Positions 1 through 64,000 of a stretch of 64,000 nt of DNA are shown in pieces; positions within the stretch are counted from its first letter, which is position 1, and every line of letters begins with the position of its first letter. A model generated the notes under the pieces. That model saw only the letters and a list, made by a program, of their open reading frames with translations. It was not told where the DNA came from and ran no database searches. The position numbers were made by a program, and so were the translations under genes. Source of the DNA: Pseudomonadota bacterium (lineage in GTDB: Bacteria; Pseudomonadota; Gammaproteobacteria; Steroidobacterales; Woeseiaceae); assembly GCA_022572185.1 (NCBI GenBank), contig JACZWL010000003.1:1-64000 (forward strand), in the 5' to 3' direction.

Positions 1-834
1 TATGGAAGCCGAGTCCACCGACTTGATGCGATCCCCAAATATCGGTGCCGCTTTCACGGCCGCATATTTCATGCCGGGCAGTACTGCATCAATGCCGAAA
101 TTGGCCGTGCCGTCAACTTTCGCCGGCACGTCCAGGCGCGGCATGGACCGGCCCATGATCGAAAATTCTTCCTCGGTCTTGAGCGTCGGTTTGGGCGGCA
201 CGGAGAGTTCCGCCGCCTGTGCCGCGAATGTGGCATAAGTTGCGGAGCGATTGCTTGGCGCATGGTGCACATGACTGTTCTTTGTTTGCAGCTCTTCCAC
301 CGGAACCTGCCAGGCGTCCGCGGCGGCCTGTGTCAAAACGGATTTTGCCGCAGCGCCTGCAATCCGCATGCCGATCATGCCGGTGGTCCTGACAGATGTG
401 CTGCCGCCCGTGATTTGCACGCCCATGTATTGAGTGGCTTTGAGGAAAAAACCGTCGACCGTGTCGATTAGAAAGGACGGAAAATCCTTTGCGCCGAGAG
501 TATATCCCCTGGCCAGGGCGTAGTTGGCGTATTCCTCGTGCGACGGCGCCTCGAGCATCTTCACGTTCGACCAGTCCGCATCCATCTCGTCGGCCAGCAT
601 CATTGCGAGCGTCGTATGCACACCCTGCCCCATTTCGGCATGAGGAACGATGGCGGTAACGGTGTTATCCGGGGAAATCTTCACCCAGATGTTCAGTACC
701 GTTTCTTCTTCTCCGGCGATAAGACCGGCAACTTTGGATCTTCGGTCGCCGGGACGTATGGCGATGCCGATAGCGAGAGTTCCACCAGCCAACACGCCGG
801 TGCTTATGAATGCGCGTCTGGTCCATTTACCCAT
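1..834 (-). CDS. molybdopterin-binding hydroxylase large subunit (IorB/XdhB-like), partial
   Basis: Large subunit of an aldehyde oxidase / isoquinoline 1-oxidoreductase type molybdenum hydroxylase. Only the first 278 residues are visible; the frame stays open to the window edge. The protein opens with a twin-arginine signal (T-R-R-A-F-I-S-T followed by a hydrophobic stretch, residues 5-28), so the enzyme is expected to be exported folded to the periplasm. The segment [11 protein letters not shown] near residue 65 is the family's molybdopterin-binding motif. The ATG overlaps the stop of the upstream 2Fe-2S gene by 8 bp (ATGGGTAA), so the two are translationally coupled. The substrate cannot be read from the sequence; the family oxidises N-heterocycles or aldehydes with water-derived oxygen. 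Confidence 0.88.
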
Positions 835-1321
835 TGGACCGCTCCCCGGAAGGCGCCGATTCGGCGAGCATTGCCGCTGCCCGTTTGATGCCCCGACGTA
901 TGCGCGGATAGGTGCCGCAGCGACAGACATTACCGCTCATTGCCCGATCAATGTCTTCGTCATTCGGCGACTGGTTTTGTTCCAGGAGCGCAACAGCGGA
1001 CATTATCTGGCCCGACTGACAGTAGCCGCATTGCGGCACCTGCTCGTCGATCCATGCCTGCTGTACCGCGTGCAGGCCGGCTTCATTACTGCCGATGCCT
1101 TCAATCGTCGTGATTTCCTGATTTGCCGCAGCCGCTACCGGTGTTATGCACGAGCGAATCGGCGAGCCGTTGAGATGAACTGTACAGGCGCCGCACTGCG
1201 CGATGCCGCAACCGAATTTTGTGCCAGTCAGTCCGGTCTGTTCCCTGATTACCCAAAGAAGCGGTGTGGTCGGATCTACATCAATGTCGTGGCGCTCGCC
1301 ATTGATCGTGAGTGTAATCAT
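827..1321 (-). CDS. 2Fe-2S subunit of molybdenum hydroxylase (IorA-like)
   Basis: Small iron-sulfur subunit, 164 aa, the usual length for the family. An N-terminal plant-type ferredoxin domain carries the cluster motif C-G-I-A-Q-C-G-A-C at about residues 38-46 with a fourth Cys near 58. A C-terminal four-helix domain carries CGYCQSGQ (about 97-104) and CRCG (about 134-137), which bind the second 2Fe-2S cluster. It passes electrons from the molybdenum site of the downstream-encoded large subunit to an acceptor. It has no signal peptide of its own; in this family it is carried across the membrane with the Tat-tagged large subunit. First gene of the two-gene operon as far as visible. Confidence 0.92.
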
Positions 1322-1495
1322 GATGTGTCGCTCTTCCGTTTTGCGAGGTCGGGGGAACTGAGCGGGTCACAGTACTCCATGGCCTGAGGCACAGCAAGGC
1401 TGGCAGCCGCATGGTGCCCAGTACGCAAATCGCATCGAAAACGGGCTAAAATGTGTCGCTCACGGTCAGCAAGAACCGGGCTATTGCGAAAAAAA

Positions 1496-2389
1496 ATGTC
1501 AAGAAATGTACGGGGAATCGCCGCGATCTCAGGGATTGCGGTCAATACCGTGGTCTGGTTTTTCCCCATCATGCTGCTTGCCATGCTCAAGCTGCTGGTA
1601 CCCTGGAAGTCATTCCGCCGCATCATGGCCCGGTGGATCATGGCCATGGGCGAAAACTGGGTGAGCTGGAATGCTGTAATTCTTTCCCTCAGGCATTCAG
1701 ATCGCATCGATGTTCGCGGTATCGAAGGCCTGAATCGGCAGGAATGGTATCTGGTAATCGCCAATCACCAGACATGGGTGGATATTATTGCGCTTCAGGT
1801 CGTCTTGAACAGGCGCATCCCGTTTCTCAAGTTTTTCATCAAGCAGCAGATGATCTGGTTTCCGTTTCTCGGTCTCGTGTGGTGGGCAATGGACATGCCG
1901 TTCATGAAGCGTTACTCAAAGTCTTATCTGGCAAAGCATCCGGAAAAGAAGGGGCAGGACCTCGAGGCGACCCGCGGTGCCTGCAGAAAATTCCGGGACA
2001 CGCCGACCACCGTTATCAATTTCATCGAGGGAACAAGATTTACGGCCGAAAAGAAAATCAGACGAAATTCCCAGTTCCAATACCTGCTGCCGCCGCGAGC
2101 CGGAGGCATCGCGTTGGCACTCACATCGATGGGCAGCATGTTTAACGCCATTCTGGATATAACCCTTGTGTATCCGAAAGGCGTGGCACACTTCTGGGAC
2201 CTGTGCTGTGGCGATTTCGACGATGTCATCATCGAAATCAACAAGCGCCCGGTCGAAAGATGGATGATAGAGGGTGACTACGAAAATGATCGGGAGTTTC
2301 GCAGCCGCTTTCACCAGTGGCTCACGCAGGTCTGGCAGGAGAAAGACGGGCAGATAGGCAGCCTGCTGAGCGAATCTGTAGCGTCATAA
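1496..2389 (+). CDS. yihG: YihG-type 1-acylglycerol-3-phosphate acyltransferase
   Basis: Membrane acyltransferase of the LPLAT/PlsC superfamily, about 297 aa from the chosen ATG. A hydrophobic N-terminal segment (about residues 5-35) is followed by the catalytic NHQTWVD motif (the H-x4-D box), the block LKQQ/PFLGLVWWAMDMPFMKRY and the FIEGTR motif, all close to E. coli YihG. The frame could start 45 bp earlier, but the YihG family starts close to the hydrophobic segment, so ATG 1496 was taken. It stands alone, divergent from the molybdenum hydroxylase genes. Expected role: placing an acyl chain on a lysophospholipid at the inner membrane; the exact substrate is not resolved. Confidence 0.85.
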   Translation: MSRNVRGIAAISGIAVNTVVWFFPIMLLAMLKLLVPWKSFRRIMARWIMAMGENWVSWNAVILSLRHSDRIDVRGIEGLNRQEWYLVIANHQTWVDIIALQVVLNRRIPFLKFFIKQQMIWFPFLGLVWWAMDMPFMKRYSKSYLAKHPEKKGQDLEATRGACRKFRDTPTTVINFIEGTRFTAEKKIRRNSQFQYLLPPRAGGIALALTSMGSMFNAILDITLVYPKGVAHFWDLCCGDFDDVIIEINKRPVERWMIEGDYENDREFRSRFHQWLTQVWQEKDGQIGSLLSESVAS

Positions 2390-2499
2390 GGTTTTCTCCG
2401 ATGCGCTGATCCGCGTGCCCTGTTAGCTATGCGAAATGCCGGAATCGCATGATGACTTCGCGTACACTATTGGCTCGCACTCGGCCAACGGCTAAGACA

Positions 2500-2871
2500 A
2501 TGTTAAATCGCCGAAACTACGACACGGTGGCTTTCGATGTCAGGGAGAACGCAACGATGCTGTTCTTCGCCAAGACATCCGAGACGGGCGATATCGATGA
2601 TTACCTGCTGCTCATGCGTGCCGAGGGAGAGGAATTCGACGAGGCACTTTATGTCGAGATAAACGAGCGGCAGTTCGCCGGCCACAACATGATTTCCGAA
2701 GCAAGATTGACTGGAAACATGTTGACGCTCGAGCTGCGCGAACCTGCTGTGGAGTTGGACGGCGCGAGCGAGATCGTCCTCACCTATGACGAGACTCCGG
2801 AAAACCAGGCCAGTATCGAAGCTGGAGTGTTTCGTGTTCTCGGCAACACCTTGGTGGGAGGCAACGCCTGA
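2500..2871 (+). CDS. small protein with possible Imm10-like fold
   Basis: A 123-residue soluble, acidic protein with no signal peptide or membrane segment. The order of elements (D-Y-L-L-L-M-R, then Y-V-E-I-N-E-R-Q, A-G-H-N, a strand pair LTGNMLTLELREPA and a C-terminal I-E-A-G-V-F-R-V-L) resembles the layout I associate with Imm10 polymorphic-toxin immunity proteins, but the match is from memory and weak. No toxin gene lies next to it. The frame is open from an earlier ATG at 2449; the first 17 residues from there look unlike coding sequence, so ATG 2500 is preferred. It lies 12 bp before the DUF1272 gene and may be co-transcribed with it. Confidence 0.55.
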   Translation: MLNRRNYDTVAFDVRENATMLFFAKTSETGDIDDYLLLMRAEGEEFDEALYVEINERQFAGHNMISEARLTGNMLTLELREPAVELDGASEIVLTYDETPENQASIEAGVFRVLGNTLVGGNA

Positions 2872-2883
2872 GCAATCCCGCTG

Positions 2884-3111
2884 ATGCTTGAACTGCGGCC
2901 AAATTGCGAAAACTGCGATCGCGACCTGCCGCCTGAATCTAACGATGCAATGATTTGTTCATTCGAGTGTACTTTTTGCAGGCAATGTGTCGACAAGGTG
3001 TTTGATGGCATTTGCCCGAACTGCGGCGGTAACTTCGGGCCGAGGCCCGTGAGGCCTGTCGCGTCGCTGATGGAGCATCCGGCTTCGATGCAGCGCATCA
3101 CGCGGAACTAG
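2884..3111 (+). CDS. DUF1272 zinc-ribbon-like protein
   Basis: A 75-residue protein that matches DUF1272 almost along its whole length: it starts with LELRPNCENCDRDLPP and continues with ICSFECTFC, CVDKV and GICPNCGGNFGPRPVRP. Eight cysteines sit in four pairs (C8/C11, C25/C29, C32/C35-type spacing and C-P-N-C), which is consistent with two zinc sites. Function of the family is unknown. The tail after about residue 60 is not conserved. It follows the small protein at 2500-2871 by 12 bp. Confidence 0.85.
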   Translation: MLELRPNCENCDRDLPPESNDAMICSFECTFCRQCVDKVFDGICPNCGGNFGPRPVRPVASLMEHPASMQRITRN

Positions 3112-3156
3112 CGGTCCATCAATATGACCTCGTTGGACCACTAGTCAGCGCCGATC

Positions 3157-3453
3157 ATGCCGTCCTGGAGTGTTTACTTGCTTCGCTGTGGGGACGGTAG
3201 CCTGTACACCGGCATTGCGACGGACGTATCAAGAAGAGTCGTAGAGCACAGGGAAGGTGAAATAGGAGCTAAATACCTTCGCGGGCGCGGCCCGCTGGAT
3301 CTCATCTTTCAACAGGAAATCGGCGATCGAAGCCTGGCTGCAAAGATCGAACACCGGGTCAAGCGGTTCCCGAAAGAATACAAAGAGGACCTCGGCCGAC
3401 TGCCGGGCCGTATTGAAGAATTACTGCAGCAGATTAGTCTGCAAAGCGACTGA
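3157..3453 (+). CDS. GIY-YIG domain endonuclease-like protein (YhbQ/UPF0213)
   Basis: A 98-residue stand-alone GIY-YIG domain. The signature is visible as V-Y-L-L-R-C then L-Y-T-G-I-A (residues 6-22), with the conserved R-x-x-x-H (R27...EHREG) and a C-terminal E-x-x-x-K-R-F helix. Stand-alone members of this size are typical of bacterial YhbQ/UPF0213 proteins, which are proposed to act on branched or damaged DNA. No partner gene is adjacent; the next gene is convergent and 15 bp away. Confidence 0.88.
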   Translation: MPSWSVYLLRCGDGSLYTGIATDVSRRVVEHREGEIGAKYLRGRGPLDLIFQQEIGDRSLAAKIEHRVKRFPKEYKEDLGRLPGRIEELLQQISLQSD

Positions 3454-3468
3454 TGTGGCTCGCGCAGA

Positions 3469-4479
3469 TCAGTAAAGAACGATTGGCTCCCCAAAAGTCG
3501 GCAATCGAATTTCTATCTGTTCCTCTCCGGCCCCGGCAAACTCCTTCAGCAACGGCACGATTGCGGCGACGTTATCGATCACATTGGGAAACAACTTTAT
3601 TTGCCCAAACGGTTGGGTGATGTCGTCATGATGAATCAAATAGACTCGCTTTGCGCCGGTCTGTCCGACAATCTGCTGCCAATAGTCCATCACGTATCGG
3701 AGACTCTGACTGTTAAGGCCCGCGATTCCCAGCAATACCACATCTGCTTTGGTCTCCGCCAGTGCATCTTCGATAAAGCCAGCACTGCCCTGCACCAGCG
3801 TCGTTCCGTTCGGGTGTCCGATCAGGATCGACCAGCTCCCGCCCTCCCGCCATGCTGTGAACGCGGCAGGTTGCCGCAGCGGTTCTGACATGAACCCCGC
3901 GAGCAAATGACTTTCGCCGAAGCCGTTCGGCACATGCCTGGAAGTAATCAGGGTCACGGTGAATTTACCGAATTGCAAGGTGTCGCCGTTAGTCGTCAGG
4001 ACGATCTGGTCGTCAGGAACGTCGGCACCGCGCGCAATGTTGGCCGTGGATTCCGTACCGACAACCGAAGCGCTGGACCGGTTCGCAATAGCGCCGACGT
4101 CCATCGCATGATCGTAATGGGAATGCACGGGGATGACCGCTGCCAGGCGCCGCATCCGAAACGTATCCAGTGCGTAGTTGATGTTAGCTGCGTCGGAGAC
4201 AATTGGTCGATGGAAAATGATGTCAAGGATGTCTGGCCTTGAAAAAAAACCATCTATTAGAATTTGTGTTTCGCCATCGTCGAAAAGCAAAGTCGTGACG
4301 CCAAGCCAGGTGACCGTTACGGCATCGGCAGCGGCCTCTGTTGCCTCGGCGGTTTGCAGATCAATATCTTCGATCGAGTTGCGGTCCTGCCAGAGCCAGA
4401 TACCCGCCGGAACACTTACGATCACCGCGCCGGCAAGCCCGATAGCGGTTCTTCTCAGCCAAAGCAATGCCTTTTGCAT
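3469..4479 (-). CDS. membrane-anchored MBL-fold metallo-hydrolase
   Basis: A 336-residue metallo-beta-lactamase-fold hydrolase. Residues 9-30 form a hydrophobic segment that anchors or exports the protein. The metal site is visible as H-S-H-Y-D-H (H-x-H-x-D-H, near residue 118), with further histidines in S-R-H-V-P and L-I-H-H-D-D. The fold start VTWLGVTTLLFDDGETQILID is typical of the UlaG/YtnP-like branch that contains RNases, lactonases and phosphodiesterases. Substrate is unknown. It is monocistronic by position, preceded by a 305-bp gap that holds an inverted repeat. Confidence 0.85.
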   Translation of the reverse strand: MQKALLWLRRTAIGLAGAVIVSVPAGIWLWQDRNSIEDIDLQTAEATEAAADAVTVTWLGVTTLLFDDGETQILIDGFFSRPDILDIIFHRPIVSDAANINYALDTFRMRRLAAVIPVHSHYDHAMDVGAIANRSSASVVGTESTANIARGADVPDDQIVLTTNGDTLQFGKFTVTLITSRHVPNGFGESHLLAGFMSEPLRQPAAFTAWREGGSWSILIGHPNGTTLVQGSAGFIEDALAETKADVVLLGIAGLNSQSLRYVMDYWQQIVGQTGAKRVYLIHHDDITQPFGQIKLFPNVIDNVAAIVPLLKEFAGAGEEQIEIRLPTFGEPIVLY

Positions 4480-4784
4480 GCACTCACCATACCATTAACG
4501 CAGTGTTGATCAGGACACCACGGGACATCTGCAACCGTTGTCAGCCTGATTGATTGTGAGACGTGAGAAGGCGCGCGATGAATTTGAATGAAGTGACATT
4601 ACCGGCACGAAATATTTCTGAATCTGTATCGTTCTAACGGAGACTGGGTCTCTAACCTTAACGCTATTGGCGTTGTCTGACGTCGCCCGTCAGGACGGGC
4701 TCTTACGAATCACGTTGACACGGTGGTAACAATGCTGTCGGTGCCCGTCCTGACGGGCGATTCCCAGCGAGATCGGGGGCTTTG
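4480..4784. other. intergenic gap with inverted repeat
   Basis: A 305-bp stretch without a convincing gene. It must hold the promoter of the MBL-fold gene and the 3' end of the DUF819 transcript. Its only clear structure is the pair of 17-bp arms listed separately at 4684-4759. Confidence 0.7.
4684..4759. repeat. 17-bp inverted repeat, REP-like
   Basis: Arms CGCCCGTCAGGACGGGC (4684-4700) and GCCCGTCCTGACGGGCG (4743-4759) are exact reverse complements, 42 bp apart. Each arm is itself almost a palindrome (CCCGTC/GACGGG around AG or CT). The pair lies 25 bp past the stop of the DUF819 gene. It could be a transcription end structure for that gene or a REP-type repeated element; the lack of a clear T-run makes the second at least as likely. 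Confidence 0.6.
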
Positions 4785-5981
4785 TTATTGTCCCACCGCC
4801 ATCCTCGCCAGATGCCCGGTAATCGGGGCGAGATAGTTGCCCATCGCGTAACCCAGCAACGCCATCAGGATGGATACCGGCACCAGGCTGGGCCTGTGAA
4901 ACGCCGCAACAATCGGCGCAGACGCGGCAGCGCCGATATTGGCAGCAGACGCGATTGCGACGCTGTGCACATCGACTCTGAAGAGTTTCGCGCCGGCAAG
5001 GCAAAAGGCGCCGTGAATGAAGATCCAGATGAATGCACCCAGTAAGAAAGCCGGTGCCTGGCCGAATCCTTCAATGGTGGCCCTCGCTCCCATGCCGGCA
5101 ACGAAAACGTAGACCATGGCGGTGCCAATCGCAGTTGCGTTAGGCAACCGGGACACCGGTGTGACGGAGAGAGCCAATGCGATGGTAGTGATCAGGAGAA
5201 TTCGCCAGGTGGATTCCGACAATACGGTCTCCAGGGATGGGTAGTTCTGCATCATCGCGTGGAAAAAAATTGATGCGAGGGTGCTGGCCAGCCAGGTTAC
5301 CCCTATGGCAATCGCCGTGAGATAGATATAATCGCGCATGACCGGGGTCCTTTCTTCCTCCAGGACGGCCGCCGAAGCGGAATCCATCATGCGCAATCGA
5401 TCTTCGGGCACGTTCGCCCAGGCATTGAACCGATCTGCGAAGTTCTTCGAAGCGAGGAGAAGCGGCAGCCAGACGATATAAACTACGTTATCGGCAAGTA
5501 CGGCGAGACCAAACTGCTCAGCCGGTGTGTCCAGCATCTCGGCAGCAGCGGCCATGTTACCCGTACCACCGATCCAGCTTCCCGCCAGTGCACCAAAGCC
5601 TTTCCAGGCATCCGGGGCGAGCCAGCGGTGCACGAGCACGTACGCAATAACAGCACCGGCAATGACACCGGCCGTACCCATGAGCATTACCAGGATGCCC
5701 TTGCCCATGATGCGAACGGTAGCCGGCACGTTAACTTTGAGCAACATCAGGACGATGAACGCCGGTAAAGCATAGGTGCTTAACCCGGAATAAACGGATG
5801 AACCGCTTGGGATAATGTCCAGATTATTGAGAAAGACCGGCGTCGCATAGATGAACAACAGCGGTGGTATATATTGGAATAGTTTCCACTGCGTGATCTG
5901 GTCGATGAAGAACCAAAAGGCTGCAACCGCACACAAGACTGCGAGCACTCCGCCCGGAGAGCTGATCAAAGCATCCGACAT
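4785..5981 (-). CDS. DUF819 family membrane protein (YjcL-like)
   Basis: A polytopic inner-membrane protein of about 398 aa with ten or so hydrophobic segments. The segment GTGNMAAAAEML and the paired GSWIGG / SAANIGAAASAP glycine-alanine motifs are characteristic of DUF819, a family related to sodium-dependent carriers and usually annotated as a putative carboxylate or keto-acid carrier. The frame can be read from a TTG at 6068, but the family begins near the sequence MSDALISSPGG, so ATG 5981 was chosen. No enzyme gene is adjacent to reveal the substrate. Confidence 0.85.
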   Translation of the reverse strand: MSDALISSPGGVLAVLCAVAAFWFFIDQITQWKLFQYIPPLLFIYATPVFLNNLDIIPSGSSVYSGLSTYALPAFIVLMLLKVNVPATVRIMGKGILVMLMGTAGVIAGAVIAYVLVHRWLAPDAWKGFGALAGSWIGGTGNMAAAAEMLDTPAEQFGLAVLADNVVYIVWLPLLLASKNFADRFNAWANVPEDRLRMMDSASAAVLEEERTPVMRDYIYLTAIAIGVTWLASTLASIFFHAMMQNYPSLETVLSESTWRILLITTIALALSVTPVSRLPNATAIGTAMVYVFVAGMGARATIEGFGQAPAFLLGAFIWIFIHGAFCLAGAKLFRVDVHSVAIASAANIGAAASAPIVAAFHRPSLVPVSILMALLGYAMGNYLAPITGHLARMAVGQ

Positions 5982-6202
5982 GGTATTAACCCGTGCTGAC
6001 GACTTGTGTCGCAGTATATCTAAATCAGCCCGTCTATTTTCATCGCTCTTAGTAACGGTCCAGGTCAATAAATGTCAGGCTGCACAGATCGAAATGCGGC
6101 CACTGTCATTGGCGGCGGATTGGGGCTCCGACAGCAGGGCAACCAGCGTCTGAGTGTGACTCGTAGGAGCCAATTCTGGCGGGCGATCTTGCTATCGGAC
6201 GA

Positions 6203-6949
6203 CTAGGAAAAGCTGAGCTGGGCGCTCAGGTCTTTGCGCGTCTCTTCGTCAGTCAGCACCGCGGCGTTGACGGTCAGCCAAACCGCATCCCAGTCCTTGA
6301 TCTTGCACGGGCCGAACACGAATTTGGCAATGTAGCTGTTCAGGTCGCGAACATGGATTACGTTTTTCTCGAGCGGTGATGTGAACTGGACACTGCCGGT
6401 GAATACGACCAGATTAGCGACGGGAACCTTCGGTACGGCTTTTTGTAGCGCCCTCGTTCTGCCCTCATTCTGAATCATTGGATTCAAAAATTTTCGCCGG
6501 CGGATACCGTCCACATTCGTCCATTGTGGCTCATCCGGTCCGCCAAATACGACACCGTTGTAGTGTTTGGTCTGAATACATATAATTCCGCCGGATGTCA
6601 GAATAGCATGGTCTATTTTCGTCAGTCCGCCGTAAGCGCCGGGCAAAATGAAATCCTCGAGTACTTCGCGGCTCTTTTGCCGCAAAATTCTTCGGATGCG
6701 GCGCTTCCCGATCCTGGCGGTTACAAGCTTTGCAACGTGGCTGGCCGAAGCGCGAAAAAGGAGTGTTAGCAGCAGGGCGCAGGCGAGTGCTATCACGAAC
6801 ATCGCGGGACCGACATGCGTCAGGCCGGTCACTACTTCGCTGGCGGATTCTGCGGCCGGATCGACTGTCGCAGCTGGCGCTGCGTCGGACGCAAATGCCG
6901 GCATGGCTACCAGCCATCCAGACAGAAACGAAAGCAATCGACGAATCAT
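6203..6949 (-). CDS. membrane-anchored NERD-domain protein
   Basis: A 248-residue protein with a signal-like N-terminus (residues 1-20), a low-complexity Ala-rich linker, and a membrane helix around residues 48-66. Residues from about 98 match the NERD (nuclease-related) domain: ILPGAYGGLTKIDHAIL, then GIICIQTKHYNGVVFG and the WTNVDG...NPMIQNEGRTRALQ block, which carry the D and E-x-K-like core (here Q-T-K, with Gln where many members have Glu). The domain occurs in many DNA-processing and signalling proteins. Topology predicts the NERD part to be cytoplasmic. No partner gene is obvious. Confidence 0.8.
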   Translation of the reverse strand: MIRRLLSFLSGWLVAMPAFASDAAPAATVDPAAESASEVVTGLTHVGPAMFVIALACALLLTLLFRASASHVAKLVTARIGKRRIRRILRQKSREVLEDFILPGAYGGLTKIDHAILTSGGIICIQTKHYNGVVFGGPDEPQWTNVDGIRRRKFLNPMIQNEGRTRALQKAVPKVPVANLVVFTGSVQFTSPLEKNVIHVRDLNSYIAKFVFGPCKIKDWDAVWLTVNAAVLTDEETRKDLSAQLSFS

Positions 6950-7087
6950 GATTCGAGACTATGGCCATTCGACACAGGAAGCATCGTAGTGGGTCACGTT
7001 TTGGAAATCTAGCGGATGGACCGGTAACGGAAACCGTGAACTGGCAGAGTGTGATAGGTACGGGCAACAGAATCTGCCGCAATTCTC

Positions 7088-7888
7088 CTATTCAGACGCC
7101 GGGTACGCCAGGTAATAGCCGTCCACCCGGGCCAGCTTGATCGGCGTCCCGTATGTCATAAGCAGATTCTCCTCGGTCAGGACCTCCTCTTTGGGTCCAT
7201 CGGCAACAATCGCTCCTTCGCGAAGGAGCACGATGCGCTCTATGTCAGGCGGGATCTCATTAAGGAGATGGGTAACGACCACGATATTCTTTCCCTTGCC
7301 TACCAGGTCGCGAATGCGCGCCAGGTAATCGAAGCTGGCGGTAAGGTCGAGGCCGGCTGTTGGCTCGTCGAGAATCAGCGTGTCCGGGTCGTGCACGAGC
7401 GCGCGGCCAAGTAAACAACGCCGCTGCTGTCCTGTCGACATGTTGCGAAGCGGCGTGTCGGCCAGAGATTCGACACCGAGTTCATGCATTACTTGCCGCG
7501 CTCTTATCTTTTGCGCGTCATTAATTCGCCCGGCGAGGATCCCGTGAATACCGACACTGGAGAAATAACCTGATAGCACGACGTCGAGTCCTGAGGTCGT
7601 GTCCCTGTACCTTGCCTGGAGGTCGTGTGAAACGACACCGATGTGCGAACGAAGCTCCCATACATTCCATGTCGATCGTCCAAGAATTCGAACCCATGAG
7701 TCGTCTTGGAGGACCGGATAAATTTCCCGGTTGACGACTTTTAGCAGTGTCGTCTTGCCCGAGCCGTTGGGGCCCAGAATCGCTATCTGCTCATGTTGCT
7801 CGATCGTCAGATCAAAATTGTCGAAGACGCGGGTATTGCCGCGATATATCGTCGCGTTGTGAATATCAATAAGGGGCGCATTACTCAT
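7088..7888 (-). CDS. ABC transporter ATP-binding protein, ModF/YlmA-like
   Basis: A 266-residue single ABC cassette. Walker A is GPNGSGKTT (about residue 39), the signature is the variant M-S-T-G-Q-Q-R-R (about 156) and Walker B is LILDEPTAGLD, followed by the switch histidine in VVTHLLNEI. The sequence around WVRILGRSTWNVWELRSHIGVVSHDLQ resembles the orphan YlmA/ModF group. No permease or binding protein is encoded next to it, so its partner is elsewhere or it has a non-transport role. It lies 15 bp downstream of the gene for a small membrane protein and may be co-transcribed with it. Confidence 0.88.
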   Translation of the reverse strand: MSNAPLIDIHNATIYRGNTRVFDNFDLTIEQHEQIAILGPNGSGKTTLLKVVNREIYPVLQDDSWVRILGRSTWNVWELRSHIGVVSHDLQARYRDTTSGLDVVLSGYFSSVGIHGILAGRINDAQKIRARQVMHELGVESLADTPLRNMSTGQQRRCLLGRALVHDPDTLILDEPTAGLDLTASFDYLARIRDLVGKGKNIVVVTHLLNEIPPDIERIVLLREGAIVADGPKEEVLTEENLLMTYGTPIKLARVDGYYLAYPASE

Positions 7889-7903
7889 TGACTAATGCGC
7901 CCA

Positions 7904-8437
7904 TCAGCTGTCCTGCGTCAGCCGTATTGGTGCCCACGTCTCAAATGCTTCGTAGGCCGGCTTTGTTCCTGCGGGCTGGTATTGTTCGAGCCGCGCCGCC
8001 AGCCACTGAAACCATTCGAATCCGTTGGGTGAATCAATTTCTACGCGGAGTGCGATCACCCAGTCTTCGAGCTTGCGCCAAAGGATAATCACGCTGGTTC
8101 CAACGAGATTGCTTACGACGAGAAATGGCACGATGCGTTGAAAGGTCATGACGCCGATGTTCTCCATAGTTGTACTGATAAGCATCGCGGCATTTTCGAT
8201 CTTTGCTTCATTCATTCTGATATCTTCGGCGCTCATGCCATCGGGCAGATGCAGGATCGTACGATATGCCTCTGTGAACTTGGGGCTCGCAAAGAATCGA
8301 AATAACTCGATTGCAGCGAGTTCGCGTCGTTGCTGGCGTATTTGTCGCATCTGCAGCATGGCAAAAAACACACCACCGATAACAATGAGTACACCGAGAA
8401 TTTCCGCTACGTTTGCAAGCATCGTTAATTGAGTCAT
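7904..8437 (-). CDS. hypothetical single-pass membrane protein (DUF4760-like)
   Basis: A 177-residue protein. Residues 9-28 form one membrane helix; the rest is a soluble mostly helical domain containing RQQRRELAAIELFRFFASPKF, a layout seen in DUF4760-type proteins. Function is unknown. It is followed after 15 bp by the orphan ABC ATPase, so the two may form a transcription unit. I do not see catalytic motifs. Confidence 0.7.
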   Translation of the reverse strand: MTQLTMLANVAEILGVLIVIGGVFFAMLQMRQIRQQRRELAAIELFRFFASPKFTEAYRTILHLPDGMSAEDIRMNEAKIENAAMLISTTMENIGVMTFQRIVPFLVVSNLVGTSVIILWRKLEDWVIALRVEIDSPNGFEWFQWLAARLEQYQPAGTKPAYEAFETWAPIRLTQDS

Positions 8438-8638
8438 GTTGTAGTGATCCTTTAGATTGGAGAAAGCGATACTACTGGTTAAAGCGTATCGCGTCAGAGT
8501 TGATGCGGTGTCGCATCAGGCTTGCTATGTCTTCCGCGCGGCCGTCCGGCCCGATTGTAAAGTCGATCTCGTTATAACAGAGGGACTCTCTGAAAAACGA
8601 CTGTGTGCGCGTCCGGATATTTTGTTGTTGTGTGTTAT

Positions 8639-9490
8639 TCAAACAAGTGTTCGAGAAACGGTTCTTCCGTAATCCTTTTCCCATTCAGCGATCAGTTCTC
8701 GATTATCGTGTTGCCAGGGATGAAAATCCTTCCTGTAAAAACCCAAATAGGCAAAAAACACGCGACGGAGAACGCCCGGCCTGACAAACAGATACTTGAA
8801 ACCGCTCAGCCACTCTCGAAGACTCCAGAGTTTGCCGTCATGCTTGAGCATGATGCACAGGTTTCGAAATGTGTCCTTGAAGAAGAAGTAAGTATTCATC
8901 ATCAGGGCTTGACGCCGTTCCCTGACTGTACCGCCCACAGCAACAAAGACATCGAACGCAACAGCTTTATGCTCTGTTTCCTCGACACCGTGCCATGCCC
9001 ACAGCGCTGCGACATGCGGATCGGCGCCCATGAACGCGTCCTTTTGACTAAGCATGTCATTTGCCATGATCGCGGTCAGGTGCTCATTGGCAACAGTACC
9101 GGCAAGCCGCCGCCTGGCCGACAATTCCCGGTATGCCCAGGTCATCCTGTCGCGAACCGGCCGTTCGAAGCGATCAAGATCATATCCCCGCTGCTCGCAA
9201 AGCAACTCGTTGTATGTCTGATGCTGCAGCCGGTGGGTCGCTTCCTGACCCTGAAATGCGGTTATCTCATCCAGCAGCTTCGGGTCGTCGATCTGGTTCC
9301 GGTAAACACGAACGCTGTCGATAAAGAACTTTTCGCCGAGCGGAAACAGTATGGACATGGCATTGAAGTAGGCGGTTTTGAAAGCGCTGCCGCTGTGCCA
9401 GTCGCCAGCAAGCGCTTCAGCCAGCTCGAAAGACGGCCGGCGCGGGCCGAATGTCAAGGCATCGGGGCTCTTGCTCTGCTTGCTCGTCAT
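8639..9490 (-). CDS. predicted metal-dependent hydrolase (PF10118 family)
   Basis: A 283-residue protein of the PF10118 family of predicted metal-dependent hydrolases, which has a ferritin-like diiron layout. Candidate ligands are visible as FQGQEATHRLQHQ (E-x-x-H near residue 80), VANEHLTAI and HGVEETEHKAVAFD (E-x-x-H near 170). C-terminal half has two amphipathic or hydrophobic stretches. A start 63 bp upstream is possible, but the family starts near the MTSKQSKSPD sequence. The upstream 201 bp (8438-8638) hold no supportable gene. Confidence 0.82.
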   Translation of the reverse strand: MTSKQSKSPDALTFGPRRPSFELAEALAGDWHSGSAFKTAYFNAMSILFPLGEKFFIDSVRVYRNQIDDPKLLDEITAFQGQEATHRLQHQTYNELLCEQRGYDLDRFERPVRDRMTWAYRELSARRRLAGTVANEHLTAIMANDMLSQKDAFMGADPHVAALWAWHGVEETEHKAVAFDVFVAVGGTVRERRQALMMNTYFFFKDTFRNLCIMLKHDGKLWSLREWLSGFKYLFVRPGVLRRVFFAYLGFYRKDFHPWQHDNRELIAEWEKDYGRTVSRTLV

Positions 9491-9556
9491 CGCAGTTCCA
9501 CGGCATTCCGGGAATCGTATACTGACACACTTCGTCGGCGCCGCCCTGTACACGAT

Positions 9557-11323
9557 CTAGTCGCGGGAATCGTTCCGCAGCAGCGACTCCAGCTCGCGGG
9601 CTGTATCCTTTGCAGACTGTATCAGGCGTTCCTCGTCATGATGAATAGCGTGCTGCTCATCTAACAGGCGCTTGTCACGTTCAGCAAATGTGTCAATAAC
9701 TCGCCTGATCTCCTCTTGGTCGAAGCCAAGCATCTCCAGCACACGCTCGCTCATAGCCAGGCTGGACAACAAAGTCTCGCGGAAGATGTGCGTAATACCG
9801 AGATCCATCAGCTTGTGGGCATGCCGGCGGTTTCTCGCACGGGCGACGATGTTCAGATGGGGAAAATGGCGGATCACGGTTTCTACGGTCTTGACAGACG
9901 CCTCGACATCGTCGATGGCAAGCACAAGTAATTTCGCCCGGTCTGCGCCGGCTGCCCGGAGCAGGTCAAGCCGGCCGGCGTCACCGAAGTAAACCTTGCT
10001 GCCGTAGCGCCGGATCACGTCCACCTGCGAGGAATCGATCTCCAGTGCCGTAAACGACTGGCCTTTGATCCGCAGGAGACGTCCGATGATTTGACCGATG
10101 CGGCCAAATCCGGCGATGATCACGGCGTTTCCCACGTCCTCCATCTCATCGTATTCGGCATCATCTTTTTCGCCCATGCGGCCGGTGACATACTCAATAA
10201 TCAGATAGATGACCGGTGTGAGCAACATTGATACCGCGACAGCCAGGATCAGTCTGTCAATCTGTGTGGTGTCGATAATCTGTTCGCGTGCAACCACGGC
10301 GAAGAGCACAAATGCGAACTCGCCGCCCTGCGACAAAACGGCGGCAAGGCTCAACGCTCCCTTGGTGTTACAAAGCCCGAACGCTTTCGCGAGCGGGTAA
10401 AGGACGATCGCTTTGGCTGCCATCAGGCCGACGACGAAAAGTAGAATCGTCTTTGGCTCCTCGAGCAGCAGTCCGATGTTGACGGACATTCCGACCGCTA
10501 TGAAGAACAGCCCCAGCAACAGACCTTTGAAAGGAGCGAGATCGGCTTCGAGTTCATGCCGGTACTCTGAGTCGGCCAGTAGCATACCGGCGATGAATGC
10601 ACCGAGCACCATCGACATGCCCGCAAACTGCATGAAAAGGGCGGCTCCTATGACCACGAGCAGCGCCGTTGCCGTGAAAAGCTCAGGTAATTTTGAGTGG
10701 GCCACGATCCGGAGCAACGGTCGCAACAGAAAATGGCCGCCAATGATCAGGCCAGCAATGCTTGCCAGCGAGATGCCGACCATCAGTGGATCGAATTGGC
10801 TTTCACCTGATGTTCCGCTGCCGATCAAGGGCAACAGGGCGATTAGAGGAATGACAGCCAGATCCTGAAAAAGCAGGATGGAAAAGGCGGCACGCCCATG
10901 GACCGTTGTCAGCTGCTTCTTTTCCGCAAGGAGCTGCAGGACGAAAGCGGTCGATGAAAGCGCAAGAATAAGGCCAGACACAGCGGCAGCGGTTGGAGTG
11001 AAGCCGTACGTCCAGGCCAGCAAGCCTATGACGATTGCACTTAGACCCACCTGAGCGCTGCCGAGCCCGAAAACCATCCGGCGCAATACCCAGAGGCGCG
11101 ATGGTTGTAATTCGAGCCCGATGATGAACAACAAAAAGACGACACCAAGCTCTGCAAAATGCAGGATATGCTCCGGGTCACGGATAAACCGCAGTCCAAA
11201 AGGGCCAATGATTATGCCGGCCGCGAGGTAACCCAGAACCGAACCGAAACCCAGGCGTTTGCTGATTGGCACCGCGATGATCGCGGCGACGAGGTAAATG
11301 ATGGCCTCCTGTAACAAACTCAC
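9557..11323 (-). CDS. CPA2 family cation:proton antiporter with RCK domain (KefB/KefC-like)
   Basis: A 588-residue antiporter. Residues 1-385 carry about 12 membrane segments with the CPA2 motifs LGYLAAGIIIGPFG and a conserved acidic pair in the middle of the transport domain. From about residue 400 a TrkA-N/RCK domain follows, with the nucleotide motif GFGRIG and the acidic end of the Rossmann strand (LEID). The last 70 residues form a charged coiled-coil tail. The layout fits a potassium/proton antiporter gated by nucleotide or glutathione. No kefF/kefG ancillary gene is adjacent. Confidence 0.9.
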   Translation of the reverse strand: MSLLQEAIIYLVAAIIAVPISKRLGFGSVLGYLAAGIIIGPFGLRFIRDPEHILHFAELGVVFLLFIIGLELQPSRLWVLRRMVFGLGSAQVGLSAIVIGLLAWTYGFTPTAAAVSGLILALSSTAFVLQLLAEKKQLTTVHGRAAFSILLFQDLAVIPLIALLPLIGSGTSGESQFDPLMVGISLASIAGLIIGGHFLLRPLLRIVAHSKLPELFTATALLVVIGAALFMQFAGMSMVLGAFIAGMLLADSEYRHELEADLAPFKGLLLGLFFIAVGMSVNIGLLLEEPKTILLFVVGLMAAKAIVLYPLAKAFGLCNTKGALSLAAVLSQGGEFAFVLFAVVAREQIIDTTQIDRLILAVAVSMLLTPVIYLIIEYVTGRMGEKDDAEYDEMEDVGNAVIIAGFGRIGQIIGRLLRIKGQSFTALEIDSSQVDVIRRYGSKVYFGDAGRLDLLRAAGADRAKLLVLAIDDVEASVKTVETVIRHFPHLNIVARARNRRHAHKLMDLGITHIFRETLLSSLAMSERVLEMLGFDQEEIRRVIDTFAERDKRLLDEQHAIHHDEERLIQSAKDTARELESLLRNDSRD

Positions 11324-11452
11324 CGGGTTTTCCTTTTTTGTTCTGAGAAAATAGCTCGCGACGATCCGCGGAGTGTAGCCTGCACGCGCCTTTGATGGCT
11401 ATTCGCCTTTGCATTACACTAGCGCAGTTTTCGCAGAGATCAGAGATTGACT

Positions 11453-12361
11453 ATGAGCCGGCAAAACAAAAGAACTCTGAAAACCGTTCTCGGACTGATA
11501 TGTGTGGTGTTTTGCGCCGCGGCGTGCGAACCGCAACAGATGACAGAGGATCCTGATAAAGCGGCAGCTCTGAAAAATGTCGACGCTATGAGTCGCGAGC
11601 ACGCTGGCGACACTGCAACCCCGAGTGAGGCGGCGAGTATTGCCGCGGAACGGGCAGTGGTTGCCGAAACGTTGGCATACGCAGAGGTCGCCGACGAACT
11701 GCGTTACGGGCACTTCGTCATTCCTTCCGACATGGTCGATCCATTGCCGGCCATCATTGTTATTCACGAATGGTGGGGCCTGAATGACGGTGTACGCTCA
11801 GTGGCGGACCGCCTGGCGGGCCTGGGTTATATCGTGCTGGCTGTCGACTTGTATGGCGGCAAGATCGCCGCGACCCCCGCAGACGCCAGAAAAATGATGC
11901 TGGATGTCGTGGAGAATCCGGAAGATGCCAGAGAAAATATTCGACAGGCCTATCAGTTCCTGGAGGAAACGGCAGGCGCGCCAAGCATCGGTTCACTGGG
12001 TTGGTGCTTTGGTGGCGGCTGGTCTCTGAATACGGCGCTGCTCTTTCCAGACGAGCTTGATGCCACCGTTATCTATTATGGCCAGGTCACCGATGATGAA
12101 GCGAAGCTTGAGCCCATGAATGTTCCCATTCTCGGCATTTTCGGCGCCAAGGATAAAGGCATACCGGTGGCATCCGTGCGGAGATTCGAGCATGCTCTGA
12201 AAAATCTGAGCAAGGACTACGAGATTGAGGTTTATCCTGGTGTTGGTCATGCTTTCGCCAACCCAAGCGGAAATAATTACAACGCTGAAGCGGCCGACAA
12301 AGCCTGGCAGCGGACCGTAGCATTCCTAAATCGCCACCTCACCATACCCGACGAAAAGTAG
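11453..12361 (+). CDS. dienelactone hydrolase family lipoprotein
   Basis: A 302-residue alpha/beta hydrolase. The N-terminus is a lipoprotein signal ending in the lipobox A-A-A-C (Cys near residue 27), so the enzyme is anchored in the envelope. The nucleophile is the cysteine of GWCFGGGWS, the family's C-x-G-G elbow, with the likely acid in GAKDKG and the histidine in GVGHAF. The typical substrate class is enol lactones or small esters, but an envelope location is unusual for catabolic dienelactone hydrolases. The ATG at 11453 was preferred over an in-frame TTG 6 bp earlier. Confidence 0.87.
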   Translation: MSRQNKRTLKTVLGLICVVFCAAACEPQQMTEDPDKAAALKNVDAMSREHAGDTATPSEAASIAAERAVVAETLAYAEVADELRYGHFVIPSDMVDPLPAIIVIHEWWGLNDGVRSVADRLAGLGYIVLAVDLYGGKIAATPADARKMMLDVVENPEDARENIRQAYQFLEETAGAPSIGSLGWCFGGGWSLNTALLFPDELDATVIYYGQVTDDEAKLEPMNVPILGIFGAKDKGIPVASVRRFEHALKNLSKDYEIEVYPGVGHAFANPSGNNYNAEAADKAWQRTVAFLNRHLTIPDEK

Positions 12362-12374
12362 ATTGATCAGGCCA

Positions 12375-12944
12375 CTAGTTCTTGGCTGGTTTCGCAGCGG
12401 GTTCCGGCACGCTGCATTCGAGCATTACGTCCAGTGGCTTCGTGATATAGGTGATCGATTGTTCAGAATCAGTTGCGCAGAGTAGTGACGCCTGCGCGGA
12501 CAGTGCCGCTGAGATTATGACTGTGTTTTCATCGGCGCCGGCAGGTTCTTTGTTGTCACCTGTCTCGTCTGCTTGAAAATCTTGCTGGTCATCCTGGACG
12601 CAGAATCGTTCAATTCGCACCGGTGCGATCTGATTTGACGGAACCTGGAGTTCCAAATCCAGCACCGAAGCCAGTCCCAGTTGTTCTGCATCAAGAGACT
12701 TTCTGCTGTCAGCGATACTTATCGACACTGAAGCAGGCTGCCAATTTTCTTCGCAGTAGGCGGTCAATGTCAGGCTATAGGTGAGACTGGGCAGGCGCAG
12801 GGAAAAGTGACCGGTTCGTCGCGGCGTTACCGTGACCGTTGGTACGTTGGCAGAAATCTCGATGCCTGGTACCGGTCTCGGTTCGGCCGGGACAGCGACA
12901 GAACAGACGCTTGCCATAAACAAAAATAGAAGTGCTGCGCGCAT
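12375..12944 (-). CDS. hypothetical exported protein
   Basis: A 189-residue protein with a clear Sec signal peptide (MRAALLFLFMASVCSVAVPAEP, cleavage probably after the A of V-P-A). The mature part is mostly beta by composition, has paired cysteines (C64, C115, C156, C175 by rough count) that could form disulfides, and ends in a Pro/Ala/Lys tail. I do not recognise the family. It is convergent with the dienelactone hydrolase gene 13 bp away and divergent from the PGPGW gene. Confidence 0.65.
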   Translation of the reverse strand: MRAALLFLFMASVCSVAVPAEPRPVPGIEISANVPTVTVTPRRTGHFSLRLPSLTYSLTLTAYCEENWQPASVSISIADSRKSLDAEQLGLASVLDLELQVPSNQIAPVRIERFCVQDDQQDFQADETGDNKEPAGADENTVIISAALSAQASLLCATDSEQSITYITKPLDVMLECSVPEPAAKPAKN

Positions 12945-13071
12945 ATTCGGCTAAGGCTACGATAACGCCGCAAGGAAAGACATTTAGTACAGCCTGCCCC
13001 GTCTCCCCGTGGCAGACAATCGTGGCCTGACGCTTGGCAAACTGTTTACGAGTCACGGGCAGCAAAGAGCA

Positions 13072-13335
13072 ATGAAGGGCACAATTAGAGTGACCTACAA
13101 AGTTGCGCGGAGGATTGCAGTCCTGACCGTTGGCGGCGCAGTCCTGGCTGTAGGTATTGCAATGATAGTGGCGCCTGGCCCTGCGATAATCGTCATTCCG
13201 ATCGGGCTCGCGGTTCTCGGAATGGAGTTCGCCTGGGCAAGGATCTGGCTACGGACACTGCGCGAGCGAATAAGCGCTCAAAACGGGAAATATCGGGGTC
13301 GTCGCGCAGAAAATCACCGGAATCGGCATCGATAA
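13072..13335 (+). CDS. PGPGW family small membrane protein
   Basis: An 87-residue protein with two hydrophobic helices (about residues 14-33 and 35-55). The turn between them reads A-P-G-P-A and is followed by LAVLGMEFAWAR, matching the family of putative transmembrane proteins named after P-G-P-G-W. Here the last two residues of that motif are replaced (A-P-G-P-A). The frame is open 63 bp further upstream, but the family starts at the basic stretch just before the first helix. Function is unknown. Confidence 0.78.
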   Translation: MKGTIRVTYKVARRIAVLTVGGAVLAVGIAMIVAPGPAIIVIPIGLAVLGMEFAWARIWLRTLRERISAQNGKYRGRRAENHRNRHR

Positions 13336-13359
13336 ACTGCAATTTTCAGGCAAAAAGAA

Positions 13360-13427
13360 GGAGCCGGAGCAGCTAAAAACGATAATCGTTCAGCGGGCCG
13401 ATCCGACACGGAGCGGTCTCCGGCTCC
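13360..13427 (-). terminator. hairpin followed by T-rich run, minus strand
   Basis: Arms GGAGCCGGAG (13360-13369) and CTCCGGCTCC (13418-13427) are exact inverted repeats around a 48-base loop that holds a smaller AACGAT/ATCGTT hairpin. Read on the minus strand, the stem is followed by TTCTTTTT. It lies between two convergent genes and probably ends the transcript of the small exported protein as a second barrier after the hairpin at 13457-13531. Confidence 0.5.
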
Positions 13428-13456
13428 CCTGAAAAAACGGCAAGAAAAAAGGGGAT

Positions 13457-13531
13457 ATGCCGCCGGACCTCCTGGTCCTGTGGGGCCGCGCTACCCGGAC
13501 ATTCGGGGGAGAGTTGTCCGGAGAGCGGCAT
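13457..13531 (-). terminator. long imperfect hairpin with downstream T-run, minus strand
   Basis: Arms ATGCCGCCGGAC (13457-13468) and GTCCG-GAGA-GCGGCAT (13516-13531) pair over 12 bp with a 4-base bulge. On the minus strand, six bases after the stem comes TTTTTT (13450-13445). The element follows the stop of the small exported protein gene by about 27 bp. A terminator is the simplest reading; a processed small RNA is an alternative. Confidence 0.5.
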
Positions 13532-13558
13532 GCCGCCAATCCTGTCGAGGCGATGCTT

Positions 13559-13840
13559 TTACAGGTCGCCTGCGATAAGCACTGAACTGCGGCCAATGAG
13601 CCGAAATTCAAGATTCAGCCGGGTAGCCGCTTTGATAGCCTGGGCCGCTTCCTCGACGGCTGCCTCGTTGGCCAGTGCAGCATGTTCCTTGCTGGCCTCT
13701 TCGATCTGGGCCAGCGACATCTCACTCGCATCAAGCGGTCCGCGGTCGTCGGCCATCGCAGGCGTTGTGCTTACGCTGCCTGCGACTAGCAATAAGGCGG
13801 CAATCACTGCCGGGTTCATCAATTCTCTTGTCCTGTTCAT
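13559..13840 (-). CDS. small exported protein, likely sigma-54 controlled
   Basis: A 93-residue protein with a Sec signal peptide (about residues 1-29, cleavage after A-M-A). The mature part, about 64 residues, is Ala/Glu rich and helical (QIEEASKEHAALANEAAVEEAAQAIKAATRL), followed by LEFRLIGRSSVLIAGDL. I do not recognise a family. ATG 13840 has AAAGGACA about 7 bases upstream; a longer frame from 13909 would include the promoter and is rejected. The gene is divergent from the sigma-54 activator at 14026 and carries a -24/-12 promoter match (13896-13913), so the activator probably controls it. Confidence 0.75.
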   Translation of the reverse strand: MNRTRELMNPAVIAALLLVAGSVSTTPAMADDRGPLDASEMSLAQIEEASKEHAALANEAAVEEAAQAIKAATRLNLEFRLIGRSSVLIAGDL

Positions 13841-13895
13841 TGCGCTGTCCTTTTCAGTGTCGGGCGGCTGTAATCCATCGCCGTCTGGCGTACTC

Positions 13896-13913
13896 ATTGC
13901 ACAAGCCATGCCA
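13896..13913 (-). promoter_or_regulatory. rpoN-dependent: sigma-54 (-24/-12) promoter candidate
   Basis: Read on the minus strand: TGGCATGGCTTGTGCAAT. The invariant GG (13912-13911) and GC (13900-13899) are exactly 10 bases apart as required for RpoN promoters; TGGCAT differs from TGGCAC and GTGCA from TTGCA by one base each. The predicted start near 13887 leaves a 47-base leader before the ATG of the small exported protein. Confidence 0.65.
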
Positions 13914-13959
13914 AACTGGAAAAGCCTTTAATAACAATGAATTAATCTCGAACTGGACG

Positions 13960-13992
13960 TCACGAAATTCCGTTATTTACGAAATTCCGTGA
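13960..13992. promoter_or_regulatory. tandem dyad operator, candidate enhancer site
   Basis: Two exact copies of ACGAAATTCCGT (13962-13973 and 13979-13990), 17 bp apart centre to centre. Each copy is a near-palindrome (ACG.AATT.CGT), and the whole 33-bp block is flanked by TCACG/CGTGA, making a larger dyad. Its centre is about 89 bp upstream of the predicted sigma-54 start of the small exported protein gene, where enhancer sites usually lie, and its right end overlaps the -35 box of the activator gene. Confidence 0.65.
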
Positions 13993-14017
13993 CAATTATT
14001 CCGATTTTCCGTATAAA
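13989..14017 (+). promoter_or_regulatory. sigma-70 promoter of the sigma-54 activator gene
   Basis: GTGACA (13989-13994) and TATAAA (14012-14017) are separated by 17 bases; each differs from consensus by one base. The expected start, about 14024, is only two bases before the ATG at 14026, which would make the mRNA nearly leaderless. The -35 box overlaps the second operator copy, which suggests autorepression. Confidence 0.55.
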
Positions 14018-14025
14018 CTCCTGGC

Positions 14026-15834
14026 ATGACGATACACGATGACTATCAATGGCTCTTTCGCAAGGCACCGGCGATGATCACCTTGATCGGCGACGAGGGC
14101 CGGTATCTCGATATGAACGATGCCTTCCTCGACCGCCTGGGGTTTACGCGCGAGGAAATGATCGGCCGCCGGCCCGCCGAGTTCGTCACCGAGTCGAGTG
14201 CCCATCGCATCGAGAGTGAATTCCTGCCGACGCTCAGGCGGACGGGCAAGCTGGAGAACAAACCGATCACGTTGCGGACGAGGTCAGGCGAAGTGGTGGA
14301 GTGCCTTACCAATTCACTGGTCGAGCACGACCCGGATGGTTCGTTTGTCCGCATCGTAGCGATTTACAGCGAGGTGGCAGACCAGGCCAAGGCAAACCTC
14401 AAATACCGGCACCTGTACCGTTCGACACCGGCGATGCTGCATACCGTGGATTCCAATGGCTGCATCATGACGGTGACGGATCATTGGCTACAGAAAATGG
14501 CTTATACCCGCGATGAAGTCGTCGGGCGACCGATTGTGGATTTTTTCAGCACCGTATACCAAAAGAAATTCGCCGGTGATCGGTTGCAGGAAGTCATCGA
14601 TGGCGGCGAGTTCAATAACGAAGAACGGCAGATGGTTACCAAGGATGGAATCGTGCTTGATCTTCTGATGTCCGCTATTTCTGAAAGAGATTCCTCGGGA
14701 CGGGTTCAGCGAATGCTGGTTGCGTCGAAAGACGTTACCGAACGTAATCGTGCCGAGCGGGCACTGCGGAAAACGCTTGCCGAGAATGCGCACCTGCGCG
14801 AGGAACTCGAACGCGAGCGTGATTACCTGCGCGAGGAAGTTAACGTCTCGATGAACTTCGGCCGGATTATCGGCAAGAGCCCGGCTTTGAAACACATGCT
14901 GGCTCAGGTTGAAGCAGTTGCTCAGACGCCGGCCAGCGTACTGGTGCTTGGCGAATCCGGCGTCGGCAAGGAATTGGTCGCCCACGCTATCCATGCACGG
15001 AGTCCACGCGCTGACGGCCCGCTTGTGAAAGTAAATTGTCCCTCGATACCCAAAGATCTGTTTGAAAGCGAATTCTTCGGGCACGTCAAAGGGGCATTCA
15101 CCGGGGCGCACCGTGATCGGGTCGGCAGGTTTCAGCTCGCGGACGGCGGCACGATTTTTCTGGACGAGGTCGGCGAAATTCCGATCGAGTTGCAGGGCAA
15201 ACTCCTGCGCGTGTTGCAGGAGAGTGAGTTCGAACGTGTCGGCGACGACATCACGAGGTCCGTTGATGTCAGGGTGATTGCAGCAACCAACCGGGATCTC
15301 GAACAGCTTGTCATAACTGGCAAGTTCCGTGAGGATCTGTTTTATCGCCTGAGCGTTTTCCCGATTGATGTGCCGCCATTGCGCAAACGCGGCGACGATG
15401 TGATACAGCTGGCGCAACATTTTCTCGAGGCAACGTGCAATGAATTTGGCCGAGAGCCGATGCTGCTGACGCAGATTCAGGCTGACGAAATCAGAAATTA
15501 CGACTGGCCCGGAAACGTGCGTGAACTCAAGAATGTTATTGAACGAGCGGTTATCCTGTCACAGGGCAATGTCTTGCGACTCGACCTGTCCCTGGCTGCA
15601 CCTGGGGCGGCAAGTGTTGCAGGATCACAACACGACGATTTGGCGACGGAGAGTCTGATTCTTACCGAAAAGGACATGAAAATATTGCAAAAGAAGAATT
15701 TATTGGCGGCACTCAGGCAGGCTAACTGGCGAGTGTCCGGGAAGGGCGGGGCGGCGGAGCTTCTCGGCGTGCGGCCGACTACGCTTGCCGATCGCATCAA
15801 GACTTTCGGCGTGCGTAAACCGCGCCACAGTTGA
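14026..15834 (+). CDS. PAS-PAS sigma-54-dependent activator (Fis family)
   Basis: A 602-residue bacterial enhancer-binding protein. Two PAS domains (about 5-115 and 125-240) are followed by a short coiled coil (about 240-280), an AAA+ domain and a Fis-type helix-turn-helix (about 555-600). Walker A GESGVGKE sits near 307, the sigma-54 contact loop GAFTGA near 357 and Walker B TIFLDEVGE near 375, so it should be an active ATPase. No His-Asp receiver domain is present; sensing is probably by ligand or redox state at the PAS domains. It is divergent from the small exported protein gene, which has a -24/-12 promoter. ATG 14026 is needed to keep the first PAS domain whole. Confidence 0.93.
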   Translation: MTIHDDYQWLFRKAPAMITLIGDEGRYLDMNDAFLDRLGFTREEMIGRRPAEFVTESSAHRIESEFLPTLRRTGKLENKPITLRTRSGEVVECLTNSLVEHDPDGSFVRIVAIYSEVADQAKANLKYRHLYRSTPAMLHTVDSNGCIMTVTDHWLQKMAYTRDEVVGRPIVDFFSTVYQKKFAGDRLQEVIDGGEFNNEERQMVTKDGIVLDLLMSAISERDSSGRVQRMLVASKDVTERNRAERALRKTLAENAHLREELERERDYLREEVNVSMNFGRIIGKSPALKHMLAQVEAVAQTPASVLVLGESGVGKELVAHAIHARSPRADGPLVKVNCPSIPKDLFESEFFGHVKGAFTGAHRDRVGRFQLADGGTIFLDEVGEIPIELQGKLLRVLQESEFERVGDDITRSVDVRVIAATNRDLEQLVITGKFREDLFYRLSVFPIDVPPLRKRGDDVIQLAQHFLEATCNEFGREPMLLTQIQADEIRNYDWPGNVRELKNVIERAVILSQGNVLRLDLSLAAPGAASVAGSQHDDLATESLILTEKDMKILQKKNLLAALRQANWRVSGKGGAAELLGVRPTTLADRIKTFGVRKPRHS

Positions 15835-15844
15835 GAGGGCGGAC

Positions 15845-17263
15845 ATGACCGATCGAGTCAGACTCCTGCCCCTGGTAATTGTCGTCTTGCCGATGCTTGG
15901 GCTTTGCGACAGTGTGTTGCCGCCTGGCGTACGAAGTTCTTTGGACCTGCGTAGGGCGCCCGACAGTAGCCTTAGCATCTATGTTGAGAACCTCGATACG
16001 GGCGAGCCAGTCCTGGCCTGGAATGAAGACGTTCCGCGCAACCCGGCATCGGTCATCAAGCTGCTGACAACACTTGTGGCCTTGGACATCCTCGGCCCTG
16101 CCTATACCTGGAAGACGGAAGCCTACCTGTTGGGGAAAACAGATGGCGATGTTCTGGACGGCGACCTGCTGCTCAAAGGCTATGGCGACCCGTTCCTGGT
16201 AACCACACGCGTTTGGCAAATGTTGCGCGAGATTCGACAAAAGGGGATCAACCGGATAACGGGTGACCTTCTGATTGATGACAGCTACTTCGACGTGCCG
16301 TATCACGATCCGGCCAAATTCGACCGGGAACCACTGCGCGCTTATAACGTTGCGCCGAATGCACTACTGATGAATTTCAAGGTAGTGCGCTATCACTTCG
16401 AGCCCGACCCCGAGTCGGCGACAGTCAGAATTCGGGTTGATCCGCCACTCGAGAATCTGCGAATCGAGAACAGACTAAAGGTCGCGCAAGGCCGCTGCCG
16501 CGGTTACCAGCGCGGAATTACTATTACGCCGAACGAAACAGTCGATCACATGGTGATGAGTGGCCAGTTTCCCAGTGGTTGCAAAACCTACGCGATGCAT
16601 CGCGCTGTGCTCAGTCACAACGAGTTTGCCTATGGTCTCTTCAAAAGCATCTGGCAGGAATCGGGCGGCGAGTTTTCGGGAAGCGTGAGGAACGTGGTCA
16701 AACCTGATGACATCGAGCCGTTTCTGGTTTTCGAATCTTTGCCATTGGCCGATATCATCAGCAAGGTAAACAAACACAGTAACAACGTAATGGCCCGCCA
16801 GCTTCTTTTTACGCTGGGTGCCGAGAGATTTGCCGTGCCAGGCACGGAAGAGGGCGGCAGGCAGGTCATCCAGGATTGGCTCAAAAGCAGGCAGCTCGGA
16901 TCCGCCAAGCTGAAACTTGATAACGGGGCCGGGTTGTCACGGAATTCGCGCATCTCGGCCAGAAACCTCGGCGAGATTCTGCGTTACGCCTGGCAGAGCC
17001 CATTCATGCCCGAGTATTTGTCTTCACTTTCCCTGTCGGGCCTCGACGGCACCTTGATGCGACGTTTTCGTGATGACCCGTTAACCGGCAAGGCGCATAT
17101 CAAGACCGGCCGGCTCGACAATGTCACCGCGATCGCGGGTTACCTTCAGTCCAGATCGGGCGGACGATACACCATTGTCGCACTGCAAAATCACACTGAC
17201 GTGCATCGCGGTCCCGGCGAAGAAGTACAGGCGGCCTTACTTCGTTGGTTGTACGAACAGTAA
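15845..17263 (+). CDS. dacB: D-alanyl-D-alanine carboxypeptidase/endopeptidase (PBP4)
   Basis: A 472-residue low-molecular-weight penicillin-binding protein, family S13. An N-terminal signal peptide targets it to the periplasm. All three active-site motifs are visible: S-V-I-K in NPASVIKLLTT, S-N-N in KHSNNVMARQL and K-T-G in HIKTGRLDN. It trims D-Ala and cuts peptide cross-links in peptidoglycan. ATG 15845 follows the activator stop by 10 bp; the longer frame from 15785 overlaps the activator and is not needed. Whether it shares the activator transcript cannot be decided. Confidence 0.92.
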   Translation: MTDRVRLLPLVIVVLPMLGLCDSVLPPGVRSSLDLRRAPDSSLSIYVENLDTGEPVLAWNEDVPRNPASVIKLLTTLVALDILGPAYTWKTEAYLLGKTDGDVLDGDLLLKGYGDPFLVTTRVWQMLREIRQKGINRITGDLLIDDSYFDVPYHDPAKFDREPLRAYNVAPNALLMNFKVVRYHFEPDPESATVRIRVDPPLENLRIENRLKVAQGRCRGYQRGITITPNETVDHMVMSGQFPSGCKTYAMHRAVLSHNEFAYGLFKSIWQESGGEFSGSVRNVVKPDDIEPFLVFESLPLADIISKVNKHSNNVMARQLLFTLGAERFAVPGTEEGGRQVIQDWLKSRQLGSAKLKLDNGAGLSRNSRISARNLGEILRYAWQSPFMPEYLSSLSLSGLDGTLMRRFRDDPLTGKAHIKTGRLDNVTAIAGYLQSRSGGRYTIVALQNHTDVHRGPGEEVQAALLRWLYEQ

Positions 17264-17333
17264 ACCCCGCACGACTCACGAAAATAGCATTTGGCCTGTA
17301 GTAAACTCCGCGAATCGTTTGGGAGAAATAAAT

Positions 17334-17966
17334 ATGCGTCTTTCGATTGAGCTAACCCGTATATTGCGACAGCATGTTGCAATATACGGGCTCGTCATTC
17401 TTGTGGCGATGCCGGCGGCTGCACTCGCGGAAACAGCATATGTCACCGATAACCTGCGGCTTGGATTGCATCAGGCGGAAGACACGAGCGACAGGGCGTT
17501 CCGCACGCTGGAAAGCGGCCAGGCCGTCGAAATATTGTCGCGCGGCCGAAATTATGCACGCGTTCAGCTTCCTGACGGCGTGCAGGGATATCTAAAGGCG
17601 GCATACCTTGTCTTTGAAAAACCGGCCAAACTGATTGTTGCTGAGACCCAGGCCGAGAACGAAAAGCTGGTTCGGCAGCTGGCAGAGACGAAACAGGCCT
17701 TTGCAGAACCCGCGGCAGCGATTGCTGCGCTCGAAAACGATATCGTCGAACGCCAGTCGGCACTCGATGAAAGTACAACGAGAGTCGAGGAACTGACTAA
17801 GGAGAATGACAGGTTTCGCAGGCGACAGGACAACTCTAGGTACGCCATGCCCTTACCCTGGGTGGCCGGCGCCCTTGGCGTTTGTCTTCTGGCGGGGTTT
17901 CTGGTCGGCCTCTGGTTTGTTGACTATCGCAGTCGCAAACGCCACGGTGGCATTCGTATCTATTGA
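17334..17966 (+). CDS. ygiM: TIGR04211-type SH3 domain protein (YgiM-like)
   Basis: A 210-residue inner-membrane protein facing the periplasm. A signal peptide ending in A-L-A-E is followed by a bacterial SH3 domain (YVTDNLRLGLHQAEDTS...VQGYLKAAYLV), a coiled coil (about 100-165) and a C-terminal membrane helix with a basic tail (YRSRKRHGG). This order is the TIGR04211/YgiM layout. GGGAGA sits 8 bases before ATG 17334; the frame is open upstream into dacB and that part is rejected. Function in the family is not settled; an envelope role is likely. Confidence 0.88.
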   Translation: MRLSIELTRILRQHVAIYGLVILVAMPAAALAETAYVTDNLRLGLHQAEDTSDRAFRTLESGQAVEILSRGRNYARVQLPDGVQGYLKAAYLVFEKPAKLIVAETQAENEKLVRQLAETKQAFAEPAAAIAALENDIVERQSALDESTTRVEELTKENDRFRRRQDNSRYAMPLPWVAGALGVCLLAGFLVGLWFVDYRSRKRHGGIRIY

Positions 17967-18120
17967 CGCGATTTCCTAGCCCGCCAGCCATTTCGACAAC
18001 AGCTGTCGGGATATATCTCCGCGTTATATCCCGATAACCACAAATACGTTCACGAGCTTCGCGCTACTCCGTATGGTTTGCCTTCACCGACAAACCCAAC
18101 GGATGAAAATTTTGCACAAT

Positions 18121-19908
18121 ATGGCTGCAAGTGCAGTTGCGCCACCGCTCGACCTTGCTCAGACGCAGAAAGTGCGAAGCGCGCTGGACGGGCTGACACC
18201 TGCGCAACTGCAGTGGGTAAGTGGCTACGTCGCCGGTCTGGCGGCCCGGAACGAGACGCTACCGTCTGCTATCGCTGAAACGGCGACCGATCCGTCCAAT
18301 ACGATGACCATCCTGTACGGGTCACAGACTGGCAACGGCCGCGCCATCGCGGAGGAGTTAAAGCAAAGCGCTGTGAGCCGCGGCTTCGCCGTCAGATTAT
18401 TTAGCCTGGCTGACTACAGGCCGGCCAATATCAAACGGGAAACACTCATCAGTCTGGTCGTCAGCACGCACGGCGAGGGAGATCCTCCGGATGATGCAGA
18501 GCTGTTTCACGAGTTTCTGCTTTCCGGCAAAGCGCCGCCACTGAAGCAGCTGAAGTACTCGGTTCTTGCTTTGGGCGACAGCAGTTATGTCAATTTTTGT
18601 CAGACGGGACGCGACCTGGATGCCCGGCTGAGTGAACTCGGCGCCGCCCGGTTCGTACCGACGATTGAATGTGATCTTGATTACGATGAAACTGTGGCAG
18701 CTTGGACTGACGATGTTCTCGATGCTCTGCCGAAGGTGTTGGAAAGCGTGCCAAGCGTGCCGCGTCTGCATGCTGTAAAACGACCCGCTGTCTATAACAG
18801 ACACCGCCCGTTCGAAGCAGTGGTCCTGACCAACCAGAAGATCACCGGGGCCAAATCAACGAAAGACGTGCGTCATATCGAACTGTCTCTTGAAGACTCG
18901 GGCCTGATATACGAGCCGGGAGACTCTCTGGCGGTAATTGCGGACAATCCGCCACAGCTCGTTGAGGAACTGCTCGAAACGCTGGATTTTTCAGGTAGTG
19001 AAGAAGTAGAGGTTCAGGGCGCGGCGTTTACGATCAGGGACGCCCTGCGGGCGAAACTTGAGATCACGGTGCCTAACCTCGGATTCCTGAAGGCTTATGC
19101 CGAGCTTGCAGACTCGCAGGACCTGAGGGACTTACTGCAGCCAGAGCGCCAGGCCGAGTTGTCCGTTTTCCTGGAGGCCCGGCAGATTATCGATATTGTT
19201 CGTGAATACGCCGCTCCGGTCAGTGCAGCCGAGTTCGCCGCGAGCTTGCGAAAACTCATGCCGAGGTCGTACTCCATTGCTTCCAGTCCGCTGGCAAACC
19301 CCGATGAGGTTCACCTGACGGTCGCGTCCGTAAATTACCAGGCATTCGGTACCGAACATTGGGGCGCGGCTTCCACGATGTTAGCGGACCGCATTGCCGA
19401 AGGAGACAAGGTTTCGGTATTCGTTGAACCCAATCCGAGATTCCGTCTGCCTGCCGACGGGCAAACACCAGTGATCATGATTGGTCCCGGTACTGGCGTT
19501 GCGCCGTTCAGAGCGTTTGTGGAACAACGCGCAGAACTCGGTGCGACCGGCAAGAACTGGTTATTTTTTGGCGACCGGACTTTTCACAGCGACTTCCTGT
19601 ACCAACTGGAATGGCAGCGATTCCTGAAACATGGCGTGTTGCATCGCATGGATGTCGCCTTCTCCCGCGACCAGGCAGACAAAGTCTATGTGCAGCACCG
19701 GATCGAGGAACAAGGCGCGGAAGTCTACCGGTGGTTGCAGCAGGGCGCCGTAATTTATGTTTGTGGTGATGCCAAACATATGGCCGGCGATGTTCACGAT
19801 GCACTTGTCAACGTACTCGTAGCACACGGTGGCCACGATATCGAATCTGCCCGAATTTATCTCAAAGATCTGCGCAGGGCGGGCCGGTATCAGCGCGATG
19901 TCTATTAA
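18121..19908 (+). CDS. cysJ: sulfite reductase (NADPH) flavoprotein alpha-component
   Basis: A 595-residue diflavin reductase. An N-terminal flavodoxin domain with the FMN loop SQTGNGRAIAEEL (about 63) is followed by the FAD-binding motif RSYSIASSP (about 381) and the NADPH motif GPGTGVAPFRAF (about 450), ending in the aromatic Y typical of the family. It moves electrons from NADPH through FAD and FMN to the siroheme subunit. First gene of cysJ-cysI-cysH. Several upstream in-frame starts exist (18073, 18103); ATG 18121 fits the family's short pre-flavodoxin region best. Confidence 0.94.
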   Translation: MAASAVAPPLDLAQTQKVRSALDGLTPAQLQWVSGYVAGLAARNETLPSAIAETATDPSNTMTILYGSQTGNGRAIAEELKQSAVSRGFAVRLFSLADYRPANIKRETLISLVVSTHGEGDPPDDAELFHEFLLSGKAPPLKQLKYSVLALGDSSYVNFCQTGRDLDARLSELGAARFVPTIECDLDYDETVAAWTDDVLDALPKVLESVPSVPRLHAVKRPAVYNRHRPFEAVVLTNQKITGAKSTKDVRHIELSLEDSGLIYEPGDSLAVIADNPPQLVEELLETLDFSGSEEVEVQGAAFTIRDALRAKLEITVPNLGFLKAYAELADSQDLRDLLQPERQAELSVFLEARQIIDIVREYAAPVSAAEFAASLRKLMPRSYSIASSPLANPDEVHLTVASVNYQAFGTEHWGAASTMLADRIAEGDKVSVFVEPNPRFRLPADGQTPVIMIGPGTGVAPFRAFVEQRAELGATGKNWLFFGDRTFHSDFLYQLEWQRFLKHGVLHRMDVAFSRDQADKVYVQHRIEEQGAEVYRWLQQGAVIYVCGDAKHMAGDVHDALVNVLVAHGGHDIESARIYLKDLRRAGRYQRDVY

Positions 19909-19917
19909 GAGCTTCGC

Positions 19918-21630
19918 ATGACCAGCATGGCGACAAAATTGAGCGACGTCGAGCGTATAAAGGCCCAGAGTCGCCACCTGCGCGGCACTCTCGTTGAAAG
20001 TCTCAAAGATCCGCTTACCGGCGCGTTCGCGGAAGACGACACGCAATTATCGAAATTTCACGGCATCTATCAGCAAGACGATCGTGATGTACGCAACGAA
20101 CGAAAACGGCAACGTCTCGAGCCCGCATACAGTTTTATGATTCGCGTCAGAGTGCCGGGCGGCGTTTGCACAACGGATCAGTGGCTGAGCATGGACGAGA
20201 TAGCCCGGACGCGGGCGAACGGCACCATTCGGCTGACGACACGACAGGCATTTCAGCTTCACGGCGTTATCAAAGGCAAGCTGAAAACTGCCATCCAGGG
20301 AATCAATCAGGCGCTGATGGATACCCTGGCGGCCTGCGGTGACGTGAATCGAAACGTCATGTGTTCGCCGATGCCGCCGTTATCGGAAGTTCATCGCGAA
20401 GTCCAGGCACACGCAGAGTCGCTCAGCGAGCATCTGACTCCTGCGACGCGTGCATACCACGAGATCTGGCTCGACGGCAAAAAATTGCAAAACCCGGAAC
20501 CGGATGTGGAACCAATCTACGGCGATACCTACCTTCCGCGCAAGTTCAAGTCAGCGTTCGTGGTACCGCCGCAGAATGATGTTGATGTGTATGCTCAGGA
20601 TTTGGGCTTTATTGCGATTGTTGAGCAAGGCGTGGTCCGTGGTTTCAATGTCACCGTAGGCGGCGGCATGGGAATGAGTAACGGGGAGACGGCGACTTAT
20701 CCGCGGCTTGCCGATGTGATGGGTTTCTGTACGACCGAACAGGTTAATGCAGTTGCGGAAGCCGTAGTGACTATCCAACGCGACTTCGGTGACCGCACAA
20801 ATCGCAAGCATGCACGCCTGAAATACACGATTGATGATCGAGGCTTGGATTGGCTCAGGAGTGAAGTTGAGCGCCGCCTTGGTTGGCAACTGGAGAAACC
20901 GCGCCCGTTCGCATTTGTCGGCAATGGAGATGTCTATGGCTGGCAGCGATCGACGGACGGGCTCTGGCATTACACATTGTTCGTGCAGAATGGCCGCATC
21001 CTGGATGCCGGTGACCGGCGCCTGATGACCGGTCTCAGAAAAATAGCGACCGCGCACAAGGGAGATTTTCGACTGACGCCGAATCAGAACCTGATCATCA
21101 GCAATGTCTCCGATGACGACAGGGAGCAAATTACAGAGCTGCTCCGTGAGTTCGGTATCGAGAACAGTCAACAGGCAAGCCCGTTGCGGCTGCACTCGAT
21201 GGCCTGTGTGGCGTTCCCGACCTGCGGTCTGGCGATGGCCGAAAGTGAGCGATACCTGCCGTCATTAATCGACCGCATCGACGAACGACTTGAAGTACAT
21301 GGGCTTCGCGACGAAGCCATGACGATCCGCATGACGGGTTGCCCGAACGGCTGCGCCCGGCCCTATATCGCCGAGATCGGTCTGGTCGGGAAAGGTCCGG
21401 GTCAATACAACCTTTATCTTGGTGCGGGCTTCGCCGGCGACCGGCTGAATAAACTGTATCGCGAGAACATCGACGAGGAAGAGATCCTCGCTGCCCTCGA
21501 CCCTTTGTTCGCGCGCTACGCGCGCGAGCGAAACAACGGCGAGCATTTCGGTGACTTCGCCGTTCGAATCGGGGCAGTGGCGGAAGTCAGGGCTGGAAAG
21601 GAATTTCATCTGGATACTATTAATGGATAG
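19918..21630 (+). CDS. cysI: sulfite reductase (NADPH) hemoprotein beta-component
   Basis: A 570-residue siroheme/4Fe-4S protein that reduces sulfite to sulfide with six electrons. The cluster and siroheme ligands are visible as C-V-A-F-P-T-C (C-x5-C, near residue 428) and C-P-N-G-C (C-x3-C, near 473). The sulfite-binding arginines lie in the conserved [13 protein letters not shown] and [13 protein letters not shown] blocks. It starts 9 bp after cysJ and its last 8 bases overlap the cysH start, so the three genes form an operon. A second ATG at 19927 is also possible. Confidence 0.95.
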
Positions 21631-22381
21631 CAAGCAGAGTAACAAAAAGATCGTGGAACTCAGCGAGTCGCGCAGCAGGCGTGCCGCCGAACTGGTATGC
21701 AACCGCTCGCTGGAATCGATGTCTGCGGAGGAAAGAGTAAGCTGGGCCTTGACTCATCTGCCCGAGAACCACGTTCTCAGCTCAAGTTTTGGTGCCCAGG
21801 CGGCGGTCATGCTGCACATGCTTTCCAGCCAGCGTCCCAACATTCCCGTCATCGTCATCGATACGGGCTATCTTTTTCCCGAGACATATCGCTTTATCGA
21901 CGAGCTAACCCGCTCTCTTCACCTGAACCTGAGCATGTTTCGTTCTGACCTGTCCAGCGCCTGGCAGGAAGCGCGCTTCGGCAAACGTTGGGAAGCGGGC
22001 ATCAAAGGGATAGAGGCATATAATCGCGACAACAAGGTCTTGCCCATGGAGCGCGCCCTCGAAACGTTGAATGTCGGTACATGGTTTGCCGGGCTGCGGC
22101 GGAGCCAGTCGCAGAGTAGAAAAAACACGACCATCGTGGAGTCATCCGGCGAACGCTGGAAAGTTCACCCGATTGCTGACTGGACCGACAGGGACGTCTA
22201 TCAATACCTGAGAAAACATGATCTACCGTATCACCCGCTGTGGGAGAAGGGCTATGTCTCTATCGGCGATGTTCACACTACGCGATCGCTGGCCGATGTA
22301 TCGAACAGCGACGAAACACGTTTCTTCGGGCTGAAGCGTGAATGTGGTTTGCATGAAATGGACTTCGGGCGATCGGCCTGA
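21623..22381 (+). CDS. cysH: phosphoadenosine phosphosulfate reductase
   Basis: A 252-residue thioredoxin-dependent reductase that turns PAPS into sulfite. The catalytic cysteine is in the C-terminal K-R-E-C-G-L-H motif. The two CC / C-x-x-C pairs that bind a 4Fe-4S cluster in APS reductases are absent, so this is the PAPS-using type. Other family blocks are [26 protein letters not shown] and [13 protein letters not shown] 21623 overlaps the cysI stop (ATGGATAG), which indicates coupling. Genes for sulfate activation (cysD, cysN, cysC) are not in this window. Confidence 0.94.
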
Positions 22382-22406
22382 AAGCCCTGAATTCGTAGAG
22401 CTGCTC

Positions 22407-23417
22407 CTACGCGGCGGCAGACAGGTCGTCCGAGCAGCCGCCACGGATTGGCAGCGTTGTATCTCTGAACAGCAAATCGATTTCTTTCTGTTCCTGGGCT
22501 TTCACCGCCGCGTCGATTTGCTCTGCATCGAGATGCGGCGCAAACAACCGGATGAAGTCGAGCATATAGCGCCGTAGTATCGCGTCCTTGCGGAACCCGA
22601 TCCACGTTGTGCTTCGAGGAAACAGTCCTTCCGCATCGATCACAGCCAGGTCCTTATTGTCTGTGCACTCGTGAGCCATACTCGCAACGATACCGACGCC
22701 GAGTCCCATGCGAACATAAGTCTTAATTACGTCGGCGTCTCGTGCGGTGAAGACGACATCGGGCTTCAGGTTTTTTTCGGCAAACGCTTTCTTGAGCGAT
22801 GACTCTCCCCCGAAACTGAAAACATAGGTCACAAGCGGATGGTTGGCCAGATCTTCGAGTGTCAGCTTTCGATCCAGCGCCGCGAGTTCGTGGTCGTTCG
22901 GTACAAGAATCGTGCGGTCCCAGCGATAGATCGGTACCAGCAGGAGCTCACTGAATAAGTGTTTTGATCCTGTGGCAATAGCGAAGTCGATTTCATGTGC
23001 AGCTACCATGTCGGCAATCTGCTCCGAGGTGCCCTGATGCAAATTCAGCTTGACGCCCGGATATAATTGTCTGAAGGATCTTACGACTTCGGGCAGGACA
23101 TAGCGCGCCTGGGTATGGGTTGTGCCGATGGATAATGTGCCTTCCTCTTCCTGATAGTAGTCCGAGGCCAGGCTACGGATGTTGTCTACCTCCTGCATGA
23201 TGAGTCTGGCCCGCTCGATCACCTGGTGACCGGCGGCTGTTATGCCTTCGAGACTTTTGCCCTTGCGCGAAAATAATTGCAGGCCGAGCTCCTCTTCCAG
23301 CAGCTTGAGCTGCTTGCTGACGCCCGGCTGGGACGTGTAGAGGCGATCAGCAGCCGCCGTGATATTCAGACCGTTATCGACGATCGCGAGCAGATACTTT
23401 AGCTGTTGTAGTTTCAT
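22407..23417 (-). CDS. cysB: LysR-type regulator CysB
   Basis: A 336-residue LysR-family activator of the cysteine regulon. The N-terminal helix-turn-helix (MKLQQLKYLLAIVDNGLNIT...LYTSQPGVSKQLKLLEEELG) and the effector domain with TTHTQARYVLPEV are both typical of CysB, which senses N-acetylserine and O-acetylserine. The last 20 residues, after the usual CysB end, are variable. It is convergent with cysH (25 bp apart) and divergent from cysG across a 254-bp gap that should hold both promoters. The ATG at 23417 was chosen over one 18 bp upstream because the family starts M-K-L-Q-Q. Confidence 0.93.
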   Translation of the reverse strand: MKLQQLKYLLAIVDNGLNITAAADRLYTSQPGVSKQLKLLEEELGLQLFSRKGKSLEGITAAGHQVIERARLIMQEVDNIRSLASDYYQEEEGTLSIGTTHTQARYVLPEVVRSFRQLYPGVKLNLHQGTSEQIADMVAAHEIDFAIATGSKHLFSELLLVPIYRWDRTILVPNDHELAALDRKLTLEDLANHPLVTYVFSFGGESSLKKAFAEKNLKPDVVFTARDADVIKTYVRMGLGVGIVASMAHECTDNKDLAVIDAEGLFPRSTTWIGFRKDAILRRYMLDFIRLFAPHLDAEQIDAAVKAQEQKEIDLLFRDTTLPIRGGCSDDLSAAA

Positions 23418-23671
23418 TGGACTGCGTCGTGTCAATCCCGTTTGGCTCGATCAACCCTCTCTAGGACAGGCTTTGCCGGCTAACGTTTCAGGCAATACGG
23501 TTTCCATGACTCAAATGTGGCCCGAAACTATGCCAAGTCTGCCGTGTAAAGACAATTTTCGCTGAGAATACCGATACTTATAACACGGAGGCATAAGGGC
23601 AGAAATATTCATTATTTATCGTCTTGCCCGGCACTCGTTATATTGGACGGCCTCCAGAAAAGGCTGAGTCC

Positions 23672-25105
23672 GTGGACTACTTTCCCGCATTTTTGAAGCT
23701 TAAAGACAGACCCTGCTTGCTGGTCGGTGGCGGCGTCGTGGCGTCACGCAAGGCGGATTTGCTGCTGGCTGCGGGTGCGCGGCTGACAGTCGTGGCGCCG
23801 GAGATCTGCCCGGCACTCGCGCTATACGTCACCTCAGGACGCATCACTCATCGCATTGGCCGTTTTACTCCGTCGGACGTGAATGGCCACTGGCTGGTCG
23901 TCAATGCCAGCGACGATCCCGAGCTCGGCTCTGAGGTCTTCGAAGCCGCAAACGGAGCGCGGATCTTTTGTAATTCCGTCGACGACAAAGGGCTGTGCAG
24001 TTATGTTACACCTGCAATCATCGACCGGAGCCCCGTTGTCGTGGCGGTATCGAGCGGTGGTGCGGCGCCGCTGCTTGCACGCAAAATCCGCACACAGATC
24101 GAAACAATTCTGCCAGCGCGTCTCGGTCATCTCGCCACCCTGGCTTCCGCATGGCGGGACCGCGTCAAAAATCGAATTGATGGTCTTCTCAACCGGCGAC
24201 GATTCTGGGAGCAGGTGTTCGATGGCGTCGTTTATGATGACGTACTCGCCGGTCGATTCCAGTCTGCAACAAGAAACATCGCTTTCCTGCTCGAAGCAGC
24301 ATCGCGATCGCAGAGGAAAGAAGGCGAGGTCTGGCTCGTTGGTGCAGGGCCCGGTGACCCCGGCTTGCTGACGATGCGGGCATTACAGCTCATGCAACGC
24401 GCGGATGTTATTGTGCACGACCGTCTCGTAGCCGATGAAATACTTGCATTGGGACGACGCGACGCCGAGAAAATCTCTGTGGGTAAAGTCCCCGGATGTC
24501 GATCCACTACGCAGGAAGAGATCAACGAGCTGCTGATACGCCTGGTGCGCGACGGCAAGAGAGTCTGTCGACTCAAAGGCGGCGATCCTTTTATATTTGG
24601 CCGCGGCGGCGAGGAGATAGAGGCGCTTGCGAGAGCTGACATTCGCTACCAGGTAGTTCCGGGCATCACGGCCGCGGCCGGTTGCGCGGCGTATGCAGGT
24701 ATACCGTTAACACACCGGGATATGGCACAGTCCGTCGTTCTCCTGACGGCGCACGGAAAGGACTCCGTGGACCGGCTCGACTGGCCTTCGCTGGCACGCG
24801 ACAGACAAACGCTGGCGCTGTACATGGCCGTTCGTCGCTTCCCGGACATTCAGAGCAAACTGGTCGAATACGGACGGTCACCGGACACGCCGATTGCGAT
24901 CATAGAACGCGGCACGAGCGACAATCAGAGAGTCATACACGGCAGTCTCGAAAACCTGACCGATCTTGCAGAGCAACATGGCGTTATTGCGCCGGCGCTA
25001 TTGATTGTCGGCGAAGTGGCAGGACTCGGTGTCGGGCGGGAGTGGTTTGAAGGTCAAGCTGCCGCGCAGGCCCCTGACAGGCCGGTTCCTGTCGCAGTTT
25101 TCTGA
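23672..25105 (+). CDS. cysG: siroheme synthase CysG
   Basis: A 477-residue trifunctional enzyme that makes the siroheme needed by CysI. Residues 1-210 form the precorrin-2 dehydrogenase/ferrochelatase half (LLVGGGVVASRKADLLL NAD motif; SSGGAAPLLAR). Residues 215-460 form the SAM-dependent uroporphyrinogen III methyltransferase half (VGAGPGDPGLLT; RLKGGDPFIFGRGGEE; PGITAAAGCAAYAGIPLTHRD). The GTG at 23672 aligns with the E. coli start (V-D-Y-F-P-A-F-L) and has AGG eight bases upstream; the frame itself is open from 23624. It lies between cysB and cysK and completes the pathway. Confidence 0.93.
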   Translation: MDYFPAFLKLKDRPCLLVGGGVVASRKADLLLAAGARLTVVAPEICPALALYVTSGRITHRIGRFTPSDVNGHWLVVNASDDPELGSEVFEAANGARIFCNSVDDKGLCSYVTPAIIDRSPVVVAVSSGGAAPLLARKIRTQIETILPARLGHLATLASAWRDRVKNRIDGLLNRRRFWEQVFDGVVYDDVLAGRFQSATRNIAFLLEAASRSQRKEGEVWLVGAGPGDPGLLTMRALQLMQRADVIVHDRLVADEILALGRRDAEKISVGKVPGCRSTTQEEINELLIRLVRDGKRVCRLKGGDPFIFGRGGEEIEALARADIRYQVVPGITAAAGCAAYAGIPLTHRDMAQSVVLLTAHGKDSVDRLDWPSLARDRQTLALYMAVRRFPDIQSKLVEYGRSPDTPIAIIERGTSDNQRVIHGSLENLTDLAEQHGVIAPALLIVGEVAGLGVGREWFEGQAAAQAPDRPVPVAVF

Positions 25106-25311
25106 TATACAGGGCTACCAGGAGTCTGTGCGGCAAAAAACATTCCTGCTGCAAAAGCGCTACAGCGGCCCATTTTTCCGTGCTTTTTTGTTACGTAGTC
25201 TCACTATGCGCCGAAAAAGAACGAAAAAGTGGTCTCGCAACGGATATTTCTACCGCACAGATCCCTGGACCAAATAATAAAATCTCGAGTTTTTTCAAAA
25301 AGGACAGTCAA

Positions 25312-26271
25312 ATGATTTACGACAATATCCTCGACACGATCGGAGACACACCGATCGTACGCCTCAACCGAATTGCCCCGGATCACATGGAAATGTATGT
25401 GAAGGTGGAGTCGTTCAATCCCATGGCATCGGTCAAAGACCGGCTTGCAATTGCAATCATTAACGATGCGGAAAAACGCGGTACCCTTGAGCCCGGCCAG
25501 ACAGTTGTGGAAGCAACGTCAGGGAATACCGGGATCTCGCTCGCGATGGTCTGTGCAGCGAAGGGTTATCCGTTCGTTGCCACAATGGCGGATTCCTTTT
25601 CCATCGAACGGCGCAAGATCATGCGCGGTCTTGGTGCCAAAGTCATTCTGACGCCCGCCGCTGAAAGGGGCACCGGCATGGTGAAAAAGGCAGAGGAACT
25701 GGCGGAAAAATATGGCTGGTTCCTGGCAAGGCAATTCGAAAACCCGGCCAACCCGGAGTATCACCGCAACACGACGGGACCGGAAATTCTCATGGATTTC
25801 GCGGACAGGCGGCTCGACTACTGGGTCACCGGCTACGGCACCGGCGGCACGATGACCGGTGCCGGGGAAGTCATCAAGCTCGCTCGGCCCGAAGTAACAA
25901 TCGTCGCGACCGAACCTGCCGGTGCGTCACTGCTGGCAGGTTGCGACTGGAATCCACACAAGATACAGGGCTGGACACCTGACTTCATTCCCGATGTGCT
26001 GAATCGTGAAATCTTTGATGAACTCATTCCGGTGACGGACGAGCGGGCGATCGAAGTATCGCGACAACTGGCGGCAGAAGAAGGTATTTTCGTGGGCATC
26101 TCCTCCGGCGCCACGCTGGCAGCCGCGTTCGAAGTTGCCGAGCAAGCCGAAAAAGGCTCCGTCATCCTCGCGATGTTGCCGGATACCGGCGAGCGGTACC
26201 TGAGTACGCCCCTGTTTGAAGGCGTCAACGAGGGGTCGGACGATGACTGGCTCGAATCGATAGACGCCTGA
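25312..26271 (+). CDS. cysK: cysteine synthase A
   Basis: A 319-residue PLP enzyme that joins sulfide and O-acetylserine to cysteine. The PLP lysine is in S-V-K-D-R, the substrate loop is TSGNTG and the phosphate-binding glycine loop is GYGTGGTMTGAGEV. The C-terminal acidic tail ends in L-E-S-I-D-A; a terminal Ile as used in CysK-CysE binding is not present at the exact end. AAAGGACA precedes ATG 25312; the longer frame from 25180 is unlikely. The 206-bp leader is AT-rich and should contain the promoter. Closing gene of the sulfur locus. Confidence 0.93.
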   Translation: MIYDNILDTIGDTPIVRLNRIAPDHMEMYVKVESFNPMASVKDRLAIAIINDAEKRGTLEPGQTVVEATSGNTGISLAMVCAAKGYPFVATMADSFSIERRKIMRGLGAKVILTPAAERGTGMVKKAEELAEKYGWFLARQFENPANPEYHRNTTGPEILMDFADRRLDYWVTGYGTGGTMTGAGEVIKLARPEVTIVATEPAGASLLAGCDWNPHKIQGWTPDFIPDVLNREIFDELIPVTDERAIEVSRQLAAEEGIFVGISSGATLAAAFEVAEQAEKGSVILAMLPDTGERYLSTPLFEGVNEGSDDDWLESIDA

Positions 26272-26469
26272 CAATCGATCGACCATCAGGCCCGGCTGGC
26301 GCAAAAGCCAGTGCCACCAGGCTTCGTTTCGCGTAATTTACTGAAAAAAAAGGAGAAATCCGTTTCACCTGAGACATGAGTCACAGCGATTTCCGTCGTT
26401 GCATGGCATTGTGCGGTGGTTCCCAAATACAGGGCCTTTCCCGGCCGCGCCAGAGAGCGACACTCGCCT

Positions 26470-28686
26470 ATGTTCGCAGACGTGCACAACATCATAACGA
26501 ATAGAAATATCGACTCGGCCAAGGGACTGCTGCAGTCTCTGGTGCCCCGTGCACAGCGCTTCTGTTTTTACGACCTCTCCCGGAGCTGTGTCTGGAGCAG
26601 TGAGGGCGTCGACGATTACGAGATCGACAACTACGTTTCGGATTTGCCCGATGACGTTGTCTCGGGGATTCTCCCTGATTCGAGTCTTCTGCGCCGCACG
26701 TTGCCTTCCGGCCGAACGGTGCTCGTGTTGCCGGTCTATGGTGGCACGGATAAAGGGCTCGGCCTGCTCATAAGCGTGTTCTCCAGGAACGCAGGCAAGT
26801 CCTCCTCATTCAATCCGCGTCTGTTGAAAAATATTCTGCTCCCGGCGGTGCAGGTCATCGGTGAGAGCCTGCGCCTCAATCAACAGCTCGGCGAGATTGC
26901 GAGACGGGCGGACATCGCCGAGAAAGAACTCGAACTCGTCTATAAAGTCGATGAGAAAATCCATGGTGTATCACGCAGCCACGCCGGGCTCGCACAGCTA
27001 ATCGGCCAAAGTGGCCGCTTTCTTGGCATTGCCTACAGTGTTCTGCTCTTGCCGTCCAAACGAATCCGGATCAGTGCCACACACTCGAGCTGGAAGCACG
27101 TAAACAGGAAAGTGCTGGACAAGTACATTATCGGGAAGCTGTTCCCGAAGCTCGAGGGTCAGCGAGCGCCGCTGATCTTCGAAGTGCCGCCGGTAGAGGG
27201 CTCGACCAATATCGCCGACCAGGGTTACCAGGCGATGCTGTGTCCGCTCATTGACAGGGCCGGCAATGTCGAGGGTGTGCTGGCCCAGCTCGGGCGCGTC
27301 AACAACACACTGTTCGACAAATCGCACATGCGTTTCATGTCGCACATCGTACGCAAGGTCGAATACGTCATTGAGCAATCTTTCGACATAATGACCGGCC
27401 TGATGAACCGCTCGGGATTCGAGGCGCAGCTGCATGAATCGATGAAATCACTCATCGACAGAGATGACGAACACCAGATTATTTATTTCGACCTGGACAA
27501 TCTTCAGCTGGTCAATAACACGTTCGGACGGGAAGCCGGTGACGAAGTCATTATTCGCTTCGCGCAGATGCTCGAGGAGGTATTGTCCAAGAATGCCGTG
27601 GCAACCCGGCTCACAGGCGATGATTTCGCCATTCTGCTGACACACAGTACGGTCGAGCAAGCGCTCGATATGACCACGGCTTTACGCAGGAAAGGAGAGC
27701 AACTTCGATATTTGCAGGGAGATAAATCCTTGCAGGTCACAGTCAGCATCGGCGTCGCAAGTTTTGACGTTAAAGCCTCCGATGTGGCGGATGTGTTGAC
27801 GGCTGCCCGAATTGCCTGTGACACTGCGAAAGACCACGGTCGTGACCGTGTCGAAGTCTATGACCAGGAGAACCAGAGCGTCATACGCCGCTATGATGAC
27901 ATGCATCTCGTCTCGGAGATTCAAAAGACTCTCGACGCGGACGGATTTGAGCTCCAGGCGCAACCTATCGTCTCATTGACGGATAACGACGACCACAGTT
28001 ACTTCGAGATTCTTTTGAGAATGAAGGACAGCAAAGGCAACAAGGTGTCATCCGACGCCTTCTTCTCCGCCGCTGAGCGTTATCAGCTCATGCCGCAGGT
28101 CGATCGATGGGTCGTTTCGACGACCTTGTCCAAACTCGGCGAGCACGCGGAATACCTCAAAGCGACGGGCGCAAGCTTTGCGATAAATCTGTCAGGCCAG
28201 TCTCTGGGTGATGACGAGATTCTCAAGTTTATCGAGGACGAAATTGAGTCCAGCGGTGTCCCTGCTGCGTCGCTCTGCTTTGAGGTCACGGAATCCGCGG
28301 CGGTATCCAACCTCAGGAAAGCTCAGGCCTTCATCGATGCATTGCGCAAGCGTGGTTGCAGCTTCTCACTCGATGACTTCGGCGCCGGGTTGAGTTCATT
28401 TGCCTATCTCAAGAATTTCCAAGTCGATACTTTGAAAATCGATGGCAGTTTTATCCGCGATATCACTGACAACAGGATTTCGGAGTCAATGGTGACTGCT
28501 ATTACGCAAGTAGCCAAAGTGATGAAGCTCAAAACCGTGGCCGAGTACGTGGAAAGTAAGAAGACCATGTCGCTCATCAGAAAGATCGGTGTCGACTTCG
28601 CGCAGGGCTATGCTATCGGCAAACCCATCGCCATCGACGACGTCCTGCAAGCTCTGACCAGGGAGACGCAGTCGTCAACTGGGTGA
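26470..28686 (+). CDS. GGDEF-EAL protein with degenerate GGDEF site
   Basis: A 738-residue cyclic-di-GMP protein without membrane segments. The first 300 residues are a GAF-like sensory region with a short coiled coil. The GGDEF domain (about 310-470) has the signature T-G-D-D-F near residue 381 instead of G-G-D/E-E-F, so cyclase activity is doubtful. The EAL domain (about 485-735) has E-I-L in place of E-A-L but keeps the catalytic glutamate, the N-L-S-G-Q, F-E-V-T-E and D-D-F-G-A-G metal motifs and the L-K-I-D-G lysine, so phosphodiesterase activity is plausible. ATG 26470 was preferred to a GTG at 26416. No partner gene is adjacent. Confidence 0.9.
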   Translation: MFADVHNIITNRNIDSAKGLLQSLVPRAQRFCFYDLSRSCVWSSEGVDDYEIDNYVSDLPDDVVSGILPDSSLLRRTLPSGRTVLVLPVYGGTDKGLGLLISVFSRNAGKSSSFNPRLLKNILLPAVQVIGESLRLNQQLGEIARRADIAEKELELVYKVDEKIHGVSRSHAGLAQLIGQSGRFLGIAYSVLLLPSKRIRISATHSSWKHVNRKVLDKYIIGKLFPKLEGQRAPLIFEVPPVEGSTNIADQGYQAMLCPLIDRAGNVEGVLAQLGRVNNTLFDKSHMRFMSHIVRKVEYVIEQSFDIMTGLMNRSGFEAQLHESMKSLIDRDDEHQIIYFDLDNLQLVNNTFGREAGDEVIIRFAQMLEEVLSKNAVATRLTGDDFAILLTHSTVEQALDMTTALRRKGEQLRYLQGDKSLQVTVSIGVASFDVKASDVADVLTAARIACDTAKDHGRDRVEVYDQENQSVIRRYDDMHLVSEIQKTLDADGFELQAQPIVSLTDNDDHSYFEILLRMKDSKGNKVSSDAFFSAAERYQLMPQVDRWVVSTTLSKLGEHAEYLKATGASFAINLSGQSLGDDEILKFIEDEIESSGVPAASLCFEVTESAAVSNLRKAQAFIDALRKRGCSFSLDDFGAGLSSFAYLKNFQVDTLKIDGSFIRDITDNRISESMVTAITQVAKVMKLKTVAEYVESKKTMSLIRKIGVDFAQGYAIGKPIAIDDVLQALTRETQSSTG

Positions 28687-29023
28687 TCACGAAAAAGACC
28701 TGACAGGTTTTCATCACCCGTCTGGTTTCGTCATACCTCGAGCGGATCAAGTCAACGAACGTCAGTTCGCAGCGAGCAGAATGTTGCCAATAATATACGT
28801 TGGCGGACTGGGGCTCCTGCAGATCAGGAAATGCCCGATTCCAGTCCGGTAGCCATAATCATCCCCAATTCTTCGCATTCAATGAGCCGGGTCTGGTCAA
28901 ACTCGCCGGCGATCAACAGCGGGCCTGGATCTGTTTGACGGAAAGTCCCGTCAGAATTCGGCTAATGCTACTTAAGGGGGGCGGGATGCTGCATCTGGCG
29001 GCCATTCCGATAGACTGGCCGCG
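28687..29023. other. intergenic gap before glnE
   Basis: A 337-bp stretch with no convincing gene. A short hairpin TGACGG/CCGTCA lies near 28938-28955 and a purine-rich stretch GGGGGGCGGGAT about 40 bp before glnE. I see no clear promoter or riboswitch. Confidence 0.6.
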
Positions 29024-31945
29024 ATGAAGCCGTCAGCCAACAAGAAACTCGAGCAGCTGATCTCGAATCTGCCCGACGAGCTCAGCGCCGTCGTGCCGCT
29101 TTGGCTCGAGCGGCTCGAATCGTCTCATCCTGCCAGTGCTGCTCGATTCAGTTCCCCGGATGACTTCCATGCCGGCTTGACCAGGCTTGTTGCCTGCAGC
29201 GAGTTCGCGGCGAATACGATCGTCCGGGAATGGCCCTGGGTCCTGTCCTGCCGGGACAATGCGGCGTTCCTGCAGGCTCCGGACAGGGAGGCCCTGCGTG
29301 CATTCTCGAACGAGATATCCGGATGTATGGATGATATCGATACCGTAAAGAGCCGCCTCAGACGGTTCCGCGATCGGTGGCTTTTGCATGTGCTGTGGCG
29401 CGATATCTGCGGGGCAGCAAGCCTTGACGAAACTTTGCAGGCATTGTCCGATCTTGCCGACGACTTAATCGCTGCCTGCACGAAATATGCAACGCGAATA
29501 ATGCAGGAACGATTTGGAATACCGCGAAATGATCACCGGGCAGAGATACCCATCGTAGTACTTGCAATGGGCAAGCTCGGCGGCCGGGAGCTGAATTTTT
29601 CCTCTGATGTCGATCTGATTTTCCTGTACACCGATGATGGAGAAACTGATGGCAGGCGCCCTCTCAGCGCGCATGAATACTTCACTCGCCTGACTCGGCA
29701 GATTGTAGCTTTGCTTGACGAGGTGACGGCTGATGGCTTCGTATTCAGGGTCGACACCAGGCTCCGGCCGTTCGGCGACAGTGGCCCGCCCGTGGTCAGT
29801 TTTGCCGCCCTGGAATCCTACCTTCCACAGCATGGCAGGAGCTGGGAGCGATACGCCTACATCAAGGCCCGGATTACAGGTCCGCCTGTCAGCGAGGCAG
29901 TTGCCGAAGAACTCCTGAGCAACATGATTGAGCCCTTCGTTTATCGGCGCTACCTGGATTTCGGTGTATTCGAATCGCTGCGTGACATGAAGGCGCTTAT
30001 AGCTGCAGAGGGTCAGAAGAAGGAGCTGGCATCCAACATCAAGCTCGGCCCCGGCGGCATCAGGGAAATCGAATTCATCGCACAATCGTTGCAACTCGTT
30101 CGCGGCGGGAGCGACAGGCGACTACGCAGCAGCGAGTTGCAGCTTGTGCTGCTCCGTCTCGCCAATAATCTCGGGCTTTCGGAATCGTCAGTCGCCGAGC
30201 TTCTCAATGCCTATACTTTTTTGCGGCGTCTCGAAAATTTCATTCAGGCCATGCGCGACCAGCAGTCGCACGATCTTCCGAACGATCCCACGGACAGGGC
30301 ACGACTTTGCCTGGCGATGAATTATCCAGACTGGGACAAGCTGGTTGCAGATCTCGATATGCATCGCGGCAATGTCAGCAGGCAATTCGATAACGTGGCG
30401 TTCAGGAACGAACGTCCCGAATCCCAGTCCACGGCTGCGACAACATTTTCTGAATGCTGGGTTTCGTCATCTACTGCCGCCCAGTGGCAGGAACTACTGG
30501 AACAACAAGGCTTCGCACAGGCGGAGGAACTATCGGCAACTGTGGTGAATTTCCAGCGGGCTCCTCTGATGCTGCAAATCGACAAGGTCGCCCGTCAACG
30601 GCTGGACCAGCTCATGCCGAAGCTGTTGGTTCAGCTACGCGACAAGCCTCGTCCATCCCCGGTGCTAGGCAGGGTACTCAGTATCGTCGAGCGAATATTG
30701 CGGCGCAGCGCTTACGTCGCCTTGCTGAATGAGAATCCGGCTGCTCTCGAGAGGCTGGTAAACCTGTGTGAGAGTAGTGCTTATCTCGCCGAGGAGATCA
30801 GCCGTCTTCCTCTGTTGATGGATGAGTTGCTCGACCCGCGTCTCTTTTCGGCTTCGCTTTCGGCCAGCGAAATGGCAGAGGAACTGGATCAACGTGTCGC
30901 CCGTCTCGACGAGGTGGACAGCGAGCAGCGTATAGAGATGCTCGGACAGTTTCAGCGGGCAAGTCTGTTTCGCGTTGCGGTCGCTGATTTCAGCGGCAAG
31001 CTGCCAATCATGAAAGTCAGCGACCGCCTGACCGACCTCGCGGAACTGGTTTTGAAAGAGGCGCTGAAACTGGCTTATGCGGATCTCGTGGAGAAGCACG
31101 GTGAGCCATGCTACGTCGACGGTAAGGTCAGCCGGGTTGCCGGATTCGGTGTTATCGCTTACGGCAAGTTCGGCGGCATAGAATTGTCATACCGGTCGGA
31201 TCTCGATCTCGTGTTCCTCCACGAATCAGGTCATTCGGGCGTCTCCGGGCAAATGACCAACGGTGAAAAACCGCTTGAAACGAGTGTTTTCTTCGGCCGT
31301 CTGGTGCGCCGCCTGGTGCACTTTCTGACGATACAAACCGGCACAGGTGCGCTTTACGAAGTCGACACCCGCTTGCGCCCCAGCGGACGGGCCGGTCTTC
31401 TGGTAACGAGTATCGAAGCGTTCGAGCGGTACCAGGAGGAGAATGCGTGGACCTGGGAGCACCAGGCCCTCCTGCGCAGCCGGCCCGTCGCCGGCAGTGC
31501 CCGGGTAGCCCGGGAATTCGAGAAAATACGGGCCGAGACGCTAAGGAACCGCGTGCGTCAGGAGAGTTTGTTGGAAGACGTGACGTCGATGCGGCGAAAA
31601 ATGCGGGAGCAATTGGATCAGAGCAATGCCGAATTATTCGATCTCAAACAGGGCGAGGGCGGCATTGGCGATATCGAGTTCATCGTGCAATACCACGTTC
31701 TCAGGAACGCCAGGCTACATCCTGCCGTCATTCACTATTCAGACAACATACGGCAACTTGGAACTCTTGCGGCGGCAGCTTGCCTGACGGAGAAGGATGT
31801 CGTGGGCCTGCAGGACATATATAAGGAGTACCGCTTGCGGCTGCATCGCCTCGCTCTGGATGAGCAGCCGCCACTGGTGCCTGACACAGCATTTATTACG
31901 GAAAGAAAATTCGTGTCCAGCGTCTGGGCGTGCACGATGAAATGA
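29024..31945 (+). CDS. glnE: glutamine synthetase adenylyltransferase/deadenylase
   Basis: A 973-residue bifunctional enzyme that adds and removes AMP on glutamine synthetase according to PII state, so it tunes nitrogen assimilation. Two nucleotidyltransferase domains are visible: N-terminal (MGKLGGRELNFSSDVDLIFLY, near residue 182, deadenylylation) and C-terminal (YGKFGGIELSYRSDLDLVFLH, near 710, adenylylation), each with the D-x-D metal pair. Each is followed by the expected helical regulatory region (R-T-x-R-L/R-P-F/S-G type motifs, GPGGIREIEFIAQ, GEGGIGDIEFIVQ). Length is close to the E. coli protein. Monocistronic by position. Confidence 0.95.
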   Translation: MKPSANKKLEQLISNLPDELSAVVPLWLERLESSHPASAARFSSPDDFHAGLTRLVACSEFAANTIVREWPWVLSCRDNAAFLQAPDREALRAFSNEISGCMDDIDTVKSRLRRFRDRWLLHVLWRDICGAASLDETLQALSDLADDLIAACTKYATRIMQERFGIPRNDHRAEIPIVVLAMGKLGGRELNFSSDVDLIFLYTDDGETDGRRPLSAHEYFTRLTRQIVALLDEVTADGFVFRVDTRLRPFGDSGPPVVSFAALESYLPQHGRSWERYAYIKARITGPPVSEAVAEELLSNMIEPFVYRRYLDFGVFESLRDMKALIAAEGQKKELASNIKLGPGGIREIEFIAQSLQLVRGGSDRRLRSSELQLVLLRLANNLGLSESSVAELLNAYTFLRRLENFIQAMRDQQSHDLPNDPTDRARLCLAMNYPDWDKLVADLDMHRGNVSRQFDNVAFRNERPESQSTAATTFSECWVSSSTAAQWQELLEQQGFAQAEELSATVVNFQRAPLMLQIDKVARQRLDQLMPKLLVQLRDKPRPSPVLGRVLSIVERILRRSAYVALLNENPAALERLVNLCESSAYLAEEISRLPLLMDELLDPRLFSASLSASEMAEELDQRVARLDEVDSEQRIEMLGQFQRASLFRVAVADFSGKLPIMKVSDRLTDLAELVLKEALKLAYADLVEKHGEPCYVDGKVSRVAGFGVIAYGKFGGIELSYRSDLDLVFLHESGHSGVSGQMTNGEKPLETSVFFGRLVRRLVHFLTIQTGTGALYEVDTRLRPSGRAGLLVTSIEAFERYQEENAWTWEHQALLRSRPVAGSARVAREFEKIRAETLRNRVRQESLLEDVTSMRRKMREQLDQSNAELFDLKQGEGGIGDIEFIVQYHVLRNARLHPAVIHYSDNIRQLGTLAAAACLTEKDVVGLQDIYKEYRLRLHRLALDEQPPLVPDTAFITERKFVSSVWACTMK

Positions 31946-32096
31946 TCTGTGACAGCATAGAGCTGAACTGACAGACAAGGTCAGATTCGTTGCTGCTACG
32001 CATTTCTCCGACTTGACGCTATCCCCGTATTACTGCATAAATCTCGGAGCCAACCGACAAAGGCATATCCAGCCGAAGCTAGCGAGGAGATCTGTC

Positions 32097-32573
32097 ATGA
32101 CCAGGTATCTGTCAATTGGACTTTCAGTGCAGAGTCGCAAAATAACTGCTTGCAATCAGCTGTGGCGGACGATCACGAGGCTGCTTGCCGGGGTGGGTCT
32201 GGTGGCACTGTTCTGGGCACCCGCCCCTGCTGCGCTTGCTCAGCAGGAGGAGGTGATCGAGAGCGGAGAGCAACAGTTCAGTCAACAGTGCGCGGTCTGC
32301 CATGGTCTGGAGGGACAGGGTGACGGTGTGCTGGGACCGCATCTAAAGGAGCAGCCGGCAGACCTATCCCGATTGAGCGAGAGAAACAGAGGGACCTTTC
32401 CGTTTTGGGAAGTCTACGGGAAAATCGACGGCCGCGACAAAGTCGGCGCCCACGGAGCCGGCGATATGCCTGTGTGGGGAACAGATGAGCGGTATGAGGG
32501 GACCAGCGGACGGCTGGCGATGGGGCAGATTTTGGAGATTGTCTTCTTCCTGCAGTCCATTCAGGAAGAATAA
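32097..32573 (+). CDS. periplasmic monoheme cytochrome c
   Basis: A 158-residue class I cytochrome c. A long N-terminal region with a hydrophobic core (about 27-45) and an A-L-A-Q cleavage site leads to one heme motif C-A-V-C-H (near residue 67). The distal methionine is in the G-D-M-P-V-W-G block. ATG 32097 has GAGGAG at good spacing; an 84-bp longer frame is rejected. The variable part FWEVYGKIDGRD is typical of small respiratory cytochromes. Redox partner unknown. Confidence 0.87.
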   Translation: MTRYLSIGLSVQSRKITACNQLWRTITRLLAGVGLVALFWAPAPAALAQQEEVIESGEQQFSQQCAVCHGLEGQGDGVLGPHLKEQPADLSRLSERNRGTFPFWEVYGKIDGRDKVGAHGAGDMPVWGTDERYEGTSGRLAMGQILEIVFFLQSIQEE

Positions 32574-32578
32574 TGTGC

Positions 32579-32755
32579 TCAGAGACGGAGAGGCTGGACC
32601 TTACGATAGGTCAAGCTTCGCCAGACCCATTCCATTGGCCCTGATCTGAATCGTCGAAGCCACCGGGCGCAAGAAACTACCAGTATCGCGAAGAAGAGAA
32701 CGGTGTATGCGGTAGTTTCCGTCGGCCCAATCAAGAATAGTTGGCCGATGTATGC
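32579..32755 (-). pseudogene. C-terminal remnant of a DUF418 membrane protein
   Basis: On the minus strand a 58-codon open stretch (closed above by TGA at 32758-32756, below by TGA at 32581-32579) encodes a hydrophobic helix followed by RWLRRFRSGPMEWVWRSLTY and R-K-V-Q-P-L-R. That ending is the conserved C-terminus of DUF418 membrane proteins (R-R-F-x-x-G-P-x-E-W-x-W-R-S-L-T-Y). The remaining 300 or so residues of the family are not found upstream, and there is no start codon or ribosome site, so this is a decayed gene end. Confidence 0.6.
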
Positions 32756-32978
32756 TCATCGCGGCATTATTTTTCTAGTCGTTTGACTGACTGCTTCATG
32801 CGCAAAAGCTCCCTTTAAATTTCGAAATCCGACAATTCTTATTGAACGTCGACTTCACACTCAAGAGCGGTCGGTCAGGTGATAGAATTCCGACCGGCGG
32901 GAAGCGGTCGTAATGGTCTTGATTTCAGAGCCCAATATCGTGTGGTCCTGATGCAAATTCCACAGTTGTAAAAACTCT
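32756..32978. other. non-coding remainder between DUF418 remnant and lipoprotein gene
   Basis: Together with the remnant this makes a 405-bp stretch without an intact gene. It is AT-richer than the neighbours and contains CGGTCGGTCAGGTGATAGAATTCCGACCG (only partly self-complementary), but I see no assignable element. Confidence 0.5.
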
Positions 32979-33515
32979 CTAACGAAGGTCATCAAGTAGC
33001 ATTCGTCGTTCAGAGATATATTGTTTCTGAGTGATTGATTCCTGACGAAGTTGCGACTCCAGATCCTGCAACTTGATAAGCACAATGGAGTCTGACAGGT
33101 TCGGATCGCCGGTTGGTCCGCTTGGACAGTTGCTTTGCTCTTTGTAAACCAGCATTTGCTCCATGCGTAGCCCTGCCGCAGCAGCAGCCTCAAGATATGT
33201 TTTGCTCGCTTTGGACGTTGATAGGGCCCTGATCATGCCAAATAAGACTCCGCTGATAGGTTCCGCTGCTACGTCCAAAGCAGTTCCCCAGTAGGCGTCA
33301 CTGATAACATCACCATGTTCTTCAAAAATCGCGTCACGAATAGCGTTTGCCTTGAGCAACTCATCATCAAAACCTGTGCAGTCCATATCCGCATCGGACT
33401 CAACAGTCTGCGCAAGTACGGGGTAAGTAGAGCGCGGTTGGGATCCACAACCGGCGAGAACAGCCAACAAGAGCACCGCCAATGAGAATGTGAAACTTCT
33501 CCCTTTATTGCACAC
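32979..33515 (-). CDS. hypothetical lipoprotein 2 of an overlapping pair
   Basis: A 178-residue lipoprotein. From GTG 33515 the N-terminus is a short basic stretch, a hydrophobic core and the lipobox L-A-G-C; AGGA lies 7 bases before this GTG. A longer frame (TTG 33542) gives an acidic n-region unlike a signal peptide. The mature part is helical, with a small-residue stretch (AAEPISGVLFGMI...AAAAAGL) and a charged C-terminal coiled coil (KLQDLESQLRQESITQKQYISERRMLLDDL). Family unknown. It overlaps the upstream lipoprotein gene by 11 bp, so the pair is coupled. Confidence 0.65.
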   Translation of the reverse strand: MCNKGRSFTFSLAVLLLAVLAGCGSQPRSTYPVLAQTVESDADMDCTGFDDELLKANAIRDAIFEEHGDVISDAYWGTALDVAAEPISGVLFGMIRALSTSKASKTYLEAAAAAGLRMEQMLVYKEQSNCPSGPTGDPNLSDSIVLIKLQDLESQLRQESITQKQYISERRMLLDDLR

Positions 33516-33870
33516 TGGGAAATCCTGGTCCAATTTCGCCAATTCCTTCTACGGCTACGGCACCGAGAGCAAGCACCAGAAAAACTGCAAGTGCGCTTTT
33601 AGAGGCACCCTTACGAGACTCTTTTTCAACGAAGGCCATATCAGCATAGCGAATGCTCTGATCTTTACCGATCAAAGCAATTTCCGTGATGTCTATAACC
33701 TTAAACGTAGGCCGATCGCCATACTTGGTCAGTACTCGTACCGTGTCACCGACAGCGATTGACAGACGAAGCGGCGCGTCATTGGTATCGGACACCGGCA
33801 CCAGCGTGGTTTCACAACCGGAAATCAGGGCCATCAGGACAAAAACAACTGGTACCCATATCTTCTGCAT
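33505..33870 (-). CDS. hypothetical lipoprotein 1 of an overlapping pair
   Basis: A 121-residue lipoprotein: hydrophobic signal with lipobox I-S-G-C (Cys near residue 19), then a small beta domain (LSIAVGDTVRVLTKYGDRPTFKVIDITEIALIG) resembling SH3-like lipoprotein folds, and a C-terminal membrane helix (SALAVFLVLALGAVAVEGI). A lipid anchor plus a second hydrophobic helix is uncommon. ATG 33870 was chosen because the signal starts there; the frame is open 117 bp further. Coupled to the downstream lipoprotein gene. Function unknown. Confidence 0.65.
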   Translation of the reverse strand: MQKIWVPVVFVLMALISGCETTLVPVSDTNDAPLRLSIAVGDTVRVLTKYGDRPTFKVIDITEIALIGKDQSIRYADMAFVEKESRKGASKSALAVFLVLALGAVAVEGIGEIGPGFPSVQ

Positions 33871-34132
33871 GTTGGTACCTGGTGGTAAATTCAGACGCCG
33901 TTTATGCAGCATTTCGTAGGAATGCGCAACATAGCATGTCAGCTTGTGGCCGGTTTCTGCCTGTGACAGCAGCATTTGGCGAGCCAATTGACCGACCGCT
34001 GTTGGTGGAAGCGGTCACTGAGTTTTGATCGAATCGGCCACGGTTTGTCAGATCAGATACCGACTATCACAGATAGGCATCAGCTCAGGTTGCTATAATC
34101 GCCTGCAAAACAATGCGAGCGTGGTGATATCG

Positions 34133-34351
34133 GTGAGAGCCAGGGCAGGAACAGTCGATCAGAATCTTATTGAGGCAAATGCGCAACACAGATACGAGGT
34201 CCGTCGCGACGACATTCCTCTCTCCTGCCCGATGCCTGGCATGTATTTATGGAATTCCCATCCAAAGGTCTATTTGCCCATCGAGGAAACCGGTGAAGCC
34301 AAGTGCCCGTATTGCGGGGCAGAATATACCCTTGCCGATTTGGATGACTAA
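34133..34351 (+). CDS. CHCC zinc-finger domain protein
   Basis: A small protein of about 72 aa whose core D-I-P-L-S-C-P-M-P-G-M-Y-L-W-N-S-H-P-K-V-Y-L-P-I (given here residue by residue) and A-K-C-P-Y-C-G-A-E-Y matches the zf-CHCC family, with one Cys, one His and a C-x-x-C pair as zinc ligands. It is widespread in proteobacteria and related to a subunit of complex I, but its bacterial role is unknown. The start is uncertain: GTG 34133 or GTG 34121; the frame runs back to 34025. A TATAAT box at 34094-34099 supports a start downstream of it. Confidence 0.75.
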   Translation: MRARAGTVDQNLIEANAQHRYEVRRDDIPLSCPMPGMYLWNSHPKVYLPIEETGEAKCPYCGAEYTLADLDD

Positions 34352-34689
34352 AGAACCGCCCGCAGCACGGGAGAATTCCCCACAATTCCAGCGAATTGGC
34401 GGCTAATGGTGCCGAACATCAGCGAAATGCCAGGATAACGGTCAATTTGTCGCTGACAGCAAAGTGGGTGAATATTCGGCCTGCAATATCAGTTCAAGGG
34501 CTCTAAAAGGCGTTAAAATTCTCTAAATGTCGCAAAAACAGCCGAATTCACGCGAGTGTTATAAGCCATGGAATACAGATCTTACCGTAAGTGACGTTAA
34601 AATCTGTAAAAATCAGAAAAAAACATCGAAGTGAGCCGAAAGTCGCCAAATTCTTCCTTTTGGACGAAATATTCTAAGGATTGACAAGA
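34352..34689. other. AT-rich intergenic gap before kdkA
   Basis: A 338-bp stretch without a gene. It includes two related short segments, GCGTTAAAATTCTCTAAATG and GACGTTAAAATCTGTAAAAA (about 34510 and 34593), that may be diverged direct repeats or binding sites. The kdkA promoter must lie here. Confidence 0.5.
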
Positions 34690-35421
34690 TTGAACGAAAG
34701 CGTCCTGCAGATTACCAACGGCGCCATCCTTTTTGACCGGGATATTTTCGGACAAATCTCCGACGCGGAATTCACTGCTGCGGGCTGGCCGGCCTGTTCC
34801 CCGGTGACGGGCCGGCTTCGCTCTTCCGGCCGCGGCAATACCATGATCGTGAAAGGCGATCAGGGCGAATTCGTTTTGCGCCACTTCATCCGTGGCGGGT
34901 TGATCGGCCGACTCATTGCAGACAGCTATTTTTGGCTAGGCGAAGACGCAACACGCGGGTTCGGCGAGTGGCATTTGTTATCGAAGCTCTCGGCCATGGG
35001 ATTACCGGTGCCGCGGCCGGCCGCGGCCCGCTATGTTCGTTCAGGCCTGACCTATCAAGCGGATCTGCTGACCGTCCTTATCCCTGAGGTACTACCATTG
35101 TCGGATCGAATTGCGACTCGGCCTTGCAGGGAAGAATTCTGGCGAAAGCTGGGCAGAGACATCGCACCCTTTCACAAGGCGGGCGTCTTCCATGCCGATC
35201 TGAATGCCTACAATATTCAGATCGACAAGAACGACAAGCTCTGGTTGCTTGATTTCGATCGTGGCAGCTTGCGCCAACCGGGGCCCTGGCAACAAAAAAA
35301 CCTCGCCCGGTTGCACAGATCGCTGCAGAAGATCAAGCGGCTGGATCCAGAATTGCATTATTCTGAGACTAACTGGGAGCAGATTCTCGACGGTTATTTC
35401 AGCTCGTCCAGGTTCGCATAA
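34690..35421 (+). CDS. kdkA: 3-deoxy-D-manno-octulosonic acid (Kdo) kinase
   Basis: A 243-residue kinase of the KdkA/WaaP family that phosphorylates Kdo in the lipopolysaccharide inner core, typical of bacteria with a single phosphorylated Kdo. The eukaryote-like kinase motifs are visible as G-R-G-N-T (glycine loop), the catalytic H-A-D-L-N-A-Y-N-I and the metal-binding L-D-F-D-R-G. The start is taken as TTG 34690, with AAGGA nine bases upstream; another TTG at 34681 is possible. Its last 28 bp overlap the end of the convergent acyltransferase gene. Confidence 0.88.
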   Translation: MNESVLQITNGAILFDRDIFGQISDAEFTAAGWPACSPVTGRLRSSGRGNTMIVKGDQGEFVLRHFIRGGLIGRLIADSYFWLGEDATRGFGEWHLLSKLSAMGLPVPRPAAARYVRSGLTYQADLLTVLIPEVLPLSDRIATRPCREEFWRKLGRDIAPFHKAGVFHADLNAYNIQIDKNDKLWLLDFDRGSLRQPGPWQQKNLARLHRSLQKIKRLDPELHYSETNWEQILDGYFSSSRFA

Positions 35422-36332
35422 ACGTCGGGCAACGGTTCCGGCCTGCCCTTGAATTTGCGGTAGGTCCACATGTACTGCTCGGGACAACGGCGAATTTGCT
35501 CTTCAAGAATTGCAACATACCGTTTTGTGTCTTCCACGGGATCGTCGCTCGGAAAATTTTCCATCGGTGGCAGGATCGTCATGAGGTAGCCGCCCTCGGG
35601 AAGGCGGCAGACGAACCAGGGTATCGCGATTGCTTTGCCGAGTTTTGCCAGTTTGGTTGTGGCTGTATTGGTCATCGCAGGCTCGCCGAAGAACGTGATC
35701 AGCACGGATTGTTTGCTGCGGACCGACTGATCGGGGGCAAACCAAAGGGCCGCACCCGACCGGAGGCTGCGTACCATGCCTCGCACATCGCTGCTCGCAA
35801 TCGTGTTTTCCGCCATGCGCTCACGGGTCGTTCGCAGGATTTCGATCAGGAATTCGTTTGGATGCTGCTGAAACACCGCATCGATACGGGGACAAATGTG
35901 CTGCATGATGCGGCCACTTAACTCCAGGGACGTAAAGTGTCCGGTCAGCAAAATAACGGCTTCGCCTTGCTGCAGGGCCGTCGTCAGATGCTCTGCCCCG
36001 TCGATTCGACTCATCGCAGCAATTTTCTCACGCGATGCCCAGCGGGCGAGGCCAAGCTCCATCATGGATGCGCCAATTGCTTCGTAATGTGCCAGTACCA
36101 GGGCATCCCGCTCGTCCGGGGTCAGCTCGGGAAAGCAAAGTTCGATGTTCCGCCGCGCTGTCGCCCGCCGCTTGATATCGAAACGGTGCAGCAGCCGACC
36201 GACTGACTTGAAAAAACGCAAGCGCACACGATACGGGAGCAGGAAACTCAGGCGAAGCAATCCCAGAAAGAGCCAGAGGTACCAGGTGTTCGGCGTCCAG
36301 AAGTGATATAGCGGTTTGCGTTTGTCTGCCAT
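35394..36332 (-). CDS. LpxL/HtrB-family lipid A acyltransferase, copy 2
   Basis: A 312-residue inner-membrane acyltransferase that adds a secondary acyl chain to lipid A. An N-terminal membrane helix (about 17-35) is followed by the catalytic G-H-F-T-S-L-E motif (H-x4-E, near residue 131) and the family blocks RRNIELCFPELTPDER, WFAPDQ and PEQYMW. It lies downstream of a paralogue (36431-37321), separated by a strong hairpin, and its 3' end overlaps kdkA by 28 bp. Acyl-chain specificity cannot be read. Confidence 0.9.
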   Translation of the reverse strand: MADKRKPLYHFWTPNTWYLWLFLGLLRLSFLLPYRVRLRFFKSVGRLLHRFDIKRRATARRNIELCFPELTPDERDALVLAHYEAIGASMMELGLARWASREKIAAMSRIDGAEHLTTALQQGEAVILLTGHFTSLELSGRIMQHICPRIDAVFQQHPNEFLIEILRTTRERMAENTIASSDVRGMVRSLRSGAALWFAPDQSVRSKQSVLITFFGEPAMTNTATTKLAKLGKAIAIPWFVCRLPEGGYLMTILPPMENFPSDDPVEDTKRYVAILEEQIRRCPEQYMWTYRKFKGRPEPLPDVYANLDELK

Positions 36333-36393
36333 TATGACTATTGCTGTACGGGAGTCTTTTGCGACGCGAGTTTAAAGGAAAATTTGGATATAA

Positions 36394-36431
36394 GGGGTCG
36401 AACCGCCAAGCCGGCTTAGCGGTTCGACCCC
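36394..36431 (-). terminator. 13-bp perfect hairpin between tandem acyltransferase genes
   Basis: Arms 36394-36406 and 36419-36431 (GGGGTCGAACCGC and its exact complement) enclose a 12-base loop that itself holds the palindrome AAGCCGGCTT. The stem starts at the last base of the upstream gene's TAG stop. On the minus strand it is followed by TTATATCCAAATTTT, only moderately U-rich. It may be a terminator, an RNA-stability structure, or an attenuator lowering expression of the second acyltransferase. Confidence 0.6.
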
Positions 36432-37321
36432 TATTTGCTGTCGTAGGGGGACGGCTCAGCCTTGAAGCGGCGGTGAATCCAGTAATATTGTTCCGGCGCC
36501 TGGCGAATCTGTTCCTCAATCAAGGCATTGATCCGGCTTGCATCCGTCAGCGCATCGCCGGATGGAAAATCCGTCAGGGCTGCGCCGATTTCGACCCGGT
36601 ATCCCGAAAGATCAGACTCCCGCAGCCACAGCACTGGCAACACGGCCGCAGCAGTTTTTTGCGCGATTCGCGCCACATTGATCGAGGTCGGCGCCGGGAC
36701 AGCGAAAAAGGGTGCCATCACTTTGTTGCGGGCAGTCGTCGCCTGGTCGACCGTAACGAGAATTGCCCGGTTTGCTTTTAGCCCTCTGAGGAACTGGCGA
36801 AAACTCTTTTTCGGTATTGCTTTTTTGACGGCACGATGGCGCCCTGCGTAAACGATGGCATCGATTTCCGGGTTACTGAATGGTCGAAAGACCACATCAA
36901 AATCCGCGACGAGCGCCAGCAGTCGCCCGCCCAGTTCCATGGAAGTGAAATGACCGGCAATCAGAATTACGCCGTGACCTCTTGCGAGGGCAGCCTGCAG
37001 ATTGTCCATGCCACTAATTCGTAGCAGGTCACGAAGCCGTTCGTCGGGGGCCCAATACGCAAGACCGGATTCGAACAGTGCACGGCCGAGTGAACGGAAA
37101 TGGGCACGAAGGAGTTCTTGCCGTTCAGCAATTGTCATCTCGGGAAAGCAGAGCTCGAGATTTCGCGCAGCGATCGCGCGCCGCTTGCGTGCAGAATGAA
37201 AAACAACTCGGCCGGCGAGGGATCCCAAACTCATCTGTACGCCGTACGGAAACTTGCTGGACAATCTCAGGCATGCCAGCAGCAGTCGCACGCCCAGCTT
37301 AGCCGAGCGCCGCTTGATCAA
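36431..37321 (-). CDS. LpxL/HtrB-family lipid A acyltransferase, copy 1
   Basis: A 296-residue paralogue of the next gene. It has the G-H-F-T-S-M-E catalytic motif (near residue 130), the block AARNLELCFPEMTIAERQELLRAHF, and V-T-V-D-Q and P-E-Q-Y-Y-W near the end. Identity between the two copies is moderate by eye, so they probably differ in acyl chain or position, as LpxL and LpxM do. First gene of the tandem pair. Its stop codon is the base of the hairpin at 36394-36431. Confidence 0.9.
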   Translation of the reverse strand: MIKRRSAKLGVRLLLACLRLSSKFPYGVQMSLGSLAGRVVFHSARKRRAIAARNLELCFPEMTIAERQELLRAHFRSLGRALFESGLAYWAPDERLRDLLRISGMDNLQAALARGHGVILIAGHFTSMELGGRLLALVADFDVVFRPFSNPEIDAIVYAGRHRAVKKAIPKKSFRQFLRGLKANRAILVTVDQATTARNKVMAPFFAVPAPTSINVARIAQKTAAAVLPVLWLRESDLSGYRVEIGAALTDFPSGDALTDASRINALIEEQIRQAPEQYYWIHRRFKAEPSPYDSK

Positions 37322-37369
37322 GTGTGCAGACTCATGATCGGTGTGTTGCTTGTACGGTAATTCTGAGTC

Positions 37370-38683
37370 TTATTCTGACATACCGTCAACGTAGTCGTCG
37401 CCACCGGACTCTTCGGCAAGCGGATCGTCGGCGGCGGATTCATCGGTGCCAGTTTCGTTGGCCGGAGTTTCATCCGTTTGTATGCCAACGTGAAAAACCG
37501 CAAACCCGGGCATGACCACCTGGTTGCGTGCCATGCCGATGATGCGGCCCGAGTACGGCGAATACAGTCTGGTGCTGGCATTGTTCATCGGGTCTGTGAT
37601 CGTTCCGAGCAGGTCCCCCTGTCTTACCGTGCTGCCGAGACTGACATCGGCCAAAAGAATGCCGCCGCGATCCGCTCGTACCCAGGTTGACCGGTAATAG
37701 ACGGGTTCCGGATCGCCCCACAGCCTCTTCTTCTTGACCATGCCGAGCGTATGAAGAAGTGTCTCGATGCCTTTTACACCGTGTTTGACTTCCTTGAGTT
37801 CAAGCTGTGACGGTCCGCCGGCTTCGAGTGTTACGGCAGGGATGCCGGCCGAGGTCGCAGCATAGCGCAGAGTCCCCTTGGCCGGGCTGCTGTGCAGAAT
37901 GACCGTGGCGCCGAAACCCTGTGTCAACGTGACGACATCGGGGTTTCGCAAGTCGGCACGCAACTGTGGAAGGTTGGTGCGTTCGAACGAACCGGTGTGC
38001 AAATCGATCAGTGCGTCACAGTGGATAACGATCTCGGTGAAAAACGAATACGCGATCCTCGCCGCTGCGCTGCCGCTCGGATTGCCGGGAAAGTAACGAT
38101 TCAAATCACGCCGGTCGGGCAGGTATCTCGAAGCGCGCCGAAAGCCCTGCAGATTGACGATTGGAACACCGAGGACGGCGCCTGAGAGTTTCTGCGGGTC
38201 CAGGTCATGCATGATGCGACGAACCATTTCAATGCCATTGAGTTCGTCGCCGTGAACGGCCGCTGTCAGGCAGAGCGTCGGGCCCGGCAGTTTGCCATTA
38301 ACAACCAGCACCGGAGTAGAAACAGGCACTCCTTCGAAGAGTTCAGTTGCAGTCCAGGACAATTGCTTGTAGGTGCCGGGTGGAATTTCTGCATTCAAGA
38401 GCGCCAATGGTTCCGCCAGGCCGTCGGCAGTAGTCACTGCATCGGCCAGCGGAATGACGGGCGGATGGTCAGCGGCGGGATCAACCATCGGGTCCGCCGG
38501 TGAAGCCACCGAAGCGGAACCTGAGTCGCTATCCTCGGTCGTATCCTGCAGACTATCCGTGCCATCGTCCGGCGGATTGAGCGCGCCTTCGCTGGCCCAC
38601 AGATACGCAGTGCAAGAGAGCAGCATCACGGCAGTGATGGCGCTTAACAGCGTTTTCAGTCGGCTCTCGGATTTCATCGACAT
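37370..38683 (-). CDS. exported succinylglutamate desuccinylase/aspartoacylase-family hydrolase
   Basis: A 437-residue zinc hydrolase of the AstE/AspA family. A signal or anchor helix (about residues 9-27) is followed by an acidic low-complexity linker (about 35-85), the catalytic domain and an acidic tail rich in E, D, T and G. Zinc ligands are seen as A-V-H-G-D-E-L-N-G-I-E (H-x-x-E) and the histidine in I-D-L-H-T-G. Residues near 340-400 form the beta-barrel-like part with a lipoyl-type turn. Cytosolic arginine catabolism uses AstE without a signal, so this exported form probably acts on another N-acyl or carboxy-terminal substrate, perhaps peptide-like. Confidence 0.82.
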   Translation of the reverse strand: MSMKSESRLKTLLSAITAVMLLSCTAYLWASEGALNPPDDGTDSLQDTTEDSDSGSASVASPADPMVDPAADHPPVIPLADAVTTADGLAEPLALLNAEIPPGTYKQLSWTATELFEGVPVSTPVLVVNGKLPGPTLCLTAAVHGDELNGIEMVRRIMHDLDPQKLSGAVLGVPIVNLQGFRRASRYLPDRRDLNRYFPGNPSGSAAARIAYSFFTEIVIHCDALIDLHTGSFERTNLPQLRADLRNPDVVTLTQGFGATVILHSSPAKGTLRYAATSAGIPAVTLEAGGPSQLELKEVKHGVKGIETLLHTLGMVKKKRLWGDPEPVYYRSTWVRADRGGILLADVSLGSTVRQGDLLGTITDPMNNASTRLYSPYSGRIIGMARNQVVMPGFAVFHVGIQTDETPANETGTDESAADDPLAEESGGDDYVDGMSE

Positions 38684-38821
38684 GTTTATACGGAGATATC
38701 GGCCTCTACGGCCTTGTTGTGACAAGTAGATTACCTCAAGATAGTCGAAAAAGAGGCAAATATCTGTGAACTATTCAATTATTTAGGACTCATTTCTCAG
38801 TTAAAATCCCGATTTGCCGCT

Positions 38822-40762
38822 ATGACAAGCATTTCTCGTATTTTTGCCCTTTTTTTTCTCCTTGCTGCCCCGCCGCTGGCCGCAGACACCAGTCAATTCC
38901 CGCGGCCGACCGAACTCGAGCCGGACATCAACTTCTGGATCACAGTATTTACCGAATACACGAGTGACCAGGGCGTATTGCACGACAATCGCAGCCTGGC
39001 CGTGACCTATGAAGAGCTCGACATACCGGCTACCGTGAGCCGCCGGGAACGAAATCGGCGGACCGGGCTACGCCGGAAGCACTATCAGTCGGTCCTGCGG
39101 ACGCTGGCGAGCGGCAAACGTGACAAATTAACAGCCGAGGAGAGGCGTGTTCTCGAACTCTGGCCGGTGGATGTGACGAACGAGATGCTGCGTGACGCCA
39201 TAAATCGGATCAGGTATCAGCAGGGGCTTTCTGATCGGTTCCATGCCGGGCTTCAGCGGGCCGGCCGGTACCGCGGTCATGTCAACAATACATTCACAAG
39301 GCTGAATGTGCCGGTTGAGCTCGCCGCGTTGCCGCACGTCGAGTCGTCTTATAACCCGGATGCCAGATCGCATGTCGGCGCATCCGGGATCTGGCAGTTT
39401 ACAAGGAGCACCGGACGGCGATTCCTGCAGGTCGATCACGTACTCGACGAACGAAACGACCCTTACGCGGCAACTGAAGCGGCCGGCAAGTTGCTCGCTT
39501 ACAATTATTCGATTACCGGTAACTGGCCGATGGCGATAACGGCCTACAACCATGGACTCTCCGGTGTGCGGCGCGCGATGCGCAAGTTTGGTGACACCGC
39601 ATACGTGCGCATTCTCCGCGAATACCACAGCAGGACATTCGGCTTTGCTTCCCGGAATTTCTACATTGCGTTCCTCGCAGCCATGCAGATAGACCAAAAC
39701 GCGGAACAATACTTTCCGGGTATCGTGCCGGACCGTCCCATCGACTATGCGACGGTGAACCTGCCGGCTTATGTATCCGCGGACTCTGTTGCCAAATCGC
39801 TCGGCGTCAGTCGGGCCGATCTGGCACGCCACAATCCTGCCCTGCAGCGGACGATCTGGCAGGGCAGCAAGAACTTGCCAAAGGGCTACGGAGTAAGAAT
39901 GCCGCGCAGCGTCTTAACGGGGCCGATTTCGCAGTTGATCGCGGCGCTACCGGCAGACGAACAATTTGAAAGGCAGCTGCCGGACCTGTTTCACACGGTC
40001 GCCCGTGGCGACACTTTGTCGGAGATCGCCGAAGAATATCGAACCAGGATATCGACACTGGTCGCATTGAATAACCTTGGCAGCCGGCATCGCATCAGGG
40101 CTGGGCAACGCCTGCGTTTGCCGGCGGCCGGGCCGGCTTCCATTGTCGCGGCCGCGGGGACACCGACGACAGCGGTCGTCGAGCCCCAGTTGGTTGCTGT
40201 TCTTGCCGACGCGCCAGCAACTGTCGGGCTGGCTGATTCGCCGGAAGCGGAAATAATCAGCCCAGGCGCGTTGGCGGAGCAGCTTGTTACTACGATACGC
40301 GGTGCGATCCAGTCGACTTTGCTGTCTGATCCGAGCGACTACAGTGTCGCAGCCGATAATACGATCGAAGTCCAGCCACTCGAGACACTGGGTCATTACG
40401 GCGATTGGCTGGGCATAAAAACTCAACGCCTGCGCGACATCAACAAGCTCGCGTTTCGCACGCCTGTCGTAGTCGGGCAACGCATCAAACTGGATATGAG
40501 CCAGGTAGCTGCGGAAGCCTTTGAGAACTTGAGGACTGCCTATCACCGCCAACAGCAGGACAGCTTCTTTCGCAATCACACGATAACCGGCGTCAGAGAG
40601 CACACGATCAAGAAAAATGAATCAGTATGGATTCTGTCGCTGCGCCAGTATGACGTGCCCATCTGGTTGTTTCGCCAATACAACCCGGCACTCGATTTGC
40701 ACAAGGTCCGTCCCGGTACGCGTATTCGATTTCCCGTGCTAGTAATAAGCGACAATGGGTAA
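38822..40762 (+). CDS. mltD: membrane-bound lytic murein transglycosylase D-like
   Basis: A 646-residue exported lytic transglycosylase. A signal peptide (about 1-21) leads to a helical region, then the SLT domain with catalytic glutamate in LPHVESSYNPDARSHVGASG (near residue 176) and the A-Y-N-H-G motif. LysM-type repeats follow (FHTVARGDTLSEIAEEYRTR near 395; a degenerate copy at 520; EHTIKKNESVWILSLRQY near 596), which bind glycan strands. No lipobox cysteine is present, so it may be soluble in the periplasm, unlike E. coli MltD. Its stop overlaps the next gene by 8 bp. Confidence 0.9.
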   Translation: MTSISRIFALFFLLAAPPLAADTSQFPRPTELEPDINFWITVFTEYTSDQGVLHDNRSLAVTYEELDIPATVSRRERNRRTGLRRKHYQSVLRTLASGKRDKLTAEERRVLELWPVDVTNEMLRDAINRIRYQQGLSDRFHAGLQRAGRYRGHVNNTFTRLNVPVELAALPHVESSYNPDARSHVGASGIWQFTRSTGRRFLQVDHVLDERNDPYAATEAAGKLLAYNYSITGNWPMAITAYNHGLSGVRRAMRKFGDTAYVRILREYHSRTFGFASRNFYIAFLAAMQIDQNAEQYFPGIVPDRPIDYATVNLPAYVSADSVAKSLGVSRADLARHNPALQRTIWQGSKNLPKGYGVRMPRSVLTGPISQLIAALPADEQFERQLPDLFHTVARGDTLSEIAEEYRTRISTLVALNNLGSRHRIRAGQRLRLPAAGPASIVAAAGTPTTAVVEPQLVAVLADAPATVGLADSPEAEIISPGALAEQLVTTIRGAIQSTLLSDPSDYSVAADNTIEVQPLETLGHYGDWLGIKTQRLRDINKLAFRTPVVVGQRIKLDMSQVAAEAFENLRTAYHRQQQDSFFRNHTITGVREHTIKKNESVWILSLRQYDVPIWLFRQYNPALDLHKVRPGTRIRFPVLVISDNG

Positions 40763-41156
40763 GGTATCGAAGCTGATAGTAATCCGCCTTCTGCCCGTGC
40801 TGTTAGTAACAGCATCAGCAATCGCATATATCAGCCACATCGAGGGCCCTGATGCCTACGCATTACGCAACGCCGCGCCGATGATCATCGTATTGATCCT
40901 GTCAGCGATTACGCTTTATCGCGGCGGCGGCAGCTGGAGTGGCGCGGGCTGGCGCTTGCCGCTCGGTACGCTGGGTTTCGCGATTCCTGCACTCGGACTG
41001 TCCTTGTATCTTCACTACGGGTACTCGGTCGATCTCGACGGCATGTTCAGCGGCGGCGAACATCCGCAGGCGCTTTTCCGTTTTCTGCCCTTATATACGG
41101 TCGTCGCCGGTGCAATCGGATTTGCGATCGGCTGGATCGTCGGCCGCAATGTTTGA
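40755..41156 (+). CDS. hypothetical four-helix membrane protein
   Basis: A 133-residue protein with four hydrophobic helices (about 8-26, 40-56, 68-87 and 108-130) and the C-terminal motif G-F-A-I-G-W-I-V-G-R. It starts inside the mltD stop (ATGGGTAA, 8-bp overlap), so it is translated with the transglycosylase and may help place or regulate it. I do not recognise the family. Confidence 0.7.
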   Translation: MGKVSKLIVIRLLPVLLVTASAIAYISHIEGPDAYALRNAAPMIIVLILSAITLYRGGGSWSGAGWRLPLGTLGFAIPALGLSLYLHYGYSVDLDGMFSGGEHPQALFRFLPLYTVVAGAIGFAIGWIVGRNV

Positions 41157-41222
41157 TGTCACGGGGTGTAATCTCGCGCATTTGCAGATACTGTCTGGTC
41201 TGCTAGTCTTTTACCGGCGCTG

Positions 41223-41783
41223 ATGAGGACCCGCACCGAGATGACTTCTGGAAAAAACCGCTTGCAACAACATACGGCCATTCTCAGAGACTGTTGTCAG
41301 GTATTGATCCTGATTGGTCTGCTTGCGGTGCCGCCGATTTCTTCGGCCAGCGAATTTCCCGTGGCCGACAAGGTTGTAGTCGAGAAGGAAAAACGCAAAC
41401 TGCACCTGATCAGGAACGACGCAATATTCCGCACGTTTGATATTGCGCTCGGCATTACACCGGTTGGCGGCAAAGAAAAGGAGGGAGACTTCAAGACCCC
41501 CGAAGGCCGTTACACGCTTGATACCAGGAATCCCGACAGCGACTTTTTCCTGTCGATTCATGTTTCATACCCGAGCTCGAAGGACCGGCGCGAAGCTCGG
41601 GTCAGGGGTGTTGATCCGGGAGGGCAGATAATGATACACGGGCAGCCAAACAGCCCGACCTATTCTGCTGCCTATTACAAGAAACAGGACTGGACAAACG
41701 GCTGCATCGCAGTCTCCAACTCGGACATCATCGATATCTGGCTGATGACGCCAAATGACATCCCAATTGAAATCCTTCCCTGA
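41223..41783 (+). CDS. L,D-transpeptidase (YkuD domain)
   Basis: A 186-residue exported YkuD-domain protein. A hydrophobic signal segment (about 25-43) is followed by a catalytic domain with the histidine block I-M-I-H-G-Q-P and the nucleophile motif N-G-C-I-A-V-S-N-S-D. Such enzymes make 3-3 cross-links or attach proteins to peptidoglycan; the short single-domain layout resembles YafK/DpaA, which detaches lipoprotein from the wall. A second start at ATG 41241 is equally likely. The end overlaps ppnN by 29 bp. Confidence 0.87.
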   Translation: MRTRTEMTSGKNRLQQHTAILRDCCQVLILIGLLAVPPISSASEFPVADKVVVEKEKRKLHLIRNDAIFRTFDIALGITPVGGKEKEGDFKTPEGRYTLDTRNPDSDFFLSIHVSYPSSKDRREARVRGVDPGGQIMIHGQPNSPTYSAAYYKKQDWTNGCIAVSNSDIIDIWLMTPNDIPIEILP

Positions 41784-43176
41784 CCGGGCTTTGGGCGTCG
41801 GCGCGGACAGTGAACAAATCGTCGATGCAGAAGTCTGGCCGGAAGGGAGCCTGGAAATACTGTCCCAGGTCGAAGTTGATCAGCTGCGTGATCAGGGGGA
41901 AGGCGGGCTTTACACGATTCTGCGGCGTTGCATACTCGCTGTCCTGAGTTCAGGCGGAAATATTGACGACGCCCGGGCGGTCCTCGAGAAGCACAAGGAC
42001 TTCAGCGTCGGCATCATTCAGCTCGATCGGGGCCTCAAACTCTCCTTGAAAGCTGCGCCGTCTGTCGCCTTTGTCGATGGCAAGATGATACGCGGCATCC
42101 GGGAGCTCCTGTTCGCGGTACTTCGCGATATCGTTTTTACCAATAATGAAATCAGAGAAAGCGGGCGATTCGATCTGCAGTCGTCCGACAATATTACCAA
42201 CGCAGTCTTTCACATCCTTAGAAACGCCAGGCTGCTGCAAACGCCGGCGGATGCAAACCTCGCGGTCTGTTGGGGCGGCCATGCGATCAGCAGGGACGAG
42301 TACGATTACACCAAGAAGGTCGGCTATGAACTCGGCCTGCGTGGCATGAACGTATGCACAGGTTGCGGTCCCGGTGCGATGAAGGGCCCGATGAAGGGCG
42401 CCACTATCGGCCATGCAAAGCAACGCATCCGGGGCGGACGGTATATCGGCATAACCGAACCGGGAATCATTGCAGCAGAATCACCGAATCCTATCGTCAA
42501 CGCCCTGGTCATCATGCCGGACATGGAAAAACGACTTGAAGCATTTGTTCGCCTCGGGCATGGCATCACCGTTTTTCCCGGTGGCGTCGGTACGACGGAG
42601 GAAATCTTGTATGTGTTGGGCGTTCTATTGCATCCGGACAATGAAAAAATACCGTTCCCGTTGATCATGACAGGCCCTGCCAATAGCGAATCGTACTTCC
42701 GGCAGATCGATGAGTTTGTTGCTGCGACGCTCGGAAAATGTGCACAACGCCGATACAAGATAATCATCGATGATCCGCAACAGGTAGCCAGAGAAATGCT
42801 CAACGGACTTAGCCAGGTCAGAGATTTCCGAAAGCATCATGGTGATGCTTACTATTTCAACTGGCGTCTCAAGATTGATGATGATTTTCAAAAGCCTTTT
42901 GAGGCAACCCACGAATCGATGCGAGCTATCGAAATACATGAAGATCTGCCCGTGTATGAACTCGCAGTCAATTTGCGGCGTGTTTTTTCGGGCATCGTAT
43001 CGGGGAATGTAAGGGTGGATACGATCGCCGTCATAGAAGAACAGGGTCCGTTCGAAATCCGTGGCTCGAGGAAACAAATGAGGCTCCTCGATCGGCTCTT
43101 GTCCGCATTCGTTGCGCAGGGCCGCATGAAGATTGCCAGAGAGAGTTACTCCCCGTGTTACCAGGTGAGAAGATAG
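41755..43176 (+). CDS. ppnN: nucleotide 5'-monophosphate nucleosidase PpnN (LOG family)
   Basis: A 473-residue enzyme that splits purine and pyrimidine monophosphates into base and ribose 5-phosphate; the E. coli YgdH/PpnN enzyme is stimulated by (p)ppGpp. The Rossmann core carries the LOG signature P-G-G-V-G-T-T-E-E (near residue 277) and WGGHAIS, with N-terminal (DUF4478) and C-terminal (DUF3412) parts both complete: PEGSLEILSQVEVDQL at the start and PVYELAVNLRRVFSGIVSGNVRVD near the end. Length matches the family. It overlaps the end of the L,D-transpeptidase gene by 29 bp. Confidence 0.93.
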   Translation: MTSQLKSFPDRALGVGADSEQIVDAEVWPEGSLEILSQVEVDQLRDQGEGGLYTILRRCILAVLSSGGNIDDARAVLEKHKDFSVGIIQLDRGLKLSLKAAPSVAFVDGKMIRGIRELLFAVLRDIVFTNNEIRESGRFDLQSSDNITNAVFHILRNARLLQTPADANLAVCWGGHAISRDEYDYTKKVGYELGLRGMNVCTGCGPGAMKGPMKGATIGHAKQRIRGGRYIGITEPGIIAAESPNPIVNALVIMPDMEKRLEAFVRLGHGITVFPGGVGTTEEILYVLGVLLHPDNEKIPFPLIMTGPANSESYFRQIDEFVAATLGKCAQRRYKIIIDDPQQVAREMLNGLSQVRDFRKHHGDAYYFNWRLKIDDDFQKPFEATHESMRAIEIHEDLPVYELAVNLRRVFSGIVSGNVRVDTIAVIEEQGPFEIRGSRKQMRLLDRLLSAFVAQGRMKIARESYSPCYQVRR

Positions 43177-43373
43177 GCCCCTTGCCCGGAGCGGTTTGTA
43201 TTCTGTTAAACCGATCGTAAGATGCTGCAGATCGGGCCCCTGATTAAGTAAAAATCACGTATAACACCTTGATATTTATGCAAAATAACGCTGCTGGCAT
43301 TGTGATGCAGTTCCTGTGACATTGTTGGCCGGCAACGTAGCATTTGCTCAAAGGATGTACCGAGCAAATCGAC

Positions 43374-43631
43374 ATGCAGGAAAGCAAAGAAAGCAGTTGG
43401 GCAAGTGGCTACAGTGCCGACACGCAGGAGGAATCGGAAGATTCCGGAAACGGGGCAGACTTGCATGCAAACGGTTCGTCTGACGTAGACACTTGGCAAC
43501 AGTACCGCAAATGGGTTTCCAAAGCCCCTGTTCCCAAAGAGCGTCGTGGTGGTATCGATCCGTCGCTGTACACCTGGAAAGGATACAGAAACTGGACGGA
43601 GCAGATTAAGCGCAACTGGTCCGAAGAATAA
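43374..43631 (+). CDS. small acidic protein with duplicated W-x2-Y-R-x-W motif
   Basis: An 85-residue soluble, hydrophilic protein. The first half is Ser/Glu/Asp/Gly rich and probably disordered. The second half carries two related motifs, W-Q-Q-Y-R-K-W-V and W-K-G-Y-R-N-W-T, about 26 residues apart, separated by a basic Pro/Arg/Gly linker. I do not recognise a family. ATG 43374 was used; an in-frame TTG lies at 43344. It stands alone after ppnN, with an AT-rich 323-bp gap behind it. Confidence 0.55.
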   Translation: MQESKESSWASGYSADTQEESEDSGNGADLHANGSSDVDTWQQYRKWVSKAPVPKERRGGIDPSLYTWKGYRNWTEQIKRNWSEE

Positions 43632-43954
43632 GAAAAACGCGCAGCACGATCATCAGGCCCTGCCGGGCAGAAAAACCGAATCAAAATCCTTCCCTTTCGT
43701 GAAAAGAGAATTGCTTTTCCGCGTTCTTACACGCGCTGCAGCTCTTTTTGTGACGCAGTCGTCTATTATTAGAGACAAGCAGATTATGTACTACAATAAA
43801 GTACACATCACCCTGATAAAAATCGAACGAGTTCTCTCTTCTGACAAAAACTCAAGGTGTAATTCTATTTGCAAAGCAAGCTGTGATCTGTCTCACGGCG
43901 GCGGGGGAATCAGATGTCTATAGTCCGCATTAACGACCTACGATTCAAGACGAC
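43632..43954. other. AT-rich intergenic gap
   Basis: A 323-bp stretch without a credible gene. It holds GCCC-TGCC-GGGC just after the preceding stop, followed by an A-run rather than a T-run, and a dyad TGTACT-N7-AGTACA near 43786-43804 that could be an operator. The lower GC content marks it as regulatory or recently acquired. Confidence 0.5.
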
Positions 43955-44152
43955 ATGAGTATGTCAAAGAATTATTCACAAACAGACTCGCCCGTTGCGA
44001 TACTAACAAACGAAGCAGCAAGGAAGCGCTGGGAGCTCTTTCATCTTGCGATTGCTCATGCGAAGAAGTTCAACGCAATGGCAATGCAGGAGGCCGAAAC
44101 ATCGACCGCTGAGCCAAAACGCACCGGTCCGTTGCTGTCGGTCGCAGGGTAA
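43955..44152 (+). CDS. hypothetical 65-residue protein
   Basis: A small soluble protein with an N-terminal polar stretch and a helix ILTNEAARKRWELFHLAIAHAKKFNAMAM, then a short Thr/Glu/Pro tail. No family recognised. It is 18 bp upstream of the small membrane protein gene at 44171, and codon use looks ordinary, which supports translation. Coding status is likely but not certain. Confidence 0.5.
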   Translation: MSMSKNYSQTDSPVAILTNEAARKRWELFHLAIAHAKKFNAMAMQEAETSTAEPKRTGPLLSVAG

Positions 44153-44170
44153 AGGACGGGTGCGAATATC

Positions 44171-44422
44171 GTGGAGCGCTTGATTCAATACCTCGACGAA
44201 ATCGAAGATTTCTTTTACGCGGCGCCGTTAATTGCGGAGCAGGTACGTCGTGCGATCCAGCGAATTCTTTTCCTGCTCGGATCAATTGGCCTGCAAATCG
44301 CAGGTATCGTTCTTGCACTCAAGCTCCCGCCGCTTGCACTGGCAGTTGCTACATTGTTGCTGGTCGGCCTGCTCTTGCGCGCGGTCGTGATACCGGTGCC
44401 TCAAGCAATCGCGACAAGCTAG
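44171..44422 (+). CDS. small two-helix membrane protein
   Basis: An 83-residue protein starting at GTG 44171. An amphipathic N-terminal part (RLIQYLDEIEDFFYAAPLIAEQVRRAIQRI) is followed by two membrane helices (about 33-52 and 54-75). No family recognised, although small proteins of this plan occur in other gammaproteobacteria. The TAG stop lies at the foot of the very long hairpin at 44419-44488. Confidence 0.65.
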   Translation: MERLIQYLDEIEDFFYAAPLIAEQVRRAIQRILFLLGSIGLQIAGIVLALKLPPLALAVATLLLVGLLLRAVVIPVPQAIATS

Positions 44423-44488
44423 TACTCCGTCAAGGTGATATTGATGGGCTCGCTGAGCCCATCAATATCACCTTGACGGAGTATCTAG
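44419..44488. repeat. perfect 29-bp hairpin at the 3' end of a small gene
   Basis: Bases 44423-44451 and 44455-44483 are exact reverse complements (29 bp, no mismatch) around a 3-base loop GCT. Four more pairs (CTAG/CTAG) follow after a single bulged T at 44484, for a stem of 33 bp that includes the stop codon of the preceding gene. There is no T-run after it, so it is not a classic terminator. Perfect pairing over this length suggests either recent origin or selection for an RNA structure. Confidence 0.85.
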
Positions 44489-44693
44489 AGTCTGTTCACG
44501 CCACAAATCGTTCGACGTTCTGTTGCTTGCGTGTTGCCGGCTTATCTTCCTCACTCGGAAGAGACTCTTGCCTGAGACATACTGGCAAAATGCCAGCAGC
44601 TGTCGGCCGGATCCTCATAAGGCCCTTGAAATGCTTCAGATTGGCACTATCGTGTCTGTCGTTGTGTGAGCTGTATTTGAGGAGAGCGAAAAG

Positions 44694-46613
44694 GTGGGCG
44701 AGAACCAGGACCGGGAAATACTGGGGTTCCAGACCGAAGTGCGGCAGCTGCTGCACTTGATGATCCATTCACTGTACAGCAACAAGGAAATATTCCTGCG
44801 GGAGTTAATATCGAACGCCTCTGATGCAGCGGACAGGCTTCGGTTCGAAGCGCTTGCCTCTCCCGAATTGTTGCAGGAGGATCCGGATCTCAAGATCCGC
44901 ATTGAGTACGACGACACCGCAAAAACCGTTGCTCTGATAGACAATGGTATCGGCATGTCCCGGGCCGAACTCGTCGAAAACCTCGGCACTATTGCAAAGT
45001 CCGGGACTGCCGACTTCCTTCAGCAGATGACCGGTGACGAGCAGAAAGACGCTCAACTGATTGGGCAGTTCGGCGTCGGCTTCTATTCTGCATTCATCGT
45101 CGCCGACAGAGTGGAGGTGGAGTCCAGGAGAGCGGGGCTGCCGGCGGACCAGGGCGTTCGTTGGGAGTCCGATGGTCAGGGCGAGTTTTCGATCGAAAAT
45201 GCGGATCTCCCGGAACGGGGAACGCGCGTCACCTTGCACCTCAAGGATGCAGAGTCCGAATTCTCGGAGTCACTGCGTCTTGAAACGCTGATTCACAAGT
45301 ATTCGGACCACATCGCTTTTCCGGTCCTTTTATCCAAGGCAGGTGATACCGATACGGAGCCGAAAACAGTCAATTCGGCAACGGCTCTCTGGACCAGGTC
45401 GCGATCGGAAATCAGCGCAGATGAATACAAGGAATTCTACAAGTATCTTACGCACGACTTTGCAGACCCGCTTTGTTGGAGCCATAACCGGGTAGAAGGC
45501 AAGAAGGAGTATACGAGCCTCCTTTATATTCCCGCGAATGCGCCGTTCGATCTTTGGAACCGGGAAATACCGCGGGGACTGAAGCTCTACGTGCAGCGCG
45601 TCTTTATCATGGATGAGGCGGAGCAGTTTCTTCCCTTGTATCTGCGTTTCGTGAAAGGAATCGTCGATTCTGCCGATCTGCCGCTCAACATATCCCGGGA
45701 GATGTTGCAGCGTGACCCTGAACTGTCAGCCATGCGCAAAGCATTGACACGCCGGGTGCTCGACATGTTGAGCAAGATGGCGACGAACGATCCAGAGGAC
45801 TACGAAAAGTTCTGGAACGAGTTTGGGCAGGTTGTCAAAGAGGGCTTCGTGGAGGATCAGAAAAATTGCGAGAAGCTGGCAAGGCTGCTTCGATTCGCAA
45901 GCACCCATACCGGGACCGACAAACAGGACCAGTCACTCGTGGACTATGTCGGCCGCGCGGGAGCCGACCAGGACAAGATTTACTACATCCTCGCCGAAAA
46001 CTTTGCGACGGCAAACGCGAGCCCGCATCTCGAACAGCTGCGGAAAAAGGGGATCGAAGTATTGCTGTTATATGAACGCATCGACCCGTGGATGGTCGGT
46101 CACCTGTCGGATTTCGAGGGCAAGGCCTTTCAGGATATTGGCCGCGGTCAACTGACCCTGCCTGACGCGGAAGGGGAGATCACGCAACAGGCCATGAACG
46201 ACGAGCATAAGCCACTGCTGAAGCGTATCAAGCAGGTACTCAAAGACAGGGTCGAGGCAGTCAACGTCAGCCAGCGCCTCGTTGAATCACCGGCCTGCGT
46301 CGTCGCTGGCGAACAGGACCCGGGTCCTCAACTTCGGCGCATGCTCGAAGCAAGCGGGCAAAAACTGCCGGAGTCGAAACCAATTCTGGAAATCAACGTC
46401 AGCCACCCGCTGGTGATGAGGTTGTCCGCGGAAACCGACAGTAGCAAGTTCGACGAACTGTCAGAAATTGTTCTCGATCACGCGTTGCTTGCCGAAGGGG
46501 CCCAGCTCCACAACCCGGCAGACTACGTCCGCCGCATGAATAACTTCCTGCTGGGCCTTGAACCGCAGGAGTCCGAGGCCTCGGACCATCAGGCCGAAGA
46601 TGCGGGCGATTAA
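44694..46613 (+). CDS. htpG: chaperone HtpG (bacterial Hsp90)
   Basis: A 639-residue Hsp90 homologue. The N-terminal ATP pocket motifs are all visible: [22 protein letters not shown] and the lid [11 protein letters not shown]. The middle domain has the catalytic arginine region (NISREMLQ) and the C-terminal dimer domain is complete. Acidic tail [13 protein letters not shown]. The GTG start at 44694 follows GAGGAG at good spacing. I see no clear sigma-32 promoter in the 270-bp gap, which is largely taken up by the hairpin at 44419-44488. Confidence 0.96.
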
Positions 46614-46630
46614 AGACAGCGATTGACAGT

Positions 46631-48112
46631 CTAAAGCTGCGGATCGTTGCTCCGCATGTGCGGGACGACCAGCGCTCGCTCCATGCTGCTGAAGAACAGC
46701 TCGGTCAGGATTGCGAGGATGGCCGCCGGAATGGCGCCCTGAAGAATCAGCGAGCTGTCGTTCAAAGCCAGGCCGGTAACGATCGGGTCTCCCAGCCCAC
46801 CCGCACCAATAAATGCCGCGAGCGTCGCAGTGCCGATGCTGATTACCGCTGCCGTACGTATTCCGGCGATGACGTGCGGCATCGCAAGCGGCAGCAACAA
46901 ATACCGAAACTCCTGTCGCCGACTCATGGCCATTGCGGCCGCCACCTGGCGATAAGTGGGCGGTATCGTGAGCAAGGCTGTGATCGTGCTTCGCGCAATC
47001 GGCAGGAGAGAATAGAGAAACAAAGCGAGGATAGCCGGTTTTTGTCCGATGCCCATGAACGGAATCAGCAAGGCGAGCAACGCGATTGACGGAATCGTCT
47101 GCAAGAGACTCGCGAAGTAGAGAAATGCGTTGGCTACTGTTCGGCGCCGGTGCACGAGCAGCGCGATGCCAACGCCGACCAGAATCGCCAGCGACAATGC
47201 TGTCGCAGTCAGTTTCAGATGCCGTCGTGTGTTTCGCCAAAGCTGCGGAAATATTGTCGATCGGGCGTCACTCGTCGAAACCAGGCCCTCGTCACGGAGA
47301 AAGTCCGCCGCGACTTTCGGAATGCTGGTTCCCGGTTCCATTGCCAGCCGATTGAGCTGCTGCATCCTTGCATCGTCGATTCTGCCGCTCATTGACTCGA
47401 GCACCTCCAGTACTTCGGCCGGCAATCGATCATGGGTCAGATAGGCCGCAAAATATTTGGGAAAGTACTCGAGATCATCCTCGAGTAGCACGAGGTCGTA
47501 ACGGGTTAGCTCGCCGTCGGTCGAATAGGCGGCGATGACGTCCAGTTGTCCGTCCTCGATGGCCTGGTAAGCCAGGCCGTGATCGATGCCGTCTACGTCC
47601 TGGGTCAGCCCATACAAGACCTTCAGGCCGGGCCAGCCATCCTGACGATTCAGAAACTCGTGCGGAAAGGCAATTCTCAAGTCGTCGTGGCCGCGAAGAT
47701 CGGAAATCCTGAGAACGCCCGCGCTTCTTGAAAGATGCGCAGGGATTGCTATTGCATAAGTGTTATTGAAGCCCATTGGCGACAATAAGCTCAGGCCCCG
47801 CTCGGCGAGAGCGGTCCGGATGTCGGCGAGGCTGCTGATCCCCGACTGCGCGAGGATGACCTCGTTGATCGTGCCCGTATACTCGGGATAAAAATCGATC
47901 GCCCCGGTCTGCAATGCCTCATAACAGATTTTCGTGCCGCCCATTCCAAGGCGCCGGCGCACTTCGAAGCCCCGGTCTTCCAGCAGTTGGGCGCTGATCT
48001 CGGCAAGAATATAGCTTTCCGGAAACATCTTGCTGCCAACGACGACTGCCTGGCTGTGAGCAGCCGAGACTGCGAGCAACAGGGAGAAGGCTGTCATGAA
48101 GCGCTTATTCAT
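46631..48112 (-). CDS. fused osmoprotectant-type ABC binding protein and permease
   Basis: A 493-residue protein. A signal peptide (about 1-20) leads to an OpuAC/OpuBC-type substrate-binding domain (VVVGSKMFPESYILAEISAQLLEDRGFEV; YPEYTGT; AYSTDGELTRYDLVLLEDD; about 20-275), and then a permease domain with about six helices (about 300-490) and the EAA-type loop M-A-M-S-R-R-Q-E-F. The binding domain is N-terminal, the reverse of the permease-first fusions known from Gram-positive OpuA-type transporters. ATG 48112 overlaps the ATPase stop by 4 bp (ATGA). Likely ligands are betaine, choline, carnitine or proline-betaine-like compounds; the operon partner suggests a proline-related one. Confidence 0.87.
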   Translation of the reverse strand: MNKRFMTAFSLLLAVSAAHSQAVVVGSKMFPESYILAEISAQLLEDRGFEVRRRLGMGGTKICYEALQTGAIDFYPEYTGTINEVILAQSGISSLADIRTALAERGLSLLSPMGFNNTYAIAIPAHLSRSAGVLRISDLRGHDDLRIAFPHEFLNRQDGWPGLKVLYGLTQDVDGIDHGLAYQAIEDGQLDVIAAYSTDGELTRYDLVLLEDDLEYFPKYFAAYLTHDRLPAEVLEVLESMSGRIDDARMQQLNRLAMEPGTSIPKVAADFLRDEGLVSTSDARSTIFPQLWRNTRRHLKLTATALSLAILVGVGIALLVHRRRTVANAFLYFASLLQTIPSIALLALLIPFMGIGQKPAILALFLYSLLPIARSTITALLTIPPTYRQVAAAMAMSRRQEFRYLLLPLAMPHVIAGIRTAAVISIGTATLAAFIGAGGLGDPIVTGLALNDSSLILQGAIPAAILAILTELFFSSMERALVVPHMRSNDPQL

Positions 48113-48852
48113 CCGAGCTTGCCCGAGAGCCCGGCGCAAAGGTGCCCGACGTAGCTGTTTGCCGGTCGATTCATCACTTCATCGACGGTTCCGTGTTGTT
48201 GAAGTCTGCCGTTCCTCATCACCACGAGATCCTGCGCGAGATTGATCGCCTCCTGCGGATCGTGCGTGACGAGCACACAGGAAACTGACTCGCGCTCTTG
48301 CAGGCTGAGAAACTGCTCGTGAATGCTTCGGCGCGTAAGGGTGTCCAGTCCCGAAAACGGTTCATCGAGAAGGAGCAGTTCAGGATGCAGCATCATTGCG
48401 CGGCACAATCCGGCCCGTTGCTGTTGGCCGCCGGACAGTTCATGCGGATACCGGCCGAGCACGTCCTCCGGTAACTGCATCAGATCAAGCAGTTCCTGAA
48501 GTCGCGAGGCCCTGTCCGGTTCGCTCCAGCCGCTCAGCCTGCCAGGTAAGACGATGTTATCCCGGATCCTGAGGTGCGGAAAAAGCGCCACGTCCTGAAT
48601 CGCGTAGCCGATTCTCTTGCGCAGGGGCCTCGGTTTGTCGTAGTCGATGTCCGCACCCAGCGTCTTTACTGTTCCGGAATCGGGACGGAGCAGCCCGATA
48701 ATCAGTTGTACGAGGGTCGATTTGCCGCTCCCGCTTTCGCCGAGAATTGCCGTGGTTTGTCCCAACTTGAGCTTCAGCGAGACATTCTCGAGGGCGACCA
48801 CATTGCCGCGGCGCAATGAAACGTCGTGAAACTCGGTCGCGCTATCGTTCAC
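48109..48852 (-). CDS. ABC transporter ATP-binding protein, OpuCA/ProV-like without CBS domains
   Basis: A 247-residue ATPase paired with the fused binding protein/permease. Walker A is GESGSGKST (near residue 36), signature L-S-G-G-Q-Q-Q-R, Walker B LLLLDEPFSGLD, switch H in VLVTHDPQEA. It lacks the C-terminal CBS pair that senses ionic strength in OpuA/ProV, so uptake may be controlled by expression rather than by osmotic gating. Both ends overlap neighbours by 4 bp (ATGA), which fixes the operon order: dehydrogenase, ATPase, binding protein/permease. Confidence 0.92.
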   Translation of the reverse strand: MNDSATEFHDVSLRRGNVVALENVSLKLKLGQTTAILGESGSGKSTLVQLIIGLLRPDSGTVKTLGADIDYDKPRPLRKRIGYAIQDVALFPHLRIRDNIVLPGRLSGWSEPDRASRLQELLDLMQLPEDVLGRYPHELSGGQQQRAGLCRAMMLHPELLLLDEPFSGLDTLTRRSIHEQFLSLQERESVSCVLVTHDPQEAINLAQDLVVMRNGRLQQHGTVDEVMNRPANSYVGHLCAGLSGKLG

Positions 48853-50432
48853 GTTGGTGGTGGCGTTGACCAGCCATCCGGCAGCGGTCCCTGGTCAGAA
48901 ACGATTTCGCGGTGACCACTCCAGGTGGCAATAATCGCTTCGGGCGTACCGATCCCGGCAGCACGCGGATCTCCGCATGGGCCGAACCAGTGATTCTGCG
49001 GCGCGCCCGTAGTGCGGCCGCGCATGCCGCAATAGGTCGTGCCATTGACGGTCGCGCCCAGCACCTTCTTCAGGAAAAGGGCATCGTTGCTGACAACGCC
49101 CGCAGTCAGGTGATGCGATATCCGCTCCAGGATGTCGAGCACCATTGGCAGCTCGGAATCGGTATAGGTCACAACGATCTGAAACGGACCAAACAACTCA
49201 GTCGTTATTAGCTCGAACTGTGCCGTGCCAAACGCGCCTAAGGGTACTTTGACTGCAGTTGCCTCAAGTGCGCCGTAACAGGCCGGAATCGAGTGACCTT
49301 CGAGCGTTTTGCCACCAAACAACAACTCCGCATCGGAGATCGCCAGCAGGGCATCAATGTGTGCCAGCATTTTTTCGTTAGTCCAGGTCAGGACCGGTCC
49401 CAGCGTAAGGTCGTCAAGTTTGCGTCGCGCCGCAAGCTCGGCCAGTTTTGGCAACAACGCTTTTTCCCAGTTCTCGTGCACGAAGATAATGCTCTGCGCC
49501 GAACACTTCTGGCCGGAGGCGCTGTATGCGTCCTGATCTGATTGCCAGGCGACATAGTCCAGCCAATCTGCTTGAAAGTCCGGGCCGATGACTTTCCAGT
49601 CGAATCCGGCATCCTCCAGCCGGACGGCGCCGTTAACGATGGTCGAAACCTGTTCAGCGACAGAGCTCGAGCCCGTGAACTGCACCATGCGGATGTCATC
49701 TTTTGCTACATCAAGCAGTTTGCCCATCTCGGAGCCGGGGCAATGAATCAGGTCCACGTCGGTCGCCGGCAGACCGGCGTGGATAAGCAGGCGAAGAAAC
49801 TGCTCGAAAACGACGCTGACTTTGGAGTCGACTTTGACTAATGGACGGTTGCCCATGAACAAAGCGCCCATGACCTGCAGAGCAGGAATCTCGATTGGGA
49901 AATTAAAGGGCGCGATAAGGACCACTGGACCAAAGGGCCAGCGGTAGCCGCGCGTTTCCTGGCCCTGGTAATCCCCCGGATTCGAAAAACCGCGACTCAG
50001 GAAGCGCACGCTGTCGCCGGAAAAATTCTCGAGAAACACCCTCGTTACCGTTACTTCAGCGGCGCATTGTGGCCAGCTCTTGGGCATCACGCGCTGGATG
50101 AGTCGGGTGAAATAATCAGCGATGTCATCCTGCCGGAGCAAAGTGGCCGCCCTGGCGCAGATAGCTCCAAGTGCGAGGTATCGATCAGGGTTCTTGAGCG
50201 GATTGTGCAATCCGGACTTGGGGCAGCTCCTGAGACCCTCGATGAACGGGGCGTGAACCCGTGTATCGGGAACATGGAGAAATCTTTGGCCGTTCATCGG
50301 GTCAATGATGTCGTCCCGGGCATGATCCGCATCAAGCCAGGATCCGGCGACGAGGTTCTGGACATGTCCCGGGCTGGCCTCGGTCATGCCCTGTGCCGGA
50401 TCGACAGTGGCAAATGCAGGGACTTGAGGCAT
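48849..50432 (-). CDS. ALDH12-type 1-pyrroline-5-carboxylate dehydrogenase
   Basis: A 527-residue NAD-dependent aldehyde dehydrogenase. It reads very like the plant and protist ALDH12 group: RLEDAGFDWKVIGPD, YVAWQSDQDAYSASGQKCSAQS, GPFQIVVTYTDSELPMVL and GTTYCGMRGRTTGAPQNHWFGPCGDPRAAGIGTPEA (blocks named separately, not contiguous). The catalytic cysteine is in G-Q-K-C-S-A; the general-base glutamate sits in L-E-D-A-G instead of the common E-L-G-G. It should oxidise P5C/glutamate semialdehyde to glutamate, replacing the PutA dehydrogenase half. First gene of a coupled operon with an osmolyte-type ABC transporter. Confidence 0.88.
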   Translation of the reverse strand: MPQVPAFATVDPAQGMTEASPGHVQNLVAGSWLDADHARDDIIDPMNGQRFLHVPDTRVHAPFIEGLRSCPKSGLHNPLKNPDRYLALGAICARAATLLRQDDIADYFTRLIQRVMPKSWPQCAAEVTVTRVFLENFSGDSVRFLSRGFSNPGDYQGQETRGYRWPFGPVVLIAPFNFPIEIPALQVMGALFMGNRPLVKVDSKVSVVFEQFLRLLIHAGLPATDVDLIHCPGSEMGKLLDVAKDDIRMVQFTGSSSVAEQVSTIVNGAVRLEDAGFDWKVIGPDFQADWLDYVAWQSDQDAYSASGQKCSAQSIIFVHENWEKALLPKLAELAARRKLDDLTLGPVLTWTNEKMLAHIDALLAISDAELLFGGKTLEGHSIPACYGALEATAVKVPLGAFGTAQFELITTELFGPFQIVVTYTDSELPMVLDILERISHHLTAGVVSNDALFLKKVLGATVNGTTYCGMRGRTTGAPQNHWFGPCGDPRAAGIGTPEAIIATWSGHREIVSDQGPLPDGWSTPPPT

Positions 50433-50539
50433 ATTGTCCTCCGTTCTAATTAAATGTGGCCGAGAGCCTCGCAGAATATGATTGTACTGGGCGGTTGCGA
50501 AGCCGTCATGTGTGTAGAATTCGGCAGGGGGGGTACGCG

Positions 50540-50947
50540 ATGAAAAATCCGGTGAATAATTCCAGGAAACAGCGAGATGAGCTGCGGGACAAGCTGACTG
50601 ACGAGCAGTACGAGGTTACGCAAAACAAGGGGACGGAGCCCGCGTTTACAGGCAAGTATGTCGACCATAAAGAAGATGGAGCCTACCGGTGTATCTGTTG
50701 CGAAGCGGAATTATTCAGTTCCGGGCACAAATTTAACTCCGGGTCCGGCTGGCCGAGTTTTTGGCTGCCGCTGGCAGCGGAGAACGTCAAGATCGTGACA
50801 GACACGAGCCATGGAATGACTCGTGAGGAAGTCGTGTGCAGCAATTGCGGCGCTCACCTCGGTCATGTTTTCGAAGACGGTCCGCAACCGACGGGCTTAA
50901 GATACTGCATTAATTCGGCATCGCTGGATTTCGACAAAGCCGATTAG
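50540..50947 (+). CDS. msrB: peptide-methionine (R)-S-oxide reductase
   Basis: A 135-residue cytosolic MsrB. The zinc site is C-I-C-C plus C-S-N-C; the catalytic cysteine is in R-Y-C-I-N-S-A-S-L, and the family blocks GSGWPSFW and [10 protein letters not shown] are intact. It reduces methionine-R-sulfoxide in proteins. ATG 50540 is preceded by a G-rich stretch GGGGGGG; an 84-bp longer frame is rejected. It is divergent from the P5C dehydrogenase operon. Confidence 0.94.
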
Positions 50948-51032
50948 AATTTTCATTATTGTGTGGCGTGCAGCCAAGCGTACAGGCAATAGTGCGGCGC
51001 GTCGCCGTTACTTTACAAAGGAATGGAACAGG

Positions 51033-51557
51033 ATGAATTTCAGAAAATCAATTTCAATATTTGTCTCGTTATTTGTTTTGACAGCCTGTGACCAGCCCGC
51101 ATCGGACACCGCCGGTCAGCTTACAGGTGCCGCGCCGGTCGCCGAAGAAACAGATCAAGAAGCAGAGTTACCGTTGGTGGAAATCACGCCCGGTCTTTCG
51201 ATGAAAATTTTGAAAGAAGGAGCCGGCGACACGGCCGAGAATGGCCAGATAGCCGTCGTGCATTACACGGGTTGGCTTTATGACGAAACAGCGGAAAACA
51301 ACAGGGGAGAGAAATTTGACAGCTCTGTTGACCGCGATGAGTATTTCAGCTTCATGCTGGGCGCCAGACGGGTAATACGGGGTTGGGACCAGGGTGTCGT
51401 TGGCATGAAGGTGGGAGAAACCAGAGAATTAACGATTGCGCCGGAATTGGCCTACGGAGAACGCGGGGCCGGCAATGTCATCGCCCCGGGCGCGACCCTG
51501 GTCTTTGAAATCGAACTGGCGGCGCTGCAGGGCACGGAACCGACCGCGTCGGAATAG
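51033..51557 (+). CDS. FKBP-type peptidyl-prolyl isomerase lipoprotein
   Basis: A 174-residue lipoprotein: signal with lipobox L-T-A-C (Cys near residue 19), a 40-residue acidic linker, then one FKBP domain (VHYTGWLYDETAENNRGEKFDSSVDRDEYFSF, RVIRGWDQGVVGMKVGE, LAYGERGAG, LVFEIEL). The active-site residues (Y, D, W, Y of the FKBP pocket) appear intact. It should act as a folding helper on the periplasmic side. It follows msrB by 85 bp and could be co-transcribed. Confidence 0.9.
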   Translation: MNFRKSISIFVSLFVLTACDQPASDTAGQLTGAAPVAEETDQEAELPLVEITPGLSMKILKEGAGDTAENGQIAVVHYTGWLYDETAENNRGEKFDSSVDRDEYFSFMLGARRVIRGWDQGVVGMKVGETRELTIAPELAYGERGAGNVIAPGATLVFEIELAALQGTEPTASE

Positions 51558-51705
51558 CGGTGATGATTGCTAGCTTTGGCCGAATAGATTCTCATCGATA
51601 AAGTGAACGGATGAGGTAAGCGCAGCATGCCCGCCCGTCGAACCGGGCAGGCTGCGGATTGCGCCCGTTTTACGCCGAAGACTGCAGGTTTTCGGCGTTC
51701 CGGCC

Positions 51706-51736
51706 TTGACTCTGTAGTCACTACAAGGTTTACACT
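51706..51736 (+). promoter_or_regulatory. MerR-family promoter/operator with 19-bp spacer
   Basis: TTGACT (51706-51711) and TACACT (51731-51736) are 19 bases apart. The spacer holds the perfect dyad TGTAGT-C-ACTACA (51713-51725). An over-long spacer with a central dyad is the hallmark of promoters opened by MerR-family metal sensors. The expected transcript start, about 51743, is next to the ATG at 51744, implying a leaderless or nearly leaderless mRNA. Confidence 0.75.
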
Positions 51737-51743
51737 CCTGACA

Positions 51744-52193
51744 ATGAATGCGATCGTGGAAATTGAGACAGGGGTGGATGATGCCTCGCTTGCCGGACAG
51801 GTGTGGGAGAATCCACGCCTGGCAAGGGGACTGGGCTGGGTAAGCCTGTTCGCCAGCGCCGGCACGTGGATCTGCTGTGCTCTACCGATACTCCTGGTCA
51901 CGGTGGGCGCAGGCGCGATCCTGGCGGGCATCACCAGCCAGTTTCCCTTGCTCACAGCCTTGGGTGCACACAAGAACTGGATGTTCGCAATATCCGCTGT
52001 CCTCCTGCTGGCTGCGGCCGGGTTGACGTGGCGTTCAGGACAACGCTGTCCGGCAGACCCTGTGCTGGCCCGGCAATGTCAGCGTGTGCGGCGGTGGAAC
52101 AAAAGAGTCTTGTGGGTTTCGGTAATCGTCTGGTTCATCGGTTTCATGGCGGCCTATCTGGCGCTGCCCGTGAGAATATATTTTGATCAATAG
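51744..52193 (+). CDS. MerT-like inner-membrane metal transporter
   Basis: A 149-residue membrane protein with three or four helices. The first helix carries a vicinal cysteine pair, A-G-T-W-I-C-C-A-L-P, as in MerT, where it receives Hg(II) from MerP. A second cysteine pair lies in the cytoplasmic loop (R-C-P-A-D-P-V-L-A-R-Q-C). The final helix ends in LPVRIYF, like MerT. The cation need not be mercury. ATG 51744 is one base past the predicted transcript start; GTG 51771 is an alternative. First gene of a three-gene operon; the frame upstream (from 51627) is non-coding. Confidence 0.8.
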   Translation: MNAIVEIETGVDDASLAGQVWENPRLARGLGWVSLFASAGTWICCALPILLVTVGAGAILAGITSQFPLLTALGAHKNWMFAISAVLLLAAAGLTWRSGQRCPADPVLARQCQRVRRWNKRVLWVSVIVWFIGFMAAYLALPVRIYFDQ

Positions 52194-52207
52194 CAGGTAG
52201 GCACGTT

Positions 52208-52507
52208 ATGCGTCAGCTGTTTATCGTTGCGGTTTTCTTCTTCCTGTCAGCAGCGGTTGTCGGTGCCGATGAAACAGTCCTCGAGATCGATATCAATGGG
52301 ATGACTTGCCCGTTTTGTGTTTACAGCCTCGAGAGAGAGCTGGGCCGATTGAGCGAGGTAAAACAGGTATTGATCAGCCTGAGATCAAGCAAGGCCCGGC
52401 TTACCCTGAAAGAGGGTGCGCACATCGACGCCGACACTCTGCGGGAAGTCGTTCTGGAGGCGGGCTTCACACCGGGCGAAGTTCGGGACGTTTCGGAAGG
52501 AAGTTAG
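52208..52507 (+). CDS. MerP-like periplasmic heavy-metal-binding protein
   Basis: A 99-residue protein: signal peptide (about 1-20, cleavage near V-G-A) and one heavy-metal-associated (HMA) domain with G-M-T-C-P-F-C at residues 30-36. MerP proteins have the same plan and pass metal to the MerT pair. The second conserved region L-E-A-G-F-T-P is intact. It sits 14 bp after the MerT-like gene and its stop overlaps the next start by one base (TAGTG). Confidence 0.88.
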   Translation: MRQLFIVAVFFFLSAAVVGADETVLEIDINGMTCPFCVYSLERELGRLSEVKQVLISLRSSKARLTLKEGAHIDADTLREVVLEAGFTPGEVRDVSEGS

Positions 52508-53229
52508 TGAGGTCGCACCGCGCGTTCACCTGGCTAGTCGCACTGGTGTGCCTGGTCGGAGACTCGGCGCACGCCGGTGGACTGCGATCCCTCGTGGCGT
52601 TGCCGCTGGAGCCCGGCGGCATCGTCGCCCGACTTCAAATCATTGGGGCATCGAGCCCAGACAACATAACCGTTACGGGAACCGTATTGTACGGGCTGAC
52701 AACGCGTCAGACCTTGATTTTCAGTGTTCCTTACAGAGATCTGGAACGCGGCGACGATGGCTTTGGATATCTCACGGGCTTGTATCGTCGCACCGTGTAC
52801 CAACACGATGAACCCAATGCAACGCGTCGCATTGCAGTCATCGGCGGTCTTCGTGTGCCGACGGACAGCGACCTTGACCCACAGATTAGTGCCGGTCTGG
52901 TCGCAACGGTGTACAGGCAGCGAAGCGAATGGGACTTCGATGTCGTGTGGATGGAAGCGCTCGGACGAAGCGGTAACAACGCTCGATATGATGTTTCCTG
53001 GCAGTATCGTCTCACCCCGTCAGAGTATCCGGAATGGGGGATACCGACCGAATGGCAGTCGGTGATCGAATTGGGCGGCCGGTATGCGGAGGGAACTGAA
53101 ATGGTTCATCAGCTGACTGTGGGTGCGCTCTGGGTTCATCCAAGCTGGGTACTCGAAACGGGGATTATTCAGGACTTGAACGGCCCCGACACAACGTCGT
53201 TCTTGCTGGGTATTCGAAAACATTTCTGA
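52507..53229 (+). CDS. putative outer-membrane beta-barrel protein of the metal operon
   Basis: A 240-residue exported protein starting at GTG 52507, which shares its G with the preceding TAG. A signal peptide (about 1-22, A-H-A-G) is followed by alternating hydrophobic/polar strands (TLIFSVPYRDL, SAGLVATVYRQ, EWDFDVVWMEALG, ELGGRYAEG, LTVGALWVHPSW) and the C-terminal phenylalanine typical of barrel proteins inserted by BAM. Family not recognised by name. Placement after MerT- and MerP-like genes suggests an outer-membrane step for the same metal. Confidence 0.72.
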   Translation: MRSHRAFTWLVALVCLVGDSAHAGGLRSLVALPLEPGGIVARLQIIGASSPDNITVTGTVLYGLTTRQTLIFSVPYRDLERGDDGFGYLTGLYRRTVYQHDEPNATRRIAVIGGLRVPTDSDLDPQISAGLVATVYRQRSEWDFDVVWMEALGRSGNNARYDVSWQYRLTPSEYPEWGIPTEWQSVIELGGRYAEGTEMVHQLTVGALWVHPSWVLETGIIQDLNGPDTTSFLLGIRKHF

Positions 53230-53261
53230 CCAAGGCGGGCGGGCGCACATATTACAAATGG

Positions 53262-54113
53262 CTACGGAAACGTTAACTGAAACTCTATGCGCCGGTTAAT
53301 CCGCCTTCCGGCAGCATCGTCGTTGCTCGCGATGGGTCCGGCCGAGCCCGCTCCATTAGCCGTCAGCCGCCGTGGCTCGATACCGCGCTCAATCAGGTAA
53401 GTAACGACAGATTTTGCCCGGGCCTTGCTCAGCTCATGGTTGGTGGACTCATTGCCTGTGCTGTCTGTATGGCCTGTTACGGTGATGGACACCAACGGGC
53501 AATCCGTGGCAATTTCTACGATTTCATCAAGCAGGCTCAACGCGTTGGTCCTGAGCCTGGCACTCGATTCCCTGAACTCCACGTTGCGATTATGCAGGGC
53601 CCTGGTAAACAGGTTTTCGCAAAGGCGACTGAACCGTGCCGATTTTTCCACGGGTACAACATTCAATTTCAGCCGCATGCCATACAACAAGGATTTGTTG
53701 ATTCTATCGACAGACGACGACCATGCGACGGTATCCGTGACGATGCCACGAATCCCGATATGCTGTGCGTCGATGAACGCCCTTGATGAATGTGTGTCCG
53801 CCATAGCGTGCAGTGTCGTGTCGGTTACAAGCGACCAACCGGGCGGCATCGGCGAGTGCCGTTGGACGTCGATCTCCAGTTCGACACCCGGGAAACGCCC
53901 GGCTGCAGTCTGACGCAACAGGGCCTCATGTGCTGTTGAGCTGACATACCCCTGGATGATCAATCGGGATTTGTTTCTCGTTATCGACAGGCCAAATGCC
54001 GGGTCAGGAGACGCATCGACCGACTCTTTTGTCGTTTCGTTTGAAGCAATGCTGCTCGTGAATGCAAGCAACAGAGCAGCGACGGCGAGAGCCGGATTGA
54101 CCGATTGCTGCAT
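53262..54113 (-). CDS. OmpA-family protein with BON-like N-terminal region
   Basis: A 283-residue exported protein. Signal peptide about 1-23. Residues 45-165 contain two segments that look like BON/ArfA-type domains (RLIIQGYVSSTAHEALLRQTAAGRFPG; RIKSLLYGMRLKLNV-like). The C-terminal domain (about 175-283) is OmpA-like with ITVTGHTDSTGNESTNHELSKARAKSVVTYLIERGI and the final R-R-I-E-F motif, which binds the peptidoglycan peptide. There is no beta-barrel, so it is likely a soluble or associated periplasmic anchor. It lies 6 bp after the coiled-coil gene and is probably co-transcribed. Confidence 0.82.
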   Translation of the reverse strand: MQQSVNPALAVAALLLAFTSSIASNETTKESVDASPDPAFGLSITRNKSRLIIQGYVSSTAHEALLRQTAAGRFPGVELEIDVQRHSPMPPGWSLVTDTTLHAMADTHSSRAFIDAQHIGIRGIVTDTVAWSSSVDRINKSLLYGMRLKLNVVPVEKSARFSRLCENLFTRALHNRNVEFRESSARLRTNALSLLDEIVEIATDCPLVSITVTGHTDSTGNESTNHELSKARAKSVVTYLIERGIEPRRLTANGAGSAGPIASNDDAAGRRINRRIEFQLTFP

Positions 54114-54119
54114 CCCGTA

Positions 54120-55271
54120 TCAGGCGAGATCGTTATTTTTCTGGAGTTGCAGATTGCGAGCCTGTCCGACCCAGTCCTCGCGGTATATCCGGCTACGGAA
54201 ACCCTTCAGCTGTTGCGCTACGCGGTCGATATCGAGTTCGCTCATTTCAGCAATCTGGTTGAATCGATATATGCCGAGACCGTTCAGGGTCTTTTCGATC
54301 ACCGGGCCGACGCCCTTGATGAGTTTGAGGTCATCCGTGTCGTTCTCGGCGACCTCGCTGTCATTCACCACGGCAGCAGGTTCAGGTCCTTGCACGTCGG
54401 CATGCTGATCTTCGTCCGGCTGCTCTGGTCCGTCAAATATGCCGCTGAATGTATCGCTGAATGTGCCGATTTCGGCATCGGACATGCCGGTTGCGGCATC
54501 GGATGTCGCACGAGCGTCGGTGTCGGACGGCGTTTCGTCTACCCTCGAGAACGCTTCATTGAATGAATCATCCTGATCAACCAGCTCGCTGTCGAATTGA
54601 CTTGTCAGCGTGTCAAGTGGGTCATTCGACGCGGTCAGACCGTCGACAAGCGTCTTCGGATCGACGGGCTCGATCCTTGTATTGTCCGGTCCGGTGGCGC
54701 TCTCCAGTGCGGTAATGCGCTCCCGGGCTTGCTGAAGTTCTACCTCGAGCTGCTGCGCCTCCAGATCGCGGGTCCGGAAACGTTCAACCAGTGGCGGCAC
54801 ACGACTTTGCCAGGCGGTTAGCTCGCGACTAAGCCCGAATATTTTTTCGTCCTTCTCGCGAATTGCCGTTGCGGCAGCTCCGTCGCGTTCTTCGCGGATG
54901 GCGACTGACGCCTGCAACTTGTCTCGCTGGGCAATGGCAACTTCCAGGCTTCCGCGAAACTCTTTTAATTGCCGCTGCAGGGCATCGCTCCGCTCAAACG
55001 CTTCTTTTAACGAGTCCGATAATTCCTTGGCCCGCAGATTCGAGTCCTTTATGGATGCCTGGTACTGACTGATCTGTTCCATCAGGCTCTTGTTTTGCTC
55101 TGCGAGACGGTCGTGTTCGCCGCGTTGCGTCTCGAGTTGCTCCTGCCAACCAGCGTTTACGGCGATCTTCTCCTTGGCGCAGCGGACCGCACGAAAAATC
55201 CATCCGAGGGCCACGCCGATTATCAGCATGCCCGCCAGCATTCCAATTTCGATGGGAGCAATCTCAGGCAT
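54120..55271 (-). CDS. membrane-anchored coiled-coil protein with C-terminal H3TH domain
   Basis: A 383-residue protein. A membrane helix (about 7-25) is followed by a long coiled coil (about 35-180), an acidic disordered region (about 185-310) and a C-terminal helix-hairpin-helix domain, DDLKLIKGVGPVIEKTLNGLGIYRFNQIAEMSELDIDRV (blocks), of the kind annotated as a predicted 5' DNA nuclease with helix-3-turn-helix (COG3743). The acidic linker would hold the H3TH domain away from the membrane on the cytoplasmic side. Catalytic residues are not evident; DNA binding is the safer inference. Paired with the OmpA-like gene. Confidence 0.8.
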   Translation of the reverse strand: MPEIAPIEIGMLAGMLIIGVALGWIFRAVRCAKEKIAVNAGWQEQLETQRGEHDRLAEQNKSLMEQISQYQASIKDSNLRAKELSDSLKEAFERSDALQRQLKEFRGSLEVAIAQRDKLQASVAIREERDGAAATAIREKDEKIFGLSRELTAWQSRVPPLVERFRTRDLEAQQLEVELQQARERITALESATGPDNTRIEPVDPKTLVDGLTASNDPLDTLTSQFDSELVDQDDSFNEAFSRVDETPSDTDARATSDAATGMSDAEIGTFSDTFSGIFDGPEQPDEDQHADVQGPEPAAVVNDSEVAENDTDDLKLIKGVGPVIEKTLNGLGIYRFNQIAEMSELDIDRVAQQLKGFRSRIYREDWVGQARNLQLQKNNDLA

Positions 55272-55291
55272 TGTTCAATTCCGTTCCGTCT

Positions 55292-56509
55292 CTAGGATGC
55301 AAGTCGTAACCTGTCCATTTCGGCAAGGACCGCGTCGATCTGGTCCAGCGCCCAATCAATCTCGCTGCGACTAATTGTAAGCGGAGGTGCCAGGCGCACT
55401 ACTGTGTCGTGTGTCTCTTTACTCAATATTCCTCGTTGCATCAGTCTTTCGCAAACTTCCCGCGCAGTGCTGAGCGCAGGGTCGATTTCGACGCCAATGA
55501 ACAAGCCTAAGCCTCTGATTTCCTTGATCATAGGGCTGTCAAGCTTACGCAGTTTAGTGAGCATATAGTCACCCATGGATGCGCTGCAAGCGGACAGGTC
55601 GTCTTCTACAAGAATATTGAGTGCTTCGAGGCCAACCGCTGCAGCCAGCGGATTGCCGCCAAATGTGCTGCCATGGTCACCGGGCGTGAAAACCCGCATT
55701 ACCTCACGCCTGGCAAGAAACAGCGAAACCGGCAGGATGCCGCCGCCGAGTGCCTTGCCGAGAATAAGGCCATCCGGTTTTACGCCTTCATGTTCGCAGG
55801 CAAGCAGCTTTCCGGTTCTGCCAAGGCCGGTCTGTATTTCATCGGCAATTAGCAAAACATTGTGTTTCCTGCAAAGTTGTTCGCAGGCCTTCAGATAACC
55901 GGCGGGCGGCACGACAATGCCCGCCTCACCCTGTACTGGCTCAACCAGGAACGCCGCGGTGTTGGGCGTTATTTTTTCCTCGAGGGATTGCAGGTTGCCG
56001 TATTCAGCAAGAATGAAACCCGGCGGAAACGGCCCGAATCCGCGTCGGTATTGTTCTTCGTCGGACATGGCGATAATGGCAATCGTGCGGCCGTGGAAAT
56101 TCCCGGTGCAGGCGATGATCTCAGCCGCATCCGGTGCCACGCCCTTGACCTCGTAGGCCCATTTGCGGGCCGCTTTTAGCGCGGTTTCCACCCCTTCCGC
56201 CCCGGTGTTCATGGGCAAAGCCATGTCCATACCCGTCAATTCACAGGCGCGTTGCAGAAAAGGGCCGAGATTGTCGGTGTGATATGCCCGCGAAACAATA
56301 TTGAGTCGCGCAAGCTGTTCCTGAGCCACCTTGACCAGACGCGGGTTGGCATGCCCGTGACTGACCGCCGAGTAGGCGCTCATCATGTCGAGGTACTTGT
56401 TGCCTTCGTCGTCCCAGACAAAGACACCTTCACCACGGGTCAATACCACCGGCAGGGGAAGATAATTCTGCGCGCAATAGCGTTGTTCAAGTTCAATCGG
56501 GGAATTCAT
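55292..56509 (-). CDS. rocD: ornithine aminotransferase
   Basis: A 405-residue PLP-dependent class III aminotransferase that converts ornithine and 2-oxoglutarate to glutamate semialdehyde (P5C) and glutamate. Family blocks: YDAQNYLPLPVV-like start, SHGHANPRL, NTGAEGVETALKAARKW, GNFHGRT, ADEIQTGLGRTG, and the PLP lysine in L-I-L-G-K-A-L-G-G-G. The residues are those of RocD/OAT rather than ArgD. ATG 56509 was chosen over a TTG 9 bp upstream. Its product is the substrate of the P5C dehydrogenase at 48.8 kb and of ProC at 58.6 kb. Confidence 0.92.
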   Translation of the reverse strand: MNSPIELEQRYCAQNYLPLPVVLTRGEGVFVWDDEGNKYLDMMSAYSAVSHGHANPRLVKVAQEQLARLNIVSRAYHTDNLGPFLQRACELTGMDMALPMNTGAEGVETALKAARKWAYEVKGVAPDAAEIIACTGNFHGRTIAIIAMSDEEQYRRGFGPFPPGFILAEYGNLQSLEEKITPNTAAFLVEPVQGEAGIVVPPAGYLKACEQLCRKHNVLLIADEIQTGLGRTGKLLACEHEGVKPDGLILGKALGGGILPVSLFLARREVMRVFTPGDHGSTFGGNPLAAAVGLEALNILVEDDLSACSASMGDYMLTKLRKLDSPMIKEIRGLGLFIGVEIDPALSTAREVCERLMQRGILSKETHDTVVRLAPPLTISRSEIDWALDQIDAVLAEMDRLRLAS

Positions 56510-56833
56510 CAGGCTCAATACTCGGTACCGGGGATGTTTCCGGCAAAAGCGTCAATGGACTATATAAGGTCATAATTTTACAGCAATAAAGGCTGATCAG
56601 GCCAGCTTGGCGGAATTCGGCTGCTGCGAGATTCGGTCAGCCCGCAACTTGCCTCGCCTGTGATCTTGAAACAATCTCACCAGATGGCCGACGCAAAAGC
56701 CCAATCGACCAGCCCGTGAACGGGCTGCAAGTAGTGGGGCTCTCCTTGCCGCAGCGTTCGATCAAACCTGAAGCGGGGGAGACCATCGTCTGTTGCGCGC
56801 GTGCAGGGCAATCCCCGGCAACGGAGACGGGTA
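56510..56833. other. divergent gap between rocD and alpha/beta hydrolase
   Basis: A 324-bp gap with no gene. AT-rich near rocD (TATATAAGGTCATAATTTTACAG, probable promoter area). It holds a tight hairpin CAGCCCG-TGAA-CGGGCTG (56710-56727). I see no assignable riboswitch. Confidence 0.55.
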
Positions 56834-57469
56834 GTGCGCTGGTCGGCTGAAAAGACAAGCTTCGACGGTCCTGCCGGACAGCTCGAGGGTCTGCTCGAAT
56901 CAATGCGGGACTCGGCGCCAGTCGCGAGCGCAGTGATATGTCATCCACATCCGGTGCATGGCGGCACGATGCACAACAAGGTCGTTCACACGCTGGCTCG
57001 TGCATTCATCGGCCAGAGGTTCAGTGTCTTACGGTTCAATTTTCGCGGCACAGGCCAGAGCGAGGGTAAATATGACCAGGGCCGCGGTGAACTGCTGGAT
57101 GCGCTCGCGGCCATCCGATGCATGCGGGAACGTGCACCGCATTTACCGCTTTGGCTTGCAGGATTCTCGTTCGGCGCAGCGATAGCCATTCGCGCATCGC
57201 TTGAAACTGAACCCGAAGGACTGATCAGTGTTGCGCCGGCCGTTTCGCCTGTTGCAGATAATACGGACGCGCAACCCGCCTGCCCGTGGCTGATTATTCA
57301 CGGCGATCAGGATGAGGTGGTTGATATTGACGAAACAGTGGAATGGGTTAACAAGCTCGAACCGGGCCCCGAATTAACCGTCTTCCCGGACACGAAACAT
57401 TTCTTCCACGGCAAACTGCTGCTTCTGAGGCAAGCGGTAGAGACCTTCGTCCGGGAGAATCGTATTTAG
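56834..57469 (+). CDS. alpha/beta hydrolase (COG2945 type)
   Basis: A 211-residue alpha/beta hydrolase without signal peptide. Blocks H-P-H-P-V-H-G-G-T-M-H-N-K-V-V, LRFNFRGTGQSEG, the nucleophile elbow G-F-S-F-G-A, the acid in IHGDQDEVVD and the histidine of K-H-F-F-H-G-K give a complete catalytic triad. The start is taken as GTG 56834 with GGAG eight bases upstream; a GTG at 56801 is also in frame. Substrate unknown. Confidence 0.87.
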   Translation: MRWSAEKTSFDGPAGQLEGLLESMRDSAPVASAVICHPHPVHGGTMHNKVVHTLARAFIGQRFSVLRFNFRGTGQSEGKYDQGRGELLDALAAIRCMRERAPHLPLWLAGFSFGAAIAIRASLETEPEGLISVAPAVSPVADNTDAQPACPWLIIHGDQDEVVDIDETVEWVNKLEPGPELTVFPDTKHFFHGKLLLLRQAVETFVRENRI

Positions 57470-57503
57470 CCCGCGTTGCGGGCACCTGCAACAGAAAGCC
57501 AGC

Positions 57504-57980
57504 TTAATTCGTATAAAATTTTCGCGTGAAGCGAACGTCCGATGCCTCTGTCGCCCCTTCCGGAGTAATGCTGATGTTGAATACCAGCGTCTCACGATTT
57601 GCTACGGCAGTTTCGCCGATATAGTAAACGGCTTCCTGCTCCTGAATTTTTCTCATCGTGACATTTTTGAGCTGACCCGCCAGGTTGACCGTCCTGACTG
57701 TGACTTCCGCCGGTACCACAGTAGTGGTGCCTTCTTTGAGAACAGACACAGTCAACATAACCCGATTCTTGCTGCGCACGATGCCGTATGCCCGGGCAAC
57801 GTCAGGCTCCAACTGGTCGGTCGATTGTGCGCTGAAATGGACGATGTGATCGCCGATATCAACATCCGAGGCTGAGGCGGGCTGTGCTTGGGGCACGGTC
57901 GCGTTTCCCCCCGGGCCTCCACAGCCGATTATCAGGAAAAGGATTGACAGAGCGACCAGTGCGTTCATGACCTTCAACAT
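57504..57980 (-). CDS. DUF4426 lipoprotein
   Basis: A 158-residue lipoprotein: lipobox I-I-G-C near residue 20, a short linker, then a DUF4426 beta domain (IVHFSAQSTDQLEPDVARAYGIVRSKNRVMLTVSVL; blocks DETLVFNISI-like and VRFTRKFYT at the end). The family often sits downstream of proC-yggT, as here, and its role is unknown. It follows yggT by 67 bp on the same strand. Confidence 0.87.
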   Translation of the reverse strand: MLKVMNALVALSILFLIIGCGGPGGNATVPQAQPASASDVDIGDHIVHFSAQSTDQLEPDVARAYGIVRSKNRVMLTVSVLKEGTTTVVPAEVTVRTVNLAGQLKNVTMRKIQEQEAVYYIGETAVANRETLVFNISITPEGATEASDVRFTRKFYTN

Positions 57981-58047
57981 ACATGTCTCCCCGGTTTTTC
58001 TGTGTCAAGCACTATAAACCATTGTTGCCGCCCATGCCGCGTCTGCC

Positions 58048-58596
58048 TCAGACGTGAATGGGTTTCAGCGTCTGCAGAAAGATGACCGCCGCCTGCAAAA
58101 GAATAATTGCGAAGATAGGCGAGATGTCGAGGCCTCCTATCGACGGAATGATGCGCCGAAAAGGACGCAGGATGGGCTCCGCCAGCGTGGTCAACAGGGC
58201 AGTGGCGTAATTGTGGGTATGGGGCGCAACCCAGCTCAGTATTATTTTGATAAGGATAACGAAGAAAAACAGGTTCAGACTCAGGACCGCCAATTCGATG
58301 AGGGTCGTTACCATAATTGGAATGGTGTCGACCATATACCCGCCAATTGTAAGTAATAAAAGTACAGTCAGAAACTGAATGACGTAGGCGATCAGAATCG
58401 TGGAGGTGTCCAGCCGGCCAATGGACGGCACAAAACGGCGCACAGGCACAACCAGCGGTGATGTGACGCGCAGGATTCCCTGGGCAAGCGGGTTGCGAAA
58501 GTCAGCACCGAGTATCGGCAGCCAGAATCGCAACAACAACACCAGCAAGTAAAGCTGGGTAAGCGTTTTGATAATAAAGTACAGGGCTTGTGACAT
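58048..58596 (-). CDS. yggT: YggT family membrane protein
   Basis: A 182-residue protein made of two YggT repeats, each with two membrane helices and a R-F-V-P-S-I / R-I-I-P-S-I-G-G-L-D motif. Homologues are linked to osmotic tolerance, cell division (YlmG) and, in plants, chloroplast division. The start ATG 58596 follows proC by 16 bp; the frame is open far upstream inside proC but that is a shadow. Part of the yggS-proC-yggT unit. Confidence 0.93.
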   Translation of the reverse strand: MSQALYFIIKTLTQLYLLVLLLRFWLPILGADFRNPLAQGILRVTSPLVVPVRRFVPSIGRLDTSTILIAYVIQFLTVLLLLTIGGYMVDTIPIMVTTLIELAVLSLNLFFFVILIKIILSWVAPHTHNYATALLTTLAEPILRPFRRIIPSIGGLDISPIFAIILLQAAVIFLQTLKPIHV

Positions 58597-58612
58597 TTCT
58601 TGCGCCGTCTTG

Positions 58613-59449
58613 TCAGGTCTGGCGGGAGTTGGCCTCGTCAGCCAGGGCGGTTGCCCGGTCGCGTGCGGCCTCGATTGCTTTGGCAAAGATACCACGAACA
58701 TCTGCGGCGTCGAGGCACTCGAAGGCGGCCGTTGTCGTGCCACCCGGGGATCGTACCCTTTCAATAAGCGACGACATCGATTCCGTCTCCGCTGACGCCA
58801 GCGCTGTCGCACCACGCGCAGTTTCGACTGCCAGGGACCTCGCGGTCTCAGGATCAATGCCGAGACTGATTGCAGATTCGATCATCACGTCGATTAATAA
58901 ATAGAAATAGGCAGGTCCTGTGCCGGACACGGCAGTAACGGCATCCATCAGCGATTCGCTCTTGAGCCAGACGAACTGGCCGACGGCCGACATGATTTTC
59001 TCAGCCAGGTTACGGCTGATATCGTCCGTCAGATCATTAGCAAATAACGCCGAGATGCCCTGGTCGATTAGTGCGGGCTGGTTAGGCATCACCCGGACGA
59101 TGCGCATGCCGCCACCAAGCCAGCTGTCGATATCGTCAATTCTCGGTCCGGCCGCGATGGAAATAATCAGCGGCTTGTGTTGCCGCACTGTGGAAGCCAG
59201 ATCACGGCAGACGGCCTGAAGAATCTGCGGCTTGACGGCGAACAGCAGGGTTTCGGCCTGGGCCGCAACCTGGGAATTGTCGTCACTGAGCAATGCTCCG
59301 TAAAGTTCCTGCCGGAGAAGCTCGCGCTGCTCAGGTCTTGGTTCGGCGATCAGGATATCCGTGGCATGCATGCCGCCCCGGAGCAGCCCGGTTGCTATCG
59401 CCCGGCCCATATTGCCGCCGCCGATAAGCCCCACCTTGTGATTGATCAT
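58613..59449 (-). CDS. proC: pyrroline-5-carboxylate reductase
   Basis: A 278-residue NAD(P)H-dependent enzyme, last step of proline synthesis. The Rossmann motif GLIGGGNMGRAIATGL, the AVKPQ and VRVMPNQPA blocks and the substrate-site signature AVSGTGPAYFYLLIDVMIES plus V-R-S-P-G-G-T-T are all visible. ATG 59449 has AAGGGG six bases upstream; a TTG 15 bp earlier overlaps that site and is rejected. The 3' arm of the structured element 59461-59570 ends right at the ribosome site, so translation might be affected by its folding. Confidence 0.95.
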   Translation of the reverse strand: MINHKVGLIGGGNMGRAIATGLLRGGMHATDILIAEPRPEQRELLRQELYGALLSDDNSQVAAQAETLLFAVKPQILQAVCRDLASTVRQHKPLIISIAAGPRIDDIDSWLGGGMRIVRVMPNQPALIDQGISALFANDLTDDISRNLAEKIMSAVGQFVWLKSESLMDAVTAVSGTGPAYFYLLIDVMIESAISLGIDPETARSLAVETARGATALASAETESMSSLIERVRSPGGTTTAAFECLDAADVRGIFAKAIEAARDRATALADEANSRQT

Positions 59450-59460
59450 CTCAAACCCCT

Positions 59461-59570
59461 TCAAGCCGAATATTTCACGTCTACGGAGTGCGGCCCCGGA
59501 GTGCGGCTTGCTGCGCTCTCGCAGATTCCCAGGCGATCTTACGCGGCAAGCAATGAAATATTCGGCTTAA
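59461..59570 (-). promoter_or_regulatory. nested inverted repeats in the proC leader
   Basis: Outer arms AAGCCGAATATTTCA (59463-59477) and TGAAATATTCGGCTT (59554-59568) are exact complements. Inside lies a second stem, GCTTGCTGCG / CGCGGCAAGC (10 bp with one possible G-U pair), and a direct repeat CGGAGTGCGG twice. On the minus strand the element fills most of the yggS-proC gap and ends directly before the AAGGGG ribosome site of proC. It may be a structured leader, a REP/MITE-like repeat, or both. Confidence 0.65.
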
Positions 59571-59621
59571 ACCCTCGCATCACGCAGGCTGGTGTTCCAA
59601 TAAGGCTGTATTGAAGGACCA

Positions 59622-60308
59622 CTAGCTCTCCCTGGCACCAAAGAGAGCCGTGCCGATGCGAACGATGGTGGCGCCCTCGTGAATCGCCGCCACATAGTCC
59701 GCCGTCATGCCCATCGAGAGCGTATCAGTATTGATCCCGGATTCTCGCAGTGATTCGGACAGCATCCGCATTTTCGCAAAAGGCTTGCGCTGCTCCGTAA
59801 AACCTTGCCGGATAGCAGGTATGCACATCAGGCCGCGGAGCCTCAAGCCCCTCAATTCAGAGATTGCCTGGGCCAGCTGTGGCACTTCAGCCGCCGGAAC
59901 GCCTGCTTTCGCCGCTTCCTCATCGATATTGACCTGGATACAGATATTGAGATCCTTGGCGTAGACAGGCCGCTGCCGGCTTAGTCGCTCGGCGATTTTC
60001 AGGCGATCTACCGTGTGGACCCAGTGGAATCGCTCGGCTACGGGCTTGGTTTTGTTGGCCTGGAGGTGACCGATAAAATGCCAGATCAGATCATCCCGGC
60101 CGGCCTCATCCATCTTCTGCAACCCTTCCTGGACGAAATTTTCACCAAAATCGCGCTGGCCGGCTGAGGCAGCCTCCAGAACACATTCCACGGGCTTTCC
60201 CTTAGTGACTGCGAGGAGCCGGATTTCGTCCCTGGAGCGTTCGGCATTCACGGCAGCTTGTGCCAGCAAATCTTGGATTTTTCGAAAGTTTTCCGTGACT
60301 CTAATCAC
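59622..60308 (-). CDS. yggS: PLP homeostasis protein YggS
   Basis: A 228-residue PLP-binding protein of the YggS/PROSC family, which keeps pyridoxal phosphate and amino-acid pools in balance. The PLP lysine is in L-A-V-T-K-G-K-P; also visible are G-E-N-F-V-Q-E-G, W-H-F-I-G-H-L-Q-A-N-K and the closing M-S-M-G-M-T-A-D-type phosphate loop. It starts at GTG 60308. It precedes proC in the same direction and is divergent from pilT, the standard gammaproteobacterial arrangement. Confidence 0.95.
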   Translation of the reverse strand: MIRVTENFRKIQDLLAQAAVNAERSRDEIRLLAVTKGKPVECVLEAASAGQRDFGENFVQEGLQKMDEAGRDDLIWHFIGHLQANKTKPVAERFHWVHTVDRLKIAERLSRQRPVYAKDLNICIQVNIDEEAAKAGVPAAEVPQLAQAISELRGLRLRGLMCIPAIRQGFTEQRKPFAKMRMLSESLRESGINTDTLSMGMTADYVAAIHEGATIVRIGTALFGARES

Positions 60309-60392
60309 GTTTTGCTCCGAATGCTTCGCTATACTAGGCAGCCAATGAGTGCTGAGTTATGGTAAGTCCAGCACCTGCAATGAGGGAGAAAC

Positions 60393-61433
60393 ATGGCCGT
60401 CGACGTTGCACAACTATTGTCGTTCACGGTAAAGAACAACGCATCCGACCTGCACCTGTCCGGTGGGGTTCCGCCCATGATTCGTGTCGATGGCGACATC
60501 AAGCGAGTCAACATGCCGGCGCTGACCCATAAAGACGTCAATAGCATGGTGTACGACATCATGAATGACAAGCAGCGCAAGGATTATGAGGAATTCCTGG
60601 AGACTGATTTCTCGTTCGAGATACCCAAACTGGCGCGGTTCCGCGTTAATGCCTTCAACCAGAATCGCGGTTCGGCCGCTGTTTTCAGGACGATTCCCTC
60701 GGAGATTCTGTCCCTGGACGACCTGGGCGCGCCGGCCATATTCAAAGACATATCGATGTACCCGCGGGGCATCGTGCTGGTGACCGGCCCGACTGGTTCC
60801 GGTAAATCGACGACCCTCGCGGCGATGGTCGATTACATTAACGACAACAAACCCGATCATATTCTGACGATTGAGGACCCGATCGAATTTGTACACGAGT
60901 GCAAGAAGTGTCTCATCAATCAGCGTGAGGTGCACCGGGACACGCTGGGATTCAACGAAGCCCTGCGCTCGGCGCTGCGTGAGGACCCCGACGTCATTCT
61001 GGTCGGCGAGCTTCGCGACCTCGAGACAATCCGCCTGGCGCTCACTGCGGCCGAGACCGGCCACCTTGTTTTTGGCACGCTGCATACCAGTTCCGCCGCC
61101 AAAACCGTCGACCGAATCGTCGACGTGTTCCCAGCGGCGGAGAAAGAGATGGTTCGTGCCATGCTGTCGGAGTCACTGCGGGCCGTTATCTCGCAAACCT
61201 TGCTGAAGAAGGTTGGCGGCGGGCGAATTGCCGCGCATGAAATCATGATTGGCACGCCCGCAATCAGGAACCTCATTCGTGAGGGCAAGATCGCGCAGAT
61301 GTACTCGGCCATTCAGACAGGACAGGGCCAGGGTATGAAAACGCTCGACCAGGACCTTGCCGAACTGATGTCCAAGGGACTGATCAACAAGGAAGAGGCG
61401 CGATACCGCGCCGCCAACAAGGAAAATTTCTAG
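60393..61433 (+). CDS. pilT: type IV pilus retraction ATPase PilT
   Basis: A 346-residue hexameric ATPase that powers pilus disassembly. N-terminal PAS-like domain starts with LLSFTVKNNASDLHLSGG. Walker A is GPTGSGKST (near residue 133), the Asp box is TIEDPIEF, Walker B LVGELRDLET and the His box TGHLVFGTLHTSSA. The PilT hallmark A-I-R-N-L-I-R-E is present near residue 290. First of three paralogues on the same strand, with 44 bp to the next. Confidence 0.96.
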   Translation: MAVDVAQLLSFTVKNNASDLHLSGGVPPMIRVDGDIKRVNMPALTHKDVNSMVYDIMNDKQRKDYEEFLETDFSFEIPKLARFRVNAFNQNRGSAAVFRTIPSEILSLDDLGAPAIFKDISMYPRGIVLVTGPTGSGKSTTLAAMVDYINDNKPDHILTIEDPIEFVHECKKCLINQREVHRDTLGFNEALRSALREDPDVILVGELRDLETIRLALTAAETGHLVFGTLHTSSAAKTVDRIVDVFPAAEKEMVRAMLSESLRAVISQTLLKKVGGGRIAAHEIMIGTPAIRNLIREGKIAQMYSAIQTGQGQGMKTLDQDLAELMSKGLINKEEARYRAANKENF

Positions 61434-61477
61434 AGGCGACGGCTGTCGGCCGTTGAGCACTGGAGGAGTTAGAGCAA

Positions 61478-62635
61478 ATGGATCGCGAACAAGCGATAAG
61501 ACTGACCCAAAACCTGTTGCGCAAGATGGTCGAGAAGGAAGGATCTGACCTCTTCCTCACGTCCGGGTTTCCGCCGGCGATCAAAGTAGACGGAACGATC
61601 CACAAAGCAACCGATTCACCCCTCACCGCTGATCAGTCGGCAATGATGGTGCGCTCCATCATGAACGACAAACAAATCAAGGAATTCGATTCGACTAAAG
61701 AATGCAATTTCGCGATCGCACCGCAGGGAATAGGCCGCTTTCGTGTCAGTGCATTCATCCAGCAGGGCATGGTTGGCGCCGTGCTCAGGGCCATTACTAC
61801 CGAGATTCCGAAATTACACGATCTCGAACTCCCTCCAATCCTCAAAGACATCGTAATGAACAAGCGTGGTCTTGTTATTGTCGTCGGCGGCACCGGTTCC
61901 GGTAAGTCAACCACCCTCGCGGCGATGATCGGGCACCGTAACGAAAACTCCAAAGGCCACATCGTTTCGATCGAAGACCCGGTCGAATTCGTGCATCCGC
62001 ATAAGGGATGTGTCATCACCCAGCGTGAGGTAGGTGTTGATACGGACAGCTGGCATGCTGCATTGAAGAACACGCTGCGGCAGGCGCCTGATGTCATACT
62101 GATCGGCGAAATTCGCGATCGGGAGACGATGCAATACGGCATCCAGTTCTCGGAAACCGGTCACCTGTGCCTGGCAACGCTTCACGCGAACAGCGCGAAC
62201 CAGGCACTGGACAGAATTATCAACTTCTTCTCGGAAGAACGACGTGCACAGCTCCTCATGGATCTCTCCCTGAATACCAAGGCATTTATTTCGCAGCGGC
62301 TCATACCCCGCGAAAGCGGCGTAGGCCGGGTTTGCGCCATGGAAATCATGCTCAATTCTCCCTTGATTGCGGATCTGATATTCAAGGGGGAGGTCGGCCA
62401 GATCAAGGAGATCATGGCAAAATCGACGCGCCTCGGTATGCAGACCTTCGACCAGGCACTGTTCATCCTTTATGAGGACGGCACGATCTCCTACGAAGAA
62501 GCGATGAGAAACGCTGACTCGAAGAACGAGCTGCGTCTCAAGATCAAACTGGATAGCAAACGCGAAACCGCTTTGAGCGACCAGGAGACGGCGAGCCTCA
62601 AGATTGTGGAAGAAGAGAGCGCCCAGCAGTTTTGA
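61478..62635 (+). CDS. pilU: PilT-dependent retraction ATPase PilU
   Basis: A 385-residue PilT/PilU family ATPase. Walker A GGTGSGKST (near residue 136), Asp box SIEDPVEFVH, Walker B LIGEIRDRET and His box TGHLCLATLHANSANQ are intact. In place of the PilT AIRNLIRE motif it has L-I-A-D-L-I-F-K-G, and a C-terminal extension rich in K/E/S, both as in PilU. It assists PilT in retraction under load. Twelve or so bases upstream, GGAGGAG-like AGGAGTTAGAGC marks the ribosome site. Confidence 0.94.
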   Translation: MDREQAIRLTQNLLRKMVEKEGSDLFLTSGFPPAIKVDGTIHKATDSPLTADQSAMMVRSIMNDKQIKEFDSTKECNFAIAPQGIGRFRVSAFIQQGMVGAVLRAITTEIPKLHDLELPPILKDIVMNKRGLVIVVGGTGSGKSTTLAAMIGHRNENSKGHIVSIEDPVEFVHPHKGCVITQREVGVDTDSWHAALKNTLRQAPDVILIGEIRDRETMQYGIQFSETGHLCLATLHANSANQALDRIINFFSEERRAQLLMDLSLNTKAFISQRLIPRESGVGRVCAMEIMLNSPLIADLIFKGEVGQIKEIMAKSTRLGMQTFDQALFILYEDGTISYEEAMRNADSKNELRLKIKLDSKRETALSDQETASLKIVEEESAQQF

Positions 62636-62666
62636 GTATTGCAAACGAATTATTGACTGATAAGCA

Positions 62667-63725
62667 ATGAACGTAAAACCGCTGTTCAAACTGATGGTCG
62701 AAAAAAAGGCTTCTGATCTTTTCTTCGCACCGTTTGCCCCCGCCAAGATCAAGATCGACGGCAAGATCATGCCGGTCAACAAGCTTGAGATGACACCAAA
62801 AATGGTGAAACAGGCGGCGATCGAGCTGATGGATGAGGACCTTCTCGAGACATTTAACCGCGAGCTCGAGGTCGACTTCGCCATATCGGAAGCCGGACTC
62901 GGACGTTTTCGCGTCAACGTATTCCATCAACGCGGTAATGTTGCAATGGTCCTGCGTTACATCACGGCAGAAATGCCAACGCTTGACGAATTGGGCATGC
63001 CTGAGCAGTTGAAAGATCTGGTCATGCTTAAACGCGGACTTGTTCTGATGGTGGGCGCCGCCGGAGCCGGCAAGTCAACGACACTGGCTGCGATGATCAA
63101 CCACCGCAACGAAAAAACTTCGTCGCATATCATTACAATCGAAGACCCGATCGAATTCCTGCATCCCAACAAGCAATCGATCGTCAATCAGCGTGAAGTC
63201 GGGCTCGACACCAAGTCATACGGGCGGGCCCTGAAGAGTGCGATGCGCGCCGCACCGGACCTCATTCAGATTGGTGAGATTCGAGATCGTGAATCGATGC
63301 AGGCCGCCATCGATATGGCCGGTACGGGGCACCTGGTCCTGGCAACCCTTCACTCGAACAACGCGCCCGAGACACTGGACCGTATTATCAATCTGTTTCC
63401 GCAAGAGCAGCATGCCCAGGTGTTCATGGATCTCGGCCACTATCTGCGCGCCATCATCTCACAACGGCTCGTTCGTTCGAGGACCGGCAAACGGGTCGCG
63501 GCAGTCGAGCTCATGTTGAACACGCCACACATCAAAGACCTGATCCTCAAAGGCGATATTTCCGAGGTCAAGGAAGCCCTCAGGGACAGCGATGAGAAGG
63601 GCATGCAAAACTTTGACGATGCGCTGCTCGACCTTTACAAGGCGGGCACGATCACGCTAGAGGAAGCGATGACAAACGCCGACTCGCGCTCCAACCTCGA
63701 AGCCAAGGTCAATTTCGGCGGCTGA
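62667..63725 (+). CDS. third PilT/PilU-family ATPase
   Basis: A 352-residue paralogue close to PilU. Walker A is the variant GAAGAGKST (near residue 131), Asp box TIEDPIEFLHP, Walker B Q-I-G-E-I-R-D-R-E-S and His box TGHLVLATLHSNNA. The segment aligned to AIRNLIRE reads H-I-K-D-L-I-L-K-G. The C-terminus (ADSRSNLEAKVNFGG) is shorter than in pilU. It starts 31 bp after pilU, so all three are probably one operon. A distinct job, such as a different pilus load or surface sensing, is inference. Confidence 0.92.
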   Translation: MNVKPLFKLMVEKKASDLFFAPFAPAKIKIDGKIMPVNKLEMTPKMVKQAAIELMDEDLLETFNRELEVDFAISEAGLGRFRVNVFHQRGNVAMVLRYITAEMPTLDELGMPEQLKDLVMLKRGLVLMVGAAGAGKSTTLAAMINHRNEKTSSHIITIEDPIEFLHPNKQSIVNQREVGLDTKSYGRALKSAMRAAPDLIQIGEIRDRESMQAAIDMAGTGHLVLATLHSNNAPETLDRIINLFPQEQHAQVFMDLGHYLRAIISQRLVRSRTGKRVAAVELMLNTPHIKDLILKGDISEVKEALRDSDEKGMQNFDDALLDLYKAGTITLEEAMTNADSRSNLEAKVNFGG

Positions 63726-63764
63726 ATCACCGTAGGGATCCCGACACCCCCATACAATCGTCAT

Positions 63765-64000
63765 TCAGTCGGTGCCCGGCACCTTACAAGGAAACACGGT
63801 CGCGGCGTCGAATACCGGGCCGTCGACGCAGACGCGTTGCATCGCGGGACCTTCGGGGGTCTGAACGAGAACGGTGCAACCGGCGCAACCGCCGACGGCG
63901 CAGGCCATGAATTCCTCGAGCGATACCTGGCAGGGAATGTTGTATTTGCGGGCAAGTCCGGCGACGGCTTTCAGCATGGCTGTCGGGCCGCAGGCGAAGA
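63765..64000 (-). CDS. pyrK: dihydroorotate dehydrogenase electron transfer subunit PyrK, partial
   Basis: The C-terminal 77 residues of an iron-sulfur/flavin reductase subunit; the N-terminal part lies beyond the window. F-A-C-G-P-T-A-M-L-K-A-V is the NAD-domain end, and the 2Fe-2S ligands are in M-A-C-A-V-G-G-C-A-G-C plus Q-R-V-C-V-D-G-P-V-F. This is the subunit that links class 1B dihydroorotate dehydrogenase to NAD. It is convergent with the third pil ATPase gene, 39 bp apart. Confidence 0.9.
   Translation of the reverse strand, partial: FACGPTAMLKAVAGLARKYNIPCQVSLEEFMACAVGGCAGCTVLVQTPEGPAMQRVCVDGPVFDAATVFPCKVPGTD

Follow-up and report, generated by a model that had tools for sequence, protein, structure and literature searches.

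The locus examined here lies on a Woeseiaceae contig (JACZWL010000003.1, assembly GCA_022572185.1), of which the whole 64,000-nt stretch that was analysed is referred to as the window. Two divergent genes were found: one encodes a PAS-PAS-AAA+-Fis sigma-54 activator of 602 aa (14026..15834, + strand), and the other a small protein of 93 aa predicted to be exported (13559..13840, - strand), the long form of a family whose homologues also stand beside the activator. A predicted structured RNA of 227 nt (13352..13578, - strand) follows the small ORF, its 5' end being estimated from a predicted promoter and its 3' end from a terminator. The Pfam search showed two PAS domains and Sigma54_activat (E=1.7e-70) in the activator, and GAFTGA was intact in the translation, which agrees with what a first-pass annotation of this DNA had described. 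The Fis-type HTH (HTH_8) was a weak match, with E=0.0011 and 19.1 bits against a cut-off of 22. The activator was 59-75% identical across 15 further aligned genomes.

Upstream of the small ORF, a -24/-12 sigma-54-type promoter, TGGCATGGCTTGTGCA, was located at 13898..13913 on the - strand, with GG at 13912-13911, GC at 13900-13899 and 10 nt between them, so the GG-N10-GC spacing noticed earlier was correct. Two exact copies of ACGAAATTCCGT, 17 bp apart as had been reported, form dyad 1 (13962..13973, + strand) and dyad 2 (13979..13990, + strand), both predicted enhancer sites. They had been placed about 89 bp upstream of the start of the small gene; counted from the start codon they in fact begin at about 121 bp, and counted from the predicted transcription start at about 75 bp. 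The activator promoter, GTGACA-N17-TATAAA (13989..14017, + strand), has its -35 box at 13989-13994, where it overlaps dyad 2 as stated before, and its -10 box at 14012-14017, which abuts a third dyad, CCGATTTTCCGT (14001..14012, + strand), degenerate in the window and predicted to be an operator within this promoter. The activator start codon stands 8 nt past the -10 box, as it does in 62/79 genomes, and judged from this distance the activator mRNA is probably leaderless. Between the sigma-54-type promoter and the enhancer, a motif match, TAACAATGAATTA (13932..13944, + strand), is presumably an IHF-like site, as judged by the IHF consensus. The third dyad, the IHF-like site and the structured RNA behind the ORF had all been overlooked in the first-pass annotation.

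The anatomy of the locus was counted in 79 of 107 Woeseiaceae genomes, after the duplicates L084, L088 and L089 had been removed from 82 loci; the other 28 include 14 that lack the dyad pattern, of which nine belong to genus g5. The 80 named loci that were kept all come from metagenome-assembled genomes, according to their record titles. The -24/-12 box alone was not significant within the window (32 matches with at most two mismatches, 35 expected), but such a box was present in 79/79 family genomes and 80/80 named loci. The dyad pair, with at most one mismatch, was found in 93/107 genomes, at a single place in 89 of them and at two places in G008, G069, G076 and G099, whereas the reversed pattern matched only 1/107, namely the window's own genome. 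The first-pass annotation had made its proposal depend on conservation of these elements among relatives, and this is what was found. The 12-bp dyads occur three per module across the 79 genomes, spaced 17 and then 22 bp, the latter distance being 22 bp in 75 genomes and 23 bp in 4, and the activator promoter with its -10 box against dyad 3 is likewise retained in these genomes. Where the exact pair allowed a measurement (73 genomes), dyad 1 and the -24/-12 box were separated by 46-48 bp, with 48 bp in 63. The IHF-like motif was present in 64/79, at the identical offset in 59. The region around the module is syntenic throughout Woeseiaceae, and therefore adjacency by itself proves little. Synteny as the only reason for conservation was nevertheless rejected: the alignment columns from the IHF-like site to dyad 1 hold only 0.03-0.57 bit and are near-random, so the conservation of the elements does not reflect mere relatedness. 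These results uphold the idea of a self-contained sigma-54-type module, retained in 79/79 genomes, in which enhancer dyads accompany a divergent activator and an operator is positioned so that it could mediate autorepression. One genome assigned to another family (G255, a 6-kb contig with 6% contamination) also carries the module and may be misbinned.

The small proteins of the 79 genomes range from 30 to 108 aa, have a hydrophobic N-terminus and evolve fast. The 93-aa protein matched no Pfam family above cut-off and no NCBIfam family, and its predicted structure (mean pLDDT 62.6) contained helices at 10-22 and 43-73, for which no fold is claimed. The ORFs fell into three length classes, of 30-37 aa in 12 genomes (mostly hydrophobic residues), 45-52 aa in 22 and 84-108 aa in 45. 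Thus, of the earlier proposal that a 93-aa exported protein is the output, the ORF stood in 79/79 genomes, but the exported C-terminal domain was not the constant output, given the two shorter classes. For 13 ORFs 45 aa long, pN/pS over codons 2-30 was 0.33; 11 ORFs of 94 aa gave 0.37 in the TM part, 0.55 in the middle and 0.61 in the C-terminal part, and four ORFs from among the shortest gave 0.46. Judged by these ratios, the related ORF groups are under purifying selection.

The earlier reading took the protein alone as the module output, which was not supported as it stood, since a conserved structured RNA follows the ORF. The 227-nt RNA folds at -96.1 kcal/mol and, on the - strand, comprises the P1 stem-loop with the loop ACTCTCCCCCGAA (13495..13521), which shows covariation; the P3 stem-loop GGACC-AGGA-GGTCC (13465..13478), with AU/GC exchanges in relatives; the P4 stem-loop CGGCA...TGCCG (13438..13462), with a C/U-rich loop and a stem almost invariant among relatives; and an intrinsic terminator, GGAGCCGGAG...CTCCGGCTCC with a U-run (13352..13427), resembling the GC-rich stem and U-run of the inspected relatives. 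In an alignment of 37 genomes, paired cells reached 97.3% (90.3% in shuffles), double-change cells 48 (12.8) and covariation 0.302 (0.155), each value being reached by 0/500 shuffles; altogether four of five covariation measures lay beyond all shuffles, with the structure derived from the same alignment. The fifth, pairs with double change, showed no excess in this unfitted alignment (6 against 5.6, 316/500 shuffles). With 75 distinct rows, in an alignment fitted to the structure, double-change cells were 145 against 39.6, and 0/500 shuffles reached the observed value on all five measures.

The covariance model R1 matched the window, which is outside its training set, at 13436-13544 on the - strand (32.5 bits, E=7.2e-5). 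It detected the RNA in 69/79 genomes at E<=0.01 and missed 10; as 37 had been used for training, this corresponds to 32/42 of the others. Across 396 genomes of the order, matches came from 78 Woeseiaceae genomes and G255, under stricter filters that missed several module-bearing Woeseiaceae, such as G002, G003 and G011. In 11 loci no Rfam family reached its gathering score; within 12900-14100 of the window, Rfam gave two matches below threshold, one with E=2.3 and the best with E=0.71 and 16.1 bits against a cut-off of 60. A C run was present in a hairpin loop in 76/79 genomes against 78/395 shuffles, with 3/79 failing, and the C-rich loops could be part of an elaborate terminator. A CsrA/Rsm sponge was rejected, as the P3 loop is often AGGA but is not conserved (TTAAC, GTTTAC, ATGAA and AGTT occur). 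So was a riboswitch or attenuator, because the next gene in the window is convergent (13009-13335, + strand) and leaves no downstream gene to control, and a dispersed repeat, because R1 gives one match per genome, with the exception of two matches at contig ends in G064.

The array was also found beyond the module. A second dyad pair in G008 lies 48 bp from a TGGCACG-N5-TGCA promoter preceding a cytochrome P460 gene, which speaks against the one-output system predicted earlier. Nor is the operator array peculiar to the module, as it also stands beside PAS activators in other Gammaproteobacteria. The distant loci L266 and L269, with activators 62-63% identical, keep the dyads, the promoter and the exported ORF, and inspection by eye showed a C-rich-loop hairpin and a terminator past the stop codon; they gave no R1 match. 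Dyad arrays with 17 and 21/22 bp spacing were present near PAS/sigma-54 activators in L270, L273 and L275, which belong to Gammaproteobacteria outside the family, the third dyad being sought in nine of 11 outside-family loci (all except L274 and L281). The array-bearing loci outside Woeseiaceae adjoin an FNT transporter and cyanase, an FNT transporter, or an NMT1-like binding protein (Pfam neighbours Cyanate_lyase, Form_Nir_trans and NMT1_2). Cyanase (PF02560) was found in 0/107 Woeseiaceae in a search that matched only Synechococcus elongatus among 14 control genomes, so that this absence is not proof; on this search result, a cyanate response of the module was rejected.

At the end of the small ORF, within its 3' coding part, lies a putative RpoH-like promoter, CTTGAATTTCGGCTCATTGGCCGCAGTT (13585..13612, - strand), with the consensus CTTGAW-N14-CCnCAnnT across genomes. 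RpoH promoters have boxes resembling CTTGAA-N13-15-CCCCATnT. With the spacer fixed at 14, the element scored at least 10/11 in 55/79 genomes (0.4 in shuffles, 0 reversed) and below 9 in 8/79. When spacers of 11-18 were allowed with no penalty, 14 was the single best in 64/79 genomes and among ties in 9. By comparison, CTTGAW-N14 was found at about -120 of groES in 17/17 relatives, with -10 boxes that were mostly CCCTATnA rather than CCnCAnnT, and the genome's own dnaK (NCBIfam E=1.9e-265) is preceded by CTTGAA-N14-CCCCACTT; in sequence, the element thus resembles the groES and dnaK promoters of Woeseiaceae. It might instead be an RNA-level feature, such as an RNase E site or a pairing region, or the promoter of another sigma factor. 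The pattern alone is common: this genome contains it 6 times and its reverse 3 times. The element was not seen by eye in L266 and L269, so the supposed RpoH-like promoter could have been misread, or could be something that Woeseiaceae added. We nevertheless consider an RNA-level feature or another sigma factor doubtful, given the preference for N14 shared with groES and dnaK and the persistence of the element in both coding and non-coding contexts.

The 12 genomes in which the element is non-coding, past the stop codon, and still scores 8-11 also bear on a second alternative, namely that the module produces a periplasmic protein whose C-terminal part carries a conserved motif (LDLDIRLIGPTS) and that nothing but a terminator and 3' UTR follows. 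Such a protein would agree with the long ORFs of 45/79 genomes and with the pN/pS of their middle and C-terminal parts, but the ORF in those 12 genomes stops before the motif while the element remains, and covarying stems and conserved C-rich loops extend beyond the terminator hairpin, which makes this reading unlikely. Still less probable is a reading in which only the RNA counts, so that the module amounts to a sigma-54 sRNA gene comparable to GlmY or Qrr and the ORF to a dispensable leader peptide: the ORF diverges fast and profile A1 finds it in only 43/107 genomes, with dyads in 93, but in 79/79 genomes an ORF was picked that begins with hydrophobic residues and has 3-6/6 AGGAGG matches upstream, both features being picking criteria, and the low pN/pS holds in the hydrophobic part and in the shortest ORFs.

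Taken together, the promoter and operator anatomy, the ORF and the CTTGAW-N14-CCnCAnnT element are conserved, and the RNA covaries. Our preferred reading, held with moderate confidence, is that a CynF-like sigma-54 activator has been rewired to drive one transcript that serves as small-peptide mRNA and as C-rich sRNA, the latter having a second, RpoH-like entry point. From the sequence we infer dependence on RpoN, IHF and RpoH, autorepression, pairing by the C-rich sRNA and a membrane location of the peptide. A one-component PAS-type activator, broadly comparable in kind to CynF, would bind three ACGA(N4)TCGT-like dyads, of which the outer two would serve as the enhancer of the sigma-54 promoter, with IHF bending the DNA, and dyad 3, between the -35 and -10 boxes of the activator's own promoter, would mediate autorepression. 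The sigma-54 transcript would be bifunctional: its ORF would encode a small exported or membrane-spanning peptide in which a hydrophobic helix at the N-terminus is the constant part, and the 3' part of the transcript would be a structured sRNA whose C-rich loops probably pair with G-rich ribosome-binding sites. The second promoter near the ORF end, of the RpoH (heat-shock) type, would feed the same sRNA in Woeseiaceae, and two stress inputs would converge on it. More tentatively, and at somewhat less than even chances, this could be a family-wide dual-function stress module, in which a CynF-like activator was rewired off cyanate to a membrane-micropeptide mRNA and a new C-rich sRNA family, with the embedded RpoH promoter feeding the sRNA; the conserved "peptide motif" LDIRLIGPTS would then be partly a coding shadow of the promoter. 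In one genome cytochrome P460 would belong to the regulon as well, which makes nitrosative or redox stress a candidate for the input.

In the literature library used for this analysis, no paper was found that pairs Woeseia with RpoN. Woeseiaceae gain here one regulatory module that is widely conserved, together with a candidate family of RNAs without an Rfam match. If the preferred reading is true, two stress sigma factors act on one small RNA, and the coding sequence of a micropeptide gene conceals a promoter at its 3' end. Parts of this arrangement are familiar. NorR-norVW has three enhancer sites and autorepression, in ZraSR-zraP the sigma-54 periplasmic protein ZraP is divergent from its regulator, and CpxP is a small periplasmic protein of the Cpx two-component system. 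To our knowledge, none of GlmY, NorR-norVW and ZraSR-zraP joins such traits to an sRNA that also codes for a peptide and to a second promoter.

GlmY is described as a sigma-54 sRNA (PMC6075780). CpxP and the 3'-UTR sRNA CpxQ come from one mRNA and form a mixed circuit against inner-membrane stress (PMC9438474), but the sequences are unrelated and the Woeseiaceae module uses a one-component sigma-54 activator. The same source describes sRNA promoters within or at the end of coding regions for MicL, DapZ and MicX; MicL is sigma-E dependent, whereas the embedded element here is RpoH-like and its parent sigma-54 driven (PMC9438474). GlnZ is released from the glnA 3' UTR of an RpoN-dependent mRNA, and its parent, unlike that of the Woeseiaceae module, encodes glutamine synthetase under NtrC control (PMC9731577). 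The C-rich stretches are candidate seeds like those of sX13 of Xanthomonas, whose C-rich loops target G-rich motifs close to where translation begins (PMC3771888), and VcdRP of Vibrio, in which VcdR pairs four cytosines with translation-initiation sites and which also encodes a 29-aa protein (PMC8672173); unlike these two as described, the RNA here belongs to an enhancer module and has no Rfam family at threshold. A likeness in kind is also seen with cynFABDS of Pseudomonas pseudoalcaligenes, where CynF, a sigma-54 regulator of the Fis family, is encoded divergently from its target; the target has a putative sigma-54 promoter and the regulator a sigma-70 promoter of its own (PMC6627978). The divergent sigma-54 regulator and the sigma-54-type target promoter are common to both, but the predicted output in Woeseiaceae is a peptide and an RNA. 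The array itself is shared with the PAS activators next to cyanase and transporter genes, a comparison drawn from those loci. If different Gammaproteobacteria have reused the array for different outputs, regulators with no assigned signal could be matched to their targets by sequence.

As shown by the window sequence, the sigma-54 promoter TGGCATGGCTTGTGCA (13913-13898, minus strand), the two dyads (12-bp near-palindromes; dyad 1, 13962-13973; dyad 2, 13979-13990), the small ORF (13559-13840, minus strand) and the divergent activator gene (14026-15834, plus strand) named in the first-pass annotation were all present. Only the distance of 89 bp from start codon to dyads was wrong, the first dyad bases lying about 121 bp away. 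Dyad 3 of the window was degenerate (CCGATTTTCCGT). A Pfam search of the activator translation showed a strong sigma-54 AAA+ domain with GAFTGA plus two PAS domains, and the Fis helix-turn-helix scored under the cut-off. The 93-aa ORF had no Pfam family above its cut-off and no NCBIfam family, and the predicted structure of its product was of low confidence. Judged within the window alone, the -24/-12 match was not above chance. A gene for a PBP4-type D-Ala-D-Ala carboxypeptidase (window 15845-17263) may begin 11 bp past the activator stop codon. In most Woeseiaceae loci compared this gene comes directly after the activator, with which it is possibly co-transcribed.

A search of 40 genomes for the small protein recovered homologues in 12, the window's own counted, all from one family. 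The proposed divergent pairing with the activator was seen in 11/11 other genomes, with activators 71-78% identical over the available part. Conservation of dyads and promoter among relatives was likewise borne out: the dyad pair, with at most one mismatch, was present in 93 of 107 Woeseiaceae genomes (at a single place in 89), and -24/-12 in 79/79 genomes read. As a control, the dyad pattern read backwards matched one genome of the 107, the window's own. The distance from -24/-12 to dyad 1, measurable in 73 of the 79 genomes, was 48 bp in 63, 47 in 8 and 46 in 2; dyad 3 followed dyad 2 at 22 bp in 75/79 and 23 bp in 4/79, and an IHF-like site was found in 64/79, at a constant offset in 59. 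The alignment columns from this site to dyad 1 carried only 0.03-0.57 bit, indicating that the conservation of promoter and operator is not mere relatedness. The activator adjoined the dyad pair in 30/30 loci examined. The gene neighbourhood is syntenic throughout Woeseiaceae, which weakens adjacency as evidence and leaves the spacer-column argument unaffected. In 62/79 genomes the activator start codon lay only 8 nt past the -10, suggesting from sequence that its mRNA is leaderless.

Three loci (L108, L109, L123) had additional dyads, or their operator array stood farther from the activator -10, which looks like the duplication of a unit. Nine small genomes (1.1-2.0 Mb) of one Woeseiaceae genus, g5 (G004, G014, G019, G022, G040-G044), had neither dyad pair nor small-protein match, and the module may have been lost there together with genome reduction. 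The module also occurred on a 6-kb contig (L091) of G255, a genome assigned to another family, f15, by misbinning or transfer.

The claim that the output is an exported small protein stood in part. An ORF, picked partly by hydrophobicity and ribosome-binding-site match, lay behind the promoter in 79 genomes, but its length was 84-108 aa in 45, 45-52 aa in 22 and only 30-37 aa in 12, the shortest reaching hardly beyond one hydrophobic helix (e.g. MKDYKQEGLALAGMLIVLLGVMFAAAATVA). The pN/pS ratio was 0.33 in codons 2-30 and 0.44 in the tail of 13 ORFs of 45 aa; in 11 ORFs of 94 aa it was 0.37 for the TM part, 0.55 for the middle and 0.61 for the C-terminal part. Four of the shortest ORFs gave 0.46. 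By lengths and pN/pS together, the hydrophobic N-terminus is the constant part, and the exported tail is optional.

The region 3' of the ORF stop codon carried a GC-rich terminator as well as stem-loops whose loops are C-rich; in 76/79 genomes, versus 78/395 shuffles, four or more consecutive C stood in a hairpin loop closed by at least 6 bp. In alignment A2 of this predicted structured RNA (37 genomes, three helices), paired cells (97.3% vs 90.3% shuffled), cells changed on both sides (48 vs 12.8) and covariation (0.302 vs 0.155) were each reached by 0/500 shuffles, while pairs with a double change were not above shuffles (6 vs 5.6; 316/500). Sliding the structures as a control reduced pairing to 21-47%. 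The covariance model R1 matched the window, which was absent from its training set, at 13436-13544 (minus strand; 32.5 bits, E=7.2e-5), and 69/79 loci at E<=0.01, 37 of these in training. In the alignment from R1, itself fitted to the structure, all five covariation measures were above every shuffle. Among 396 genomes of the order, searched with stricter filters that missed several module-carrying Woeseiaceae genomes, 79 had a match, namely 78 Woeseiaceae and G255, one per genome except for two in G064. No Rfam family reached threshold in 11 loci, and window 12900-14100 gave two weak matches only. A CsrA sponge was argued against by the P3 loop, which is not conserved.

At the ORF end, the RpoH-like element CTTGAW-N14-CCnCAnnT scored 10-11/11 in 55/79 genomes (shuffles 0.4, reversed 0) and at least 9/11 in 71/79 (shuffles 3.05, reversed 2), with 8 below 9. 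When spacers of 11-18 were weighted equally, N14 was sole best in 64/79 and tied best in 9. In long-form ORFs the element falls on the codons of LDIRLIGPTS; in 12 genomes it lies beyond the stop codon (scores 8-11), so coding constraint is no explanation there. The pattern alone is common genome-wide, with 6 places in the window's own genome versus 3 for its reverse. Its RpoH label is a putative one, based on likeness to the groES and dnaK promoters and on the E. coli RpoH consensus. CTTGAW-N14 was found about 120 bp upstream of groES in 17/17 Woeseiaceae genomes tested, with -10 boxes mostly CCCTATnA, and the genome's own dnaK has CTTGAA-N14-CCCCACTT. The groES boxes are followed by TTrGCACTC (L143-L159), a CIRCE-like sequence, which suggests joint control of groES by RpoH and HrcA.

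From 237 related stretches in named genomes, 80 loci were kept, with -24/-12 in 80/80 and the exact dyad pair in 74/80. Two distant loci (L266, L269) had dyads, promoter and exported ORF, with L266 dyad spacing one base longer, and, as judged by eye, a C-rich-loop hairpin and terminator; neither an R1 match nor an RpoH-like element was seen. A relaxed dyad pattern matched 11 of 369 genomes of the class, two of them Woeseiaceae. At non-Woeseiaceae loci, an activator homologue lay within the examined stretch in 8/11 read, and a third dyad 21-22 bp further in 6/9 tested (L270, L273, L275, L276, L277, L280). The 17 + 21/22 bp array is present in other gammaproteobacterial families, with an activator homologue in the examined stretch of all six but L280. 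Next to these arrays lay genes for cyanase with an FNT transporter, for an NMT1-like binding protein, for DUF3187 and for a DsrE-like protein; over all the non-Woeseiaceae loci, the neighbours also included an FNT transporter and an alpha/beta hydrolase. No cyanase was found in 107 Woeseiaceae, by a search that matched only 1/14 control genomes. In Woeseiaceae genome G008, a second dyad pair (L093, G008:C1:2774775-2774803) lay 48 bp from a sigma-54-like TGGCACG-N5-TGCA promoter preceding a cytochrome P460 gene (Pfam E=5e-25), so the signal may be nitrosative or redox stress.

We propose that the activator would open the sigma-54 promoter from dyads 1-2 and shut its own promoter from dyad 3, that a single transcript would yield peptide and sRNA, and that the RpoH-like promoter would be a second entry. 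The module's dependence on all these factors, its signal and its targets are what we infer. A literature search for Woeseia together with RpoN found no paper; two papers on Woeseia together with sRNA named Woeseia once each in the portions available, and among the matches listed for related literature none mentioned Woeseiaceae. Known systems offer precedents. CynF of P. pseudoalcaligenes is a Fis-type sigma-54 regulator divergent from the cyanate genes it regulates (PMC6627978), and the C-rich seeds of sX13 and VcdRP work at translation-start regions (PMC3771888, PMC8672173). MicL and DapZ have ORF-embedded promoters, as proposed for the RpoH-like second entry, and CpxP/CpxQ come, as protein and sRNA, from one transcript (PMC9438474), as do glnA/GlnZ for an RpoN mRNA (PMC9731577).

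Follow-up and report, generated by a model that had tools for sequence, protein, structure and literature searches.

What does an operon move across the cell envelope when it joins carriers of the mercury-resistance type to an apparent outer-membrane protein, in which direction does it move it, and which sensor controls it? These questions are raised by three genes in a 64,000-nucleotide stretch of DNA, hereafter the window (positions 1 to 64,000 of contig JACZWL010000003.1 in the Woeseiaceae assembly GCA_022572185.1). Our analysis indicates that the products of the three genes probably carry mercury, or a soft metal like it, through both membranes. We put at roughly one half the probability that the genes form a module, induced by metal and gained by horizontal transfer, for the transport of a soft metal, most likely Hg(II).

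A MerR-type promoter and two predicted metal-carrier genes

The promoter (51706-51736, forward strand) consists of a -35 element TTGACT (51706-51711), a 19-bp spacer (51712-51730) and a -10 element TACACT (51731-51736). A perfect dyad, TGTAGT-C-ACTACA, lies in the spacer at 51713-51725, and the MerR-type arrangement described in the initial annotation is borne out by the sequence. A sigma-70 promoter scan of this region gave no hit, as expected from a spacer of 19 bp. The operon has the MerR-type promoter of mer operons and no mercuric reductase gene in or near it; none was found in the window, and a MerA end lies on another contig, C13.

The three forward-strand genes are as tightly packed as first reported: the MerT-like inner-membrane carrier gene (51744-52193) is followed by the gene of a periplasmic HMA (MerP/CopZ-like) protein (52208-52507), and the barrel gene begins with a GTG at 52507. 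The start of the first gene is uncertain. Its ATG at 51744 lies only 8 nt downstream of the -10 element, and a message from it would therefore be nearly leaderless. The real start may be a GTG at 51756, 51774 or 51801, the last being the best fit to homologue lengths.

The MerT-like protein carries a CC pair in its first transmembrane helix and a C-x9-C loop. Its single sequence scores 16.5 bits against PF02411, under the cut-off of 32.9 bits; 19 of 23 homologues match this family at E<=1, the best at 1e-5. When the profile of these 23 homologues was compared with that of 14 canonical MerTs, the match was strong (probability 97.4, E 9.8e-12). The CC pair and the loop Cys pair are invariant in both sets and the CC pairs are aligned, with a loop Cys spacing that differs between the sets. 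This agrees with the MerT-type vicinal cysteines initially proposed, and identifies the first gene as a homologue of canonical MerT, with Hg(II) transport as its putative function. The HMA protein was also correctly recognised: it has a signal peptide and a GMTCPFC motif and passes the Pfam HMA model (31.1 bits, cut-off 24.8). Against MerP (TIGR02052) it reaches 25.8 bits, under the cut-off of 92.55, and CopZ models score above MerP models.

A predicted outer-membrane barrel as third component

The third gene (52507-53229, forward strand) encodes a protein with a signal peptide ending in AHA, a C-terminal Phe and no Cys in its mature part. Searches of the window protein against Pfam and NCBIfam gave no hit, including PF13557 (gathering score 22 bits), which matched only one of 33 family members, weakly (E 0.004); a PDB sequence search with the barrel profile gave nothing significant. 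An AlphaFold model built with 33 homologues has 12 strands (pLDDT 81, pTM 0.76), and its best matches among solved structures are FapF (Z 20.7) and the COG4313 channel 4rl8 (Z 20.1), with PcoB, a copper-resistance barrel (7pge), at Z 14.9. The third protein is thus a predicted 12-stranded FapF/COG4313-like outer-membrane beta-barrel, in keeping with the barrel-like strands first noticed, and the model and its fold matches rule out a soluble protein.

Residues that strand hydropathy places on the lumen side include many conserved Arg, Asp and Glu; no Cys, Met or His is conserved there, so that the predicted barrel would be a pore at most and not a thiol relay. Because its 7 conserved Arg stand alongside 5 conserved acidic residues, an anion pore for chloro-mercury complexes is supported neither way.

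A second operator copy points to a candidate sensor

The 3.14-Mb genome has two exact matches to TTGACNNTGTAGTNACTACA, one in the window (C17:51706) and the other at C62:68417, against a chance expectation of ~4e-4 estimated from 17 fixed bases. The second copy sits between a merR and a GDCCVxC gene on contig C62, in the order merR, operator, GDCCVxC gene (L016:6492-6701), MerT gene and lipoprotein gene; the MerT there scores 42.1 bits, over the MerT cut-off. Since merR and the GDCCVxC gene, both missing from the window cassette, share its operator on C62, the MerR encoded there is the obvious candidate sensor for the window operon. A sensor encoded elsewhere had been proposed, and this second perfect operator copy singles out a regulator for that role.

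The C62 MerR scores best against CadR-PbrR (115 bits), with MerR (112.8 bits) and CueR close behind, all under cut-off. Like the MerRs of homologous cassettes, it has Cys in place of the Ser found in this genome's CueR-like protein, as well as a C-terminal Cys pair, a pattern that we take to be that of divalent-metal MerR regulators. Two other regulators were rejected as sensors: the C55 MerR, which adjoins a copper-type P-type ATPase, and the C77 regulator, which adjoins an integration-host-factor-like gene, both without the operator. The gene after merR-GDCCVxC-merT on C62 (L016:7091-8380, G000 C62) encodes a predicted lipoprotein of 429 aa with a CGIC motif and no clear family hit, perhaps an additional partner in metal handling or redox.

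The start of contig C13 cuts a merA-like gene (184 of 465 positions, 240 bits, end LSCCAG), which is followed by a YHS gene, a barrel paralogue, an HMA gene and a MerT-like gene. The description of the operon as lacking merR and merA is right locally, as the window's contig yielded neither a MerR nor a MerA-like gene. It does not extend to the genome, where the C62 merR, the MerA end and paralogues of the three genes are present, links that hold only if the assembly binning is right.

The cassette is conserved in mostly marine bacteria

Scanning one genome per species revealed 35 loci homologous to the window cassette, from mostly marine Gammaproteobacteria. The carriers comprise Colwellia, Moritella, Photobacterium, Shewanella, Vibrio, Pseudomonadales, Thiotrichales, Piscirickettsiaceae and others, along with two MAGs of Campylobacterota. 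The cassette is also present on two Vibrio plasmids. The order MerT-HMA-barrel is kept in loci not cut by a contig end; MerT was not detected in one locus, L043. The trio thus occurs together in many genera, as the proposed co-occurrence check had sought, and chance or a local oddity is ruled out.

Most of these loci have a divergent merR and a GDCCVxC gene ahead of the trio, and absence of merR is not a trait of the family. The GDCCVxC gene is present in 32 of 39 carriers, the window being accompanied by several other loci without it. A MerR-type promoter with a 19-20 bp spacer precedes nearly all loci examined. The operator is of the type TTGAACCTATAGTNACTATAGGTTCTATACT in most of them, and TGGAGTNNACTCCA dyads characterise one subgroup without GDCCVxC. 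The usual half-sites are CTGTAGT or CTATAGT, as against the Hg-type CCGTAC. The Hg-type operator CCGTAC...GTACGG was found in two cassette copies of one genome (L054/L061), of which L061 has the operator TTGACTCCGTAC...GTACGG and a MerR of 149.3 bits, against a mercury MerR cut-off of 150.85. The outer-membrane channel looks like a real, apparently undescribed part of mercury-type systems.

Several further observations were made at individual loci. In G274 (L095:3401-4992) the cassette is followed by genes for a thioredoxin-like protein and for a membrane protein of the CcdA/DsbD type, which suggests upkeep of periplasmic thiols; a thioredoxin-like gene was seen again in L035, L045, L060 and L093. 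A Vibrio 'heavy metal-associated domain' CDS (L024:6048-6719, NZ_CP069194.1, WP_238935341.1) is annotated with a wrong-frame start, the true genes being MerT-like at 6013-6402 and HMA starting at 6414. In L021 (G032 C62, 1-3709), a C13-type barrel-HMA-MerT set lies between transposase-like open frames (109-594 and 2708-3352).

Signs of insertion at the window locus

The cassette is bounded on the left by an FKBP-type lipoprotein gene (51033-51557, forward strand) and on the right by a convergent OmpA-like gene (53262-54113, reverse strand). Only 15-35 bp separate the ends of the matches to these two genes in six same-family relatives (L139, L140, L142-L145); the window gap measures 1.7 kb and holds exactly the three cassette genes. 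These closely adjoining flanks, together with the rarity of any cassette match (3 of 40 relatives), point to acquisition by insertion. Composition gave no sign of recent acquisition, with a cassette GC of 0.56-0.59 versus 0.53-0.60 around it. Other genes fill the same gap in two relatives (L146:2595-3811 and L141:3422-4048), and it may be a preferred insertion spot.

Mercury linkage differs between barrel types

Two barrel types were distinguished, a close type and a distant type (COG4313/PF13557), most members of which pass PF13557. For the close type, MerA was over cut-off in 7 of 33 carrier genomes, no more than in the background (55/274), and Hg reduction is therefore not the general purpose of the close-type cassette. 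For the distant type, MerA was present in 9 of 13 carrier genomes versus 45 of 253 without the barrel (p = 1e-4), and the barrel lies within a few kb of merA in G316, G125, G270 and G072. The statement that mercury operons normally have no outer-membrane component accordingly needs restricting, as the distant type recurs near merA in other genomes.

Direct mercury links of the close type come from three sources: G274, an Arcobacter MAG (L044) and, via the C13 paralogues, this genome. In G274 a MerC-like gene and merA run divergently from the cassette, and merA has a canonical Hg-type operator, different from that of the cassette. L044:1117-6696 combines merA and one MerT-like gene with several HMA genes and barrels of both types; a stop codon interrupts the second of these barrels, and the MAG may have a binning error.

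Where the operon includes GDCCVxC, MerA was found in 1 of 26 genomes, versus 6 of 10 where it does not, counts that reflect few independent events (Fisher p 7e-4 by locus, 0.02 by genome). A tree check of this exclusion gave only 2-5 independent pairs and no significance. Because of this, and because many carriers are MAGs, a trade-off between MerA and GDCCVxC is suggestive and serves as a lead only. The GDCCVxC protein gave a low-confidence fold model and no significant PDB match.

Proposed mechanism and alternatives

The anatomy, operator sharing, conservation, predicted barrel fold and insertion were computed here; we infer which metal is carried, that it moves inward, and what GDCCVxC and the channel do. 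Judging by the shared operator, the C62 MerR would bind the window promoter and activate transcription on binding metal. The barrel would provide a path for the metal complex through the outer membrane, the CxxC of the periplasmic HMA protein would pick up the metal, and the MerT-like protein, given its conserved Cys pairs, would move it through the inner membrane by cysteine exchange. The cytosolic thiol acceptor could be MerA in some hosts and the Cys-rich GDCCVxC protein in others, and this genome has a gene of each kind, a merA end and a GDCCVxC gene beside the candidate sensor. A broader generalisation is tentative and, in our judgement, less likely than not to hold: that marine Gammaproteobacteria widely possess a mercury (or soft-metal) system independent of MerA, comprising a dedicated outer-membrane channel, MerP-/MerT-like carriers and GDCCVxC replacing mercuric reductase as cytosolic acceptor.

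Export and transport of another metal are the strongest rivals of an inward Hg(II) relay. Under export, GDCCVxC would load the MerT-like carrier from the cytosol, and the metal would leave through the HMA protein and the barrel, giving resistance without MerA. Most carriers lack MerA, and import by itself would harm them; the frequency of GDCCVxC (32/39 carriers) and the PcoB copper-resistance barrel among the fold matches (Z 14.9) fit as well. Yet the MerT proteins studied to date import Hg(II) (PMC4570782), the cassette encodes no energy source for export, and merA-linked versions of it exist; export is unlikely on this evidence.

The same module might instead carry another soft or borderline metal (Cu, Zn, Cd, Pb or Au), with its mercury linkage arising only through shared resistance islands. 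Another metal comes into question because the usual cassette operator is not of the Hg type and because the merA and cassette operators of G274 differ. The cassette operators presumably resemble those of CadR/PbrR/ZntR. The C62 MerR fits CadR-PbrR best, with MerR and CueR nearly equal and none over cut-off, the HMA protein is closest to CopZ models, and a multicopper oxidase and other copper genes adjoin L045, L060, L062 and G274. Against this stand the homology to MerT, the adjacency of merA and the Hg-type operator and MerR of L054/L061, and we regard another metal as improbable.

That the window copy is a decaying, non-functional remnant that lost merR and GDCCVxC is very improbable: its barrel has the longest end branch (1.8) and the regulator and GDCCVxC are missing locally, but all three frames are intact, the invariant barrel residues and Cys motifs are retained, the promoter is near consensus and several other loci also lack GDCCVxC.

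Comparison with known systems

The inward relay of a soft metal, our preferred reading, bears on a gap in mercury transport. To our knowledge, the usual mer schemes leave the passage of Hg(II) through the outer membrane open. A published scheme of mer diversity comprises inner-membrane and periplasmic carriers only, with no outer-membrane transporter (PMC8261052). A channel gene kept beside MerT-/MerP-like genes in many marine bacteria is a direct candidate for this passage. As MerA is not recognisable in most carriers, surveys that count merA would overlook most such systems.

No description of a MerT-HMA-barrel operon was found in the literature searched, whose coverage leaves out most subscription journals and preprints, nor did it yield a paper naming the GDCCVxC domain (seleno)protein (NF041374), which occurs in most homologous operons and on C62 and not in the window cassette. 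Individually, the parts are related to known families; we found no description in that literature of their combination with an outer-membrane channel dedicated to it, of its regulator or of how widely it occurs.

The barrel shares with the COG4313/PF13557 channels (Pput2725, PDB 4rl8; PMC4493636) and FapF (5o65) a 12-stranded fold, at Z ~20 over ~200 residues. Unlike those channels, close-type barrels are sub-threshold for PF13557, and whereas the known COG4313 channels and FapF are tied to hydrophobic molecules or amyloid secretion, the window barrel belongs to a metal operon. PcoB/CopB is likewise an outer-membrane barrel of a metal-resistance operon, but it has other operon partners, and its likeness to the window barrel is general barrel similarity only.

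With Tn21/Tn501-type merT/merP the operon shares a MerR-type promoter, a small CxxC periplasmic HMA protein, the vicinal CC in the first helix of MerT and a second Cys pair in the loop before its last helix. It differs in that its MerT- and MerP-like proteins fall under the Pfam/NCBIfam cut-offs, its MerT-like loop reads C-x9-C instead of C-x5-C, and its third gene encodes an outer-membrane barrel, with MerA usually absent and GDCCVxC in its place in most loci. Our reading of the operon is that it is a conserved and so far undescribed form of Mer-type transport that includes an outer-membrane channel of its own.
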